Positions 1-56,337 of a DNA stretch of 56,337 bases are shown here, piece after piece. The notes below the pieces were generated by a model, which saw only the letters and a list, made by a program, of their open reading frames with translations, did not search any database and was not told where the DNA came from. The stretch comes from a virus, in IMG/VR virus record IMGVR_UViG_3300050821_001742, positions 1 to 56,337 of that record. One strand, 5' to 3'. Made by a program: the position numbers and the translations under genes. Every line of letters begins with the position of its first letter. Position 1 is the stretch's first letter.

Positions 1-25
1 GAAGAATGCAATAAAAGTCTGCGAT

Positions 26-289
26 ATGATCTGCGAGGATCTGAAGATTGACCGGACTACGGTTCTTCGCCAACCAATCGCCGACGATACAGTTGATGGA
101 TGGTTTGCATTTTCATTCCCGACACCGAGCGGAAGGCGCTTTCAGGTCGATATTCCCGGAGATGATCCCGAGCAAGTTTGCGAAGGTCGCCCCTTCAAAT
201 CGCGCCGACTTTATGTTGATGGTTCAAGTTGGCTCTATGGCTATGCGCTTGGCTCCATCGAAAGATTGACCACAGGAGACGACACATGA
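26..289 (+). CDS. hypothetical protein, possibly 5'-incomplete
   Basis: This is an 87-residue acidic protein with no motif I recognise. The frame stays open upstream of the ATG to the window edge and the ATG has no clear Shine-Dalgarno, so the gene may begin outside the window. Its stop overlaps the next start as ATGA, which ties it to the rightward gene unit. Confidence 0.6.
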   Translation: MICEDLKIDRTTVLRQPIADDTVDGWFAFSFPTPSGRRFQVDIPGDDPEQVCEGRPFKSRRLYVDGSSWLYGYALGSIERLTTGDDT

Positions 290-534
290 CTACCAGAACC
301 CTACTCACCATAGAGACCGCCGCTGATATCGCGCGCAGTTGTCGGGACCTCCGTGACGGTTGCCGATATCAACGCGAGGCCCGCATTGCCGAGCTCGAAT
401 CCGCCAGCGCCGAGGTACGACGCAAGGAGCGCGCCGCGGTAAAGGCTGCTGGGGTTGGAAAAGAACTGGTGGAACGGATCGAAGCTGCTGCGAAGAAACG
501 CGTGAGGCCGCGAAAACGGAAGGGCAAGAAATGA
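286..534 (+). CDS. small basic hypothetical protein
   Basis: An 82-residue helical protein with a strongly basic C-terminus rich in Arg and Lys over about its last 15 residues, which suggests nucleic-acid contact. The ATG is fused to the upstream stop (ATGA) and its own stop overlaps the next start, so translation is probably coupled. I do not recognise the family. Confidence 0.6.
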   Translation: MTTRTLLTIETAADIARSCRDLRDGCRYQREARIAELESASAEVRRKERAAVKAAGVGKELVERIEAAAKKRVRPRKRKGKK

Positions 535-887
535 AGACTATGGAAGAACTCATCTTGGACCGACTTATTGAGGAAGCTACGCGCCCACTCCGAATTGAAT
601 TGGAGAAAGCAAAGATTGATATTTCTGTCGAGATTGCCAGAGGCAACGCTTTGGCTCAGACATATCGCGATGCCATGTCGGCGCTTGAACGAGAAACCAT
701 GACATGCCGGAAGCTTCGGAAGGATGCTGCGGAGGCCGAAGGTCCGATTTCTGATTTCTATAAGGCTGCCAGCAAAGTAAGAATGGCAACTCACGGGAAG
801 ATATCCGACCAATTGCGCGAGGCAATATCGCAAATGGGCTCAGCGATGGCCGTTGCTGAGAAATATATTGATCAGATTCCGTTCTGA
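531..887 (+). CDS. hypothetical coiled-coil protein
   Basis: 118 residues, mostly predicted helix with heptad-like spacing over residues 10-70. No catalytic or metal-binding motif is visible. It overlaps the preceding gene by four bases. A 30-base gap with a GGAGAGG ribosome site separates it from the next gene. Confidence 0.6.
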   Translation: MKTMEELILDRLIEEATRPLRIELEKAKIDISVEIARGNALAQTYRDAMSALERETMTCRKLRKDAAEAEGPISDFYKAASKVRMATHGKISDQLREAISQMGSAMAVAEKYIDQIPF

Positions 888-917
888 GACCATCGAATTA
901 ACCGGAGAGGTGGAGAA

Positions 918-1355
918 ATGAGCACATTGTCAAACCGTGCCACGCCCTCGCAGCTACGAATGTTGCGGGCTATCGCTGGCGCTGTTGACAATGCCGCGCA
1001 TGCTCACAAAATGGAATTGCCAAATCACTTTGCGCGTTCGGTTGCGAAGCGCGCTACAGGGACACTGACGGCTCAATGGCCGGATGTGTTGGCGGCGAAG
1101 GCAAAACGCCGTCAAAACGGTTCATGTAATACCGCTACGATGCATGAACCACGAGGCTCTGACCTGCTTGAAGGGCTCTCGAAAGGGGATCGTCTTAGAT
1201 TAGTAAGACGATCCCCAATTCGCCTTTTATGGAAGCGATTTCAGCAAGGAATGTGGAAGATCAAGCGCGAAGGAACGCCGGAACAGTTCGCCACTCATGT
1301 TCGCATTCTTCGGCTGCTTGATCAGGCGCAGCGCGAATGGGAATCCCTGCTATGA
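918..1355 (+). CDS. hypothetical protein
   Basis: 145 residues with a basic, helix-rich N-terminal half containing many Ala, Arg and Lys. A GGAGAGG ribosome site lies about eight bases upstream of the ATG. The stop overlaps the next gene's start. No recognised domain. Confidence 0.6.
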   Translation: MSTLSNRATPSQLRMLRAIAGAVDNAAHAHKMELPNHFARSVAKRATGTLTAQWPDVLAAKAKRRQNGSCNTATMHEPRGSDLLEGLSKGDRLRLVRRSPIRLLWKRFQQGMWKIKREGTPEQFATHVRILRLLDQAQREWESLL

Positions 1356-1900
1356 CCGAGCTGCGCCAAAGGCAGCCGCGCGAGAAGCGGGAGAGACCAC
1401 CGATGCCGCCTCTTTGGGTGCGGGTTGAGGTAGCAGAGCGGCAATACGCCAAATTATTTCCATGGGGAATCGGACTAGAAACCACATATGGCGGATATAT
1501 CAAGCCATGCTTTGGGCTCGGCGCTCGCTTGATGTGGCTTCTGAATAAAATCTTCGAGGATGGCGAGAACGTTGTGCCGCATGCCTTGGATCATTCGCCC
1601 GCGCTAATCCTGCGGTTCTACAATCCGCGCATCAAGGATGTGGCGAGCAGATATAAACCGCACGCGCACGATCCTGATCATCTGGTCTACATGGCAAAGC
1701 CAGATCACCAGCAAAAGACCAGCGGTAGGCGACCTGGCGCAGAACGGACAGTCACGACCAAGGGCAGCGATGCCCATCTAGCGGCCAAGTTTCGTCGGCT
1801 CGAAGGCCAGAATAAGCCGAAGCGCAAGGCCAAGATCGCATTTCGGAAGAAGCCTTGGCCGAAGCGCAAGATGCGGCAACAATTGAGGGATAGGCCATGA
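1352..1900 (+). CDS. hypothetical protein with basic C-terminus
   Basis: 182 residues. The N-terminal two thirds look globular (many Trp, Phe and Tyr). The last 40 residues are dominated by Lys and Arg (KPKRKAK, KPWPKRK), typical of a nucleic-acid-binding tail. The start chosen is the ATG overlapping the upstream stop. Family not recognised. Confidence 0.6.
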   Translation: MTELRQRQPREKRERPPMPPLWVRVEVAERQYAKLFPWGIGLETTYGGYIKPCFGLGARLMWLLNKIFEDGENVVPHALDHSPALILRFYNPRIKDVASRYKPHAHDPDHLVYMAKPDHQQKTSGRRPGAERTVTTKGSDAHLAAKFRRLEGQNKPKRKAKIAFRKKPWPKRKMRQQLRDRP

Positions 1901-2079
1901 TGTTGACTGATGACGAGGCCTATGCGCTTTTCCTGATCCTCGATAGCCTCGCCAGGGTGCACCGCGGCGCAGATCCGGTCGTCAATCACCTTCGGGAGCG
2001 TCTGATTCCAGTCTATCGGGAATGGCACAAGGCCAATCCTGGGGATGTCCATCCTGAATTAATCCCAATTAATTCGTAA
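1897..2079 (+). CDS. small hypothetical protein
   Basis: 60 residues, acidic N-terminus and amphipathic helices. It ends in Ile-Asn-Ser-stop, and the codons for this tail form the left edge of a 40-bp element that recurs at 7302, where the upstream gene also ends in Asn-Ser-stop. ATGA overlap with the upstream gene. Confidence 0.55.
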   Translation: MMLTDDEAYALFLILDSLARVHRGADPVVNHLRERLIPVYREWHKANPGDVHPELIPINS

Positions 2080-2116
2080 ACCACCAGTTGACTTGATCCC
2101 TGATCCGTGGTTGATA
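2071..2116 (+). promoter_or_regulatory. repeated 40-bp intergenic element, copy 1
   Basis: About 32 of 40 bases match the sequence at 7302-7341. It includes a TTGACT box at 2088-2093, and 17 bases further on TTGATA at 2111-2116, a poor -10. The arms AACCAC (2079-2084) and GTGGTT (2107-2112) form an inverted repeat. It lies in an 80-base gap before the gene at 2160. A sigma-dependent promoter or an operator both fit; the sequence does not decide. Confidence 0.45.
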
Positions 2117-2159
2117 GGTCGGGTCGGAGCCATTGGGGGCTCGTACAAGGAATATCCTC

Positions 2160-2321
2160 ATGAAACATCTCAATTATGGCCGATCTTTGAGATCGATCCA
2201 ATTCTACAACATCGCCATCTGGCATCTCGAACAGATCGCCAAGGCCAATAACGACCGTGACCGCAACCGTCATGCTGAGATCGCCGATCGCCTGTTCATC
2301 CTGTCCCATTGGACGCGCTGA
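2160..2321 (+). CDS. small hypothetical protein
   Basis: 53 residues, basic and helical, rich in His, Asn and Arg. An AAGGA ribosome site lies about eight bases before the ATG. It is the first gene after the repeated element at 2071 and is followed by a hairpin with a T-run. No family recognised. Confidence 0.5.
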   Translation: MKHLNYGRSLRSIQFYNIAIWHLEQIAKANNDRDRNRHAEIADRLFILSHWTR

Positions 2322-2333
2322 TCTCCCCCAGAC

Positions 2334-2359
2334 TGCCGCGCGAATGCGGCACAATTTTT
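2334..2359 (+). terminator. candidate intrinsic terminator
   Basis: TGCCGC (2334-2339) and GCGGCA (2346-2351) form a six-pair stem with a six-base loop, followed by CAATTTTT. The stem is short, but the position between two genes with no overlap is right for a partial terminator or attenuator. Confidence 0.45.
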
Positions 2360-2372
2360 CAACGAGGATGAC

Positions 2373-2642
2373 ATGGCCAAGACTGCCACCACACACCAAG
2401 CGATCACTGTTGCCCAAGAAATTTACGATCGCCCCGGCGATCTGGCACCCCATCAGCAGGAATTCCTTACCGCAGTGCATCGCATCCGAGGCGACTGCAT
2501 CCGAACGAAAGCCGCCTCCATGGCATTGTCAGGCCTGGGGTCCAAGACCTATCTCGCCACGGCCTTCAATGCCGATCAGACGGAAGCCGATGGCCTCACT
2601 AAGGCGCTGGCGGTTTACCGTGAAGCGCTGGAGCACGTGTAA
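2373..2642 (+). CDS. hypothetical protein
   Basis: 89 residues, helical, no motif recognised. AGGA lies close before the ATG. The gene begins just after the hairpin at 2334-2359 and its stop overlaps the next ATG, restarting the coupled gene chain. Confidence 0.55.
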   Translation: MAKTATTHQAITVAQEIYDRPGDLAPHQQEFLTAVHRIRGDCIRTKAASMALSGLGSKTYLATAFNADQTEADGLTKALAVYREALEHV

Positions 2643-2965
2643 TGAATCTCAAGATCGGCGATATTCTTTGGTGCCACGATTACCGCAGCAATTCTAGGCG
2701 ATGGTTTGAAAAGACAATTTCCGGCGAAACCAAACAATCATGGATCTTGGGAGACGGATGGTCTCCACATAAGGTTTTGAAAAAGGACCTTACTGAAAAT
2801 CAAGGCGCTTATGGAAGGCTACAATGGTACACGTCCGAAAGTCGTGAAAATTATCTATGGATCAACACCCATGCTCCGCGCATGAGCGAGATAGTCAGAG
2901 ATGTCACCGACATGGAAATTCTCAAGCAGATCGCAGTTTTGATCGGATACGAGGAAAAGAAATGA
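2642..2965 (+). CDS. hypothetical protein, SH3-like beta protein possible
   Basis: 107 residues with many Trp and alternating hydrophobic residues in the first half, suggesting a small beta barrel. The opening Lys-Ile-Gly-Asp-Ile-Leu-Trp pattern resembles barrel strands, but this is inference only. It overlaps genes on both sides. Confidence 0.5.
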   Translation: MNLKIGDILWCHDYRSNSRRWFEKTISGETKQSWILGDGWSPHKVLKKDLTENQGAYGRLQWYTSESRENYLWINTHAPRMSEIVRDVTDMEILKQIAVLIGYEEKK

Positions 2966-3990
2966 CCAAAACCGCCGAAAAGCCCTCTGAGCCGAGCTAC
3001 GATTTCTGGAAACGATCATTGGCTGGCGAGAAGCCCTCCATGTTCGTTGATGATCCGCAGCTTGGATTTTATCGCCGTGTTCTGAAATTGCGTGATGCCA
3101 ACGGCAACAACAAGAAAATCGGCTGGTCTCCGGTTGCCATATTCATGGATGGCGACATGATGACCGCTCGCGTCGGCATGAAAGATGTGACCGGCGACGC
3201 TTTGAATGAATTGTGGTCATATGTCGCTTCCAATCCTATTTCCGAATATGAGTATCGCAGAGTCGCTGAACAGGATCTGGATTGGTCCGACTTGCCTGGA
3301 AAAGATGTTGATATCCCCGCCGCGAATCGCGATGTCGCCAAGTCCGACAATGCGCCTGAGGATATTGAGCCAGACAAGGCGCATGCTGCCGCGATTGATG
3401 CTGCGATCGGCGCCGCGCCTGTTGCCGTCAAGAGCGATGCAGATGCCGCTGTAGCGCTCGGCAGCAAGAACCGTATCGCGGAGCTTCGTTTGGCCGCCGA
3501 CAAAGTTGGCAAAAGTCTTTATGAGCCAATGTTCCGCAAATATACGGCTGAGCAGAAGAAATGGTCACCGATCATTGCCCGCGCCACGGCGAAGGAAAAG
3601 GAACTGAACACGGCGATATTGTCGTTCCGCGAATCGGAGCGCAAACGTATCGCCGCGGAACAGGCAGAGGCCGAACGCAAGCAGCGCGAGATTGACGAAG
3701 CCAATGCACGCGCTGCCGATCGGGCGATTGCGCGGGGCGAACCGGAGCCAATGCCTGAGGCTGAGGAAGTGGCGATGCCGGTAGCAGCGGCTCCGATCAT
3801 TCCGACTTATGGAACCAGAACCGTCAAAGAACAGGTAAAAAAGTTCGCCATCATCAATGATCCGGTGGCTGCATTTCGGCGTTTCCAAGCCGATCCTGAT
3901 CTTATGTTACGGCTTGAGAAGTTGTGCACCGATGCCGTCCGAGTTGGAGAGAACGTGCCAGGTGTTTCCTACCGAGAGGGTTTGCTATGA
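2962..3990 (+). CDS. recombination-region phage protein, coiled-coil
   Basis: 342 residues. Residues 10-105 form an N-terminal globular region (YDFWKRSLAG near the start, then a Trp-rich beta segment). A low-complexity Ala/Asp linker follows, then a long charged coiled coil at about 190-270. The C-terminal domain of about 60 residues ends at a start-overlapping stop. It lies immediately before the annealing-protein candidate, so a helper role in recombination is plausible but only inferred from position. Confidence 0.6.
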   Translation: MTKTAEKPSEPSYDFWKRSLAGEKPSMFVDDPQLGFYRRVLKLRDANGNNKKIGWSPVAIFMDGDMMTARVGMKDVTGDALNELWSYVASNPISEYEYRRVAEQDLDWSDLPGKDVDIPAANRDVAKSDNAPEDIEPDKAHAAAIDAAIGAAPVAVKSDADAAVALGSKNRIAELRLAADKVGKSLYEPMFRKYTAEQKKWSPIIARATAKEKELNTAILSFRESERKRIAAEQAEAERKQREIDEANARAADRAIARGEPEPMPEAEEVAMPVAAAPIIPTYGTRTVKEQVKKFAIINDPVAAFRRFQADPDLMLRLEKLCTDAVRVGENVPGVSYREGLL

Positions 3991-4985
3991 ACGCGATCGT
4001 CAAGTCTGATGGCCCACATGAGATCATGGAATCCGTCCTGATCAAGGGCGATCTTTCCAAGCTTACCGCAGAGGAGCGCAATGCGTATTACACTGCGGTA
4101 TGCAAGAGCGTTGGCCTGAATCCGCTGACCAAGCCGTTGGAATACATCATTCTAAACGGCAAGATGCGCTTGTACGCGCTCAAGGACTGCACCGATCAGC
4201 TCCGCTCAATCCACAATATCTCGGTTACTGATCTGACCGAGAGTGAGCGCGAGGGTGTCTTCGTGGTCAAGGCCAAGGTTGCCAATGCTGATGGAAGAAC
4301 GGACGTTTCTACTGGCGCCGTCAATATCGCCGGCCTCAAGGGGGAAGCTCTGGCCAATGCCCTCATGAAGGCCGAAACCAAGGCCAAGCGCCGGGCCACT
4401 CTGTCTATCTGCGGACTGGGCTTGTTGGATGAAACCGAAGTGGACGATATCCCAGCGGCCCAGAAAGCTCCCGCCGAGCGCTCGCGCGTGCCAAGCCCGT
4501 CTGATACGCCAGCCCTTGAGAAGGCCGCTCCTGAGCCTCCGCAAGGCCCGCAGTTGGTCAAGGGCGGCAAGGATGCTGCTAGCTGGGCCAAGCTGTACAT
4601 TGAGGCGCTGCTGACATCGGATAGCCCTGAGACGGTTATGAAGTGGGTGGATGCCAACCAAAACCCGCTCAGCCGGATATCCAAGGATGAAGCCAAGAAG
4701 ATCACCGTGATAACGGAGAAGCATTTGGCATTTCTACGCAAAACGGCGCCGAAGGAAGATCCGATCAGTACAGGCATTCCGAAGTCGAATGCCATGCCGA
4801 ACATCGATACAAATCACAACCAATGGATGACATGGGCTCTCGGCAAGATCGCAGAAACCGATGCTGGCGATGAAATGGATGCACTGTTCGAATCGTTTGA
4901 TCCATTCTGGGACGGGCTTTTGCCAGGAGATAAAGAAGCTCTTTTGGGCGCTCGGAAAGACCGTGAGTTCGAGATAGAGCCATGA
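3987..4985 (+). CDS. putative single-strand annealing (RecT/Erf/Rad52-type) recombinase
   Basis: 332 residues. Residues 43-50 (GLNPLTKP) followed by a strand pair ending in Leu-Tyr-Ala-Leu-Lys-Asp, and the segment 128-145 (KAETKAKRR then TLSICGLG), follow the plan I associate with phage annealing proteins, where a basic helix precedes a Gly-rich turn. Residues 155-210 are a Pro/Ala linker and the rest is a separate helical domain. Such proteins pair complementary single strands during phage recombination. The family assignment is by eye, and an unrelated conserved phage protein remains possible. Confidence 0.55.
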   Translation: MNAIVKSDGPHEIMESVLIKGDLSKLTAEERNAYYTAVCKSVGLNPLTKPLEYIILNGKMRLYALKDCTDQLRSIHNISVTDLTESEREGVFVVKAKVANADGRTDVSTGAVNIAGLKGEALANALMKAETKAKRRATLSICGLGLLDETEVDDIPAAQKAPAERSRVPSPSDTPALEKAAPEPPQGPQLVKGGKDAASWAKLYIEALLTSDSPETVMKWVDANQNPLSRISKDEAKKITVITEKHLAFLRKTAPKEDPISTGIPKSNAMPNIDTNHNQWMTWALGKIAETDAGDEMDALFESFDPFWDGLLPGDKEALLGARKDREFEIEP

Positions 4986-5497
4986 AGATTGAGCCGGTAG
5001 CGTTCATCTGGTCCGGTCGCGAGATGGTCCCTCTCGACCGTTTCCGCAAATTAGCAGAACGGCAGTACCGCGCCGGCACGGAATACGTTCTGGTTGATCA
5101 CAAGGGCCGATCAGAGGAGAGCCACCGTCATTATTTCGCGTGTATTCGCGCTGGATGGCAAAATCTTCCTGAAGATCAAGCCGACAAGTACCCATCTCCT
5201 GAGTACCTCCGCAAAAAATGCTTGGTGCTGGAAGGCTATGCTGACCAGACGGATCATGTATGCGAAGACGACGAAGCGATGGCCAAGATGATCACCCTGA
5301 TTCGCAAGCTTGATCCGTATTCGGTCATGACGAGATCGGGAAACGTGCTCACGATATTCACGGCCCAATCTCAGGATCACGCCAGCATGGGCCATGAAGC
5401 ATTCCAGACTTCGAAGACACGAGTTTTGGAGCGCATCGCCTCTATGTGCGGAATTTCACTGGAAGAACTGACCAAGAACGCGAAGGAAACGACATGA
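4982..5497 (+). CDS. conserved phage protein, recombination-linked by position
   Basis: 171 residues. A central segment with Ser-His-Arg-His-Tyr-Phe followed by a Pro-rich, charged stretch (residues 40-80) looks like a conserved core, and the protein ends in a helical domain. It is coupled by ATGA to the annealing-protein candidate. I do not assign a function. A NinB-like recombination accessory role is one possibility. Confidence 0.55.
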   Translation: MKIEPVAFIWSGREMVPLDRFRKLAERQYRAGTEYVLVDHKGRSEESHRHYFACIRAGWQNLPEDQADKYPSPEYLRKKCLVLEGYADQTDHVCEDDEAMAKMITLIRKLDPYSVMTRSGNVLTIFTAQSQDHASMGHEAFQTSKTRVLERIASMCGISLEELTKNAKETT

Positions 5498-5826
5498 CGA
5501 GTTCAAAAGAACCATTTCCGACATGCATCACGACTGGTGACAAATATGGCCCAGCAATGTTGATCACCGATCAGACGGAAGCTGACGAATATTTCGAGCG
5601 CTGCGTGGCGCACAACATGTCATTCGGCCAGGATCGTCAGGAGGCCGAGCACATCAATCGTGTTAATCTTGGATATTGGGCGGGCTATTATAGCAGCGAG
5701 ACGCGTGCTCGTGTTGAGAAGCTTTTCCGATGTTCCCACCCGATCTTTGGTGCCATTGCCGAAGTTGGGGTACCAACACCAGAGGAAGCGTTTCAGGCGG
5801 GAATTGCGCGGGGCAACGCCAAATGA
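5494..5826 (+). CDS. conserved hypothetical phage protein
   Basis: 110 residues with a segment rich in Tyr, Glu and Arg over residues 25-75 and a Cys-Ser-His-Pro motif near residue 83. Start and stop both overlap neighbours (ATGA). No function assigned. It may be co-regulated with the GcrA-like gene that follows. Confidence 0.55.
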   Translation: MTSSKEPFPTCITTGDKYGPAMLITDQTEADEYFERCVAHNMSFGQDRQEAEHINRVNLGYWAGYYSSETRARVEKLFRCSHPIFGAIAEVGVPTPEEAFQAGIARGNAK

Positions 5827-6209
5827 GCTCTGTTCATTCCAAGGAAACCATTGCCTCAATTGCAAAATATGCGGAAAATGGGCTGTCGGGATTGCAGATC
5901 GCGGCGATTATTGGAACAATGTCCCGAAGTGCAGTAATTGCGCTGGGGCGCCGGAACAAGATCCATTTTCATGGCGTGCGGACAGAAAGAAAACCGAGAG
6001 AGCCGAGAATGGCCAAACCTCCGTACATGCAATGCGAGCCGGTTGCGGAGGAAATTGTCCCGGCCGATCTGATCACGTTTGAGCAATTGGGGCCAAATAC
6101 CTGCCGTTTCCCCTATGGCGATCGGGATTATCTGTTCTGTGGCAAGCCAAAGTTTGAGGGTTTGCCTTACTGCGCCAAATGTTGCCGAATCGCTTTCCGG
6201 GAAAGATGA
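5823..6209 (+). CDS. GcrA-family cell-cycle regulator-like protein
   Basis: 128 residues, close to the length of small GcrA homologues. Residues 5-50 match the GcrA helix-turn-helix plan (NGLSGLQIAAIIG, then SRSAVI and a basic recognition helix). Residues 80-125 carry the C-terminal signature: TCRFPYGD, then FCGKP, then PYCAKC, equivalent to the TCKWPIGD...FCG...PYCEYH block of cellular GcrA. GcrA recruits sigma-70 RNA polymerase at promoters with methylated GANTC sites in Alphaproteobacteria. A phage copy could redirect host transcription. The opening Trp-Thr of cellular GcrA is replaced by His-Ser-Lys, so DNA contacts may differ. Start chosen by ATGA overlap. Confidence 0.8.
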   Translation: MSSVHSKETIASIAKYAENGLSGLQIAAIIGTMSRSAVIALGRRNKIHFHGVRTERKPREPRMAKPPYMQCEPVAEEIVPADLITFEQLGPNTCRFPYGDRDYLFCGKPKFEGLPYCAKCCRIAFRER

Positions 6210-6445
6210 AATCCAGCCTCGTGCATAGAATTGACATCGCCTTGGCTGGTCAACCGATGTCGTTTGCTGGGCTTGCTGAGACGCTATTTCCAGATCGGAA
6301 ATCGTGGCGATGTCCGAGTTCAGGTGGCCCGCCGGGTTGTTTTGTTAGTTTGTCGGCGGCTTTGCGCAGAGGTCGATTCCACGTTTCTCTCTCGTCAAAG
6401 CCGGGGCCGCAAAACAGGATGGTTTATCCAAGGGTGAAATCATGA
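6206..6445 (+). CDS. small winged-helix-like hypothetical protein
   Basis: 79 residues. The pattern GQPMSFAGLAETLFP (15-29), then Trp and a Gly-Pro-Pro-Gly-Cys turn, then ALRRGRFHV resembles a small winged helix-turn-helix. The start overlaps the GcrA-like stop. A 68-codon frame also starts at 6231, but the coupled start and the fold-like pattern favour this frame. Confidence 0.5.
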   Translation: MKSSLVHRIDIALAGQPMSFAGLAETLFPDRKSWRCPSSGGPPGCFVSLSAALRRGRFHVSLSSKPGPQNRMVYPRVKS

Positions 6446-6612
6446 TCGTAACATGTCCGAAATGCAAAAGTTCAGAATGCGCGCCAACATTCTATACGCC
6501 CTATGCGATGGGCTGCATCGAATGTGGTCACGAGTTCGATCTGCGCGGTAATTTCTGGCAACGAATTTTGAACCATCTCGCCGGGATCAAGTTTGCTGGA
6601 TTTTGGGGATAA
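6442..6612 (+). CDS. zinc-ribbon protein
   Basis: 56 residues with two Cys pairs, CPKC at 5-8 and C..C at 25-28 followed by Gly-His, forming a classic zinc ribbon. The remainder is amphipathic and ends in aromatic residues. ATGA overlap upstream. Probably binds nucleic acid or protein through a structural zinc. Confidence 0.65.
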   Translation: MIVTCPKCKSSECAPTFYTPYAMGCIECGHEFDLRGNFWQRILNHLAGIKFAGFWG

Positions 6613-6621
6613 CAAAGGAAA

Positions 6622-7182
6622 ATGATGATGATCCACGATCGCGAATCAACCGAAGCGAGGTTCTTCGATGAATACGATAAGCTGAAAGCTGACCTCGCCG
6701 AATCCCAGTTGAAGGTCATGCTTCTGACCGATCAACTCCGAACCGCCAATGCTGAGAACCAGGCGCTGGCCTACAAGGTCGATTTCCTCAAACTTGAGGT
6801 GGATCGCGTTACCGCAAGCCGGGAACAATATGAGCGGGTCGCCATCCGGGTATCGGCCAAGATGGAGGGCGCCACTGCGATGATGATCAGGCAGCTTGGG
6901 GACCTCCAGGAGGAGATTAAAGCCGCGGCCTTCGCCGAAGTACCGGGGAAGGTCAAAGACGCACCAGAGACCGTTCCCAAGCCCGAGAAACCGCTATTGG
7001 CGGATGGTGAAGGATTAACGCTGGAGGAACTTGGCCGCATCATAGGAGGTACATGCGAAACCACTGATGATTTGCCGGGTATCTCTGATCTGGCCAAGAT
7101 CGGCCGGAATTATGGTGCTGGCTTTGGCGATTCTGCCAGCCTTCTGCCGCCAGCTCGGTTTGGCAGTGGAGCGGTAAAATGA
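6622..7182 (+). CDS. hypothetical coiled-coil protein
   Basis: 186 residues. Residues 10-105 form a long coiled coil (repeated Leu/Ile/Val at heptad spacing with Glu, Gln and Lys). The C-terminal 80 residues are Pro-rich and then globular. Three consecutive ATG codons (6622, 6625, 6628) follow an AAAGGA site; the third has the best spacing. No known family. Confidence 0.55.
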   Translation: MMMIHDRESTEARFFDEYDKLKADLAESQLKVMLLTDQLRTANAENQALAYKVDFLKLEVDRVTASREQYERVAIRVSAKMEGATAMMIRQLGDLQEEIKAAAFAEVPGKVKDAPETVPKPEKPLLADGEGLTLEELGRIIGGTCETTDDLPGISDLAKIGRNYGAGFGDSASLLPPARFGSGAVK

Positions 7183-7310
7183 TTGACCTAATTTTATTCC
7201 TTAGCATGTTCGGATGCGGGTTTTGGGTATGTTGGTGCTGCACTACAGGTCCTATCCGCTGGAATGCTCGCAGATCAGAATTTGAACGACAAAGACAATT
7301 AAATTCGTAA
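7179..7310 (+). CDS. small membrane protein
   Basis: 43 residues: one N-terminal hydrophobic helix (residues 3-21, rich in Phe, Cys and Trp) and a basic C-terminal tail, so an N-out single-pass topology is likely. ATGA overlap with the upstream gene. The last two codons and stop belong to the repeated element at 7302. Confidence 0.55.
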   Translation: MIDLILFLSMFGCGFWVCWCCTTGPIRWNARRSEFERQRQLNS

Positions 7311-7341
7311 ACCATCCGTTGACATAAACCCGGATCTGTGA
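7302..7341 (+). promoter_or_regulatory. repeated 40-bp intergenic element, copy 2
   Basis: It matches 2071-2110 at about 32 of 40 positions, including the terminal Asn-Ser-stop codons of the upstream gene and a TTGACA box at 7319-7324. A -10 at normal spacing would overlap the ATG at 7341, so a plain sigma-70 promoter for that gene is unlikely. An operator, a phage-specific promoter or an RNA-level element fit better. Confidence 0.45.
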
Positions 7342-7439
7342 TGAAAACAATCGCGTCAGTCTGGATATGGCATTGGGCCATCCGCGCGATCGTGGCGCTG
7401 ATCGTGGTGGCGGCTATCGTCGGGAGGGTTTGGCTGTGA
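7341..7439 (+). CDS. very small membrane protein
   Basis: 32 residues, almost wholly one transmembrane helix (residues 5-31, Ile/Val/Ala/Trp-rich). The stop is fused to the GTG start of the next gene. Its ATG abuts the repeated element. Short but supported by coupling on the downstream side. Confidence 0.45.
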   Translation: MKTIASVWIWHWAIRAIVALIVVAAIVGRVWL

Positions 7440-7708
7440 CTTATTCAATTGACGAGACAAAAATGCGTCTTGAGGTATCTCAAGGCATCTTCGCTGACAG
7501 GCTGGGGCACTTCGTCAAACGTTGGGGCCCTAAGGACGATCCACAAGATCTGTACGACTTTCAGATGGACATGATGCGATTGTTTGTCGATGCAATGCGC
7601 ACCCAGAATAGCAGCCTGAGCTACGGCATCGACAACTATGCCTCGCAATTCTACCAAGAGATGTCTCTGAGGCCGTTGAATATGATTTTCAGGGAGCCGA
7701 CGAAATGA
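7436..7708 (+). CDS. hypothetical protein (GTG start)
   Basis: 90 residues, helical, with charged and aromatic residues. The GTG start overlaps the upstream stop and has GGGAGG about eight bases before it, better than any downstream ATG. No family recognised. Confidence 0.5.
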   Translation: MTYSIDETKMRLEVSQGIFADRLGHFVKRWGPKDDPQDLYDFQMDMMRLFVDAMRTQNSSLSYGIDNYASQFYQEMSLRPLNMIFREPTK

Positions 7709-7992
7709 CCCACCTCACCACCCGCCTAGCCGTCCGCGCGCTGTTTGCGATCGTGATGCAGACAGAGGTGCATGCTGCGGAGAATTTGACCGTATGTCGC
7801 ACCGTGAACTGCGGTCGTGAGCCGGAACTTCGCATTCCAGATTCGGTCAACACGATCTCGATGTGCCTGCTGCGTACCGACGGCATTGTGACGTGTCAGT
7901 ACGCAGACCAGCCAACCTGTTCCCCCGGCCACGAGCAGGCCTGCCAGCAGCGGGACCATGGGGCATCGCCGTATCAGGGGAGGGGACGATGA
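7705..7992 (+). CDS. exported Cys-rich hypothetical protein
   Basis: 95 residues. The first 25 form a plausible Sec signal (basic start, hydrophobic core, VHAA cleavage region), and the mature part has six Cys residues that could form disulfides in the periplasm. The core is less hydrophobic than usual, so export is probable, not certain. Coupled on both sides. Confidence 0.5.
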   Translation: MTHLTTRLAVRALFAIVMQTEVHAAENLTVCRTVNCGREPELRIPDSVNTISMCLLRTDGIVTCQYADQPTCSPGHEQACQQRDHGASPYQGRGR

Positions 7993-8198
7993 AACGATGG
8001 TGTGTCGAAACGCGGGTTGTTATCAACAGGGTTTATTTCGTCGAAGCTGATGACGAAAAGTCAGCAGAAGAAGCTACTTGTGAAGCATATCCGGATCTTG
8101 ACGAAGAATTAAACGAAGAAACCATCAGTATCACCGAGGCGCCAATCGAAGAAGGCGACCATGGCACGGACGGGCTGCGGCGATCGGAGCAGAGGTGA
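7989..8198 (+). CDS. small acidic hypothetical protein
   Basis: 69 residues. The first 25 form a beta-type segment and the rest is strongly acidic (many Glu and Asp). ATGA overlap upstream and TGATG overlap downstream. An acidic DNA-mimic role is conceivable but there is no specific evidence. Confidence 0.5.
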   Translation: MKRWCVETRVVINRVYFVEADDEKSAEEATCEAYPDLDEELNEETISITEAPIEEGDHGTDGLRRSEQR

Positions 8199-8386
8199 TG
8201 ACGAAAGAGCAGGAAGATGCGATCTATGCCGCCTATCTCGGCATTTGCGTGCTTCAGACCATGTGCCGCAAGGTCGGACTGGAACTGGCCGTGAAGCGTT
8301 CGGCAGAAATCCTTGGCGATCTCGGCACGGAATTTCCATTCATCCCAGAGCGCGTCGGTAAATCCATTCTGAGGAGACAACCATGA
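8198..8386 (+). CDS. small hypothetical protein
   Basis: 62 residues, helical, with two Cys. It begins at the ATG within the upstream stop (TGATG) and its stop overlaps the next ATG. No domain recognised. Confidence 0.5.
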   Translation: MTKEQEDAIYAAYLGICVLQTMCRKVGLELAVKRSAEILGDLGTEFPFIPERVGKSILRRQP

Positions 8387-9387
8387 CCGCCCTCCTTGCC
8401 GACCACATCCGCGACGCCCACGACAACCTCAAGGCCGGGATTGAGGTTATGAGGAAGGCTGAAGTTGTTCGAATTATCCCGCCCGAGATCCACAAGGCCA
8501 TGCACGCGCTGAGCTATGCGGTGAAGGCGGTGGAGGCGACGGGGCCGGCTTACGACGAGGGCATCACCTTCGCGATCGTGCAACTTGCCGATCTGACCGG
8601 CGCGAAAGATTGGCAGATCAAGGACGGGTCGGAGGATCACGACACGGACGTGCGCGACACGATCATGGACGTGCTGAAGTGCGCTGGCCTATATGACGAT
8701 GAGACCGGCAACTTTACTGCCTCTGATCAGCAGTACCTTGAAATGCTCTGGAATTGGTTCGAGGAGCGCTGCGACCTTTCCGCAGAGCGTCGGGAGGGAC
8801 ACGGATTTACGGCCGAAGATTTCCGCATCATGCTGGACGAACATGAAGCCGCGCTGATGGCCCCACAGGCTGCCGACGCCAAGGCAGAGCCGCTGCGGGA
8901 CAGGGAAGCGCTCGCGTACAAGATTGAGAACATCTTGGATGATACCCTCAGCATCGATTTAACGGATGAGGAAATCATCGGAATCGGTCCCGCCTGCTAC
9001 ACAATAGCTGATGTCGTCCTGACTACCGCCCCTACCGCCGTGGACAGAACGGCGGTGATCGAGGAAGTCATTGCTGAACGTGGACGCCAGATCGCCAAGG
9101 GATATGACGCTGATCACGATGACGCGCATTACGATGGCAGCATTGCTACGGCCGCTGCTGTTTATGCTCTGCATCCTTTCGCATGGCACCTTGTGATAAC
9201 AGAGGGTTCGAAACGTCGACTTCTTTCCTTGGCCGATTTTTGGCCTTGGGAATGGTCACAGTTCGAACCTGCGGATGAACGTAGAAATCTCGTCAGGTCA
9301 GCGGCCATGATCATTGCTGAGATCGAGCGGTTAGACCGCACCCTCGTCGATGCCAAGGGGGATGGGACCGCAGGAGAAGGACGATGA
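8383..9387 (+). CDS. protein with C-terminal MazG-like domain
   Basis: 334 residues. The N-terminal 150 residues are helical and acidic. The C-terminal part (about 230-325) carries a phage-wide pattern: AERGRQIAKGYDADHDD, then AAAVYAL, then WPWEW, then a helix ending in AEIERLDR. I associate this with MazG-superfamily nucleotide pyrophosphohydrolase-like domains (all-alpha, Glu/Asp metal sites). Such enzymes remove dNTPs or ppGpp. Which substrate applies is not visible. The long N-terminal extension is unusual and may be a fusion. Confidence 0.55.
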   Translation: MTALLADHIRDAHDNLKAGIEVMRKAEVVRIIPPEIHKAMHALSYAVKAVEATGPAYDEGITFAIVQLADLTGAKDWQIKDGSEDHDTDVRDTIMDVLKCAGLYDDETGNFTASDQQYLEMLWNWFEERCDLSAERREGHGFTAEDFRIMLDEHEAALMAPQAADAKAEPLRDREALAYKIENILDDTLSIDLTDEEIIGIGPACYTIADVVLTTAPTAVDRTAVIEEVIAERGRQIAKGYDADHDDAHYDGSIATAAAVYALHPFAWHLVITEGSKRRLLSLADFWPWEWSQFEPADERRNLVRSAAMIIAEIERLDRTLVDAKGDGTAGEGR

Positions 9388-9578
9388 ATATCATTGAAAA
9401 CTGCCCGAAGTGCAGAGGCACACATATCGGCTCTTACGAATGCCCAATATTTTGCATTTGCTGCGCCAACGGAAATGACTTGCCGGATGGTGAATACTGC
9501 CGGGCATGTGGACGCGTGATCACCGCCACCCCGACGCCATCAGCGCCCATGCCAGAGCGGCCAGAGCAAGAGCCGTAA
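9384..9578 (+). CDS. zinc-ribbon protein
   Basis: 64 residues with CPKC (8-11), CICC (22-25) and C..C near 38-41, enough for one or two small zinc sites, followed by a Pro-rich tail. It is the last gene of the rightward unit. Its 3' end overlaps the opposing gene at 9520-9630 by 59 bases. Confidence 0.55.
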   Translation: MNIIENCPKCRGTHIGSYECPIFCICCANGNDLPDGEYCRACGRVITATPTPSAPMPERPEQEP

Positions 9579-9630
9579 CCGCGCGAGCCCATACCCAGCG
9601 GCGGCGGTGATCAAGCTCGGTTTGCATCAT
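9520..9630 (-). CDS. very small membrane protein, last gene of the late unit
   Basis: 36 residues: a basic N-terminus with three consecutive Arg residues followed by one Ala/Leu/Trp transmembrane helix. The start overlaps the upstream stop. It overlaps the opposing zinc-ribbon gene, so one of the two could be spurious. It lies at the end of the lysis region, where short membrane proteins are common. Confidence 0.4.
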   Translation of the reverse strand: MMQTELDHRRRWVWARAVTALALAALAWALMASGWR

Positions 9631-9803
9631 GAGACTTCCTCGATAGTTATCCGATACGTCTTGTCAGGCTGCAGCTCGCCCAATGCCTTGGCAATCTCTC
9701 CGGTGAAATGCCCTTGCTCGGCCTCGAACTTGATCAGCACCCATCTCGAATGCAGGTTCTTGGAGATTGACGCAGCGCATTTGGCCAGGAACTGCATGGT
9801 CAT
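9627..9803 (-). CDS. small hypothetical protein
   Basis: 58 residues, mixed alpha/beta, no motif. ATGA overlap with the gene upstream and with the gene downstream support it as a translated member of the late unit's tail. Confidence 0.5.
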   Translation of the reverse strand: MTMQFLAKCAASISKNLHSRWVLIKFEAEQGHFTGEIAKALGELQPDKTYRITIEEVS

Positions 9804-10264
9804 TTAATGAACCTGACACCAATGCTCACTCCTAAGACAACGATTGCCCAAACCATGCCGACAGCCCAGATCCTACCCTGGATATTTGCGTAGTTGCTTT
9901 CGAGAGAACTGACCTTGGTTTCTAGGACACTAATAACTGTTGTGACTTCACGCCGCAGCGAATCAACGGCTAGGGTTCCTTCTTTGATTGTCCACATCAA
10001 TCCAGACAGATCGGACAGCGATTTTCGGAATTCGTTCTGCGCTTCATTTCGAAGCTGCTGAGCTCCCTCAGCCTTATCAACAGCTTTCTCGGCAGCGATC
10101 AGAGCGGCATTTACCGCTTTCTCAGCAGAAGCCAGAGCGGCAATTACGCCGGTCTGCTGTGATTCAAACCGCTCTCTGAGCTGTAACGATAGATCGGTGA
10201 ACCGCTGATTTACGTACTTCTCAAAGGTATCGAAGTTCCATTTTGCTCCAGCAGGCTCGGCCAT
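9800..10264 (-). CDS. coiled-coil protein with C-terminal membrane anchor
   Basis: 154 residues. Residues 15-125 are a long Ala/Glu-rich coiled coil and residues 130-150 form one transmembrane helix ending in Arg-Phe-Ile-Lys. This tail-anchored architecture at the end of a lysis cluster would fit a spanin-like or holin-accessory role, though spanins usually have an N-terminal anchor. Function is inferred from position. Confidence 0.55.
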   Translation of the reverse strand: MAEPAGAKWNFDTFEKYVNQRFTDLSLQLRERFESQQTGVIAALASAEKAVNAALIAAEKAVDKAEGAQQLRNEAQNEFRKSLSDLSGLMWTIKEGTLAVDSLRREVTTVISVLETKVSSLESNYANIQGRIWAVGMVWAIVVLGVSIGVRFIK

Positions 10265-10268
10265 CGCA

Positions 10269-10739
10269 TTACTGTTTTCTCGGCTGAAATTGCGCCGGAT
10301 AGATGATCGCGCGATCGGGCTCTAGCTCTTGATTGCGGAGGATAGCTTCCAAGAGCTCATGGGTATATTTCTGCCCACGGTCCAAGCTCAAAACATCAGC
10401 CCGTGAGATGTAATGGCCCATTGCAGGGAATCCGCGTTGCATTTCTTCTCTGGTATCCTCCCCATCGTCTGGAGGGGTACGAAGATGCAGCGCGATGGCA
10501 TTGATGACGAAGTTCAAAAGACCGCCGAGAACAAGCGCGAGCAACGAACTGTATGAGGCTTCTTCCCATATCGAAAACAGCAGGAGCAGCGCGGTCAATA
10601 CGAAGAATATCCGGCGTATCTCGCGCAATGGTCTCGGAGCCATCCGGTTGATTCGGTCATGCTCGGTCTTCTGCATGACGAACATAATCACGCAAACCCC
10701 AAAAAAAGCGGCGATGTCGTATACGATCAGAAACTCCAT
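10269..10739 (-). CDS. membrane protein of the lysis region
   Basis: 156 residues with about three hydrophobic helices (residues 3-22, 45-62, 68-88) and a soluble acidic C-terminal half. The ATG at 10739 is used because the upstream frame overlaps the previous gene. Candidate holin or anti-holin by position; no family recognised. Confidence 0.5.
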   Translation of the reverse strand: MEFLIVYDIAAFFGVCVIMFVMQKTEHDRINRMAPRPLREIRRIFFVLTALLLLFSIWEEASYSSLLALVLGGLLNFVINAIALHLRTPPDDGEDTREEMQRGFPAMGHYISRADVLSLDRGQKYTHELLEAILRNQELEPDRAIIYPAQFQPRKQ

Positions 10740-10741
10740 GT

Positions 10742-11029
10742 TTATGGTCCTTTGAATGGCGTCCACAGTTCCACTGATTTGATGATCTTCTGACAGATAG
10801 GCATGCCAGCAAGCCCGATTGCAAACGCCGGAACCAAGATCACCGTTCCGAGAAAGTTGCTGATCGTCGCACTGAGATAATTCGCCGTCAATGCTCCCAC
10901 CACTATGCTACCTATGATATCAAGCGGTCTGGCTTTTCGATCTGCATACGCGCCACAAATGCCGCCTGAAGATCCAGCAATAATGAGGTCCAAATGAAGG
11001 CCAAGCGACAGAAAATCGCCGGACACCAT
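10742..11029 (-). CDS. membrane protein, holin candidate
   Basis: 95 residues with two to three hydrophobic segments (about 8-25, 33-55, 60-80) and a short cytoplasmic tail. Size and topology suit a class I or II holin. It directly follows a peptidase-like gene. Start chosen at the ATG two bases after the upstream stop. Confidence 0.5.
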   Translation of the reverse strand: MVSGDFLSLGLHLDLIIAGSSGGICGAYADRKARPLDIIGSIVVGALTANYLSATISNFLGTVILVPAFAIGLAGMPICQKIIKSVELWTPFKGP

Positions 11030-11030
11030 G

Positions 11031-11585
11031 TCACGCCCCGATCTTCTCCACCGCGGAGATGTGCGCCTTGAAAATAGGATCGTCACGCGTAATAACTATC
11101 GCGTCATCCCGAGCCAGCGCCATTTCCTGGAGCATGACCGGACTGACACCATGTGCATGGATCGGGAGCGCGTGCTTGAAGATCATGTTTTCACACCGCG
11201 CCGCATCAGTGATGAGACACGAACAAAATACCTTGTGGCTTTGATGCCAGTCGCCAAAGAGCTGCACAAAATCGAACAGCCCGATGTAGTCGTATTTCTC
11301 GCCGAAGACGGTCGGCGCTCGCAAGTAATGCTCAAACTTTGCTTGAACTTCACCAGTAACCGGAATGGCGATGAGTTGTTCGAACTCGAACTTGCCACCG
11401 TCGTAGTCGAGTTTGCGTTCCTGCACGCCGCCCTCAGCGAATGCGCCGATGATCGTCCCTCCGCGCATGATCGCCTCAGCATGCGCGACTTGTCCGCCGG
11501 TCTTACAGGTAGCCGCAATGATCAATCGGGTGATCTCATCACCATGGGCCACAAATCGCCAGATCACATATTGCTGATCGCTCAT
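11031..11585 (-). CDS. permuted papain-like (NlpC/P60 superfamily) hydrolase
   Basis: 184 residues. His35 in the segment QVAHAEAIM and Cys121 in KVFCSCLITDA are arranged as in circularly permuted papain-like proteins, where the His precedes the Cys. The aromatic block YDYIGLFDF (98-106) is typical of that fold just before the Cys helix. Members cleave peptide or amide bonds in peptidoglycan or lipids. In this lysis cluster it may be a second wall hydrolase or an entry enzyme. No signal peptide. Confidence 0.6.
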   Translation of the reverse strand: MSDQQYVIWRFVAHGDEITRLIIAATCKTGGQVAHAEAIMRGGTIIGAFAEGGVQERKLDYDGGKFEFEQLIAIPVTGEVQAKFEHYLRAPTVFGEKYDYIGLFDFVQLFGDWHQSHKVFCSCLITDAARCENMIFKHALPIHAHGVSPVMLQEMALARDDAIVITRDDPIFKAHISAVEKIGA

Positions 11586-11656
11586 GCAAATGCGCTCCAT
11601 ATCAACGCAGCGACCAAGATCGCTCCAACAATAAACTTGATCGTGTCTCTGTTCAT
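11582..11656 (-). CDS. 24-residue membrane peptide
   Basis: A charged N-terminus (Asn-Arg-Asp) is followed by one Ile/Val/Ala/Trp helix. It would be missed by length filters, but ATGA overlaps on both sides support translation. Possible small lysis regulator. Confidence 0.4.
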   Translation of the reverse strand: MNRDTIKFIVGAILVAALIWSAFA

Positions 11657-12669
11657 GGCTTTGCTGGGGCTGGCGCGGTCGCTGGTGAGGTTTCTGGCGC
11701 AGGGGCTGGCGCTGGTGTGGTGACACCCTTAGTCGTATCAGTGAGCGTAATAGGAGGTACTACGGCGATCTGTGGGACCTTGGTGCACAGATCGTGCAGA
11801 GATGGAATGGCGAGCGGCATCGGAGACGCTGCGGTTGCCATGGCCGAGAAGTCCGCAAAGACCTGTGTGCAGTGCACATTGGAGCAGAGGTTGTTCGTCG
11901 CAATGCCTAGCAACCGCAGGCTCTCGTAATCGTTGATCACATGGAACGTGATCGGGATCGGATGAGCCTTGATGATGGCACCGAACGACTGCATCGCAAT
12001 CCAGCACTGTTGGCCATGGCCATCCTGCAGGTTCGGAATAGCTGTGGCCAGAGCCACCGCGCCATCAGCATCCTCACCGATGAAGTTGGCGATATCCTGA
12101 AATGGCTTGGCAAGCACGGTAGCGATCGAATCCAGCGCATTTGATGATCTGCCAGACGGCGAAGTGATGCCGAGGTCATTGCCAATATTGCCGGTCAGTG
12201 GCTTCAGTTTGATCTGAGCTTTTGCCAGATCAGGTCCAGCAAGAAATGACAGCACCAGGGCGGCGATCAGGATCTTGACCACATTGGCCACTACCGGTGC
12301 CACATTGGCTTGGATCTCAGGCGGAAGGGTCGCAACGGTCTTGACGACTTCTGCCGGCGTGACCTTGGTGCTTTCCATAGCGATCTGCATCGCAGTCACT
12401 GGAGGCAATCCGGCATCCTTGAGCTTTGCCGCTTGGGCGAGGGATTTTGCCTTCAGAACTTCAAGTTGAGAAAGGATAATCGCCTTTCCATAATCCTGCC
12501 AAAGCGAAACAATAATCGGCACGAGAGCGACCGCTGCCGCGGCAAATGTCTCAACTTGATTCCCGCTGATAATGCCATGCGTTGAAAGAGCTGTCCCGAG
12601 CACAATCGCCGCCTTTTTGATGATGCCGGTTCCAATCGTGATGATCATATTCCTAGTTTTATCGTCCAC
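11653..12669 (-). CDS. holin-like membrane protein with C-terminal domain
   Basis: 338 residues starting at GTG. Residues 1-60 contain two hydrophobic helices like small phage holins. A charged helix and another transmembrane segment (about 127-150) follow. The C-terminal domain (200-300) has several Cys and then a Pro/Ala/Thr tail. The length far exceeds a simple holin, so it may combine a membrane pore with a periplasmic domain. It sits between the endolysin group and the papain-like hydrolase. Confidence 0.5.
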   Translation of the reverse strand: MDDKTRNMIITIGTGIIKKAAIVLGTALSTHGIISGNQVETFAAAAVALVPIIVSLWQDYGKAIILSQLEVLKAKSLAQAAKLKDAGLPPVTAMQIAMESTKVTPAEVVKTVATLPPEIQANVAPVVANVVKILIAALVLSFLAGPDLAKAQIKLKPLTGNIGNDLGITSPSGRSSNALDSIATVLAKPFQDIANFIGEDADGAVALATAIPNLQDGHGQQCWIAMQSFGAIIKAHPIPITFHVINDYESLRLLGIATNNLCSNVHCTQVFADFSAMATAASPMPLAIPSLHDLCTKVPQIAVVPPITLTDTTKGVTTPAPAPAPETSPATAPAPAKP

Positions 12670-12672
12670 GTC

Positions 12673-12828
12673 CTATGCTCCTGCGGTTGGTGCGGCCAAT
12701 GCCGCGGTCAAAATCTTGGTAACAAAACTCTCAATCTCGGCATCAGAAACCATATGCCGATACATGAATGGAATCTGCTCCTTGGCGCTCGCGCAGCCCG
12801 CCTTGATTTGTTCAGCGGTAGGCTTCAT
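12673..12828 (-). CDS. small hypothetical protein
   Basis: 51 residues, amphipathic, ending in an Ala/Pro tail. A strong TAGGAG site lies seven bases before the ATG, immediately after the upstream stop. Not recognised. Its translation is well supported by the ribosome site. Confidence 0.5.
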   Translation of the reverse strand: MKPTAEQIKAGCASAKEQIPFMYRHMVSDAEIESFVTKILTAALAAPTAGA

Positions 12829-12840
12829 GACGATCTCCTA

Positions 12841-13086
12841 TCAGTGCCCATGCCCAGAATATGGTGACGCACCATCGCTTGCAGCATTGCGTGGATCCAG
12901 CTTGATGTAATGGCAATGGGGGTTTGTCTCCCAAACCACGATGCCGCACTGCGGAGGATTTGAGCAGTCCGCACCCTCTCGCATGGCATCATACCTGCTA
13001 GGTCCATCACAGCGCGGATCGGCATAGATCCGGTCTCCAGCAAAGGCCGAGGTGGTGAGAAGAAGAAATGCGGCTATCCTGATCAT
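12841..13086 (-). CDS. small exported protein of the lysis region
   Basis: 81 residues. Residues 1-16 are a clear Sec signal (MIRIAAFLLLTTSAFA then Gly). The mature part has four Cys and is Pro/His-rich. A periplasmic or outer-membrane role near the endolysin is likely, possibly Rz1-like, but there is no lipobox. Confidence 0.55.
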   Translation of the reverse strand: MIRIAAFLLLTTSAFAGDRIYADPRCDGPSRYDAMREGADCSNPPQCGIVVWETNPHCHYIKLDPRNAASDGASPYSGHGH

Positions 13087-13286
13087 TGTCCCTCCGGGAA
13101 AAACGCTTCAATCAATGCGCGAGCCTTGGAATATGCCGTATGCCTAATATCCAAACCTCGCGTGAACTCAGCGTTAGCCACCTCATGGGATTGCTCACTC
13201 ATGTTGCTGACCAGACGCTCGTAAATCAGCTTGATCCCATCGCAGAAGGCAGTGTCGATCGCGGCTAAGGCGAGTTGGCGTTTCAT
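13083..13286 (-). CDS. small hypothetical protein
   Basis: 67 residues, helical, coupled by ATGA to the endolysin gene upstream and to the exported protein downstream. No motif recognised. Confidence 0.5.
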   Translation of the reverse strand: MKRQLALAAIDTAFCDGIKLIYERLVSNMSEQSHEVANAEFTRGLDIRHTAYSKARALIEAFFPEGQ

Positions 13287-13864
13287 GCGCTGGCAGCCCC
13301 AGCGTCAAACATGGAAAGCGATAACTTCTCGCAGCGATCATTGCGACCAAACCAATCCGATGCAAATTTGTGCTGGCTTGGGTCATGATTAATGATGGCC
13401 TGATAGAAGGCACGCTCGTCATCATGAAATGAAACGATAATATTTCGAATCAGATTATCATCAACTGCATTGCGTACCGCTTGCGAGGTGAATACACCCC
13501 ATACGCCATCTACAGTTATTCCGAGGCACTTCTGTAGGAGTTTCGTACCTCGTCCTGGACCACCGTTGACGTTGATGTTGAATACACTCAGATTGAGGCC
13601 CGCAGGCAATTCTGGACAATGCGGCTGCCAATAGCTTTGCCAATAGATCGTTCTGTATTCGTCGGCTGATATCAGTCGAACGCTCTGGAGTGTCAAACCT
13701 AGCGAATGCCGGAAAATATTGTACTCGGACTGGATGATGCCGAAATTCGTAGCGCCTCCATGGTCTCCTGGAGTGTTGGAGTAGCCGCCCTCCTCTTTGA
13801 GGATGAACGGCATACAGGCTTCGAATTTTGGATCAGATCCCGAAGGATACGGAATGAAGGTCAT
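13283..13864 (-). CDS. endolysin, glycoside hydrolase family 108 type
   Basis: 193 residues. The segment EEGGYSN with a following GDHGGATNFGI (residues 24-43) is the GH108/ZliS catalytic signature; Glu25 is the expected acid. The C-terminal part (about 105-185) contains GGPGRGTKLLQ and DGVWG, typical of the partner peptidoglycan-binding domain 3. It has no signal peptide, so export to the wall would need a holin. GAGGT lies about eight bases before the ATG. Cleaves the glycan strand at the end of infection. Confidence 0.85.
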   Translation of the reverse strand: MTFIPYPSGSDPKFEACMPFILKEEGGYSNTPGDHGGATNFGIIQSEYNIFRHSLGLTLQSVRLISADEYRTIYWQSYWQPHCPELPAGLNLSVFNINVNGGPGRGTKLLQKCLGITVDGVWGVFTSQAVRNAVDDNLIRNIIVSFHDDERAFYQAIINHDPSQHKFASDWFGRNDRCEKLSLSMFDAGAASA

Positions 13865-13889
13865 ATTAATTTACCTCGTAATCGTATGG

Positions 13890-16800
13890 TTATGCGTGCC
13901 CTATCCCACCGGGGCGTTTCTGTTTCTCATCGGCGCCTGCTGGCACGGGGCCTTGCAGGGCGCTAAGGCCGGGGCCTCTATATCCCGGCTGGACACTCAA
14001 CGGAAGAATACGCGCTGATTTCACTGACGGAGGAGACGTGGGTTTAACAGGTGGAGGTACAACATTATTCAGTGAATTTTCCAACTTCTTGGATTGACGA
14101 GCCGCGAGAAACTTCTCCCCGCCTTTATCCAAAAGCTTTGAAACCGCATATCCCGACAAGCCGCCTTCTGCCCCGCCAAGCCCGACAACGCCAAGAGCTG
14201 ATCCAACCATACCTGCGTATTTACGAACTGCGGCCAATAAAGCTGGAGCCGTATCCGAATTGGTTCTAGCATATTTCGGGATGATAGTAAGCTTCAAGGC
14301 CTTCTGGTAACGATCCATCAGTGCCAGTTCAGATGGCGAGTAAAGCTGTTCGGCGATGGTCTTTCCCGATCCATTCAGAAATTCATTGATTGCCTGCATG
14401 GCCTTTTGAGCTCCCGGCTGATCTTTGCCGGCGGCTGCTTGGGTGAGCTTCTGCCATACGCCTTGCCTAATCGCTCCCATGGCGTCGCTATTCGGCCCAA
14501 CGATGCGCTCGATGGCTTGTAGTGCTCGTGTGACATGGCCGGGATTACCAGCACCAAGAACCTTGAAGACACCATTCGCGATTTCCTCAGGTGTAGCCGT
14601 TCCTTGCACCATTTTTTGAAAGACAGCCTTCGGAGCACCGCCTAGATCGGCCCCGCCAAATGTATCCTGATAGGCCTGTCGTGTACGCTCTGCGGTCCGG
14701 GTAGCCGGTAGCTGCTCAATGTTCCGGTCAAGATCCTGGATGCCTTGGGCATGAGCCCGCATCGCCGCGCGCTCCTGCTGGGTGAACATGCGCTGCGCCA
14801 GCGTCGTTCCGGTAAAATCATTGATGCTCTGCGCAGATTTGGCCGGATCCACAACGCCTGCGGAATTACGGACCTGTGACGCCTTCTGCCACATGGCTTG
14901 CCGTAGCGCGCTCCAGCTATCCGAATCCGCCCCCAACACGTTTTCAAGACGATCGGCGATCCGAACCGGCAAACCGGAGTTACCGATTTTTCCCGATCCA
15001 ATGATCATATTGGCGGTTTCTTCCGGCGTAGCATTACGCTCCACTATCCTGCGCATGGCAGTTCCTACATCATCACCAGCGCCCTGAGGGCTGAATGTCC
15101 GCCGATACCTGGAATAGGATGCCCGTGCTTCCTGCAAGGCTTCCAGAGCCCTCGGGTCCCCAGAGAACAACCCTTCTGTAATGGCGCGCTCAACCTGGCC
15201 ATCGAAACCATGGATGATTCCCTGAACGGCTCGTGCATCGGTAGGATTGGTCCTAGCAGCCTGATAATAGGCCACCAGTTTTTTCCGCATCTGATCAATG
15301 CCGCGGAGATTTACGCCAGTGATTTCATCAGGATTGGGCTCAGCATGTGGACTGGCACGGTTTTGGATGCGTGGCGCCGACATATCATCCAGAGCCTGAA
15401 TGGCCCGAGAAGCTGCGGGCGTAAGCTGATCATCAATGATGATCGGGTTATCACCCCCGCCAATTTCATTGCGGACACGCGTTCCTAGGCCGCGCACAGC
15501 ATCCGCACGGAATTCACCGGGTAACTCTCCAAATTCTCTGTATCGAGCCTGAAACTCGGCGCGGTTTTCAGCCGCGGCCTGTCGAACATTGGCCCCGACG
15601 ACTTCACCGGCCTCGGTTGGATTGGCAATCGGAAGCGAACTTCCCCTTATGGCATCACTCAGAGCGCGATTTTGATCCGACAGAATGCCGCGCTGGGATT
15701 CAGCCTCGGTCGCTGCCTGTTGCTCTGTCTGGGTCTGTAATGCCCTGGCTTGGGCAGCGCGGTCTGAAACTTCCGAGCCAACAGTTGAGGCTGCATCCGC
15801 AGGCGTATCAACCACAGGGGCCATTCTAGCCGTCTGCTGGCCTACCGCCTGTCCTCCTGCTTGCGTATCCTCGAATTGCTTCTGGAAAAAGTCAGCCGCT
15901 TTCTTTTGAGCTTCTGGCCCATAAGCCCCTCGCGCCGCCATATCTTCATAGCGGATCGTATCCAGATCCCCCGTTGCTTGCCCTCGCGACAGTTTGATGC
16001 CGAATTCGTCTGCAGCCTGAGTGTTGGCTACGGTACCCGGCGCGACTGGAGCCGGCGTTGATATCGGACCACGAGGTGTAAACCCACGAGGCCTAGCAGC
16101 GGATAGCGCCGTGTCCACATCACCCTTGGCAGTCTGGTACATCTGCTCAGGGTTATCCTTGGCAGCCTGCTGGGGATTAATGATTGATCCGACCAAGTGC
16201 TCGGCATCGGCCAAGGGATGGCCTATCAATGATCTTGCCGGGCCAGCAATCAATGTTGATGGAATGATTGAAGCCGCGCCAAGCACCATCTTTCCGGTGT
16301 CGGCTACATCATTCAATGAGTTGACCATGGCTCCCGGATCGAAGAACGAGGCATTAGGACCGCTATCCTTGGCTGCTTGAGCCTCGTGACGAGCATGCCT
16401 TTCATTCCATGCATTTTTGATATTTCCGATCTGTTCGGCACCAGCTTGGTACATTTCATGCGGAACATCTGTGATTGCCTTCGGAAGATACGAGGCAATT
16501 CCGCCAGATGGCGCAGTTTTCGCAGGGGTGTCGAAATCGTCAAACGGATTTGATGCTGGCGCGCTCGTATGCTGGTTATCAAAGTCGTCAAACGGATTCG
16601 GCGAGCCTCCGTCTGCCATGTGGACACGACCGCCCTCAGCTCGCTTGTTGTAGATGTCCTGGATGCCCAAGCCTTTCGCCAATGGATTATCATCGTTCGT
16701 CGCGGCAATCTGTTCACTCTGCCACGGCTCACGCACGTATCCCGCACCCTGAGGCACAACCGGAGTTTTGTCGTTGCGCCTATCCTCAATGTCTTCCGAG

Positions 16801-16949
16801 CGTCGGAAATCAGCAAACCGAGGCTTTCGAGCTTTGCCACCGTCAGCACGCTTGGCTTTATGCTCAGGCTTGTGCAGTCCAGCCAATGGGTCATAAGCGA
16901 TCAACCGCTTGAACCTCTCCGCTGCCGTGCTCTGTGGATGATGCTTCAT
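13890..16949 (-). CDS. large internal virion (ejection) protein
   Basis: 1019 residues, mostly helical with Ala/Gln-rich and low-complexity parts, as in ejection proteins stored in podovirus heads. The N-terminus has the shared Gly-Gly motif (RADGGKA near 36, RAEGGRVHMADGG near 112). Two homologous segments of about 100 residues begin near 639 and 784; both start with ATPEE, contain a RQ..WQK core and end after an AINEF/SINDF-like helix. A hydrophobic Gly-rich segment near 930-960 could insert in a membrane. Start is the ATG fused to the upstream stop. Confidence 0.6.
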   Translation of the reverse strand: MKHHPQSTAAERFKRLIAYDPLAGLHKPEHKAKRADGGKARKPRFADFRRSEDIEDRRNDKTPVVPQGAGYVREPWQSEQIAATNDDNPLAKGLGIQDIYNKRAEGGRVHMADGGSPNPFDDFDNQHTSAPASNPFDDFDTPAKTAPSGGIASYLPKAITDVPHEMYQAGAEQIGNIKNAWNERHARHEAQAAKDSGPNASFFDPGAMVNSLNDVADTGKMVLGAASIIPSTLIAGPARSLIGHPLADAEHLVGSIINPQQAAKDNPEQMYQTAKGDVDTALSAARPRGFTPRGPISTPAPVAPGTVANTQAADEFGIKLSRGQATGDLDTIRYEDMAARGAYGPEAQKKAADFFQKQFEDTQAGGQAVGQQTARMAPVVDTPADAASTVGSEVSDRAAQARALQTQTEQQAATEAESQRGILSDQNRALSDAIRGSSLPIANPTEAGEVVGANVRQAAAENRAEFQARYREFGELPGEFRADAVRGLGTRVRNEIGGGDNPIIIDDQLTPAASRAIQALDDMSAPRIQNRASPHAEPNPDEITGVNLRGIDQMRKKLVAYYQAARTNPTDARAVQGIIHGFDGQVERAITEGLFSGDPRALEALQEARASYSRYRRTFSPQGAGDDVGTAMRRIVERNATPEETANMIIGSGKIGNSGLPVRIADRLENVLGADSDSWSALRQAMWQKASQVRNSAGVVDPAKSAQSINDFTGTTLAQRMFTQQERAAMRAHAQGIQDLDRNIEQLPATRTAERTRQAYQDTFGGADLGGAPKAVFQKMVQGTATPEEIANGVFKVLGAGNPGHVTRALQAIERIVGPNSDAMGAIRQGVWQKLTQAAAGKDQPGAQKAMQAINEFLNGSGKTIAEQLYSPSELALMDRYQKALKLTIIPKYARTNSDTAPALLAAVRKYAGMVGSALGVVGLGGAEGGLSGYAVSKLLDKGGEKFLAARQSKKLENSLNNVVPPPVKPTSPPSVKSARILPLSVQPGYRGPGLSALQGPVPAGADEKQKRPGGIGHA

Positions 16950-18730
16950 CACTGGCCCAAATATTGACGGGACGCGCCGACACCGTATTTCTGATCGAAT
17001 GCGGGTGCCAATTCAGGATTAGCTTTCAGCTTTGCAACCGCCGCATCCGGTGCCTTTGGCTTTTCATAGGTTGGCTCTACATCCTTGGAAACGGCATCAA
17101 TCGCCTTTTTGGTGGATGGCAACAGATACTTGTCGAAATCCTTCCTGTAGGTACCACTCTCGTATTGTTGACGGAGGCCCTTCATCTGGCCACCCATAAG
17201 CTTGGTGAACTGATCGAAGATGCCAAAAAGCTGATCCGGCGAATCAGCATTACGAGCCCGGTTGGACATTTCATCACGATCTTGGAGCGCTGTCTGACCT
17301 CCAACAATCGTCTTGGCAATTTCCGAACTGACCGCCTGCTTGATCGAATCGAAGTTCGTCGTTAACGGAGAACCCGTCATCTCCCGGTATTTGTTCACCA
17401 AGGAATTGACGATTGGGATTTGTCCATTTTTCAGAGCCGCCGCCGCTTGACGCAGCGTATCCAAATGGTCCGTGGCCACATTGAGGGAGCGAACCGTTCT
17501 AGCCTCAGGTCCACCTACAAAATTGTTGTATGCGCGCTGTGATGCCGCGTAGTTCTGTTCGTTGAAATCCTTGTTGTACCGTTTGGCATCAGCGACCGCC
17601 GCCCCTCTCACGCCACCGCGCGTAGGCAGATCGGACGGGCTTTCTTCATAGTCCCCGATCATCTTAGCCCGCGCCGCTCTTGCTGGCGGAACGCTCTTTA
17701 GAAATTCGTCGCCAGTCGCATCAGGATTAGCGGCTGTCGGTGCCGTTGAAGGTGGCGTCGGGGACGTACTAGCCGCGATCGGCTTTCCAGACGAATCCGT
17801 GATTACCTTTTTGTTCGGATCCACCCATCCATAGGTCTTTTTGGCCAAACCAGTGTCTGGATCAACAGCCTCGCTGATGACGCTCCAAGACGGTTTGTAT
17901 TCCTTTTCCTCAACCGCCTTGTTGTGCCGGATATTCTCGCCCAAGGTATCGGTCTTGAGTTTCATTTCCTCCGCATGCTGCTGGGCCTCACGAGACAGTT
18001 TCGCGGCTTCCTCAGCCACTTTGCGATCGCGCTCCTCACCAGCACCATATGATGACATCCCGGCTAAGCCACCTTCGCCGATCGCATTACCGAGATTCGG
18101 CGATCGAGACGCCAGCATTCCGAGCCCTGCGGCCAACAACCCAGAGCGGGCGTTGTGGGACATGTTAAACAGCCCCAGACCGCCGCCGTTATCAGTGGGT
18201 GGTTGGCTGACAGGCTGCCAAGTCGCTCCCATCGGATTGGTGGTCGGCGCCGCAGATCCAACACCCGGCGCAAATGCCATGGCTGAACCATCCGCAGCGC
18301 CTGTGGGAGCCCCGCTGGGCTTGCCCGTGATCTCAGGCGGCAAAGGCTCGTCATCATCATTAGACGCAGCAGGAGCCACGCCAGAGCCCGGCAACGGGTT
18401 GCCTGCGCGCCAGTCATCCACTGCGGCTTGATCCGGCATCCGATACGGCTGATCCGGGTTCCATACCGGCGCCGCCGCAACGCCTTGATTTGGCGTTTCC
18501 GCAACCGGCGTTTGAACGCCTTGACCTTTACGCAGCATATCATACGCAATTGCCCTGTTCTGGTCTCCAAATGGATCGTCTGGTGCGCCACCATCGGCAT
18601 ATTCAGCTACACCACCGCGGGCGAATCCCTCGCCGTAATCCGCAGCGCTCAACCCTGGCAATGGACTAGAACTGGAACCGCCATAGGAATCCGTCAGGAC
18701 ATTACCGCCGCCATATGACGGGCCACTCAA
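16949..18730 (-). CDS. ejection-type virion protein; downstream part of an amber-split frame
   Basis: 593 residues if started at the TTG at 18730, which has no convincing ribosome site. The same frame is open upstream through 18877 to an in-frame TAG at 18880-18878, which is the stop of the neighbouring gene, and no ATG or GTG occurs in those 49 codons. The first Met is near 18550. Content is Gly/Pro/Ser-rich at the N-terminus with the motif ARGGVAEYADGG, then a helical region. Read-through of the TAG would give a 947-residue protein. Otherwise this is a broken or poorly initiated gene. Confidence 0.55.
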   Translation of the reverse strand: MSGPSYGGGNVLTDSYGGSSSSPLPGLSAADYGEGFARGGVAEYADGGAPDDPFGDQNRAIAYDMLRKGQGVQTPVAETPNQGVAAAPVWNPDQPYRMPDQAAVDDWRAGNPLPGSGVAPAASNDDDEPLPPEITGKPSGAPTGAADGSAMAFAPGVGSAAPTTNPMGATWQPVSQPPTDNGGGLGLFNMSHNARSGLLAAGLGMLASRSPNLGNAIGEGGLAGMSSYGAGEERDRKVAEEAAKLSREAQQHAEEMKLKTDTLGENIRHNKAVEEKEYKPSWSVISEAVDPDTGLAKKTYGWVDPNKKVITDSSGKPIAASTSPTPPSTAPTAANPDATGDEFLKSVPPARAARAKMIGDYEESPSDLPTRGGVRGAAVADAKRYNKDFNEQNYAASQRAYNNFVGGPEARTVRSLNVATDHLDTLRQAAAALKNGQIPIVNSLVNKYREMTGSPLTTNFDSIKQAVSSEIAKTIVGGQTALQDRDEMSNRARNADSPDQLFGIFDQFTKLMGGQMKGLRQQYESGTYRKDFDKYLLPSTKKAIDAVSKDVEPTYEKPKAPDAAVAKLKANPELAPAFDQKYGVGASRQYLGQ

Positions 18731-18877
18731 TAGCCCGTTGGAATCCTTGTTATTCGCCGCAATGATCTTGGAATAATCGAACGTCGGAGCGGTATTGCTC
18801 GGCGCCCCTGGAGCGCTACCGGCATGAGGCGCGGCATTCCCAAGGCTGATTTGGGGGATCCATGACGGTGCATTGCC

Positions 18878-18880
18878 CTA
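18878..18880 (-). other. in-frame amber codon between two ejection-protein frames
   Basis: The TAG ends the 304-residue frame starting at 19792. The following 642 sense codons, down to 16949, are in the same frame. TAG is an ordinary stop elsewhere in this window (for example at 29583), so general recoding is not suggested. Leaky read-through or a recent nonsense mutation are the options. Confidence 0.8.
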
Positions 18881-19792
18881 AGGCGATTTGGCGACACCGC
18901 CGCCATCGAAATGCTGGACATCGCCAAGGCTGACACGGCCACCGCGGGCCAGGAACGAAGCCGCCGCCAAGCCCAGTCCCGCATACTGGGAAAGCTGATT
19001 CGGGGCTGGCGCTGTCGTCTGGCCGGTCGAACTGGAGCCCAAGCCAGGCCCCACCCCGGTATCAAGCCCAGCCAGCCATTGTGTCTGCTGGTACGGATAG
19101 GCCTGCTGCTGGGAATACGCGGCCTGATTCGCGGCATCAATCTGCTGTTGGGTCTGCTGCTGTACGGTGCCTGCCCCAAGCTGAGCTCCAGCGCCGGTCA
19201 ATGCCGCATTCTGTCCAGCCAACCCAAAGTTTGCGATCGATCCGGCCGCAGCCAAGGGATTCTGCTGGAATTGCTGTCCAGCCGTAGCCAGCCCCTGCTG
19301 GTATGAATTGCTGTAGAGCCCAGCGATAACTGGAGCCTGAGAAAGCGCCTCCTGTCCGGCAAGATTGGCCTGCGCCACTCCGACACGGTTTCCACCCAGC
19401 GCACCTTGGGAAATGGCATTCCCTGTCAGTTGCTGCTGCTGCTGCGCGTTCTGATTATTGAATTGCGCCTGCGTCACATCAATGACGTTCTGCGTATAGG
19501 GATTCTGATATTGCTGGATCTGTGCGGCAGTAAGCGGATTAGCAGCACCCGCCGCCAACCCAAGCGCCTGATTGATTGCCGGCTGAGCCTGCCCAGAGGC
19601 AGCGTTGATGCCCGATATACCCGCCTGCTGCTGGGAATTGATCGGGGCGGTTAGTTCGCCCGTATAGGCCTGATAGGGAGTAGCAGCGACGCCTTGAGCG
19701 CGATCAAGAAGGGCCTGATAGGCGGATGTAGCCTGCGGAGCGGCTGAGGTAGTGCTTGAGCTTGTTGAAGTGTTGGACCCCTTTCCACACAT
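18878..19792 (-). CDS. Gln/Ala-rich internal virion protein (gp14-like)
   Basis: 304 residues, very rich in Gln, Ala, Gly and Asn with long helical Gln runs, like small internal core proteins of podoviruses. The N-terminus MCGKGS is followed by a Ser/Thr stretch. The C-terminus carries ARGGRV and FDGGGVA. The first bases of the gene are repeated at the start of the adjacent HNH gene. The frame continues past its TAG into the next gene. Confidence 0.55.
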   Translation of the reverse strand: MCGKGSNTSTSSSTTSAAPQATSAYQALLDRAQGVAATPYQAYTGELTAPINSQQQAGISGINAASGQAQPAINQALGLAAGAANPLTAAQIQQYQNPYTQNVIDVTQAQFNNQNAQQQQQLTGNAISQGALGGNRVGVAQANLAGQEALSQAPVIAGLYSNSYQQGLATAGQQFQQNPLAAAGSIANFGLAGQNAALTGAGAQLGAGTVQQQTQQQIDAANQAAYSQQQAYPYQQTQWLAGLDTGVGPGLGSSSTGQTTAPAPNQLSQYAGLGLAAASFLARGGRVSLGDVQHFDGGGVAKSP

Positions 19793-20314
19793 TTAAGCCC
19801 CCGAAGAATGAAATTCACCATGCAATTCCTTTGCTTTGGCGAGATAGGCTAAATGGGCCGAAAATGGATCGTCGAAGAAGCCGACATGATGTCTCTTCCC
19901 GTGCTTGACCACTAAAGCAATAAATTTACCTCTCTGTTTGCTGAACTGTACTCCTTTGTATCCCGAGGTATTGTCTTGCCGCAGCCCGCAATTAGCATGA
20001 TTTTGCGAGTGAGAAGCCTCCCTCAGGTTGGCTAATCGATTGTCATCCCTGACTCGGTTGATGTGGTCAATTTCATCTCTCGGCCATACGCCCTGCGACA
20101 GGAGCCAAGCTAATCGATGGGCCAAATAATAATGGCCATCAACCTTAATCCGCCAATGCCCGCTGCTAGTATATCCACCAGCTCTTTTGCCGATTGGTGA
20201 TCGATCACTGAGCTTGACCTTCCACCGAAAAATTCCGGTCTCTGGCTCATAAGAGATAACTTCATTTACACGGTCGAAATCTAGTCCGTATTTGCCATCT
20301 CTAATCCCACACAT
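19793..20314 (-). CDS. HNH homing endonuclease with AP2 domain
   Basis: 173 residues. Core HNH at 65-106 (AHRLAW, then IDHIN, DDNRLANLR, then SQN) and an AP2-type DNA-binding domain at 114-168 (SGYKGV through a terminal KELHGEF helix). It cuts one specific site to spread itself. Its stop is immediately followed by the ATG of the ejection-protein gene, and both genes begin with the same eight bases ATGTGTGG, suggesting it inserted at that start codon. Paralogous to the genes at 35073 and 46484. Confidence 0.85.
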   Translation of the reverse strand: MCGIRDGKYGLDFDRVNEVISYEPETGIFRWKVKLSDRSPIGKRAGGYTSSGHWRIKVDGHYYLAHRLAWLLSQGVWPRDEIDHINRVRDDNRLANLREASHSQNHANCGLRQDNTSGYKGVQFSKQRGKFIALVVKHGKRHHVGFFDDPFSAHLAYLAKAKELHGEFHSSGA

Positions 20315-20346
20315 AAGGAACCGTCCTTATAGCAGGTAGGGAAATG

Positions 20347-20964
20347 CTATCCCCGGTGCCGTGCTGATGATTTGGCCAAATATGCCTGATGGCGCTCTCT
20401 CTTTTGTCGTTTATCATCTTGAATATCTTTTGGAAAGGGCGTTTTCCAAAAGTCTTCGTTGGTCAAGTCGTTACCGTTGATCCATTTCGGGTTAACCACG
20501 AAATACGCCCCCGCCGGATAACCGAGGATCTTGCGGTAAAGCCTGACCTTCCCAGCCATCCGGTTATTCGTAATGATGCCTATGACTAGCGGCACCCCGA
20601 TATCATCGGAGCATTTCTTGGCGAAGTTCACCAAAGCCTCGGCGTGAGGCATATCCGGCCCGTTGAACTTCCGCCGAAACGGCCTGCGCACGTAAGAAAA
20701 AAGCTCCTCCAGATGCGTCTCCTCACTTGACCAAAAGCTTGTCATCACAATCATGATGATGGCCTCAAGCGAGCCAGGTGCCCCGATTAGCCCGATAATC
20801 CCACCTTCTCGGTTGAAGGCGCGATTCAGCATCGCTTTCACCTTCTCCTCGGACATTGATACCAAGCCGTTCTCGGCATGAATCTCCCGGCACATCTCCA
20901 TGATTTCAGCCTCCTCGGACTTGGAGGCGAGGCGGACGATCGGCGCAGGGACGGTGGTCAGCAT
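20347..20964 (-). CDS. GNAT-like acetyltransferase
   Basis: 205 residues with a GNAT plan: an N-terminal strand and helices, a beta region with GGIIGLIG (residues 54-61), the strand EELFSYVRRPFR that precedes the acetyl-CoA loop, a long helix with Ala and Cys, and a C-terminal YRKILGY segment. The classical Q/RxxGxG/A loop is not obvious, so activity is uncertain. Substrate unknown. Such genes occur among virion genes of podoviruses. Confidence 0.55.
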   Translation of the reverse strand: MLTTVPAPIVRLASKSEEAEIMEMCREIHAENGLVSMSEEKVKAMLNRAFNREGGIIGLIGAPGSLEAIIMIVMTSFWSSEETHLEELFSYVRRPFRRKFNGPDMPHAEALVNFAKKCSDDIGVPLVIGIITNNRMAGKVRLYRKILGYPAGAYFVVNPKWINGNDLTNEDFWKTPFPKDIQDDKRQKRERHQAYLAKSSARHRG

Positions 20965-21206
20965 CAATTCATGTCCAAGGCATCAGGCTTGCTAGTTTGC
21001 TGCGCAATGATCTTTGCCAAGGAATCATGAAGTTGCTGAGCGCACAGCAAGTCCATGCGGAGGTTGGCCGTGATGGTTTCGGCGAGTTCAACCTTGCCAT
21101 CTTTGGTCGGAAGAAAGTTTGCTGTACTGAACGCAAAATTGCAAACGCCATTACCAAAACCTGAGACCGCAACACTATTCACGAATACGACTGGGACTTC
21201 TGCCAT
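20964..21206 (-). CDS. conserved small phage protein
   Basis: 80 residues. A beta-rich first half with Gly-Asn is followed by an amphipathic helix (LRMDLLCAQQLHDSL). AGGA lies seven bases before the ATG. Likely a minor virion or assembly protein because of its position next to the tail hub. No named family. Confidence 0.5.
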   Translation of the reverse strand: MAEVPVVFVNSVAVSGFGNGVCNFAFSTANFLPTKDGKVELAETITANLRMDLLCAQQLHDSLAKIIAQQTSKPDALDMN

Positions 21207-21209
21207 AGG

Positions 21210-21740
21210 TTAATCCTGTGCTGGAGGGTCAAGATGTTTTAGCGTGTGGATATGTTTCTGACGCTCTGAAGTCTGCCAAGCATCAAGGATTTTGTGCCCG
21301 GTGTCTAGATCGCCCCATCGGTCCTTGATATCCGATGGGTCCACGACCCACTCACCATCAGCCGCATAAATCGGAACTTTGCCACCAGAGGCACGCTTGA
21401 CAGGGTCAGCTTTAGAACCCTCCTCATGAGCTTTTGCGCTTTTAGGAAACATCTTCGCCAAGTGCTTAAACCCAGCCAATGTATTGCCTTCTCCGAGAGC
21501 ACTGCACAAATCCGATGTGAGTACGTATGCACCATCAGGCACATGCATTGGCCTTTTGTCAGCTCGCCCACCGGTATCACCGATGATTGGTCCTACATGC
21601 ACCTTACCGCCATCTTTGCGCGCTTTTCGTTTCACCGAATATGCGATCGCAAGGGCCTGATCCTGAGGTTTTCCGGCCGCAATCTCAGCCTTGAGGTTGC
21701 GAACAAAGGCAGGTTTCGAGGCTGATTTTTCCAGGGGCAT
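21210..21740 (-). CDS. virion-module protein with repeated Gly-Gly motifs
   Basis: 176 residues. Residues 15-36 carry the pattern AGKPQDQALAIAYSVKR, seen in several phage structural proteins. RKDGGKV (about 37) and RASGGKV (about 121) are copies of the shared basic Gly-Gly motif, and the second is followed by PIYAADGEWVVDP. Probably an internal or tail-associated protein. No obvious ribosome site before the ATG. Confidence 0.5.
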   Translation of the reverse strand: MPLEKSASKPAFVRNLKAEIAAGKPQDQALAIAYSVKRKARKDGGKVHVGPIIGDTGGRADKRPMHVPDGAYVLTSDLCSALGEGNTLAGFKHLAKMFPKSAKAHEEGSKADPVKRASGGKVPIYAADGEWVVDPSDIKDRWGDLDTGHKILDAWQTSERQKHIHTLKHLDPPAQD

Positions 21741-21746
21741 GAGCGC

Positions 21747-21995
21747 TCAGTTGTTGTAAAACGGTATCTTGCCTATCGTTCCATCAGGAAGGGTTATACC
21801 AACATAGCCTGCAGGGGTAGCAGGAAGTGCACTAGCCGCGCCAGAGGTGGCCGAAGTTGTCTTGCCACCGAACTGAATGAACGCTTTCTGAAGCGCCTGG
21901 ATGATCAAACCTAGGTATCGGACACCGCTCTGCTGAGTGGTGTTGAGATCCTTGAGGCCTTGCGAAGCTGCATCACCGCCTAATTCATCAGCCAT
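21747..21995 (-). CDS. small tail-associated protein
   Basis: 82 residues. An amphipathic helix in the first half is followed by an Ala/Ser/Thr linker and a short beta C-terminus ending in aromatic residues. It starts within the stop of the hub-protein gene. Function inferred from position only. Confidence 0.45.
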   Translation of the reverse strand: MADELGGDAASQGLKDLNTTQQSGVRYLGLIIQALQKAFIQFGGKTTSATSGAASALPATPAGYVGITLPDGTIGKIPFYNN

Positions 21996-24049
21996 TATCG
22001 CCGTCCATCTGGTCTATAGCGATATCGGATATATCCCAATCTGGAGAAACTACCAAGATCCGATCCAGAGCATGTAATGCTCATCAATCCACCGCGGAAT
22101 CGAGTCGTGATAAATTCTGTAGATTGCGTAATCGTATATGGTCCGTATGCGACAGGTGGGTCACCGGAGTAGTTCGTGACGTTGAACGTCATTTGGATTT
22201 GTGCGGTTTGCGGACCTCCACTCGTGCCCCACCTCCAATCCGGTTGGATCCGATCAACGAAGGCGTATTCCTCGCCTTCTGCGATACGGAAATAACCTGT
22301 AGTCCAAGACCAAACCAACGGCTGCCCTGCTGCATCCGGGCTGGTTTCGTGCTGGTAAATTACGCCTCCAGACACCGCCCCGATCGGCGGTCCCAGAACA
22401 GTTTGATCAATCCAAGCCGAGCGCGGCAATAACCCGTAATCCCAAGGTGCTCCCGGTTCGGTAATATTCATCTTCACATACAAATCGTTCTCGCCGCTTA
22501 CACTGGCATTTGACGGGAATGCCCATCCAACCTCGTTGAATGGCGTATTTGGCATCGCGCGAACGTTGTGAATGAACGCCGTATTGAGGTTCTGAAACAC
22601 GAAATCCCAGACTGGGCATGGGATCACCTGAACCCCACTTCCAGTATAGGAATAGAAGTTGGATTTTCCCATCCAATAGACGCCGCCACGGAGTTGCATC
22701 GCCGCATGGCTTGAGGCCAGTCCAGCACCAGCCCCGATCTTATTGAACCCGTAAGTATTCGGATAGCCAATGTAATTCATCGCCCAGAGGTCAAGGTCAG
22801 TCCAGATCAGGTTCTGATTGGAAACCGCCATCCCACCTACGCACATGGATCCAATGGGGATACGGAAGTTTCCGGCTTGTGTTGTCGTAAGGGCTTGCCA
22901 CTGGAAGAAGTTTCCGACATCGCACCATGCCACCAGCATGGGATCCTGCTGGATGCCGATTCCGCCGCCGATTGTCTCATCAACGGTTGATCCGAATGCG
23001 ATCAGGATTTGCTGAGATGTGGAAACAAAAATACCCCGGTTGAACACAGGTCCAGACGTAATCAGCGATGCATTCGTGAAACCGCCCGATGGATCCCAAT
23101 AGTAGATACCGCCATTCTCCGGGCACGCCAGCGCGATCTGGCCCCAGTTATCCGACGTATAGTCGGTTGCGGTTATCTCAGTTCCGGTTTGATTGGGCGG
23201 GACAACACCCGTTCCGTATCCGCCAAGCCCATACCCACCAAGACCATAGCCAACTCCAATCGGAGGCGGTCCTATCGCGATGTAATACAGTAACTCCGCA
23301 TTGCCACCGTTCATAGAAAACGAACTGCCAGCATTCGCACGAGTAGAAGCCGTAATCGTGAATTGATTTACATCGATTACCGAACTGACGGTATAGGCTC
23401 CCAAAATGGTGACATTGTTTCCACTCGTTGCAATCGGAAACACGACCGTTACGCCAGCCGCTGCTATGCCATGAGCGGTAAGCGCCACCGTGACGATTGA
23501 ACTTCCATTCGTGGTGGTGAACAATGGCACCATGCCGGCGTTGTTGACGCTAGCCGTGGCATTTTTCTTTGCGGTGATTGTGTAGGAGTGAATCCCTACG
23601 ACCGTCGTAATCGAATAGATACCCGACAGGATCAACCCGCCAATTGAAATCGGCGTATTGAATAGAACCGAATCGTTTATCGTGACGTTGGAAATGTTGG
23701 GATCAATCACCGTGACGGTTGGCGTGTTGATGATCGTCGTGAAGTTCGGCGCAAAATCTGATTTTAGCGTCTGTGGTGTAATGTCCTGAAGTGAACCACT
23801 CGTGATCACATCCAAACTTGTCGTGGTGCCCACAAGCAGATGATTGACCGCGTTGAGATCCGCCCATGCGTGTAGATCGCGTGGAACTCCAGAAACGGCC
23901 GATACGAAGAACTGCAGCCAGCCACCTAGCTTCTGCGCCAGCGAATCTCTAAAGCGGATCAGTTGTGATTGGGCATAGCCTGCCTCTAGGAGCGTCGGTG
24001 TACGCTCAACATTAATGCCGGGAATGAGTTTTACTGAGCCGAAGGGCAT
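21995..24049 (-). CDS. P22 gp10-like tail hub/packaged-DNA stabilisation protein
   Basis: 684 residues, beta-rich. The opening pattern (MPFGSVKLIPGINVERTPT, then SQLIRFRDS and KLGGW) is typical of the podovirus tail-hub family that closes the portal and binds tail needle and spikes. Long Thr/Val repeats at about 120-240 look like inserted beta sandwiches. It lies between the collar protein and small tail genes. One base separates it from the upstream stop. Confidence 0.65.
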   Translation of the reverse strand: MPFGSVKLIPGINVERTPTLLEAGYAQSQLIRFRDSLAQKLGGWLQFFVSAVSGVPRDLHAWADLNAVNHLLVGTTTSLDVITSGSLQDITPQTLKSDFAPNFTTIINTPTVTVIDPNISNVTINDSVLFNTPISIGGLILSGIYSITTVVGIHSYTITAKKNATASVNNAGMVPLFTTTNGSSIVTVALTAHGIAAAGVTVVFPIATSGNNVTILGAYTVSSVIDVNQFTITASTRANAGSSFSMNGGNAELLYYIAIGPPPIGVGYGLGGYGLGGYGTGVVPPNQTGTEITATDYTSDNWGQIALACPENGGIYYWDPSGGFTNASLITSGPVFNRGIFVSTSQQILIAFGSTVDETIGGGIGIQQDPMLVAWCDVGNFFQWQALTTTQAGNFRIPIGSMCVGGMAVSNQNLIWTDLDLWAMNYIGYPNTYGFNKIGAGAGLASSHAAMQLRGGVYWMGKSNFYSYTGSGVQVIPCPVWDFVFQNLNTAFIHNVRAMPNTPFNEVGWAFPSNASVSGENDLYVKMNITEPGAPWDYGLLPRSAWIDQTVLGPPIGAVSGGVIYQHETSPDAAGQPLVWSWTTGYFRIAEGEEYAFVDRIQPDWRWGTSGGPQTAQIQMTFNVTNYSGDPPVAYGPYTITQSTEFITTRFRGGLMSITCSGSDLGSFSRLGYIRYRYRPDGRR

Positions 24050-24050
24050 T

Positions 24051-24995
24051 TCACCCAGCCCGGATCATGCAGATCCCAGAGATTTGCGTAGGAGGCATGT
24101 TTTGCGAATTGCCCGCACCCGCCGTCTGGCTGGCAAAATTGATGTTGTGGTTATGCTGTTGAAGTGGGAATCCGGTTACTTGCGTGTTTAGGTTAATAGC
24201 ACTTGAAGGGGTAGTAAACGAGGCTCCGCTTGTCCCAGTTGCAGATCCACTACCTACTATAACACTAGGTAGACCGTGGTCGTGAGGTTGATTATCTGCG
24301 CCAGAAACTCCAACCACACTGTGAGAGTGAGTAAAAAGATTCTGATCTCCACCCGTTGATAAAACAACGTCGCCGTTAATGCCGGATACTGCCGTGGTGA
24401 TACGCCCAGTCCCTCCGTTGAGATAGAATCGGGCTCGGCCGCGCAAGTCAGGAAGCGTGGTTCCTCCAAGAATTCCGACCAAATACGGGTATGTTCCGCC
24501 ACTGAACGTTGAGCCGTCGCAATTTAGATAAGGTGGCACCGTGCAATTAGATACCCACGACGGAACAGCAGTCCCGGCATAATCCAGATACGACCCGATA
24601 CGACCGAGATTTCGGAAAAAAACACTATTACCGTTTACCTGAATATCGGTGATCTCAGCGGGAGGGACCGATATAACATTGGTACCAGTCCCGGCCGCCA
24701 CAAGCAGAGGAAAGGTACCTTGGGTCAAATTGTAAATAGACCACCAGCCTTGAATGTTTGCAGGAAAATTTATGCTGGTCGGACTTGATAGAGTTCCGGT
24801 TATGCTCAGCGTGCCATTGGCGAGTTGCGTTGGCGTAAGAGCATTTCCACCAGCCGATACCGCAATCGATGAGACCCCGCCCAATATCGTATCAAGCAGC
24901 CCGAAGTTTCCATTATTTGGAACATCCCACGTTCCAACATCCGAGCCTCGGGTTGGTTGAGCAAGACCACGATTAACCGTTACCGGATCTACCAT
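24051..24995 (-). CDS. tail-collar domain fibre protein
   Basis: 314 residues. The C-terminal part has the phage tail-collar pattern: a Leu-Asn-Cys-Asp-Gly start, TLPDLRGRARF near 185-195, then His-rich repeats with HSH, HDHG and QHNHN, and a terminal QISGICMIRAG. Those His residues usually bind iron along the fibre axis. The N-terminal 130 residues would anchor to the tail. Probably involved in host contact. Confidence 0.75.
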   Translation of the reverse strand: MVDPVTVNRGLAQPTRGSDVGTWDVPNNGNFGLLDTILGGVSSIAVSAGGNALTPTQLANGTLSITGTLSSPTSINFPANIQGWWSIYNLTQGTFPLLVAAGTGTNVISVPPAEITDIQVNGNSVFFRNLGRIGSYLDYAGTAVPSWVSNCTVPPYLNCDGSTFSGGTYPYLVGILGGTTLPDLRGRARFYLNGGTGRITTAVSGINGDVVLSTGGDQNLFTHSHSVVGVSGADNQPHDHGLPSVIVGSGSATGTSGASFTTPSSAINLNTQVTGFPLQQHNHNINFASQTAGAGNSQNMPPTQISGICMIRAG

Positions 24996-24996
24996 T

Positions 24997-25719
24997 TCAT
25001 GTCCTTGGTGGCGTCGCTAATGGAGTTGGCGAACTCGATGACCACGCCTCGGATTGGAACTTTTTTCGCATCTCCTCGATCGTAGCCGATTTCAGCGACT
25101 TGTCATACTTCGATTGCCACGTAACACCGGATTGAGGATCATCCGCCGCAGCACCAAAGTTCTTGAGGTACCCCGCGCCCATAACGAGCGCCGCATTCAG
25201 AAAAACATCCGGGAAATATGTTGAAAGCAGAGTAGTCGTATTCGACGCGCTCAGCGGGGCCGGTCGCTGTGTCCCGACGACCTCAACCGTGTAGTTCTGA
25301 TCGGGCCATGGGGCCACGATGAAGTTGTTCTGGTTGATCGGAGCAAAATAGACCGGGACTCCAGCGCCAGTATTGCTTGGATACAGCACATCCAGCATTT
25401 CCTTGCTGGCCGGCAGCAATGGATTGCGCGTCCCGCTATCTGGATTTGATGTTCCTGAAGGCGTAATCACGTTCAACTGCTGGGTAACCAAAAAAGGACC
25501 GTTTGTGCCAGAGGCATTCTCAGCGAAGTTGCGATTTCCTGCGGTCAAACTAGCCGATGAATCCCGAAACACGGTATTGAGCAAATCAAGATCGCGGTAT
25601 GACATTTGCTCTGCGTCATCAATAATTGATGGCAACGCTGTAATGAAATTCGGGTCATTGACCGGCACAACCAGAAAATTGGCTAGCTGCGTTGTGAATT
25701 GAGACCAAGTTAAACTCAT
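24997..25719 (-). CDS. tail/neck adaptor protein (gp4-like)
   Basis: 240 residues. The order of segments (a short N-terminal helix, ADDAEQMSYRDLD-like motif near 32-41, a beta domain with a FIVAPWPD strand, C-terminal helices) matches small adaptor proteins that couple portal to tail. The region 155-165 (TQRPAPLS) is also conserved in such proteins. ATG overlaps a remnant frame ending in GYDMP. Assignment tentative. Confidence 0.55.
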   Translation of the reverse strand: MSLTWSQFTTQLANFLVVPVNDPNFITALPSIIDDAEQMSYRDLDLLNTVFRDSSASLTAGNRNFAENASGTNGPFLVTQQLNVITPSGTSNPDSGTRNPLLPASKEMLDVLYPSNTGAGVPVYFAPINQNNFIVAPWPDQNYTVEVVGTQRPAPLSASNTTTLLSTYFPDVFLNAALVMGAGYLKNFGAAADDPQSGVTWQSKYDKSLKSATIEEMRKKFQSEAWSSSSPTPLATPPRT

Positions 25720-25748
25720 GGCATGTCGTACCCGATCAGGATTATGGC
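25716..25748 (-). repeat. remnant copy of the fibre C-terminus
   Basis: In one frame this stretch reads ILIGYDMP-stop. The long fibre gene ends in ILIGYEMP-stop at 25973. Over 27 bases, five differ, four of them at third codon positions and one giving Glu/Asp. It overlaps the 3' end of the small gene at 25742 in another frame. Confidence 0.6.
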
Positions 25749-25957
25749 ATGCATTGCGGCACGCGATATTGTGGGGCGACTACGGCATACACACGATCTT
25801 TTGCCGCCGCTCCAGGCGCCGCCGCTTCCGATCGAACGGCAGCGAGTTGTTGGCTTGCCCGCTGGGTAGCGTCTCCCAAGCTCAAGTTACAAGCGGGAGG
25901 CAATCCAGTCTGTGCATCGGTACCAAAAATCAGGAAAACAAGAGCGTATACTTGCAT
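25742..25957 (-). CDS. small exported protein beside the fibre gene
   Basis: 71 residues starting after a perfect GGAGG with eight-base spacing. Residues 1-16 resemble a signal peptide (hydrophobic, then Asp-Ala-Gln). The remainder is Ala-rich with two Cys. It ends within the remnant of a fibre-like C-terminus, so it may derive from a deleted gene. Role unknown. Confidence 0.5.
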   Translation of the reverse strand: MQVYALVFLIFGTDAQTGLPPACNLSLGDATQRASQQLAAVRSEAAAPGAAAKDRVYAVVAPQYRVPQCMP

Positions 25958-25972
25958 AGTATCAACCTCCAT

Positions 25973-28900
25973 TCATGGCATTTCATAGCCGATTAGAATG
26001 CCGGTCACAATCCGTGCCTGATTGTTGGTACCACCAGTTGTGCATGTGCCGCCCCCGATTGATGTCTCGAACGCAGCCACTCCATTCAGAACCGGAAATC
26101 TAGCAATAGTGCCAGCGCTCTCGTTGAAGGCGGATGTGTTGGTTACCGCTCCAAATCCCGAGTAATTGTTGTATTCAGCACCAAGCGCTATGTATCCTTG
26201 GACAGTTCCGATGGGAATACGACTTTGAAGTGTGCAATCGGAATTTCCAGGATTTGTGCCTCCAATAGCCGCATGGAAAACATTGATCTGAATGTCGAAC
26301 CACTTGGCATCAGGAGGCACCTGAGAGGGAGTCATTACCCACGTCACAGGTGATCCAATAGTGCAGGCAGGAACTGTCGTGCATGCTGTTCCAGGCGTAC
26401 TTCCAGTTATGAACTGCGGAGTTCCTTCTGCATATATGACGTGATTACCAATGCGTAATTTGCCCGCTCCACTGACCGCAAAATCAGACCCCGTATATTG
26501 ATGAGAGGCGCTATAATCATAAACAGCGGTTATGGTAGATGCTCCTGCCTGGGCCTCGGCCACATAGAGCCGCTGCACCGTTGACCATGTAGGACCGGCC
26601 CCAGTTGCGGTATTCATAACCATTTTGTTGCTGTCAAACCAATCCCCAGAGACCGTATAGGCCGCGACGGGGGGCGTGAAGTTTGCTACCCAGCGGGCAA
26701 AGGGTACGAAATCAAACTCATCAAAACATCCGGCCGTTCCGGCACCCACACCAACTTGGCCCGCCACCGCCATGGCCACACCATCAGGCCACACCCTTGT
26801 CGAACTGGAGACCGTTAGCTGCGCCACCCCGTCAAGATAAGCGACGTAGGATGCTCCATTAAAAACGAGTGCGAAGTGATGGAAAGCTCCTGTCGTAACC
26901 GTGGTCGCACCTGGGGATGTACCGGGGGAAATGTCCCAAGACGCGCCACCGCTACTCAAAAACAAGATCAATTTGCCGCTGGCATTGGTGGCTAGATACA
27001 CCCCAAAAGAATTGCCAACCGAGAATATACTCTGTGAAACATTGCTGTTGATGTTTGCCCAGACATCCATGGTCCAGTTGCCAAGGCCTGGATTGAATAT
27101 GCTCGTGGTCTGAACGTATGTACTCGTACCAGTTATATTGATGCCTAATGCTCCAAATTTTGCGCAAGGCGCGGTGAACGTCAGCCCGGCACCAACCCCA
27201 ACCCAAGTATTGCCCCAGTCATCAGCAAAGGTCGATGCGTCGAAGTGCAAGAGAGCTTGCCGAGGAGAATAGAATACTGCTCCTCGCTGTGGAGGCATCA
27301 GCGTTTGCGTTGCGGTAAGCGCACCAGTGCTTGCGTTTCGATCAACAGACAAGAATGAATATTGGTTAGATGGCAATGACGCCCAATAGCTGGTTGTATC
27401 GGCCGCGAGTTGTCCGACAAAATCAACCGGCCCCACCACGGCATTAAACCCAGCAGCGAATGACATCGTTAGAGGTGTAGCCGTAGCAGTCAGATTGACG
27501 TTGAGGCCGGATCCAATGACGGAAAAATTTGGAAATCCTGTAGTGTCAACACTACCGGCTAAAATAGCCTCACGAACCCCTGTATTAGGAATTCCTCCAT
27601 CCTGAATGATTGATCCGCTCGTTCCATTGAACGTGGCGATATGCCCTGAAACAGCGGACCCAGGCCCGGTAACCGCCGTATTCCATTGTGGCGTAGAACC
27701 CGCCCCGGTCGTCTGCAGGAATTGCCCATTCGTTCCCGGCGTCAAAGCCGTCCAGACTGAGGCACCTCGGTAAAGAACACTACCCTGAGTGGATCCAATC
27801 ACATCCAAAACAGAGGTCGGAGTAGTAGCGCTTGGAGCTGCCGAGATACCCGATGTATTGGCCAGAACGTTTCCGGTTGAAATCGAGGCTAGGCCAATCG
27901 TTCCGGTGGTCGTGATCGGACCACCCGTGACACCATTGTTGGTTGCCACATTGGTCACCGTGCCGGTACCACCGACTGAGGTCCAAGACGGATTTGCCGC
28001 AGCACCAGCAGTAGTCAAAACCTGTCCAGCAGTGCCAGGGCTCAGAGCAGTCCAAACAGTTCCAGACCGATACAGAACCTGCCCTTGAGTGGCCCCGATC
28101 ACGCTATCAATGATTGATGTCAGAGAATTCGCCAGAGGCGTGGACGTGCTTCCAGAGATGTTTGAGATCAGCGTGCCGTTACCCACCGATGGCAATTGGG
28201 CAAGCGAAGCATTACCCGAAATATCGGAAAACGCCGGTTGCGTCGCGCTGGGGACGCCAGACGTTGAAATGGTGTTGATCCATTTCGATGTGACAGCGGC
28301 CAAACTCTCGATACCGCCCAACGTCGAAGCGGTCGGATTTGGCAACTGCGCCGCAGCAACAGACCCTGAGATGTCTATAAAGGCAGGCTGGGAGGCCGTA
28401 GGAACGCCGCTGGTTGAGATTTGCCGGATCCATTGGCTTCCGACCGCAGCGAAAGATTGAACGCCTCCAAGAGTGCTTGCTGAGGGATTGGGAAGGTCAG
28501 CACCGACCAAAGCCCGGAAGGTCGGGCTTGCTGCGGCCCCCGTAGTCGGGCCAGCCCAAACCGTGTTGGCAGTTTGCGTGGCCAGAGTTCCGGTCAAGGT
28601 TCCGGTATTCGTGACAGGGCTATTGCTAATGGTGAAGATTGCTACCGGCAACGCGAGGCCAACGCTTGTGACAGTACCAGCACCCGCCGAGCTCCAGGAC
28701 AGATGTCCCGCTCCATCCGTAATCAACTGCTGGCCGCCAATGCCATTGGTATTTGGAAGCTGAAATATGGTTCCAGTTCCTGCCGCAGCTTGAACGCTGA
28801 TGAGTGCTGAGCCGGACGTGGCCCCATTCAGGGTAAGCGAACCGCCGGTACCGCCGTTTAACCCAAGTGTGGGAGTAGCAGTTGCGGACCAGACTGATGC

Positions 28901-29116
28901 ACCGCGGTTGAGCATCGTGCCTTGAACGGACGGACCGCCAAAATTGCGATCCAAGAGAGCTGTCATGGTTGCCCATGAGGGTAGCCCAGCCGTCGCATTG
29001 GGATTGCCGCATGTTCCACCCGCCGCTGGCTGACCTTGGCAACCCGTCTGTGCCCATGCGCCTGAGGCACCTAGCGACAGCAATAATCCGAGAACAAGCG
29101 CCTTAACCCGCATCAT
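25973..29116 (-). CDS. long tail fibre with signal peptide and LamG-like domain
   Basis: 1047 residues. Residues 1-23 are a textbook Sec signal ending in SGAWA-Q. Residues 190-320 contain near-repeats (LPNPSASTLGG, ISTSGVPS, AQLP) and 350-480 others with VLYR and W-TAL-PGT; such repeats build trimeric fibres. Residues 620-805 form a LamG/concanavalin-like beta sandwich (LHFDAS opening, WTMDVWAN, FHHFALVFNG, YLDGV). The C-terminus ends in ILIGYEMP. Probably the main receptor-binding fibre. Why a virion fibre should carry an export signal is unexplained. Confidence 0.7.
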   Translation of the reverse strand: MMRVKALVLGLLLSLGASGAWAQTGCQGQPAAGGTCGNPNATAGLPSWATMTALLDRNFGGPSVQGTMLNRGASVWSATATPTLGLNGGTGGSLTLNGATSGSALISVQAAAGTGTIFQLPNTNGIGGQQLITDGAGHLSWSSAGAGTVTSVGLALPVAIFTISNSPVTNTGTLTGTLATQTANTVWAGPTTGAAASPTFRALVGADLPNPSASTLGGVQSFAAVGSQWIRQISTSGVPTASQPAFIDISGSVAAAQLPNPTASTLGGIESLAAVTSKWINTISTSGVPSATQPAFSDISGNASLAQLPSVGNGTLISNISGSTSTPLANSLTSIIDSVIGATQGQVLYRSGTVWTALSPGTAGQVLTTAGAAANPSWTSVGGTGTVTNVATNNGVTGGPITTTGTIGLASISTGNVLANTSGISAAPSATTPTSVLDVIGSTQGSVLYRGASVWTALTPGTNGQFLQTTGAGSTPQWNTAVTGPGSAVSGHIATFNGTSGSIIQDGGIPNTGVREAILAGSVDTTGFPNFSVIGSGLNVNLTATATPLTMSFAAGFNAVVGPVDFVGQLAADTTSYWASLPSNQYSFLSVDRNASTGALTATQTLMPPQRGAVFYSPRQALLHFDASTFADDWGNTWVGVGAGLTFTAPCAKFGALGINITGTSTYVQTTSIFNPGLGNWTMDVWANINSNVSQSIFSVGNSFGVYLATNASGKLILFLSSGGASWDISPGTSPGATTVTTGAFHHFALVFNGASYVAYLDGVAQLTVSSSTRVWPDGVAMAVAGQVGVGAGTAGCFDEFDFVPFARWVANFTPPVAAYTVSGDWFDSNKMVMNTATGAGPTWSTVQRLYVAEAQAGASTITAVYDYSASHQYTGSDFAVSGAGKLRIGNHVIYAEGTPQFITGSTPGTACTTVPACTIGSPVTWVMTPSQVPPDAKWFDIQINVFHAAIGGTNPGNSDCTLQSRIPIGTVQGYIALGAEYNNYSGFGAVTNTSAFNESAGTIARFPVLNGVAAFETSIGGGTCTTGGTNNQARIVTGILIGYEMP

Positions 29117-29582
29117 AAAAATTCCCAGTTGGCAGAGGATTAAGCCAAATCCACCCGTAATTTGTACTGATCGTCAGTGGTGATGCTATCCCATCAAACG
29201 TTCCCGGAAACGTCACCGTGATGTTGTTGGTCCCGGCATCTCCCTTGAGATCCTTGACTAACACAGGCTGGAAATAGCTTGAACCAGCCAGCAAGGCTAC
29301 CGTAGTCGGAGACCCAACCGTCTTATTGACCAGAATCCGCGTATCGGTCTGAACCGAATTATAGGACGCTCCAGACGTGATAATCGTAAGTGCTGCGCTG
29401 CTACCACTTCCAACAATCAGAGCCAGTTGAGCGATCGTGATCTTGTAGTTAACCCCATTCAGAACATTCCCCGGCGAGACAATCTCCATCAAGGCCGTCA
29501 CGTCCAAGGCTCCGGAATAAGCCGGAAGATCGGTCATCTGACCGCCCTGGAATACGCCTAGCTGTGGATTGCCAGCAGCCAC
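29103..29582 (-). CDS. virion protein, fibre-attachment type
   Basis: 159 residues starting at GTG. The N-terminal segment (QMTDLPAYSGALD, then a TALMEIVSPG strand) is typical of short phage proteins that cap or anchor fibres, and the rest is beta-rich. It overlaps the fibre gene start by 14 bases, which favours a shared assembly role. Confidence 0.5.
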   Translation of the reverse strand: MAAGNPQLGVFQGGQMTDLPAYSGALDVTALMEIVSPGNVLNGVNYKITIAQLALIVGSGSSAALTIITSGASYNSVQTDTRILVNKTVGSPTTVALLAGSSYFQPVLVKDLKGDAGTNNITVTFPGTFDGIASPLTISTNYGWIWLNPLPTGNFYDAG

Positions 29583-29951
29583 CTAGAAATTTCCTGACGT
29601 TTTGAAATACAGATTTGATTGTAGCGATCGCGAGCATTCCGAGCGCTGCAGATATCGCGGCTGCCCGCCCTGCAACAATCGAGGCCAAATCTCGTCAATC
29701 GGATATTGCTCAGGCCGCGCATTAGCCAATCCAATCGAATCCGGCGAAAGAATGATCGTTCCGAGCTGGCGTTGCGGTTTGTCAATGTATTGCTCAAGAG
29801 CTCGAATGCCGGTCGGCATCAGCTTGAGGCCGCGCCACTCGACTTGCTCAATCAAGTCTTGCTCTTGGCCCACAAAACCTGATCGCATGCAGGTAGCCCA
29901 TCCTCTGGGCGAGTTCGAATCAACTCTGGCGTATTTGGGATGCTTTCTCAT
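29583..29951 (-). CDS. head-tail connector-associated protein
   Basis: 122 residues. The opening ARVDSNSPRGWATCMRSGF and the middle RQLGTIILSPD with NARPEQY are a pattern I know from conserved proteins encoded beside podovirus neck adaptors. It may bind a metal through the Cys and nearby Asp. Function otherwise unknown. Ends in TAG. Confidence 0.5.
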   Translation of the reverse strand: MRKHPKYARVDSNSPRGWATCMRSGFVGQEQDLIEQVEWRGLKLMPTGIRALEQYIDKPQRQLGTIILSPDSIGLANARPEQYPIDEIWPRLLQGGQPRYLQRSECSRSLQSNLYFKTSGNF

Positions 29952-29952
29952 G

Positions 29953-30651
29953 TCATCTCCGGTAGTACGTTTTGATTGAGGGTGCGAGTGATAGAGCGAC
30001 GTTTTCCGTATCTTGGGTTGCTGCCACTCGCCATGCTTCTATAGCATCTTTCGCGCGCTTATCCTCAAGATCGGGGGCGTATATTCTAGCCAACCTATGC
30101 GCAAGGCCACTTATGTAAGCGTCCAGCCACCTATAGGGGATATCCGGTGTCTCGCCTCCCGGAAGATTAGCGTCCTGCATCTGAAGGCAGGCATAGTAAT
30201 TGAAGAAAAATGGTCCGCTAGAATCCGGTGCCGGATACATGGTCACGGTCTGTGACGGCGGCGTCCGGTTGAACCAAAAGCTGGTCGGCCTGCCAGGGAT
30301 TTGCTTGCTCGCCAGCGTCATGTACTCGGTTCGGCTCAGCGGCGTAACGGTAATGTCCTGTTGCGTCGTCTGACCTTGATTGGTCGAGATCACGGCATCA
30401 AGGATCATTATCACGTTGGACGGAATAGGATAGGTCAGCGTTCCAGGGACCATCGGAATCGAGTTCAGAACTACCTTGAAAAGGTTAACCTGCTTGTTGG
30501 ACCATTCAACAAACAGAAGGTTCATTTCCTCCCGAGCTGCCATCATGTGGTCTTGGCGGAAGGAAGGCGCAAAAACTCGGCACCGACGAAAAGCGGTAAT
30601 TACGCTTTGGCCAGTCGTTAGCGCAAAGTTATACGTGCCGCTTGATGCCAT
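29953..30651 (-). CDS. head-to-tail adaptor (gp4-like/connector) protein
   Basis: 232 residues. A long N-terminal helical part (residues 15-60, including LLFVEWSNKQ) is followed by a beta domain with LSRTEYMTL, GRPTSFWFNR and MYPAPD, then helices with RWLDAY and RLARIYAPD. This order matches the podovirus adaptor family that seals the portal. The downstream neighbour is its usual partner. Confidence 0.65.
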   Translation of the reverse strand: MASSGTYNFALTTGQSVITAFRRCRVFAPSFRQDHMMAAREEMNLLFVEWSNKQVNLFKVVLNSIPMVPGTLTYPIPSNVIMILDAVISTNQGQTTQQDITVTPLSRTEYMTLASKQIPGRPTSFWFNRTPPSQTVTMYPAPDSSGPFFFNYYACLQMQDANLPGGETPDIPYRWLDAYISGLAHRLARIYAPDLEDKRAKDAIEAWRVAATQDTENVALSLAPSIKTYYRR

Positions 30652-30657
30652 TTTTAC

Positions 30658-31104
30658 CTATGTCAGATCCACGCCGATAACGTAAACGTCACAAGTAGCC
30701 GCGCTGCCTTGTGCGGTAGTGAGAGATAAATAAACCGGCGTTACCGCAAATCGGGTAACCAATGGAGTAGCGGCAACTGTGGCATTGAGCAAAACACTAG
30801 CGGAAGTTAGAGCGCTGTAAATCTGTGTAGCGGCAACGATAGGCGTTCCTCCTTTGGCCGTTGTGGGATAAAAACCACCCACAGCGAGAGTCAATGATGC
30901 CGAACAATTTGTGACAACAATACCCGTAATCTGATAGACGGCCACTGCCATAGGGATGGCTTGATCTGTCGCCACATTGAAATTAGCGCCGCGAAGCGTT
31001 CCGATAACACGCTGAGTGCCGGCAACGCTTTGCGGATTTGTTACATCCGCAGCCATGGCTACCGAAGTCCATAGCAGCAATAGAATCGATGCGATCTTTT
31101 TCAA
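30658..31104 (-). CDS. exported beta-rich virion-module protein
   Basis: 148 residues from a TTG start fused to the upstream stop. Residues 1-18 are a clear Sec signal (MKKIASILLLLWTSVAMA). The mature part is beta-rich with Thr, Ala and Val and two Cys. Lying among virion genes, it may be a secreted or virion surface protein. No family recognised. Confidence 0.5.
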   Translation of the reverse strand: MKKIASILLLLWTSVAMAADVTNPQSVAGTQRVIGTLRGANFNVATDQAIPMAVAVYQITGIVVTNCSASLTLAVGGFYPTTAKGGTPIVAATQIYSALTSASVLLNATVAATPLVTRFAVTPVYLSLTTAQGSAATCDVYVIGVDLT

Positions 31105-32504
31105 TTCTCATCCCCATAGATCGGTTGGCCGGCAGTGCAAATCACAGTTACCGCTTGGCGACCAGGAATGCGGGGCGTATATGAACCAAGAGCCGCAAGG
31201 GTAAATGTTCCGGCACCTCCGATCGCGGCTGTTCCACCTGTCGGATTGACGCCGCAGCTTGCATTCCCGGTGTTGACGATAGTCAGCGAATGACGCTGAA
31301 AATTAGCTGCGAATAATTGCTGTGACGCTCCAGAGGCCGATGTGATGGTGCGGTCCCTAATGAACCCGTTGTAAATCGGGTTTCGAGCAGCGTCAGCAAC
31401 CACACTCGCATTGATGTTGATAAGAGCCGACGACAGCGGAGTATTACCCACCGCCAAATGAGCGGCATTCATGACATTGTTGGTGGGTCCTGGAGCGCCG
31501 CTGTAAGTCTGCGCAACAACGTTATCAATTCCGTCAATCGTCCAGAATATGCGATCTCCACGAGGGTACATGACATAGGCATGGACATTTGCATCCTGCG
31601 GCTGAGCAACTTGTCCCACAAGACCGGGCGCACATTGCCCGGTGAACGTATAAACGCCCTGGTTACTTGTTGCCGTCGCATTGCTGCTGAGCGTAACGGC
31701 TGCGCCAGCCACTGCTGTAACGGTTGTGGCAAATGGAATGTTTGGCCCCGTCACCAACTCGTATTGAGAGACCACAACCACAGGCGAGAGTGTCAAAGTT
31801 GGAGAACCGGACACCACATTCCCAGTTGCCGTTACGGTCGAAGGGCACGGCAGGGATAAATCGTTAATTACTGTTCTAGTTCCGGCAGACACGCCGTCCG
31901 CGCTGGTGGCAGTCACGGCGCGAAGATGACCATCGGTTCCTAGCTCAAATCCTTCGGCATCCGTATAAGGCGCGGCAGTAGTTGGCGTGGTTGGAAAAAC
32001 ACCAAATCCCCAGAAACGAACCGCATTCAACAAGACCGGAAATTCAAAGTTGTTGTTTTCCTGAAAGTATAGCCAGCCAGGATTTACGCCTTTGAATGCC
32101 TCTTGGCTTTTCAGAATAGAGAAGCCAGTTCCGGTACCCGAACCTAGCGACGTGGCACCAAACTGGTTATTCGCCGCTGTTGGCGTGCCGGTGCCTCCCG
32201 TGGTCGGAGTTTGCCAGTTGAACACTGTGTCCAATGTACCAGTCGGAACTGACCCACCACCACCTCGGAAGTCGTCCCAAAGCAATTGCGTTGGATCTTG
32301 GGCAACACGCGCGCCACCATTGGCGATCGTCACGCCTTGCACATAGCCACTCGGGCCAATTGATGACGTGGGAAATGGATTGAGAGGCCCAGTTGTTCCT
32401 TTTCCGGTTATGATCTGAACAGACGGTGTTGCACCTTGTGCAAAAGCCACAACAGGCAATAGCAGCGCCAGACAAAATCCAAGAAACCCAGATAGTTTTT
32501 TCAT
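31101..32504 (-). CDS. exported beta-rich virion-module protein
   Basis: 467 residues. Residues 1-22 form a strong signal peptide (MKKLSGFLGF, Leu-rich core, VVAFA-Q). The mature region is a Thr/Ala/Gly-rich beta protein with a probable sandwich around 110-230 and repeated strand patterns after 240. Coupled to both neighbours by ATGA/TTGA. Possible host-binding or decoration protein. Confidence 0.5.
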   Translation of the reverse strand: MKKLSGFLGFCLALLLPVVAFAQGATPSVQIITGKGTTGPLNPFPTSSIGPSGYVQGVTIANGGARVAQDPTQLLWDDFRGGGGSVPTGTLDTVFNWQTPTTGGTGTPTAANNQFGATSLGSGTGTGFSILKSQEAFKGVNPGWLYFQENNNFEFPVLLNAVRFWGFGVFPTTPTTAAPYTDAEGFELGTDGHLRAVTATSADGVSAGTRTVINDLSLPCPSTVTATGNVVSGSPTLTLSPVVVVSQYELVTGPNIPFATTVTAVAGAAVTLSSNATATSNQGVYTFTGQCAPGLVGQVAQPQDANVHAYVMYPRGDRIFWTIDGIDNVVAQTYSGAPGPTNNVMNAAHLAVGNTPLSSALININASVVADAARNPIYNGFIRDRTITSASGASQQLFAANFQRHSLTIVNTGNASCGVNPTGGTAAIGGAGTFTLAALGSYTPRIPGRQAVTVICTAGQPIYGDEN

Positions 32505-33166
32505 GGCGAGCCCAACCCAGCTTGCAGGCCTCGGAAAACAAGCGTTCCAGTTCCAGAATTAGTCAGAAGACGAAATGCCAAAATCGGCGTCGAAAACGCG
32601 GAATCCACTGTTGCTGTGGAGTTTGTCACCGTCGCCAGATTGAGCGCCAAAGGAAACGCTAATCCAGCCGCATTGAGACCACCTGTCATAGGCAGGATGT
32701 TTGGATCATCAAACGTGTATTGAAGCGTAAAGTTTGCCGCCCCAGAACGAAGTTCAACCACAAACCCAATGCTTGAAGGATCCGCATTCCAGTTGATGAT
32801 CTGCCAAAGCGAAGAACCGACGCCATTGGTTCCAACTGTGATCGTGGAAGCAACAGATCCAGATTGAACAATCTTCGTGACCGTCAGAAAATCAAGATTG
32901 GATTGTGCAGCGCCGACGTTTGCCCCAGCAAACGTATCCGAGATAGGAAATCCTGCCTGATTGGTCCCGGTCACCGTGAAGTTGATGCCGCTATCGTTGC
33001 CGCCTGAAGTGATGATCACCCGGCGCTGAGTGTCCAGCGTAGCAACACCACCCGTCGCAGCCGATCCGGTGATCGTTATGGCCGCCGTTCCAGGGCTTTG
33101 AGATACGGAAATGTTATTTGCGGACGCTGCGGCCAACGTGCGGGTGAATACGATCGGAAGTCCCAT
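32501..33166 (-). CDS. beta-rich virion protein
   Basis: 221 residues, beta-rich with frequent Thr, Ser and Val and Gly turns, no signal peptide. AGGA seven bases before the ATG. Its similarity in composition to the two exported proteins next to it suggests a shared structural complex. Not recognised as a family. Confidence 0.5.
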   Translation of the reverse strand: MGLPIVFTRTLAAASANNISVSQSPGTAAITITGSAATGGVATLDTQRRVIITSGGNDSGINFTVTGTNQAGFPISDTFAGANVGAAQSNLDFLTVTKIVQSGSVASTITVGTNGVGSSLWQIINWNADPSSIGFVVELRSGAANFTLQYTFDDPNILPMTGGLNAAGLAFPLALNLATVTNSTATVDSAFSTPILAFRLLTNSGTGTLVFRGLQAGLGSP

Positions 33167-33186
33167 AGCGATCCTCGTTCAGACCG

Positions 33187-33384
33187 CTAGTCTTCCAGCT
33201 TAATATCCGGGAACTTGCGGTGTACTTTGGCTCGGATTTGAGCCTTCAATTCCGGGTGAAACTGGCTTGCTCGCGCCAACGCATTTCTGGCATGATTTTT
33301 ATCGTTCAGCGGAAAACTTCTATGTGGTCCGCCGAAATCCTTCGCTGGCAGAGCATTTCGTTCTTTGCTGGTGAGCTTAGCCAT
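33187..33384 (-). CDS. small conserved phage protein
   Basis: 65 residues: KLTSKERNALPAKDFG at the start, then PLNDKNHARNALARASQF. This is a pattern common in small phage proteins near head genes (the same region I know as DUF6582-like). Strongly basic. Start overlaps the upstream stop. Function unknown. Confidence 0.55.
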   Translation of the reverse strand: MAKLTSKERNALPAKDFGGPHRSFPLNDKNHARNALARASQFHPELKAQIRAKVHRKFPDIKLED

Positions 33385-33387
33385 GGC

Positions 33388-33768
33388 TCAATTCTGATTA
33401 CCCTTGCTGTTGTCGCGTTCGTCCTTGATGCGACTCGTCTTGTAACCCCGACGATCCTCCACATCAGGTTCTGGCGCCTTCGATGGGTTCTTCGCCGAGC
33501 TGAACGGATTGCGGTCAGAGCCTACACGGCCACCATGAGCCCGCTTCGGACGGTCCATCCGATGACGAGCCTTCTCGCCCTCAGCATGGATCTCATGCTT
33601 TTTCTTCTTGACCTTGCCGCCGCGCTTGCGCTCGTCACCCTCGTCATAAGGTTCCTTGCCTTCGGCCTCTTTCTTGACATCCTCGTTGCCGGAAACCCAT
33701 TCACCCTTACGGCCACCAATGCCGCCTCCTGAGGCTCTGTGGTGCTCTTTGTGGCGAGCTCTGCTCAT
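33388..33768 (-). CDS. basic protein with shared HRMDRPKRA motif
   Basis: 126 residues, highly charged (Lys, Arg, Glu, Asp), probably disordered. RGGKV and RAHGGRV are copies of the basic Gly-Gly motif. The stretch HRMDRPKRA also occurs in the protein at 45210, and the DNA is identical over 20 bases (33545-33564 and 46228-46247). Probably packaged in the virion or bound to DNA. Confidence 0.5.
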   Translation of the reverse strand: MSRARHKEHHRASGGGIGGRKGEWVSGNEDVKKEAEGKEPYDEGDERKRGGKVKKKKHEIHAEGEKARHRMDRPKRAHGGRVGSDRNPFSSAKNPSKAPEPDVEDRRGYKTSRIKDERDNSKGNQN

Positions 33769-33822
33769 ATCGTTCTTCCTTCTCTGCCCGGATCCGTGGG
33801 CTCGGTGCGGCTAACCGCAAGA

Positions 33823-35073
33823 TTAGGCCTGAGTTATCCCATAGAATGGCGCAGGGTTGTTCGGAGTTCCAGCGATACAGTTGAACACAGGCATTGTCTG
33901 TACAACCATAAAACGCGCAATGCCATTGGCCGTCGCGCTGTTTGTAATAGCCGTTAGCGCTCCGCCTGAACCAACTTGAACCGTACCACGCACATCACCT
34001 GTAGTCGCCGTCGCCGGATTGGTTGTCACGGCTGCAAGGAATCCGGTCTGGTTAATGTTGTTGATGCCGTTCCATGAATAGTTCAGATATTCATAACGAT
34101 CCTGCCTCATCGGAAGCCCGAACGTATCACCCACCCCAACCGAATAGCTGCCGGTCGAATCGGTATAGTTCGGCGTGACCGAGGCCACATACTTGAAGGC
34201 CTTCTTGCCGTAGAATGTTCCGGCAGTCGTCGTCGTGATGTTGATCGTTTCGCTCATCGCCTGAGCGTGCACGTCAAATCCACGCGCCGTAATCGTGCCG
34301 GTTACCGCAGCAGCCGTTGTCGTGATGGAAAGATTGCGCGAGAGTGCTGCTACCGGATTGAACAATCGGAACAGCCCCGCCGCCCACTCAATCGACTGAG
34401 CAGTGGCAACCGGAGCACCTGGCCCAAACTGAGTTGCCGGCGGAAGGAACTGGTTGAACTGATTCGCATTGCCGATCGGCGCGTTGCTCAACGAACCAGT
34501 TGGAACTGGAAACACATTGATTGAGGTTGTTCCGGTGATCACGGTGACCTGCGTCAATAAGCTCAGCGTTTTTCCCGCGTTGCCGGCACCGCCGATGCAG
34601 AGCCACTGACCAACCGTGAACAAGGTGGTATCCACCACAACCACAGCCGAGCTAGCCGCCGTGGTCGTTCCCGTCGTGAACCCGAAATCCAACGCCATCA
34701 CGTTCTGAACGGCAGTACCGCCGAACGGAATGAACGGAACACCAGTAGCCAACGAAGGTACGCCGGCCGTCGTATTGCCAGGCGCAACCGTTACCAACGT
34801 AAGAACCGTGCCAGACACGATACCCGTCGCCACCGCCACCACATTCGCCGTGGTCGTAGCAGATGGAATATTGTCCACCGTCACGATCGACGGATTGTCC
34901 AAAAATCCAGGAACACGCGCTGCACCAGTGCCATCTTTCTGAAAGAACCCAGCCCGAAGCGCCGGAAAAACCGTGCCCTGATACACATAGTTCGGCCCAT
35001 CAGTCGGTGCCACCGTGCCATCAAGCATCGCGCCAATGGAGTTGGCCGGGCCTCTAAAGTTCGTATCCGTCAT
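33823..35073 (-). CDS. beta-rich capsid-associated protein
   Basis: 416 residues, Thr/Val/Ala/Gly-rich beta protein without a signal peptide, encoded two genes after the capsid protein. Residues 1-45 contain a GPNYVYQGTVFPALRAGF segment that looks conserved. Decoration or minor capsid protein is the likeliest role. Its ATG overlaps the stop of the preceding HNH gene. Confidence 0.5.
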   Translation of the reverse strand: MTDTNFRGPANSIGAMLDGTVAPTDGPNYVYQGTVFPALRAGFFQKDGTGAARVPGFLDNPSIVTVDNIPSATTTANVVAVATGIVSGTVLTLVTVAPGNTTAGVPSLATGVPFIPFGGTAVQNVMALDFGFTTGTTTAASSAVVVVDTTLFTVGQWLCIGGAGNAGKTLSLLTQVTVITGTTSINVFPVPTGSLSNAPIGNANQFNQFLPPATQFGPGAPVATAQSIEWAAGLFRLFNPVAALSRNLSITTTAAAVTGTITARGFDVHAQAMSETINITTTTAGTFYGKKAFKYVASVTPNYTDSTGSYSVGVGDTFGLPMRQDRYEYLNYSWNGINNINQTGFLAAVTTNPATATTGDVRGTVQVGSGGALTAITNSATANGIARFMVVQTMPVFNCIAGTPNNPAPFYGITQA

Positions 35074-35867
35074 CAGTCAGGCTCCAAGCCGGGAGAGGCG
35101 TTCGCATTCATCTGAGCGCGCAATGCAGGAATGTCATCTTCAGGAACGTCCAATTGCTGAACGTAATCGATAACCTTTTTGGCATACTCACGGATATGAT
35201 GAACGTCGTCACCATGAGTAAGCATAAAACTCCAGCAATCCAAGCACAACATTCCGCGCGGCGTTCCTAGCGTTGTGGTGTGATATCGGATTCCATTAGT
35301 TGATTGGCAAATTTCGCATTCCTTGGCGTTCATGTAGTCGCCACGAACTCGCTTTGGTTCTGGAGCATGAGCGAATTCACCATGCAATTCCTTAGCCTTT
35401 GCTTCATAGGCCTCTTTAGCCTTCTCCGGGTCAAGAAAATAACCCAGATAGTGGCGCTTTCCAGCATGGTGGATACGAGCTACATAGCCGCCTTGATGAG
35501 GAACCACACCCCGAGATGGTCCGATCAATCGAGTAGTCTTGCGACGTGCAGCATTTTGAGCATGAGTCGCCGGACGAAGATTTGAAATGGCATTATTGGT
35601 TTTATTGCCATCGATATGATCGATAACGCCGGATGGCCAGTCTCCCGTAACGTAAAACCAAGCCAATCGGTGGGCGTACAGCAACTGACCGTTGATACGC
35701 ATCATTAAATATTGAGTACCATCGGCACGAGGCTTTTCGCCAATCGGCTTACCAACAGTGCGGCCGTAGCCGGGCTTTGCCCAACTGAAAACACCAGTCG
35801 CTTGATCAAAATCCATATTTTCCTTCAGCCATTGATGAGTGAAGGAAAGTTCTTTCTTAGACGCCAT
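35073..35867 (-). CDS. HNH-AP2 homing endonuclease with C-terminal zinc extension
   Basis: 264 residues from an ATG with GGAG eight bases upstream; the frame extends further 5' but without a ribosome site. HNH core 66-105 (AHRLAW, IDHIDGNKTNN, SNLR), AP2 domain 115-167. After residue 178 comes an unrelated segment with CEIC (184-187), CLDC (208-211) and a His pair, resembling a separate small zinc protein fused in frame. It lies directly downstream of the capsid gene. Confidence 0.8.
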   Translation of the reverse strand: MASKKELSFTHQWLKENMDFDQATGVFSWAKPGYGRTVGKPIGEKPRADGTQYLMMRINGQLLYAHRLAWFYVTGDWPSGVIDHIDGNKTNNAISNLRPATHAQNAARRKTTRLIGPSRGVVPHQGGYVARIHHAGKRHYLGYFLDPEKAKEAYEAKAKELHGEFAHAPEPKRVRGDYMNAKECEICQSTNGIRYHTTTLGTPRGMLCLDCWSFMLTHGDDVHHIREYAKKVIDYVQQLDVPEDDIPALRAQMNANASPGLEPD

Positions 35868-35989
35868 GACAGTTTCTCCGTGGTTGAATGCCTCAATATT
35901 GGCATAACCACCGAGACTGTCAACAAATTTGTTGGCGTATGAGAAATACACTTTTGGATTTTCTCCAGACTTACCCAATGTAAGTCATT
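35868..35989 (-). other. intergenic region after the capsid gene
   Basis: 122 bases between the capsid stop and the HNH start. It contains an open stretch in frame with the HNH gene that could start at TTG, and the HNH ribosome site. I see no terminator or repeat. Confidence 0.4.
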
Positions 35990-36904
35990 CTAACTGGTAG
36001 CGAATTCGGCCCACGCGCAGCGCGGATCATTGTACCCGAAACTGTATCTTTCATATGCCTTGACAAGTAAATTGTCGGTGACATTATCAACCCACATGTC
36101 CGACTCATACGGAATGCGGAGCATATGGATCAGTCCCTCGATGTTGGTCGTGAGGAACCAAGCGAAGTTGCTGGTGAGGAAGTCCATCACGAGATGGCCC
36201 TCGGGGAGACCGCCGGACAGTGTGAGGATGGCGTTTACGTCGTTGTCCGCCGTGCCAGGGCGCAGCTCGGTCTTCATCAGCCGGATTGCGACTTGCTCCA
36301 GATTCGGCGGCACGATCAGCCGGCGAGCTCGTGCCATGATGCGCAGGCCGCGCTCGTTGACGAACTGAGTTCGCACGTTGGTCATGTCGGCGAGCAGGGC
36401 GGCTTCGTTCAGCGACTTCGGCGTGGCTGAAGTGTTGGCCCAAGTGCCGTTATCGAACGGATGCGCCGTGGAAAACAGAGCAACGCCGTCACCGATGATC
36501 GACGTGTTGTAGACGTTGCCGAGATTCAGGACGTTCGCTGCCTGGATTTCCTTGAACTGTGCAAACGCTTCCTGAAGCTTGAGGTTCGTCGGATTGAACT
36601 GAGCCTTGTACAGATTGTCGTCAATGGCCTTGCGTGTGATCGCGTAACCAAGCGCCACCTCGATATGTACGAATGCCCACGTAAAGCGCTCGCCAGCATT
36701 GTTGTCGAACTGAGTTGCGGCGCCTTCATCCTTCAGGAACGGCAGCGCAACGAACGCCATCTGCGTTGAGCGCTCAACCGCCATTGCGGACTTATGGGTT
36801 TTGAATACTTTGTCCCACTGACGGGGTATCATATCGTAGCTACCCCGAACGTCGAAAAGTCCGGGAAGAAGCTCGGATCGAATATTTGCGAGGGCTATCG
36901 GAAT
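35990..36904 (-). CDS. major capsid protein, HK97-fold Mu gpT-like
   Basis: 304 residues as annotated. The segment ANIRSELLPGLFDVRGSY upstream of the first ATG (36832) is a conserved capsid N-terminus, so the frame must begin earlier. A perfect AGGAGG (36910-36915) lies five bases before an ATT codon at 36904, and an in-frame TAG stands just upstream, leaving ATT as the best start. Later features include a FTWAFVHIEVALGYAITRKA helix region and DGVALFSTAHPF, typical of Mu-type major head proteins. HNH genes flank both ends. Confidence 0.75.
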   Translation of the reverse strand: MPIALANIRSELLPGLFDVRGSYDMIPRQWDKVFKTHKSAMAVERSTQMAFVALPFLKDEGAATQFDNNAGERFTWAFVHIEVALGYAITRKAIDDNLYKAQFNPTNLKLQEAFAQFKEIQAANVLNLGNVYNTSIIGDGVALFSTAHPFDNGTWANTSATPKSLNEAALLADMTNVRTQFVNERGLRIMARARRLIVPPNLEQVAIRLMKTELRPGTADNDVNAILTLSGGLPEGHLVMDFLTSNFAWFLTTNIEGLIHMLRIPYESDMWVDNVTDNLLVKAYERYSFGYNDPRCAWAEFATS

Positions 36905-36948
36905 CGGAGCCTCCTATTGTAAGTAATTGAGGTCGATGCCATAATGGC

Positions 36949-36982
36949 GGACCCGTCGGACGTTGGAGCGTGCGACGGGTCC
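36949..36982 (-). repeat. inverted repeat upstream of the capsid gene
   Basis: GGACCCGTCG at 36949-36958 pairs perfectly with CGACGGGTCC at 36973-36982 around a 14-base loop. No T-run follows on either strand, so it is not a standard terminator. It lies between the capsid ribosome site and the opposing HNH gene and may affect capsid mRNA stability or mark the insertion. Confidence 0.6.
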
Positions 36983-37023
36983 TTGATCATCGATCCGTCG
37001 TACTCGGAAGGATAACCCGTCAC

Positions 37024-37569
37024 ATGAATATCACTATCACTGAAGAATGGCGACCCGTCGTTGGATACGAAGGGTTCTACGAAGTTAGCAACCTTGGCCG
37101 CGTCAGAAGTGTTTCTCGTGAGATCATTCACTCCGATGGGCATACACAGTGTCGGATCGGACGAATAATGCTGATCCAAATCCAGCGATATCCGCGAGTA
37201 GTTTTGACCAAGGGCGGGAAAGGATCTGCCTTCAATGTTCATAGGCTCGTCGCGATCGCATTCGTCCCAAATCCTAAAGGTCTCCCATTTGTCAACCATA
37301 TTGATTCGATCAAAACCAATAATGCCTTCACTAACCTTGAATGGTGCACACCCCGTGAAAATTCGAGACACGCTCAGAAACTCGGCCGACTTAGTCCGCC
37401 GCCCCTCCAAACCAAATTGACTGACCACGATGTTCTCTTGATCCGGCGCATGTGTGCCGTTGGTATCAAAAACTCGGACATAGCCAAGGTTTTCGATATC
37501 AGCCACACATTGATAAGCATCATTGCGAGTGGGAAACATCGGCCTATGGAACCCCCGTCAGAGTCCTGA
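37024..37569 (+). CDS. NUMOD4-HNH homing endonuclease on the opposite strand
   Basis: 181 residues. Residues 7-50 follow NUMOD4 (EEWRPVVGYEGFYEVSNLGRV). Residues 72-115 are the HNH core (VHRLVAIAF, VNHID, NNAFTNLEW, ENSRHA). Residues 133-172 form a helix-turn-helix for site recognition. AAGGA lies 11 bases before the ATG. It is the only rightward gene in the 46-kb leftward unit, and its 3' end overlaps the gene at 37544 by 26 bases on the other strand. Confidence 0.85.
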   Translation: MNITITEEWRPVVGYEGFYEVSNLGRVRSVSREIIHSDGHTQCRIGRIMLIQIQRYPRVVLTKGGKGSAFNVHRLVAIAFVPNPKGLPFVNHIDSIKTNNAFTNLEWCTPRENSRHAQKLGRLSPPPLQTKLTDHDVLLIRRMCAVGIKNSDIAKVFDISHTLISIIASGKHRPMEPPSES

Positions 37570-38134
37570 ACCGTTGATTCACGAAGGTCACAACCGCCCA
37601 ATTAAAGGGGGTCGAAGAATCGGCACCGTTTCCGACGCCCTGATAAAGAGACACGATCTGGAATGGGAGGGTATTAGTGGTGTTGATCGTGCTCTGGTCC
37701 AGAGTGGCACCAGAGAAACCACCGCCGACAGTTGACCCAGTGCCGATCGAATATCCGATGTTGGCGCCGATATTGGAAGTAACGATCGCAGTGTTGAGCG
37801 CGGCTGCAAGGAAAAGCGCACCGGGCGCATTGATCAGATACCCAGTGGCATCTGAGGCCGCAGAACCAACCCAAAATGGGCTCGGCTGGAGGGTCAGTTG
37901 GCCACCGGTCGGAACGTAATTGCATCCGACGAAGATGCCTTCCAAGATGGTCGTGTTGTTCGAGCCCTGTATGATATAGCTCGTGGCGGATTGGCTCTTA
38001 ACGACTGGATCCCCGTTGAAAATCTTGGTCGCGTTGCTCGATTGAATCTGTCGGGTGAGCTGCTGGTAGTCGGGAGCATAACCCGGCAGAAAGCCAATAT
38101 GCCGAAATCCAAAAGCTGCTTGAACGTTGGCCAT
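37544..38134 (-). CDS. capsid decoration-type protein
   Basis: 196 residues, beta-rich. The order of short strands with Gly/Asn turns, and the position one gene upstream of the capsid protein, suit a head-decoration or cement protein. The opening FGFRHIGFLPGYAPDYQ is probably conserved. AGGAG is 11 bases before the ATG. Its last bases underlie the opposing HNH gene. Confidence 0.5.
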   Translation of the reverse strand: MANVQAAFGFRHIGFLPGYAPDYQQLTRQIQSSNATKIFNGDPVVKSQSATSYIIQGSNNTTILEGIFVGCNYVPTGGQLTLQPSPFWVGSAASDATGYLINAPGALFLAAALNTAIVTSNIGANIGYSIGTGSTVGGGFSGATLDQSTINTTNTLPFQIVSLYQGVGNGADSSTPFNWAVVTFVNQRFRTLTGVP

Positions 38135-38203
38135 AGCCGGTACCGCTCCTAGTTAAGGGAGGCTGTACTGCAATGCCTGCAGGTATAGTGCCTTGGGGAA
38201 AAT

Positions 38204-38223
38204 TCCGTTTCTGCTGAAACGGA
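38204..38223 (-). terminator. leader hairpin before the capsid unit
   Basis: A perfect eight-pair stem (TCCGTTTC with GAAACGGA, four-base loop) followed on the minus strand by ATTTT. Too AT-rich to be a strong terminator. It could be an attenuator or protect the 5' end of capsid mRNA. Confidence 0.35.
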
Positions 38224-38304
38224 TCTGGAGGAAATGCGCCCTGCGCGTCTCAACTTCAGATGAATTATCGGCGAAATGCTGGTGCCGATTTGGTGCTAGT
38301 TCCC

Positions 38305-38333
38305 GCAATACATGGAAATATAATTGCCGTCAA
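38305..38333 (-). promoter_or_regulatory. candidate promoter for the capsid unit
   Basis: On the minus strand TTGACG (38333-38328) is followed after 17 bases by TATTGC (38310-38305). It begins immediately after a strong terminator and precedes a 170-base leader. The -35 is good and the -10 weak. Confidence 0.35.
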
Positions 38334-38335
38334 TA

Positions 38336-38362
38336 AGAAAAACCCCCGCAATTTGGCGGGGG
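38336..38362 (-). terminator. intrinsic terminator
   Basis: CCCCCGC (38343-38349) pairs with GCGGGGG (38356-38362), loop of six bases, followed on the minus strand by TTTTTCTT. This is the clearest intrinsic terminator in the window, just after the stop of the gene at 38373, so it splits the late unit before the capsid genes. Confidence 0.8.
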
Positions 38363-38372
38363 CTGGGGAAAT

Positions 38373-38780
38373 TCAAACAACCGGCTCGGGTTTTGGATTT
38401 GGATCGAACAGCTTTGGGCTCGGGTCATTGGATGCCTTCTCCTCCGCTTTGGTGGACGGCACCGCCGTTGCGGGCTTATCCACGAATACAGCGGACGGAG
38501 GAATCGGGGTAACCGGGCCTCTTGGGTCACTTGCCGGGACTTCCTTGACCGGAACGGGGTCAAGAGCGGGTTTGCCGGTTTCGATCGCCGCAAGGATTTC
38601 ATGAGCTTTCCCGGTAGCTGAGGAAAATACCGCGTCGTATTTCGTCTGGACCGAGGGCGGCGCGCTGTCACCGGCCGAAGCGTCCTTCATCTCGATTTCA
38701 AGGCATTTCATCAGAACGGTAAACGCCTCAATCTGAGTTGGGGCCTTAGCGACTTCCGCGATTAGCTGGTCAAGGGTCAT
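38373..38780 (-). CDS. hypothetical protein, Pro-rich C-terminus
   Basis: 135 residues: helical N-terminal 55 residues, then a Pro/Ala/Lys-rich disordered tail. A TAGGAG site is well placed before the ATG. It is the last gene before the terminator at 38336. Function unknown. Confidence 0.5.
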   Translation of the reverse strand: MTLDQLIAEVAKAPTQIEAFTVLMKCLEIEMKDASAGDSAPPSVQTKYDAVFSSATGKAHEILAAIETGKPALDPVPVKEVPASDPRGPVTPIPPSAVFVDKPATAVPSTKAEEKASNDPSPKLFDPNPKPEPVV

Positions 38781-38789
38781 CTTTGTCTC

Positions 38790-38891
38790 CTAGCAGTGGC
38801 GGCAAATAGGTGCCGGGGCCGGTGGTTCTGGTGGCAAATCATCAACTTGGCTACCTCTGGAGGTGAAAGGGATTTCCTCCCGATCCTCCAC
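38790..38891 (-). CDS. candidate 33-residue Pro-rich protein
   Basis: Starts at GTG inside the membrane-protein gene and ends in Cys-Arg-His-Cys at a TAGGAG. The sequence is acidic then Pro-rich (LPPEPPAPAP). No ribosome site is visible and a 21-codon alternative frame exists, so this is a weak call. Confidence 0.3.
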   Translation of the reverse strand: MEDREEIPFTSRGSQVDDLPPEPPAPAPICRHC

Positions 38892-39075
38892 CGCCAGCCA
38901 GCAATGTTAGACCAGCAATCAGGCAGAGAATGAGCACGATAACCCACACCAATTGCACGATGCGACCGGGGATTGGGATGAACAAACCAATCGCATACAT
39001 CAGCAGCCAAATACATCCGCAGACGCAGATTATACCAATCGCAAGCCAAAGTATAGAGATTGCAAGTCCGACCAT
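38851..39075 (-). CDS. small two-helix membrane protein
   Basis: 74 residues with two long hydrophobic helices (3-30 and 38-60) and a Gly-rich tail. GGAGG eight bases before the ATG. The topology suits a holin, but it lies in the head module far from the endolysin, so another membrane role is as likely. Confidence 0.5.
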   Translation of the reverse strand: MVGLAISILWLAIGIICVCGCIWLLMYAIGLFIPIPGRIVQLVWVIVLILCLIAGLTLLAGGGGSGGNPFHLQR

Positions 39076-39130
39076 GGCATTCGCCTCCGGTGAACAAGCG
39101 ACAATCTTCTAACGGCTGATTAGTTCCGAA

Positions 39131-39415
39131 CTATCTTCGATTGGCCGCGCGCCATCCTTCAATAAAGGCGCCACGCCACATCTCAATCAGTGTTTCCTTC
39201 ATTCCCCAGCGATCGGCCATTTCCCTCACATCTGAAGGCATATAGTAGTCTGCCAGAGGCCATACAGCTTTCGCATCTGCCTTGGCATTTTCGACCATTC
39301 GCGCTTCTTCAGCCTTCCTAATCATCTCTTCTTTCTGCCAGATCTCGCCAACAGTTGGGCCGCGCTCAGACCAAAGTGGGCTTTTTAGGCCGAAATGATC
39401 AAAATCTCCGCTCAT
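39131..39415 (-). CDS. hypothetical protein
   Basis: 94 residues, helical and Trp-rich, coupled by ATGA to the glycosyltransferase gene upstream. It could be an accessory of that pair. No motif recognised. Confidence 0.5.
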   Translation of the reverse strand: MSGDFDHFGLKSPLWSERGPTVGEIWQKEEMIRKAEEARMVENAKADAKAVWPLADYYMPSDVREMADRWGMKETLIEMWRGAFIEGWRAANRR

Positions 39416-40272
39416 GCCGCACTCCCTATCTCAGCCTCAAGATCGGGAAGCCATTCGCGTAGCGCTACCTGTGCGGCGGCCTTGGCTCTCCGGTAGCGAT
39501 CGTCCACAGGTTCAGGAGGCATCTGCCATCGCGTCGTCCGGGCGCTGTCGTTGATCATTTTTGACCGTTCCTCGATCAATGGATGATGGCTGAGAAGCAG
39601 CTTTTTACGCCATTCCGGCTCTTGGAATTCGGGAGAATTAATTATCGCATGAGCCATTTTCCGGCGATGGATAACCGCGGCATCGTAAAACGTCGCCCAC
39701 CATGCCACGTCTCGGCGATCCATCGTGCCAGGCCGACGACTGCCATCTGTCTGGACATCAGCAACGGCAATTCGCCCAATCAGCCGCGCGATATCGTCAA
39801 GCCAGTGATCCACGAACCAATACGGGAAATACGGCGGGTAGAAATATCCCATGTGCTTGACCAAACCAGCCGTTACCGCATTGATCTCTGGAAACGACAG
39901 ATTTGCCATATGGCTGTAGACCACGCCGATTCCATCAGGAAATAGGCTGGCAGCCTCAAGGATCTTGGTATCAAAACCCGGTGTCAGGTGCGGCCGGTAG
40001 TCCACCATGTGCAAGTAGACATCGGCCGGCGCGATCGTGAGGATGCGGTTGACTTTGGCACCAAGCGTTTCCTCACGAGGCCTTACCGAATATCCAACAC
40101 AAGAATCATTATCGGATAATTCACGAGCTGCCGAAATCGTCTCCGTGTCGTCGTCATCAATTGCGATTACTAGCTTCGTATCCGAATCTCGGATATTCGG
40201 CATCGTCGTCTCAACCGTCCATTTCAGTAGTTCGGGGCGGCTGCGGGCTGTCAGGAGGATGCTGAGGCTCAT
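39412..40272 (-). CDS. glycosyltransferase-like protein (GT-A fold)
   Basis: 286 residues. A SILLTARSRPELLKW opening and an acidic IDDDD cluster at 38-42 fit the nucleotide-sugar region of GT2-type enzymes. The usual DxD is replaced by a VDYRP segment near 90, so metal binding may be altered. Tandem and coupled with the next glycosyltransferase. Target could be virion protein, DNA or host surface. Confidence 0.6.
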   Translation of the reverse strand: MSLSILLTARSRPELLKWTVETTMPNIRDSDTKLVIAIDDDDTETISAARELSDNDSCVGYSVRPREETLGAKVNRILTIAPADVYLHMVDYRPHLTPGFDTKILEAASLFPDGIGVVYSHMANLSFPEINAVTAGLVKHMGYFYPPYFPYWFVDHWLDDIARLIGRIAVADVQTDGSRRPGTMDRRDVAWWATFYDAAVIHRRKMAHAIINSPEFQEPEWRKKLLLSHHPLIEERSKMINDSARTTRWQMPPEPVDDRYRRAKAAAQVALREWLPDLEAEIGSAA

Positions 40273-41021
40273 TCTGCTGCCATCTGCTTGACGGCATCAA
40301 CCAGCGTCAGAGGCGACGCGTTCTGCTCTCGCTCTGCAATGAACTGGATGTAGTTTCCCTTGTACGAATACTGCCCGACATGCTCAATGTCATGCTCAAG
40401 CGAGGCCCATACATCTCCGCCGCAGGTTCGCCAACGCTGACAGAACGCAAGATCCTCGGACAGCTTGCCAGCCTGATTGTCGTCCGGGTTATCGAACGTA
40501 TCAAATAGCCGCAGAATACGTCCGCCGAGCATGTCCTTTGCAGCGTGATACGTCATCCGGGTATCGATCACCTCAGGCATCTGTTTCAGCATGATATCAA
40601 CTGCATCGCGGCGGATCAGGAAACATCCCATGCCGAGCCCGGCCACTGTCATGAAGTTGCCGTTACGCTTCACATCCTTTTCGGCTAGGCCAGATGCCGC
40701 CCACTGAATCGGCATCGTCTTTTTTGGATAGATCGCGCCCACCATCGGCTCATTGAGCAAAACCATGTCAAGCACGACCTGAGGCCCAAAGCTCATGTCC
40801 GAATCGATGAACAGCATGTGGGTCGCATCGGGACATCCGTCATACCAGCCTGTCAGCATGATATTCCGTGCTTCACTCACATCGGGATAGCTGAACGCAG
40901 CAATGCCACCCCGGATGTTTCGTGAGGAAAACATCTGTATTAACGCGTGAGTGGTGTTGAGCGTTGGAACTGAGACAACGTTGCCATAACTTGGAATGCA
41001 TACGAGGATATTCGGTGTCAT
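40269..41021 (-). CDS. glycosyltransferase family 2-like protein
   Basis: 250 residues. CIPSYG opening, SEARN (49-53) and the canonical FIDSDMSF with Asp73-x-Asp75 for metal and nucleotide-sugar binding. A later GLGMGCFLIRRD segment is typical of the acceptor side of GT2 enzymes. No membrane helix, so cytoplasmic. Coupled to a second glycosyltransferase downstream. Confidence 0.7.
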   Translation of the reverse strand: MTPNILVCIPSYGNVVSVPTLNTTHALIQMFSSRNIRGGIAAFSYPDVSEARNIMLTGWYDGCPDATHMLFIDSDMSFGPQVVLDMVLLNEPMVGAIYPKKTMPIQWAASGLAEKDVKRNGNFMTVAGLGMGCFLIRRDAVDIMLKQMPEVIDTRMTYHAAKDMLGGRILRLFDTFDNPDDNQAGKLSEDLAFCQRWRTCGGDVWASLEHDIEHVGQYSYKGNYIQFIAEREQNASPLTLVDAVKQMAAE

Positions 41022-41170
41022 TTCTCAACTTCCGATTTCGAATCATCGCCAATGATAAAATCGTAGTATATTTTAGCTTCTCGCAAAATGGTTTTGCCGT
41101 CACTGATGCCAGCAGCGGCCTGTATTGCCATCAAAATGCATCGTTCTCTTAATTCTCTATCGTTGGTCAT
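41018..41170 (-). CDS. small hypothetical protein
   Basis: 50 residues, helical, with ATGA overlaps on both sides, which supports it in spite of its length. No family recognised. Confidence 0.5.
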   Translation of the reverse strand: MTNDRELRERCILMAIQAAAGISDGKTILREAKIYYDFIIGDDSKSEVEK

Positions 41171-41904
41171 TCATCACCTTCAATCATATGCTGGGGCCGG
41201 GGTATGTCGGCAGTGAAAGATTTGTCTATTTTCAAAGCGATTCTATTGCCACGGGCACCAACCTCAGCGCCGGGAAGCTTCGCTTGTGTGAGCCGTAGCG
41301 CATCTGTCTGATCTCTGGTCTGCTTCTGAGCTCGCATGTGGTCCTCATACTGAGCTTCCTGCGTCAATGTCTCAGGACGCTCCTCAAGGCGCAATCCTTT
41401 CACCACGATCTGGCCTTCATAGCCTGGAGCAGTGTACATGCCGGGATATCGCGAAGCCGGGACTGGGCGCCAACCGTTCGCCCACATCTGCAATTGCTGC
41501 TCATCCATTTCTTTGCCAAGAGCAGAAATAGCATTCCACTGAAAAGTCCATCCCGGAGGTGCCTTGACCTTCTCATACAAATCGCCACCGGATTCCGGCC
41601 GCATACGCACAAGCTCCTCGCCGTCACGACCCATCACACGAGCGTTGCTACGGCTGGGCTCGCGCGCCATCTCGCGGGGCTGCTCCCTTGGTACAGGGCG
41701 AGGGTTGTTCCGGCGCAGCGGAGGCCCTGCTTGAGCGGCATGCGGCGGTGTCGTCTGGACCGGCGGCTTGCTTGGCCGGCCAGGAGGTTTCCGCGCTGTT
41801 ACACCGTCCTTAAGATAGCCATAAGGTGCCGGATTCGGCTGAGCCGAAATCCCCCCGGTTTCCCCTCCATCGTCTCCGTCGTCGATGTTAAGATGCTTGG
41901 CCAC
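41167..41904 (-). CDS. head-module protein, paralogue of its upstream neighbour
   Basis: 245 residues from a GTG with GAGGAGG six bases upstream, better than the ATG inside the previous gene. The N-terminal 100 residues are Pro/Arg-rich and disordered. The region 105-180 contains NGWRPVPASRYPGMY, then GQIVVKGLRLEERP, matching the neighbour's GGWAPVSASRHDGYF, then GDIEVNGLGLFEKP. Probably arisen by duplication. Head assembly role inferred from position. Confidence 0.55.
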   Translation of the reverse strand: MAKHLNIDDGDDGGETGGISAQPNPAPYGYLKDGVTARKPPGRPSKPPVQTTPPHAAQAGPPLRRNNPRPVPREQPREMAREPSRSNARVMGRDGEELVRMRPESGGDLYEKVKAPPGWTFQWNAISALGKEMDEQQLQMWANGWRPVPASRYPGMYTAPGYEGQIVVKGLRLEERPETLTQEAQYEDHMRAQKQTRDQTDALRLTQAKLPGAEVGARGNRIALKIDKSFTADIPRPQHMIEGDE

Positions 41905-42601
41905 TGGTAGCCTCCTCGGCAATGCGTTTGCGGATGTTTTCGATGGCGTAGGGAAGAATGATGGCGTTCAAGGTTGGCCATTTCGGAGATTCTGGATCAA
42001 TTGATAGACGACGCTGAAATTCGTTATCTATCTCAGTCATTTCACGAGATGACTGGATGGAAATATCATATTCCATTTCCATTGAATATTGCTTCCCAAG
42101 TCGATCGCGCTCCTCGAATATCTGAGCGATGTACGGCGTCAACTCGCGCGGTATCTTGGTCGTATCTTCAATCGTCTTGGTGGCACCGATCGCAGTACGC
42201 TCATTGCCGATCTTGAACTCGCCCTCAAACAACGCGCCAGTGTTCTTGGCCCAGTCGTCAACCATCTTTTTGGCTTTGGCAGTCTGTTCAGCGCGTTCGG
42301 CATCAACCTCGAACTTCGGCTTTTCGAATAGACCGAGGCCATTGACCTCGATATCGCCGACGAAACCGGCTGGCATGAAGTAGCCGTCATGACGCGATGC
42401 TGAAACCGGCGCCCATCCGCCATGCTCATAATGGAATTTGTCATGCTTCAGATCAAACCACTGATACGATCGGCTCTGCGGCACCATCTCAGGCGGCACA
42501 AAAAACGGATCTGGATGCCTAGCGCGCGCTAGGATCGTATAGCCAGCGCCCCACAGATCATCAATGATTTCTCGGGAAACTATCTCACGGACTGGTTTCA
42601 T
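41888..42601 (-). CDS. head-module protein, paralogue of its downstream neighbour
   Basis: 237 residues. A beta-type domain (45-100) with GWAPVSASR and a GDIEVNGLGLFEKP strand pair is shared with the gene at 41167. The remainder is helical. Coupled by ATGA to the scaffold-like gene, so a head assembly role is likely. Family unnamed. Confidence 0.55.
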   Translation of the reverse strand: MKPVREIVSREIIDDLWGAGYTILARARHPDPFFVPPEMVPQSRSYQWFDLKHDKFHYEHGGWAPVSASRHDGYFMPAGFVGDIEVNGLGLFEKPKFEVDAERAEQTAKAKKMVDDWAKNTGALFEGEFKIGNERTAIGATKTIEDTTKIPRELTPYIAQIFEERDRLGKQYSMEMEYDISIQSSREMTEIDNEFQRRLSIDPESPKWPTLNAIILPYAIENIRKRIAEEATSGQAS

Positions 42602-43578
42602 GAATCGATTATCCCTCGGTCATATACGCCATCTCGCTTCATAATCGCCTTTCGACGTGCGAATTCCTGGACTCCGATCGGGTCATCCCGCTTGAATTTA
42701 CCATTAGGATCATCTCTGTTCCAAGTTATGGTGCCATCAGTCGCGGCCAATACTTCGCGCTGGCTCAACCTGACTTCAGTTCCGCCACCATTCATTCCGC
42801 CACCTGTATTTGCTCCTGATGCCGCTGCGCTGATTGGCCGCTTGCCTGACGTGTCGGGCTTTGGCTCAACTTTCGGCTCAACCTTCGCGACACTGCCAGC
42901 AATTCGCGCCTCGATCCGCGCAAAATATTCGTCACTATCGATCGCGATATCATCCGCAAGGCAATCGTTGTGCGCCGCCAACATGCGCTTGTTCTTCTTG
43001 TCGTCCGTAATGCAGTCAGGATGAGCCCTGATCCAAGCCGCGCTACGCGGGGACATATTCGCGGCGAACTGCTCTACCCTATCTGTGGGCTGCTGGCGAG
43101 GATCTGGGCGGGCTTCTACGCGAGGAGCGGGCTTTGCTGACTTGGCTTCCTCAAGGTCACCCTTGGCCTCGTTAAGCCGCTGGATGCGCGCCTCTGCCGC
43201 GCTGATCTTGCGCTGTGCTCTGGCTTGAGCGGCGAAATCCCCAGATTCAGCCGCAGCGATATATGCCTGTTCGGCCGCTGTGGCCTCAGCTTCCGCCGCT
43301 TGGATGCCGCTCAGCACCGTATCAAGCTGGCTTTCGGTTACCGCCGTCTTAGTGGTTTGCAGCTCTTGGGTGACTTCCTCAAGGCGCCGCGCTGTTTGCT
43401 GCTGCGCCAATTCGGCCGCTGTCGCTCGCTGCTTCTGTTGCGTGAATTGGTCTTTCAGATCCTCCAGCGGATCTGCGGTAACCGTTACCTTCTGTGTATC
43501 GCCTTCGATCTTGGTAACTATGCCGTCACCATCCGCTGGCAGCGTTACTACAATTGCGTCGTCGTCTAGGTCAGCCAT
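42598..43578 (-). CDS. scaffold-like head assembly protein
   Basis: 326 residues. Acidic N-terminus, long Ala/Gln/Glu coiled coil at 40-150, a compact segment near 170-235 (RSAAWIRAHPDC and YFARIEARI) and a basic C-terminal part with NRDDPNGKFKRDD. A coiled-coil protein between portal and capsid genes is the classical scaffold position. GAGGAA precedes the ATG. Not proven. Confidence 0.55.
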   Translation of the reverse strand: MADLDDDAIVVTLPADGDGIVTKIEGDTQKVTVTADPLEDLKDQFTQQKQRATAAELAQQQTARRLEEVTQELQTTKTAVTESQLDTVLSGIQAAEAEATAAEQAYIAAAESGDFAAQARAQRKISAAEARIQRLNEAKGDLEEAKSAKPAPRVEARPDPRQQPTDRVEQFAANMSPRSAAWIRAHPDCITDDKKNKRMLAAHNDCLADDIAIDSDEYFARIEARIAGSVAKVEPKVEPKPDTSGKRPISAAASGANTGGGMNGGGTEVRLSQREVLAATDGTITWNRDDPNGKFKRDDPIGVQEFARRKAIMKRDGVYDRGIIDS

Positions 43579-43580
43579 GG

Positions 43581-43883
43581 TTATTTCCTCACAATGACAG
43601 CATGCGACATGCCCATCGGAATAACATTAATGCCCATTTTAATCAGTTGGGCGCGCGCATACGACATCACATCATCTCGCTCCGAAGATGCATATTCGCC
43701 CGCATGGCACCGCGAAAGAATCTCGAACATCACATCAAGAACGACTTGTGCTGGCGAGCTATCTTGCGAAGCAATAGAGCGAAGGAACGGTACAATTTCC
43801 CTCATTGTTTCCGCAAGATATCCACCTTCTTCGCCGCGAATGCCGCGCTCAGCGTCTACCAAAATATCGGCGATCGGTCGCAT
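43581..43883 (-). CDS. hypothetical protein
   Basis: 100 residues, helical, starting at the ATG overlapping the stop of the GroES-like gene. No recognised domain. Position suggests a head morphogenesis accessory. Confidence 0.5.
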   Translation of the reverse strand: MRPIADILVDAERGIRGEEGGYLAETMREIVPFLRSIASQDSSPAQVVLDVMFEILSRCHAGEYASSERDDVMSYARAQLIKMGINVIPMGMSHAVIVRK

Positions 43884-44299
43884 CAGTAATATATCTCCGG
43901 GTTGGTGACCTTCATCAGAATGCGGGTGTCCTGAAACAACCGGCACGGCACCTGATTGATGTACAGCGCTAAACCGTCCGCTGGCAAAAACATGACCCAG
44001 TCGCCAATTTTCAACTTATCTCCGTGAAAATGCGCAACGCCGTCATCTTTGAATGCACCTTTCCCAAGACCGATAACTAGGCCAATGTTGCCCTGCCATC
44101 GGTCTTCCTCAATCGTCTTGTCAATCTTGATGATGCCGCCCTTTGTTCTACTTGACGGGATGTATCCAGCGACCAACACCTGACTGTGCAAGACGGTAAA
44201 CTGCTTCTTGTAGTCTTCGCCCAATGCGGCCAAGAGAACCTGATCGCGAGGCCCAATGGTCTCAGCGATCTCCGTCATCTTGTGGTTGGATTTGGCCAT
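43883..44299 (-). CDS. GroES-like co-chaperonin
   Basis: 138 residues. From residue 38 the plan follows GroES: VLVAGYIPSSRTKGGIIKID (strand, mobile loop, Gly-Gly-Ile-hydrophobic), then WQGNIGLVIGLGKGAF, LKIGDWVMF and a C-terminal strand near RILMKV. The N-terminal 35 residues are an extra extension. Phage co-chaperonins such as T4 gp31 replace GroES to fold the capsid protein; location in the head module agrees. Confidence 0.7.
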   Translation of the reverse strand: MAKSNHKMTEIAETIGPRDQVLLAALGEDYKKQFTVLHSQVLVAGYIPSSRTKGGIIKIDKTIEEDRWQGNIGLVIGLGKGAFKDDGVAHFHGDKLKIGDWVMFLPADGLALYINQVPCRLFQDTRILMKVTNPEIYY

Positions 44300-44718
44300 T
44301 ATGACTTCCTTGGTTTGTCGGAGATGAGAAAACGAGAGTAAACCTTCCACGTAGGCATGCGAAACAAACCATTCTCGGCATGAATATCTATGCTACCGAA
44401 ATCAACTTCCGGTTTGATGCGCCAATAAAGTGCTGGTTTGCTCAGTGCAAGTCGAGAAGCGATTGCTTTAGCGCTTATGAGCCATTGATTAATGGCTGAC
44501 CAAGCTGAAAAATGAATGGTGCAACCTGAAACACGTTTCCCAGTAATGAAGTCGTCAACTAACCATCCCTGACCTTCATGAAATGGGCCGTCATTGGTAA
44601 CCTCAATATACGGCTCGCCGGTTTGGGAAAGATACTGAGGCAAGCCGATCATAACTTCGTTGAACAGGCCTTCAAATTCTTTGACAGCATCATTTAATGC
44701 TTGCTGGTTGTCGTCCAT
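44299..44718 (-). CDS. hypothetical protein
   Basis: 139 residues, mixed alpha/beta with several Trp. A 12-base palindrome (44721-44732) lies two bases before the ATG and could hide the ribosome site. Overlaps the GroES-like start. Function unknown. Confidence 0.5.
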   Translation of the reverse strand: MDDNQQALNDAVKEFEGLFNEVMIGLPQYLSQTGEPYIEVTNDGPFHEGQGWLVDDFITGKRVSGCTIHFSAWSAINQWLISAKAIASRLALSKPALYWRIKPEVDFGSIDIHAENGLFRMPTWKVYSRFLISDKPRKS

Positions 44719-44755
44719 ATGGGATGCATCCCGTTATGTGCCATGCTGGCACGGT

Positions 44756-44971
44756 TTATGCGTCAGGCTTTCTGAACTTACGCCATTTCTCGTAGATCCA
44801 AAACATATACGGTGGCGGCATAAGATGACGAGATACGTAAACTCGATAATGCAGACTGACAAAGAAATAAATAGCAAATACAATCATGCACACCACAAAA
44901 ATATTTCTTGCCTCAGGAACGATGGGAGGCATCACCATATAAGTATAATCAGTGATACTTGAAAATTCCAT
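44756..44971 (-). CDS. single-pass membrane protein
   Basis: 71 residues: hydrophobic helix at 22-42 flanked by a basic, aromatic C-terminal half. Starts in the upstream stop (TGATG). A membrane protein in the head module is unusual; it could act in exclusion or assembly at the membrane. Confidence 0.5.
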   Translation of the reverse strand: MEFSSITDYTYMVMPPIVPEARNIFVVCMIVFAIYFFVSLHYRVYVSRHLMPPPYMFWIYEKWRKFRKPDA

Positions 44972-45210
44972 CAAGCCTCCAATTTCTCTCTCGCCCTTTG
45001 GCAAAGGGAAATTGCAATATCCAAACCTTCTATCTGACCGCGGCGCTTCTGGAAATCGCCCCAGTCTTTCGAGGCAGTCAGGCCTTCAATATACGCTGCT
45101 TTGGCTGCCTGCAGCTCCCGCTCAAGATTTCGAGCGAGATTTGGATGGTCATCACGCTCTATCAAAACAACTGAGCCGTCTTGCTTCCGAAACGTCGTAT
45201 TTGATGCCAT
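44971..45210 (-). CDS. hypothetical coiled-coil protein
   Basis: 79 residues. The N-terminus is mixed and residues 25-78 form a charged helical hairpin. Overlaps both neighbours. Possibly a small head protein. Not recognised. Confidence 0.5.
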   Translation of the reverse strand: MASNTTFRKQDGSVVLIERDDHPNLARNLERELQAAKAAYIEGLTASKDWGDFQKRRGQIEGLDIAISLCQRAREKLEA

Positions 45211-46427
45211 TAGCGCCGCGCCTTGGCTAGACGGGCCTCGCCGCCGCCGCTCCCTCCTGGAAGCTTCGTCGCTGATGCCACCTTATCAGCCATCCCACCA
45301 TTGGCCCGGCACATCCCGCCACGAGCTCGGCTTGGCCGTCCGATAGTCGGGTCATTCGTAGTATTGGAATTGTTGTCCCGGATTTCCTTCGGCGTGGCTT
45401 TGAACTTCTCGCCCATGTGCAATCGATCGGAAACACCAGGATCCGCAATGTTCTTCACAGAACCGCCCTTGGCATAGAACGACCGAACGCGACCGCCCGA
45501 TTCGAATGTAATTTGCTTACCGCGCCCCATCTGCTCAAGATCGCCCTTGCCTCGCATATGTTGCACAGGCGTCCCATTGCGCTGGCCTTCCTCGAAAACC
45601 TTCGTTCCCTTGGTGACTTTGCCGCCGCGGGCATATTGGTTAGTTGGTATAGGAGTTGGACCACTCACATTAAGCGGCGATCGCGGCTTGATTTTACCGT
45701 ATCCAAATGGATTACGAAGCTTTCCGGGAACCTTAGTGGCTGGATCGCTTATCGATTTTGACATGAACGCAGCGCTGTCGTCATCTAACCCGCCGCCCTC
45801 CGCACGATGGCGAACCTTACCGCCAGAAACCTTCGGTGGCTTGGAGGCGTTCTGAAGAATGCGGAGCAACTTCGGATTGCTTTTTAGGATATTCGTAAAA
45901 TCGTCTTGAGACGGCGGGGGCCTTCCAGATGGCATGAACGGATTCTGAAGCGAATCGCTGGCACCTCCATCAGCCCGGTGTTTAACCTTGCCACCTTTCG
46001 CCCTCATCGGCATCGGAGACGGTGCGCCAGCGCCAGGAGGCATCATAGGCGGCTTTGCGGCCATCGGAGGCGGCGCCATAGCTGCCGGCGCAATGCCCAT
46101 AGGCGGTCCTGGAGGAGCCATTGGCGGGCCAGCCGGGATAGCACCGCCCGCAGGGTGACCGCCAGCGATTACGTTGATGACGGTGCGCTCGTTGTGCTTG
46201 CCCTTGACCTTGCCACCCTTCGCTCGTTTCGGACGGTCCATCCGATGCTTGGATTTGCCGCCCTCAGCGTGCAGTTCGGCATGTTCTTCACGGTGAAGCG
46301 CCAAGGCTTTCTTGCCGATGGCCTTTGCGCCATGCACGGCACCGCCTGACTTATAACCTCGGGTGATATGGCCCACCCTTGAGTGTTCTTTCTTGGTTTG
46401 CCGGTGCTCTGCGTAAGGGTGACCCAT
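45210..46427 (-). CDS. basic virion-module protein with multiple Gly-Gly motifs
   Basis: 405 residues, low complexity. At least seven copies of a basic Gly-Gly motif are present (for example RAKGGKV, SGGKVRHRAEGG, ARGGKV, ESGGRV, AKGGSV). Residues 85-145 are Pro/Ala/Met-rich and probably disordered. HRMDRPKRA is shared with the protein at 33388. AGGAG precedes the ATG. It follows the portal gene, separated by an HNH gene. Probably packaged or DNA-bound; function unknown. Confidence 0.55.
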   Translation of the reverse strand: MGHPYAEHRQTKKEHSRVGHITRGYKSGGAVHGAKAIGKKALALHREEHAELHAEGGKSKHRMDRPKRAKGGKVKGKHNERTVINVIAGGHPAGGAIPAGPPMAPPGPPMGIAPAAMAPPPMAAKPPMMPPGAGAPSPMPMRAKGGKVKHRADGGASDSLQNPFMPSGRPPPSQDDFTNILKSNPKLLRILQNASKPPKVSGGKVRHRAEGGGLDDDSAAFMSKSISDPATKVPGKLRNPFGYGKIKPRSPLNVSGPTPIPTNQYARGGKVTKGTKVFEEGQRNGTPVQHMRGKGDLEQMGRGKQITFESGGRVRSFYAKGGSVKNIADPGVSDRLHMGEKFKATPKEIRDNNSNTTNDPTIGRPSRARGGMCRANGGMADKVASATKLPGGSGGGEARLAKARR

Positions 46428-46483
46428 TTTGCGCTCCTAGCGGCTGTCAAGTCTTATATCGCACCAATCGGCTGTTTCGGCAA

Positions 46484-47221
46484 CTAGACATAATTTTCCA
46501 GAACTTCAATCAATGGACGCCCTTTCAAGACTGCTTCAGGCTGGTCTTGGCAAATCTTAACCGTGAAATCAGGATACCATTGAGCAATCTGGTCAAAAAA
46601 TTCGGCTTCAGCGGTAACCCGACCGCACGCCCATAATTCAGGCCTTTCCATATCCAATGGCCATGACTGCCATTCAACATCTAGACCGGAATCTAGCAGG
46701 TTTAACCTTCTAAGCCGCTTCATTTCTTCATCATCAATCTTAGCAAAATTACCGTGAAGTTCGGATCTCTTCTTCAAATAAGCCGCATGGGCGAGTTCAG
46801 CCGTAGGGAATAATCCAATATGAACACGCTGCTTATTGTGACTAATGCATGCTCGCCATTTTCCGTTGCACGGCAACACTCCAGTATAACCCGAAGTATT
46901 TTTCCTTTTCTTTCCAACATTCCATTGGTTTTGCGACTGGGTAGCTTCTCTTAAGTTAATCCAGCGATTATCCGACTTATCGCCGTTAATATGGTCAAGT
47001 TGCTCTTTGGGCCATCTTCCGGTCATCAAGGCGAATGCTAATCGATGAGACTTGTATGCCTTTCCGTTTATACTGATGGTCCAATAACCGTCTTTGGCCA
47101 GATGGCCAGCACGTTCGCCTTTTTTATGCTGTCCAGTCCTTCCGGTTGTTTTAGCTCTCCGAAGTATTCCAGTTTCGGAGTTGTATGTTAAATATTCACT
47201 TACCTCGTTGGCATCAATCAT
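46484..47221 (-). CDS. HNH-AP2 homing endonuclease fused to an extra C-terminal domain
   Basis: 245 residues. HNH core 59-99 (HRLAFAL, LDHINGDKSDNRWINLR), AP2 domain 108-158 (SGYTGV to ELHGNF). Residues 180-245 are an acidic, Trp-rich segment with no HNH or AP2 feature, probably the remainder of a phage gene captured in frame. ATG overlaps the portal stop (ATGA), so it is co-translated with the portal. Confidence 0.8.
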   Translation of the reverse strand: MIDANEVSEYLTYNSETGILRRAKTTGRTGQHKKGERAGHLAKDGYWTISINGKAYKSHRLAFALMTGRWPKEQLDHINGDKSDNRWINLREATQSQNQWNVGKKRKNTSGYTGVLPCNGKWRACISHNKQRVHIGLFPTAELAHAAYLKKRSELHGNFAKIDDEEMKRLRRLNLLDSGLDVEWQSWPLDMERPELWACGRVTAEAEFFDQIAQWYPDFTVKICQDQPEAVLKGRPLIEVLENYV

Positions 47222-49395
47222 GTCGTCTCCGTGGATGGCTCAGGTGGCTTTAACGCCTCATGAGTATCCAATACGGCTTTATGTGTGTCAAGTTTAGACT
47301 TGTGCGCCGCAACGCCTACATCCAAATTATGCTTAGCAACATCCATCCCTTGTTGATGGGCGGCTTTCTGCTGATCAGCTTTGTGAATTATTTCTTCCTT
47401 GGCAAGATCCAACGTCTTTTCCTTGATATCTGCATCATGATCCGCGGCATCAAGCTGCGCTTTTTGCGCGTTGGCTGCGGCATCAACATCAACTTTTTTG
47501 CTCTTAGTCTGAGAATCGAGAAGTTTCGCTTGAGCGGCCATTTCCTCAGGAGATGGTTGCGTAGAAGGTGGAGGAGGCATCTTAACAAGGCCCTTGGGAT
47601 CTTCCCGCATGGCGCGGAGAACTCGTTTAAGAACCTCGCTATCCTCCAACAGAGAACCAAGCGGACCAGACTTTAGCTCAACCAGAGCCACGGCCCTCAT
47701 CTGTCTATGGATATGGGAAGGTATATTCGGATCACTTTTCGGCACCAACGTAACGTTATCCAATGCCTGAAGTAATTTTTCTTCTGTCCAACCAAATTTC
47801 TGAGCAAATTTGGTCTTATTGCCCTTCCAGAACGATTCTGGGTTTTCTCGTAATAGGTCTGCGATTAGTCCGATTTCTTCGGCTTGGGCTTCGTGCGCTA
47901 ATTTATGTGTGGCAGCTTGTAACTTCGTAGCCATCTCGATATGCGCGAGCATGGTCCCAACTGGGATATCCTTGATTCCCTCGCCTACTGGGATTTCCGC
48001 AGCAAGTCCGACGCTCTTGGCTTGAGCGGTTATCTTATCAATCAGAGCCATCAAACCAGGGCCAGCCTCACGGTATGGCAGGTTGGCAACGATATCCGAG
48101 ATTGGCTGGCCATTGGTCTCTATCGGCGTGCCGGTGCCAGGTTGAAGCACCAAATCCGAGGTTTTCTGGCGCCCACCGAGCGCTGCAATGAGGAATGCAG
48201 GGAAGTTGGCAAGGAAACCGGCATCCAGCGATAGCCGCCATGCTGCTGTTAACGCATCAGCCGAGTTGCCGAGGATATGCAGCAATCCAGTGCCGAAGAA
48301 ACCAGGCCCCGGCACGTATGGATATTTGACGTACATCCGCTTGCGCTGGCACTCCTCATCCTCAGGTTTCCAATCCCGGCGCAGCGCCAGCATCTGCTGC
48401 GAATCTTTGTCGATCGTTACCAGATACGGTAACGCAAGGCCTTGCATGTCCTTCGGGGAGAATTGATCAAGCTCAAGCTCGCATTGTGTCTCATACAGCG
48501 TATATGGCTGATCCTCAGGACGCGATTGCACCGCAGCAATACCTTGGATTGCCGCAGTTTTCTCGTCAACCATATTCGCGGTTTGCGTCGGAGGCGTCAG
48601 CGCAGTGTTGAGATAAAGGCCCTTCTTCTGCATGCGCTTCATGACCGACTGGCGCATGGGGATCTGATGGGTGATCCGCTCGCAGGATTTGAAATCCTTG
48701 GTGGCGTCCGAAACGATCAGGTCTTTCTGATCCACCGATTCAGTGGTGGGACGCTTTTTCATCGGGTGCATGTAGACTTTTTTGAACCCGGCACCGCCAA
48801 AAGCACGCCCCCACAAAAGCATATGCGAGGTCTCAGGCGCATAACTGGTGTCAATCGAGGTCAGAAAGTAGTTCATGTCCCGCTCGAAAGCGTCGGCGAG
48901 TTCGTCTCTGGTCGCCTCAGGATCGTCGCCGAAGTCCTCAACCTTGCATGGACCGCCCGCCGGCAGAAACTCAGCCTGTGCGTTCGCCCAATCCTTGAGG
49001 ATGGCTTCCAAGAGCAGAGGATTGGTTACAACTGACATACCATCCATCACCGCAGCACCATCCCCAGACCGCGGATCGGCAATCTGCAGCCCGAGCATGT
49101 CCATGCCCTTGGTGCGGTTGGCTAATGACGGCTGCCGGGATAAATCATCAGCCTGAATCGCTTCAATGAGTTCGTTGGCGATCGTCAACCGCTCACTTTC
49201 ACTCAGTTTACCGGCGATGTTCTTGTAAAAATCGGCTGGGTTTTCGGTTTCCAGATCCGAATCCGGCGTTGGATTGAACTGGATGACGACGCCACCGTCC
49301 GGCTGCGAAATTTCGATGTTGCCGTCCACAACTCGAACGCTGTCGTCTGGGTCATCTTCGATGACTACGTGTATGTCTTGGGCTGGATCAGCCAT
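47218..49395 (-). CDS. portal protein
   Basis: 725 residues, the size of podovirus portals. An N-terminal acidic stretch is followed by helix-rich wing and stem regions, with a conserved-looking MYVKYPYVPGPGFFGTGLLH (about 350-370) and helices around 395-500. The C-terminal 130 residues form a long charged coiled coil (crown/barrel) rich in Ala, Asp, Lys and Gln. Position between the terminase and scaffold genes supports it. Forms the dodecameric DNA gate. Confidence 0.75.
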   Translation of the reverse strand: MADPAQDIHVVIEDDPDDSVRVVDGNIEISQPDGGVVIQFNPTPDSDLETENPADFYKNIAGKLSESERLTIANELIEAIQADDLSRQPSLANRTKGMDMLGLQIADPRSGDGAAVMDGMSVVTNPLLLEAILKDWANAQAEFLPAGGPCKVEDFGDDPEATRDELADAFERDMNYFLTSIDTSYAPETSHMLLWGRAFGGAGFKKVYMHPMKKRPTTESVDQKDLIVSDATKDFKSCERITHQIPMRQSVMKRMQKKGLYLNTALTPPTQTANMVDEKTAAIQGIAAVQSRPEDQPYTLYETQCELELDQFSPKDMQGLALPYLVTIDKDSQQMLALRRDWKPEDEECQRKRMYVKYPYVPGPGFFGTGLLHILGNSADALTAAWRLSLDAGFLANFPAFLIAALGGRQKTSDLVLQPGTGTPIETNGQPISDIVANLPYREAGPGLMALIDKITAQAKSVGLAAEIPVGEGIKDIPVGTMLAHIEMATKLQAATHKLAHEAQAEEIGLIADLLRENPESFWKGNKTKFAQKFGWTEEKLLQALDNVTLVPKSDPNIPSHIHRQMRAVALVELKSGPLGSLLEDSEVLKRVLRAMREDPKGLVKMPPPPSTQPSPEEMAAQAKLLDSQTKSKKVDVDAAANAQKAQLDAADHDADIKEKTLDLAKEEIIHKADQQKAAHQQGMDVAKHNLDVGVAAHKSKLDTHKAVLDTHEALKPPEPSTETT

Positions 49396-49649
49396 CAGCA
49401 GGGACCTGCCTTCGGCTGAATTGTAACGGTCGTAAAGTGCTCCTTACCCCATGAATTGGCATGGCCGAATGTGGGGTTAAGAGGAGGCTGCGGCCACGAC
49501 GGTAAAGGATGATAATAATCCGATGCCGTCATGAACTCGACGCGCTTAACGGTAATTCCATCCTCAAAATATTCGATGGCTTTAACGGAGGGGCAGCGGA
49601 TCCCATGGGACATGCCACAAAAGCGGCAATTGGTAATTGATGTAGTCAT
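49395..49649 (-). CDS. small Cys-containing hypothetical protein
   Basis: 84 residues. CRFC near residue 9 plus a further Cys at 21 suggest a small zinc site. The rest is aromatic and Pro-rich. Starts in the stop of the membrane protein upstream, and its stop overlaps the portal ATG. Confidence 0.5.
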   Translation of the reverse strand: MTTSITNCRFCGMSHGIRCPSVKAIEYFEDGITVKRVEFMTASDYYHPLPSWPQPPLNPTFGHANSWGKEHFTTVTIQPKAGPC

Positions 49650-49650
49650 T

Positions 49651-49779
49651 TCAGCCTCCAAAGAGGAACCAGAGGCCGAGCATTACCACACAAGAGCCCA
49701 CAATCGCAAAAGGAACGTGAGATAGAGGCGAAAATCGGCATTTGTCAGGTTTCGAGCCCAATCCATAATTTCGGCTCAT
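49651..49779 (-). CDS. small membrane protein
   Basis: 42 residues: a basic N-terminal 18 residues and one hydrophobic helix to the end. AGGAAG lies three bases before its ATG. The start is inside the previous gene, in another frame (29 codons beyond its own first bases remain unique). Confidence 0.45.
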   Translation of the reverse strand: MSRNYGLGSKPDKCRFSPLSHVPFAIVGSCVVMLGLWFLFGG

Positions 49780-49939
49780 CCGCTTCCTTCCTCGGTACAT
49801 TTGGCTTCATCCGATTGCTGTTCTGCGCCGCTCTCCAGCACTGCTGGCATAAATCATGGTCCAATGCTGGATTATGAGCGCCACCGCGCCGAAATACCTT
49901 GATCGGTCGCCCGCATTGGCATGTGTTGGCGTTACGCAC
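49745..49939 (-). CDS. zinc-finger protein (GTG start)
   Basis: 64 residues. CQCG (8-11) and C..C (31-34) form a four-Cys zinc site with His between; the C-terminus is basic then acidic. GTG start in the previous gene's end. Similar small zinc proteins are in the early unit. Confidence 0.55.
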   Translation of the reverse strand: MRNANTCQCGRPIKVFRRGGAHNPALDHDLCQQCWRAAQNSNRMKPNVPRKEADEPKLWIGLET

Positions 49940-50099
49940 GCCTACGCTTCACGCGACGAAAGGCGAATAGATGGGTAAAACAACCATCAGGCCCACTTCC
50001 AAAATCCCCAATTGATCCAGGATACCACCAGCGACCATGATAAAGAAACCAGACATTGAGCCCATGAAGACGACGATACCATAGCGGAGCTAGTGTCAT
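49932..50099 (-). CDS. small aromatic-rich hypothetical protein
   Basis: 55 residues, very rich in Trp, Tyr, Phe and Gly in the first 45, with a basic tail (RRVKRRRA). ATG overlaps the upstream stop. Family not recognised. Confidence 0.5.
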   Translation of the reverse strand: MTLAPLWYRRLHGLNVWFLYHGRWWYPGSIGDFGSGPDGCFTHLFAFRRVKRRRA

Positions 50100-50296
50100 T
50101 GAATTTTCTCTTTTATACAATCTTCTATTACCATCTTCGAAAAGTGATACATTTCAATGGCGATGGATTTTGTTTCATGCTCCGTAGGGAAGGTATGTTC
50201 ATCAACTTTAGGGCCAGACGCTCCAAATGAACCAGCGAGCCGCAGAAGCATTTCCTTGTATTTTTCCGGGATATCCTGCCACTCGGGTAAGCTCAT
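50096..50296 (-). CDS. small hypothetical protein
   Basis: 66 residues, helical. ATGA overlaps on both sides. No motif. Confidence 0.5.
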   Translation of the reverse strand: MSLPEWQDIPEKYKEMLLRLAGSFGASGPKVDEHTFPTEHETKSIAIEMYHFSKMVIEDCIKEKIQ

Positions 50297-50550
50297 CTCG
50301 CCTTCACCCTTCCCATAATTTCCTGCTTGGCAACATCAATGCCCAGATTCATCTGCGCAGCATTGCTGCCTGCCATCGCCATGCCGTAGTCGCTGGGGCC
50401 GCCAGCAATGACCACCAGCCAAGACATATCTCCGTTCTTGGCGCTCTCCAACATTCCCTCCAGCAACTTTACACAGTCGTCCCCACCCGCTGGCATGGTC
50501 TTGGGGACAATCAGAGGGCCTTGGCCTGAGATAATTCTGGGATTTTTCAA
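50293..50550 (-). CDS. hypothetical protein (TTG start)
   Basis: 85 residues from a TTG overlapping the upstream stop with GGAGAG eight bases before. Contains a Gly-Gly-Pro turn and a Met-rich helix. Not recognised. Confidence 0.5.
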   Translation of the reverse strand: MKNPRIISGQGPLIVPKTMPAGGDDCVKLLEGMLESAKNGDMSWLVVIAGGPSDYGMAMAGSNAAQMNLGIDVAKQEIMGRVKAR

Positions 50551-50768
50551 GACGGCTCTCCAGGCCCAGCAGTTCCCGCTCGCTTGGAATTTGCTCGGAT
50601 ATCCGCGTAGCTGTGCCCCTCAACCGAGACGGCGCCGGCTACCGCGCGGAGTTGGGAGATCGTATTGCGGAGACGTTCAATCTCATCGATCGCCTCTTTG
50701 ATTACCTCAAAATCTTCCTCATCGTCAGTGCCATGCCATGCCCTGAGTTTTTCAACAATATCCGTCAT
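50547..50768 (-). CDS. small coiled-coil hypothetical protein
   Basis: 73 residues. An acidic loop (GTDDEEDFE) leads into a coiled coil (EIERLRNTISQLRA). Such short proteins are common in rhizobial phages. ATGA overlap with the gene upstream. Confidence 0.5.
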   Translation of the reverse strand: MTDIVEKLRAWHGTDDEEDFEVIKEAIDEIERLRNTISQLRAVAGAVSVEGHSYADIRANSKRAGTAGPGEPS

Positions 50769-51166
50769 TTCCAGTTCTCCGTGTTCATCGCAAAGGGGCT
50801 GCCCCACGCTTCAATGAGGGTCTTCTCTGCTTGCTCGCGCTCAGGATCATTCACCACAGACCATTCAACGATTTTTGGCTTGTGTACAATGCCTGTCCAA
50901 TTGTCTGGCATGATAGGTGACCATTCAACAGTCTTTGGCGGATGTACAATGGATAGCCAATTCTCCGGCGTCTCAATAAAATATACGCCGCGCTCGCGCT
51001 CATGAGTTCGCAACTTATGGATCTCAGCCAGCGCCTCAGCGCAGATAGCCGATATAGCCGTTCCCCAATTGTTGGTTGATCCCAATTCAGGCCCAAGCTC
51101 GGCAGGCCACATCTGGCCCGGCTTAAGATTCGCGACCAGTTCAAGCTTCCTCGTGATGTCCATCAT
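50765..51166 (-). CDS. hypothetical protein with tandem internal repeat
   Basis: 133 residues. Two 20-residue repeats near 73-112 read P-E/D-NW-x-x-IVH-x-PK-x-VEWS. The underlying DNA repeats with a 60-base period. Start at ATG overlapping the upstream stop. Function unknown. Confidence 0.5.
   Translation of the reverse strand: MMDITRKLELVANLKPGQMWPAELGPELGSTNNWGTAISAICAEALAEIHKLRTHERERGVYFIETPENWLSIVHPPKTVEWSPIMPDNWTGIVHKPKIVEWSVVNDPEREQAEKTLIEAWGSPFAMNTENWK
50861..50980. repeat. 60-bp tandem repeat, two copies
   Basis: Units begin at 50861 and 50921 with the same CCATTCAAC and share about 80 percent of the first 49 bases, with TGTACAATG conserved. In frame (20 codons), so copy number could change without frameshift. 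Confidence 0.65.
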
Positions 51167-51327
51167 TTGGGATCCTCTGATTTTTCGCCGCTTACCCACG
51201 CATACAGCTTCTGGGCATCGGCCAAAAGCTCATCGTTTGTAACCGGAACTTCCGTCATTCCATTCGCAAACTTCGTCCGAGGAACAGCACGCAAGCATTC
51301 AAGTTTTGTCACCTCAGTCTCATTCAT
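51163..51327 (-). CDS. small hypothetical protein
   Basis: 54 residues with ATG close to the upstream stop. Helical C-terminus, no motif. An in-frame ATG at 51336 is an alternative start. Confidence 0.5.
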   Translation of the reverse strand: MNETEVTKLECLRAVPRTKFANGMTEVPVTNDELLADAQKLYAWVSGEKSEDPK

Positions 51328-51550
51328 TGGTCTCATCCTCTCGTTTCGTAAATGAAAACCCACCGTTCTTCACATGCTCGTGGAAAAACTTGCCGATGCT
51401 CTCTCCAGCATCATGCGCAGCCATCATCCGGTCATGCAGTTCCTTCGGTACGTCCGGGTAGTCATAGGTTGCGCTACTACGGAATTTCACGGTTAGCTGC
51501 TTGCCGTCATGGTCTACCGCAGCAATCGTGCTGGATTTGATCTCGGTCAT
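51320..51550 (-). CDS. KTSC-domain protein
   Basis: 76 residues. The pattern SSTIAAVDHDGKQLTVKF, YDYPDVP, then a helix and GKFFHEHVK follows the KTSC domain, a small fold found alone in phages and fused to other domains in bacteria, with suspected RNA-processing links. ATG overlaps the terminase stop. Confidence 0.65.
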   Translation of the reverse strand: MTEIKSSTIAAVDHDGKQLTVKFRSSATYDYPDVPKELHDRMMAAHDAGESIGKFFHEHVKNGGFSFTKREDETNE

Positions 51551-54135
51551 GCTGACCTCCTGCTGAAACCCGGATACATGGGCTTTTTAGGTGCCCCACG
51601 ATGCCTCACTGCATCCAACTCCTGTGCCCGGCGCTCCTCATCGCTGCGAATCAGGCCGGTGTCACGGAGATGCTTGATTGCCTGCGTCATTGCATCACAA
51701 TTATGAACCAAAATTCCATTGGCGTAATAACAATGCGCACCTTCAACTGTGAGATTGTATACGGGCTGCATGTCTTCGGTCCTTCTTTTTCCTATTGGAG
51801 TCGACATTTTGACAAATCGGCGAACAAAATATTCGGCGGCGGTTTCTAATATCGTACTCCGCTCCACAGATAATGCAGTTCCCCCTACCAACAACGGGGT
51901 GGTTATCAAAAACCTTTCCAGACTGATGCAGACTTTCGAAAGCATGCTTCCGGTGCCATTCTCTGCCTTCCTCGGATCTGTGCCACGCCGCTGCCATCGG
52001 CCTAATATCTTCGATGTGTTTGCGTAAGCGCTCAAGACCATTCTTTTTAGGCATCCTTCGATGCACGCCCATCGGTAAACACTCAAGATTAGAAGGCTCG
52101 AAATTGAAAGTATTGTAATCGATATGATGAACATCGTGGCCTTTTGGAACCAAACAGGAGTGGTGATGTTCCCAGATCGCGACATGAAGCCCTTTTGCTT
52201 TTTTGCGTCCAACATTTCTGGATGATTGCGAGAGATAATATCTTCTCTTTCCGCCCATCCTTCGATAAACGACCCCGTTAAATTCGATCTCATCCGGCGC
52301 GCTGTGTTCATCATATCGCATAGATTTACCTTCGAAAGCTTCGTAGCCTGAGTGGTACTATCAATTGCGACAAAACCAAAGTCAAATGTAAAAATTGGGT
52401 GATTCGGCGTAGCCAATAACCCATGTCTTTCAATGATGCTACGCATTCCAGTCATGCCCGTAGCGGTTACTTTATGCCATCCAATTGGAGTTAAAACTTT
52501 GTCTTCTAATCGAATGTTTTCAATCGGGACATTACCGCGCAATGTAGCAATCATAGTGCCAGCAGCAAAACACAAATCGTCATGCGCCCCATACGGGAAA
52601 ATAGCCATATTATCAATTACACGGGTCGCCCACTCCCGATCAGGCGCATAGATCATCTCCTGTGAGAACGAAGCCTGAACTGCCAAGACACGGGCGTACT
52701 TATCGCCCTTTGGTTCCACGAGCTGAATAGTCCATCCCTCTCGACCATGCGAATTGCGCAATGATTGAGCTGCAGAGATCCCTGACGCCTTACTCTCGAT
52801 CAGTAGCTTATCCGCCTTGAACCGCTTGCACGTATCCGCGACCCATTCAATCAGTCCCCAGTGGGGCATACAGCGGCGCCGGTACATCGATTCATGTTCG
52901 TTGGGATCAACGTCCATCCGAGGCCCGGAGAACTCCAGCCGCTTCTCCCAAGCGTGCACAAGCATGGCACGGTTATAGCCGTGTTCATTCTGGAACACGC
53001 CAAGGATAACCAATGCGCTCGGATCATTCTTTTCTTCCTCGGTGTAGGCACCGTCCAAGCTCGCCACGATGTACTCAAACGGCGGGAACTTCTGCCCATC
53101 ATTGGTCATGTAGACCTCAGCCGGCATCCACCATTCACGCTTGATCAGGCCGCCGCCGCGGGCCTCGGGGGTTTGCTGGAGCTGCGAAGCTGTTGCGAAT
53201 GGGCCAAGTTCAATTTTCAGGCTCTGAACCGATCTCTCGGAAAACCGCTCAGACCAAGCCAATTCCCCTTCGCAATCCTCCTGATTCGGTCGCCACCGCG
53301 GATCAACCCAGCCGATCGATGTCGTATATGGGTCGCCGTTCTCGTCAGCCTGCCAAACAAACTCCATTGGTATGCAGAGATGGGTATATGGCAGGTTCAA
53401 TCGCAGGATCTCGCCCGACACATCCGCCTCACCCACCCGTTGCGATATGACGATTTTGGCATCGGTTTCCATGTTGTTGAGCCGAGACGACAGCGATTCC
53501 CGAAACCATCGGTTTGTCTCATCCATGACCGCCTTGGATTCGCTCTCTTTCACGTTATTTAAATCATCACAGATCGCTCGATTGCCGCGTTTGCCAGTGA
53601 CCGAGCCTGTAACCGAGCTCGCGAGCTTCCAGCCATGCTTTCGGTTGGAAACCATCGTCATGCCGTTCTGGCGGATCGCGACATGAGGATACATGGCCTG
53701 ATAATCGGGCGACGACACCAGATCACCGAATCTCTGATTGTCGCGCTCGGTATTGCTTGAGCTATACGAGAACGTCACATATCGAAGATGGGCGAGGTCC
53801 ATCGCCCCCCATTCCCATGCTGGCCAAAACACATTGGTCAACAGCGACTTCATCGCTCCAGGGAACACATTGATCAGGAGATTGGTTATCTCGCCGTAAG
53901 TCACCGCCTCAAGGTGCTCACAGATTGCCTCCAGGACCCACCCATCCACGAATGGCGTGCCAGGCTCCAGCACATGCCAGAAGTACCGCACGAAGCTCAG
54001 CAGGCCGCCCTGCCATACCCCATCCTCATCCCGGTAACCTCTGGTCTGGTGCTCGACCTTGGCTATCCTGCGGCGCTTCTCGGCTAAGGCTGCGTTGAAG
54101 CGCTCAAGATCGGCACGAGGGATGGGGCGGTTCAC
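51547..54135 (-). CDS. terminase large subunit interrupted by an intein
   Basis: 862 codons from a GTG overlapping the upstream stop. ATPase domain: Walker A-like FPGAMKS (91-97), Walker B RAICDD (186-191). The RNase H-like nuclease starts near 380 (ASLDGA) and ends with the HDD motif (518-520). Residues 522-812 are an intein, starting at Cys522 and ending His-Asn before Cys813. After splicing the enzyme would have 571 residues, normal for the family, with HDD directly joined to a CDAMTQAIKHLRD helix. Cuts and pumps genome DNA into the head. Confidence 0.85.
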   Translation of the reverse strand: MNRPIPRADLERFNAALAEKRRRIAKVEHQTRGYRDEDGVWQGGLLSFVRYFWHVLEPGTPFVDGWVLEAICEHLEAVTYGEITNLLINVFPGAMKSLLTNVFWPAWEWGAMDLAHLRYVTFSYSSSNTERDNQRFGDLVSSPDYQAMYPHVAIRQNGMTMVSNRKHGWKLASSVTGSVTGKRGNRAICDDLNNVKESESKAVMDETNRWFRESLSSRLNNMETDAKIVISQRVGEADVSGEILRLNLPYTHLCIPMEFVWQADENGDPYTTSIGWVDPRWRPNQEDCEGELAWSERFSERSVQSLKIELGPFATASQLQQTPEARGGGLIKREWWMPAEVYMTNDGQKFPPFEYIVASLDGAYTEEEKNDPSALVILGVFQNEHGYNRAMLVHAWEKRLEFSGPRMDVDPNEHESMYRRRCMPHWGLIEWVADTCKRFKADKLLIESKASGISAAQSLRNSHGREGWTIQLVEPKGDKYARVLAVQASFSQEMIYAPDREWATRVIDNMAIFPYGAHDDLCFAAGTMIATLRGNVPIENIRLEDKVLTPIGWHKVTATGMTGMRSIIERHGLLATPNHPIFTFDFGFVAIDSTTQATKLSKVNLCDMMNTARRMRSNLTGSFIEGWAEREDIISRNHPEMLDAKKQKGFMSRSGNITTPVWFQKATMFIISITILSISSLLILSVYRWACIEGCLKRMVLSAYANTSKILGRWQRRGTDPRKAENGTGSMLSKVCISLERFLITTPLLVGGTALSVERSTILETAAEYFVRRFVKMSTPIGKRRTEDMQPVYNLTVEGAHCYYANGILVHNCDAMTQAIKHLRDTGLIRSDEERRAQELDAVRHRGAPKKPMYPGFSRRSA
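51700..52572 (-). other. intein in terminase large subunit (291 residues)
   Basis: Block A starts at Cys1 (CFAAGTMIAT). Block B is TPNH (55-58). Blocks F and G are VYNLTVEGAHCYYANGILVHN followed by Cys+1. All residues for class 1 splicing are present. The section from about residue 84 to 277 is covered by an HNH gene in another frame, so the intein frame there encodes an unrecognisable but stop-free sequence. Confidence 0.85.
51743..52321 (-). CDS. HNH endonuclease nested in the intein in another frame
   Basis: 192 residues. HNH core 46-89 (HVAIWEHHHS, then HDVHHIDYN, NFEPSNLECL). A four-Cys zinc finger at 149-170 (CIIC and CSPIC). GAAGG lies seven bases before the ATG, which is inside the intein coding sequence in the +2 frame. 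The stop TGA lies 43 bases before the intein end and the last 10 codons overlap the intein's block F. It would be translated independently of the terminase. Likely the homing enzyme for this intein. Confidence 0.8.
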   Translation of the reverse strand: MRYDEHSAPDEIEFNGVVYRRMGGKRRYYLSQSSRNVGRKKAKGLHVAIWEHHHSCLVPKGHDVHHIDYNTFNFEPSNLECLPMGVHRRMPKKNGLERLRKHIEDIRPMAAAWHRSEEGREWHRKHAFESLHQSGKVFDNHPVVGRGNCIICGAEYDIRNRRRIFCSPICQNVDSNRKKKDRRHAARIQSHS

Positions 54136-54362
54136 GGCTCTGTACGGATGGCTTTGGCGACAATGAGACTTTTGATGTGCTCAATGACACGGCTGCCGGT
54201 AGCTTGACCTCGTGGATAATCAATATCTCTGATTGTTTCCATGGACTTCTCAGCCAAACGCAAGGCCTCATCGAGATTTCCCTTGCTCTCTTGCCGTTGG
54301 GCAAGATCCATCAATTCCATGGCAACTCTAATGTTTTGTTCGTCGCGCCATTCATCGCTCAT
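54132..54362 (-). CDS. small hypothetical protein
   Basis: 76 residues, helical, with a DEWRDEQNIR start and a TPR-like helix (SKGNLDEALRLAEKSM). Overlaps both the HTH gene upstream and the terminase start. Could be a terminase accessory. Confidence 0.5.
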   Translation of the reverse strand: MSDEWRDEQNIRVAMELMDLAQRQESKGNLDEALRLAEKSMETIRDIDYPRGQATGSRVIEHIKSLIVAKAIRTEP

Positions 54363-54528
54363 CAGTTCTTGCCTTCTTGCGCCGCGCCAGCGCCTGCCTG
54401 ATTGCTGCATTGACGTGGCTGGGGCTGATGCTCAGCCGCTCGGCAATGGCCCAGTTGGGCATGCCCTTCTCGTGCAGCGCTAGGGCGCGATCGCACTTTG
54501 GCACGTTGTTTGGCTTGGGAGGGCTCAT
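54352..54528 (-). CDS. small helix-turn-helix protein, candidate small terminase
   Basis: 58 residues. A helix-turn-helix is visible: GMPNWAIAERLSISPSHV (22-39), then a basic helix (IRQALARRKKAR). Small DNA-binding proteins of this type precede large terminase genes, but it is too short for a full small terminase with an oligomerisation domain. Confidence 0.5.
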   Translation of the reverse strand: MSPPKPNNVPKCDRALALHEKGMPNWAIAERLSISPSHVNAAIRQALARRKKARTDER

Positions 54529-54776
54529 GGCTTTAGAGCCTCGTCAATCATGGCCTGCCACCGCGTTAAATCATCCTCAATCGAAAAAGCGGTAGCAAGC
54601 ATTTCCACCGTTGGCACCCTCAAGGCTTCAATAGCGGTCTGGGCATCGCTCAGGCGCTCCTCGATATGGGTTTTTGACATCTCTGGGCTGCGCCAATGGG
54701 TCAAAATTCGACCATATAACCGAACCTGCTGCGCAAGTGACAGTGCGCTCGCCACCCGCTCAACCATCTCCTTCAT
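54525..54776 (-). CDS. hypothetical protein
   Basis: 83 residues, helical. The ATG at 54776 overlaps the stop of the small membrane gene upstream. No motif recognised. Confidence 0.5.
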   Translation of the reverse strand: MKEMVERVASALSLAQQVRLYGRILTHWRSPEMSKTHIEERLSDAQTAIEALRVPTVEMLATAFSIEDDLTRWQAMIDEALKP

Positions 54777-54856
54777 GCGAACAACTCCCATGCAACCACA
54801 GCCCAGAATGCAGCATGGATCACCACGGTAAGGGCTTGGTATCGCAGGAGGGTCAT
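54773..54856 (-). CDS. 27-residue membrane peptide
   Basis: One Val/Ala/Trp helix after a short polar start. ATGA overlaps on both sides support it despite its length. Role unknown. Confidence 0.4.
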   Translation of the reverse strand: MTLLRYQALTVVIHAAFWAVVAWELFA

Positions 54857-55134
54857 GCCCGAACCTTCGTATTTGTCAGCATATTCGTGAAGACGGAAAT
54901 ATCGGTCTTGCGCTCAACGACAGGGCGGAAAAGTCGCGCGGGCCAAGCATTGCATCTCCATCCGCAAGGATGAGGATTGCCCAGTAAATCTATGCTGAGG
55001 AAAGGGAATGCTGGTAAATCCTCCGGGGGACAGGCTGGGCATCTAGCGGAGATAATATAGACTTGCCCCTTGTTGAGGTAACCATAGTGGTCAATCTCCA
55101 CACAAACCATTTTCTGCCCCACCCTGAACATCAT
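54853..55134 (-). CDS. conserved hypothetical protein
   Basis: 93 residues. VGQKMVCVEIDHYG opening (SH3-like strands), CPAC at about 31-34 and a C-terminal FRPVVERKTDISVF, a tail I have seen in small proteins of rhizobial phages. Two ATG codons are possible starts. Confidence 0.55.
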   Translation of the reverse strand: MMFRVGQKMVCVEIDHYGYLNKGQVYIISARCPACPPEDLPAFPFLSIDLLGNPHPCGWRCNAWPARLFRPVVERKTDISVFTNMLTNTKVRA

Positions 55135-55304
55135 TTCCGTTCTCCATTTGCTTCCGCCGCCTTGAGGAGCCATTCCTCTGCCCAAGCTCGGTCTCCGTTG
55201 TAGTATTCGTCAATCGCCAGAACTGCAGCATCTAGGGCGACGCTCAGATCAGCGAGGCGCTGTCTTGCAGAGGCTGGTTCGTGGTCGCATGCGTGGTGTC
55301 TCAT
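55131..55304 (-). CDS. small hypothetical protein
   Basis: 57 residues from the ATG fused to the upstream stop; an in-frame ATG at 55331 with a GGAAG site is an alternative. Helical, acidic C-terminus. Not recognised. Confidence 0.45.
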   Translation of the reverse strand: MRHHACDHEPASARQRLADLSVALDAAVLAIDEYYNGDRAWAEEWLLKAAEANGERK

Positions 55305-55432
55305 CGGAGGGACGACCTCTGCATCAGCCATGGCGTCGGCTTCCAGTTGCGTGTTTTCCGAAACCAACGCACAGCGCGGAAGGCCGCGGTCGCGAGCGTG
55401 ATCCCGCCTATCAGTGCAAAGAAATTGATCAT
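55301..55432 (-). CDS. small membrane protein
   Basis: 43 residues: hydrophobic helix (1-21), then a basic, Trp-rich tail (RWFRKTRNWKP). Joined to neighbours by ATGA on both sides. Typical of unknown short phage membrane proteins. Confidence 0.5.
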   Translation of the reverse strand: MINFFALIGGITLATAAFRAVRWFRKTRNWKPTPWLMQRSSLR

Positions 55433-55665
55433 GGATGAGCATTCCGATCGCAGTAGTCATCAACTCCGGCATTGGCAAGATTTGGCCGCTTGCTCAGAGG
55501 AGTCGCAGCCGCATAGCAAAATCCTCGGATCCAATCGGCATCAACCGCAGCTTGAGACCGGTTCAATGGTACATCCTGAAGAAAACCGACATACCAACCA
55601 CCAGCCATAAACCCAAAGGTGAACACTACAAACCATGAGAAAACGATGGCGTGTTTGATGTTCAT
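55429..55665 (-). CDS. single-pass membrane or exported protein
   Basis: 78 residues. An N-terminal hydrophobic helix (6-30) without a clear cleavage site is followed by a soluble part with Cys. Coupled to small membrane genes on both sides. Confidence 0.5.
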   Translation of the reverse strand: MNIKHAIVFSWFVVFTFGFMAGGWYVGFLQDVPLNRSQAAVDADWIRGFCYAAATPLSKRPNLANAGVDDYCDRNAHP

Positions 55666-55778
55666 TTACGCTGTTCCTGCTGTCGTTTCCTAAATTCAAT
55701 GCCGATTGAACACCAGAGCGGCACGCCATATCCAACCGATATGCCTATCAGAAGCCAACCTAGATCGCGCACGCTCAT
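55662..55778 (-). CDS. 38-residue membrane protein
   Basis: One helix (residues 7-27, Gly/Leu/Ile-rich), then a basic, Gln-rich tail. Start and stop overlap neighbours. Role unknown. Confidence 0.45.
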   Translation of the reverse strand: MSVRDLGWLLIGISVGYGVPLWCSIGIEFRKRQQEQRK

Positions 55779-56103
55779 GTCTTGCTCTCCTTCTGCCGGC
55801 GCTTGCGCATGTATTCCTTCATGTATGCTCGATGATACTCAGTGCGGTCAAACTTCGGTTTGGCTTCCGACGAGCTGGCCTTGATACCAACTGACTCTGA
55901 CGGGATTTTAACCCGCGCCCTAAGCCCCTGGGTGGGACCCCGCTCTGGCTGAGCTACAGAACCGGCCTCAAGCTCGGGACGACGCAATCCCACTCGCGTC
56001 GCGACTTTGCCATCTTGGCCTTCGCGTCCTTCCGCGATGCCGTCAGAACTATTGCGGGAAGCGGCCTTAGCCGCCCCCAATGCTTTGATCTGGTCTAGCT
56101 TAC

Positions 56104-56107
<4 letters not shown>
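55775..56107 (-). CDS. basic hypothetical protein
   Basis: 110 residues. Helical N-terminus, disordered middle, basic aromatic C-terminal helix (YHRAYMKEYMRKRRQKE), a tail found in many small phage proteins and likely to bind nucleic acid. Start overlaps the upstream stop. Confidence 0.5.

Positions 56108-56337
<230 letters not shown>

Follow-up and report, generated by a model that had tools for sequence, protein, structure and literature searches.

Programmed stop-codon read-through of a virion protein yields the A1 protein of phage Q-beta, a system in which the in-frame stop is conserved and selected and is followed by a long conserved in-frame extension. In crAss-like phages, TAG is reassigned mostly in late genes, with many in-frame TAG codons and often with a suppressor tRNA, which is sometimes undetectable (PMC7886860). 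Phage T7 replicates in cells that contain about ten copies each of a host factor whose synthesis requires passage through a stop codon, and tiny amounts of a protein can therefore suffice (PMC12645430). Nothing specific was found in the literature on natural amber mutations in phage virion genes.

The DNA analysed here, called the window throughout, is the whole of the 56,337-base virus record IMGVR_UViG_3300050821_001742, which encodes a terminase, a portal, a capsid-type protein, tail fibres, an ejection-type protein, and a GH108 endolysin. On its minus strand, positions 19792-16949 make up one frame that begins with an ATG at 19792, is interrupted by a single TAG at 18880-18878, and then stays open to a TGA at 16951-16949, giving 304 sense codons before the stop and 642 after it, with neither a frameshift nor a second stop in the latter. 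The original prediction had described the frames 19792-18878 and 18877-16949 as sharing one register and split by a single TAG, and its coordinates, frame, and stop are exact. Like Q-beta A1, the locus has an in-frame stop ahead of a long conserved in-frame extension, and like the crAss-like phages it has an in-frame TAG in a late gene; it differs from the former in that its stop is unique to one contig, and from the latter in having one TAG, no suppressor tRNA, and TAG in use as a terminator. The stop is very probably a recent nonsense allele in a single ejection gene, either real or an artefact of one consensus base. The features of the locus are listed below with reference to the two nearest relatives, L004 (hereafter G1) and L005 (hereafter G2), which share 85-88% DNA identity with the window over most of the ejection gene:

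19793-20314, minus strand: HNH homing-type endonuclease (phrog_99, E = 1.3e-64; HNH_3), whose stop directly abuts the ejection-gene ATG; present in G1, where the ejection gene is fused, and absent in G2
18878-19792, minus strand: N-terminal module of the ejection protein, matching phrog_4287 and ending in the in-frame TAG
18878-18880, minus strand: interior amber codon TAG, aligned with Trp in G1 and G2
18728-18730, minus strand: TTG, the first in-frame candidate start after the amber codon, with a weak AGGA at a spacing of 11
16949-18877, minus strand: C-terminal part of the ejection protein, 642 codons, with no credible start of its own and fused in relatives
13890-16952, minus strand: next late gene (1020 aa, 90% identity to its G2 counterpart), whose GTG overlaps the stop of the C-terminal module

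Relatives were gathered by scans of IMG/VR and GTDB genomes, which gave 81 distinct copies, 67 of them complete. In all 67 complete copies, a single fused ORF of 710-1,540 aa runs across the site, and no matched region contains a stop; a stop conserved at the same place, as expected for programmed read-through, occurs in 0/67. The window's N module is 96-97% identical in protein sequence to the corresponding part of the fused G1 and G2 proteins, and its C-terminal part has 93% identity to G2 over residues 93-642. Residues 2-286 of the upstream frame are assigned to phrog_4287, "DNA ejection protein" (E = 3.7e-10); the downstream frame has no match in PHROGs and aligns with the C-terminal part of that protein in relatives. 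Judged from these alignments, a single ejection protein is encoded, with one half as its N-terminal and the other as its C-terminal module, in place of the two ejection proteins originally proposed, of which only the upstream one carries the profile match. Location in the virion and ejection with the DNA are suggested by the profile's name and the late-gene position. The fused PHROG 4287 homologues of G1 and G2 have the N-terminal module, the gene order, and the fused frame in common with the window, at identities of up to 97%, and differ in that every complete copy found is uninterrupted, the stop being present in this contig alone. An exact 30-mer spanning the TAG had no match in viral contigs, a set that possibly excludes the window's own and very near records. 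Because the gene is uninterrupted in every close relative found, a very recent mutation, one of two explanations in the original prediction, or else a base that is erroneous or in the minority, is more likely than a read-through signal kept by selection.

The codon alignment places Trp at the TAG position in both G1 and G2, and the flanking codons are identical or synonymous to theirs. Across the family, this position is the first aromatic residue of a P-[WYF]-x(3-10)-[WYF]-[IV]-P motif, which occurs in 46 of the 75 relatives whose length permits the test, with W at this site in 16, Y in 26, and F in 4. The stop therefore hits a conserved residue of one protein and does not mark a natural gene end of the family. 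Since the source is a metagenome consensus and the TAG is a single-base difference from the codon conserved in the nearest relatives, a sequencing or assembly error in a phage that truly lacks the stop would be a special case of the nonsense-allele reading; it is judged unlikely, as the large conserved genes of the contig are otherwise free of stops and frame breaks and the consensus is thus otherwise clean.

Codons past the TAG are still under normal purifying selection in the window lineage. Over the stretch aligned in all three genomes, codon changes found only in the window number 7 nonsynonymous to 29 synonymous, compared with 6:29 in G1 and 8:35 in G2 (14:64 for the two relatives summed). 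The first 92 columns past the TAG hold 2 nonsynonymous changes of the window lineage and are conserved like the rest, and the other 313 codons, compared between the window and G2 only, have a dN/dS of 0.037. A window branch on which this stretch was never read should have accumulated about 70-88 nonsynonymous changes, and the share of the branch spent unread is at most about 8-11% (95% upper bound). Either the stop is therefore young or the downstream part is still translated, and going by these codon counts, the constraint would be expected equally from a recent mutation and from ongoing leakage or suppression. Coding constraint on the extension, as read-through requires, is thus present and is predicted likewise by a recent mutation, for which a sense codon in the closest relatives and an extension free of decay are both found.

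Ongoing leakage would take the form of unprogrammed, low-level read-through or a host suppressor yielding a few full-length molecules, sufficient for a protein of which little is required, so that both forms coexist. The constrained codons are compatible with it, as is the T7 precedent, from a different setting, of phage growth supported by rare misreading of a stop codon and of tiny amounts of protein sufficing (PMC12645430), and the site, lying in a predicted linker, should accept any inserted residue. Against it, the stop is absent from all relatives, and the contig has neither a suppressor tRNA nor a stimulatory structure: a tRNA search of the contig returned Gly-CCC alone, with no amber suppressor, and the 121 nt from the TAG fold the same as shuffled sequences (z = 0.00). 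Efficient general suppression would be disruptive, because other genes end in a single TAG and their read-through would add extensions of up to 234 codons. Leaky read-through is possible, with nothing here pointing to it specifically, and is considered improbable. The other explanation originally offered, read-through to a minor 947-residue form, has nothing positive in its favor, and a programmed signal is unsupported: searches for a suppressor tRNA, reassigned TAG codons, structured RNA downstream, and a conserved internal start all came up empty, the stop occurs in no relative, and TAG is an ordinary terminator here. Simple leakiness may nonetheless occur.

Reassignment of amber to an amino acid in the late genes of this phage has a parallel in crAss-like phages, mostly likewise in late genes (PMC7886860), yet it is for the most part refuted already, TAG serving as a terminator here, and is vanishingly improbable. 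A reassigned code would show many in-frame TAGs in conserved genes and no TAG terminators, and here conserved genes have one interior TAG, and at least four genes, including those at 35990 and 20347, end with TAG. The 99%-conserved gene at 20347-20967 ends with TAG in all three genomes, and the genes at 30658, 35990 (capsid-type), and 37544 terminate with TAG where relatives use TAA or TGA. Interior stops were scanned in non-overlapping gene sets, as a version using all six-frame ORFs gave mostly antisense noise. Among about 40 genes per comparison with each of the two nearest relatives, no large conserved gene other than the ejection gene contains an interior stop, and the lone stop is on that account more than chance; the remaining four alignments flagged for the window, in either direction, were short segments at small ORFs that are divergent or doubtful.

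A separately initiated C-terminal protein, starting at the TTG at 18730 or a later ATG, would make the amber the point of a renewed gene split. The TTG is the 50th codon past the TAG, so that the original count of 49 preceding sense codons is borne out; its description as the only candidate start is not, as in-frame ATGs follow at 18538, 18439, and beyond, all with weak Shine-Dalgarno matches and none better than that of the TTG. The further claim that the TTG lacks a ribosome site holds insofar as its match is only weak, and loses force as evidence because genuine genes here often lack one as well; several, including the one starting at the ATG at 19792, have no Shine-Dalgarno match of 3 bases or more. 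At the position aligned to the TTG, which lies within the fused ORF of either relative, G1 has CTC and G2 has TTG. Reinitiation via a +1-frame ORF, whose ATG lies 7 bases past the start of the stop codon and whose TGA overlaps the TTG at 18730 (TTGA), was judged a coincidence because the TGA/TTG pair is present in G2 and absent in G1, yet the gene is fused in both.

Such a split is favored by distant phages, in which the modules are separate genes, and by the 304-residue length, the size of their N proteins. In Bradyrhizobium phage ppBeUSDA76-2 (WAX24423/WAX24424), a 367-aa gene for the N module and an S74 domain abuts a 496-aa C gene (TAA/GTG); MW202496 has the modules as separate 412-aa and 514-aa genes, and Chlorobiaceae phage CV-1-33 has a stand-alone 294-aa N gene. 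Placed on a family HMM built from fused relatives, these proteins fall at positions 147-342 (N plus S74) and 723-1004 (C) for ppBeUSDA76-2, 8-334 and 671-1016 for MW202496, and 3-285 for the N protein of CV-1-33. The three phages resemble the truncated state in keeping the N module apart from C, with N proteins of 294-412 aa, but theirs are true separate genes with their own starts, whereas the window has no such start, and the S74 chaperone domain that ends two of their N genes is missing from it. Past the TAG there is neither a strong ribosome site nor a conserved start, the codons just beyond it are conserved as a new intergenic stretch would not long remain, and no close relative is split. 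Two genes with a conserved start near 18730, which would have spoken against the original interpretation, are seen in no close relative, and the two-gene arrangement of the distant phages comes without a start at 18730. A renewed split is highly unlikely.

The truncation under the nonsense-allele reading may fall at a tolerable place. A model of the uninterrupted G2 protein has a helical N module to about residue 282, a low-confidence region at about 283-606, and then a better-predicted helical C-terminal region; because mean pLDDT is 51, only such broad features count. The stop is predicted, with low confidence, to fall in a disordered linker, at about G2 residues 283-606. A fold search of the PDB gave no significant match, a viral fold search returned only uncharacterised phage proteins, and no solved homologue was found by sequence. 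Because the stop lies in a predicted linker and the modules are separate in distant phages, the 304-residue product, the size of free-standing N proteins, may be able to fold and function alone, which would soften the mutation's cost. A tolerated leaky amber restoring the two-polypeptide state of distant phages, with mostly N-module protein and few full-length molecules, is very unlikely; if true, the virion would have unequal numbers of the two modules.

The preferred course of events is that a recent nonsense codon arose in one gene whose product, a DNA ejection protein internal to the virion, has two modules and some 947 residues; the codon replaces a conserved aromatic residue in the predicted linker between the modules. 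Translation as written would give a 304-residue protein with the N-terminal helical module, and the 642-residue remainder would be made only through chance leakage. The allele would be either a true variant of young age, which may coexist with others in the population, or a metagenome-assembly artefact affecting one consensus base. Two points are presumed: host ribosomes stop at the TAG, and the allele is recent, as opposed to one made tolerable by read-through. Counting against it, such an allele might be expected to disappear soon from a virion-protein gene if the phage cannot tolerate truncation. A rhizobium-like bacterium is the probable host: two Rhizobium lusitanum genomes and one Rhizobiales MAG contig are among the genome-scan matches, and the best named match of the C module is a Bradyrhizobium phage.

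As a mutation, the stop is ordinary, and it advises caution: before read-through is proposed for a single in-frame stop seen in one metagenome contig, relatives should be consulted. The ejection protein here is a fusion of two modules encoded separately elsewhere, sometimes with an S74 domain left mid-protein, and whether the modules need to be joined is therefore a testable question.

Peptidase_S74 chaperone domains are normally C-terminal and self-cleaving. A pattern count puts such a domain, opening with Ser-Asp, mid-protein in 17 of the 81 distinct relatives (L009 residues 281-329, L010, L011, L020, and others), directly ahead of the motif in which the amber codon falls; for four of them, a Pfam match exceeding the curated cut-off confirms it. 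As the domain is self-cleaving, fused ejection proteins that bear it may be processed into two. The ejection protein of G1 has the N part and the opening half of the C part in common with the window, and its C-terminal segment past about alignment column 697 is quite different (dN about 0.77), which suggests module exchange in the ejection gene.

Two genes resembling the HNH endonuclease at 19793 lie at 35073-35978 and 46484-47221 on the minus strand, and all three stand between late genes. The large terminase (51547-54135, minus strand) has an intein-like insertion at about residues 522-812, at DDL/C, with sub-threshold Hint_2 and Intein_splicing matches; in G1, the terminase is interrupted elsewhere, after RNAI, by a different intein-like insertion, and the G2 terminase lacks one.
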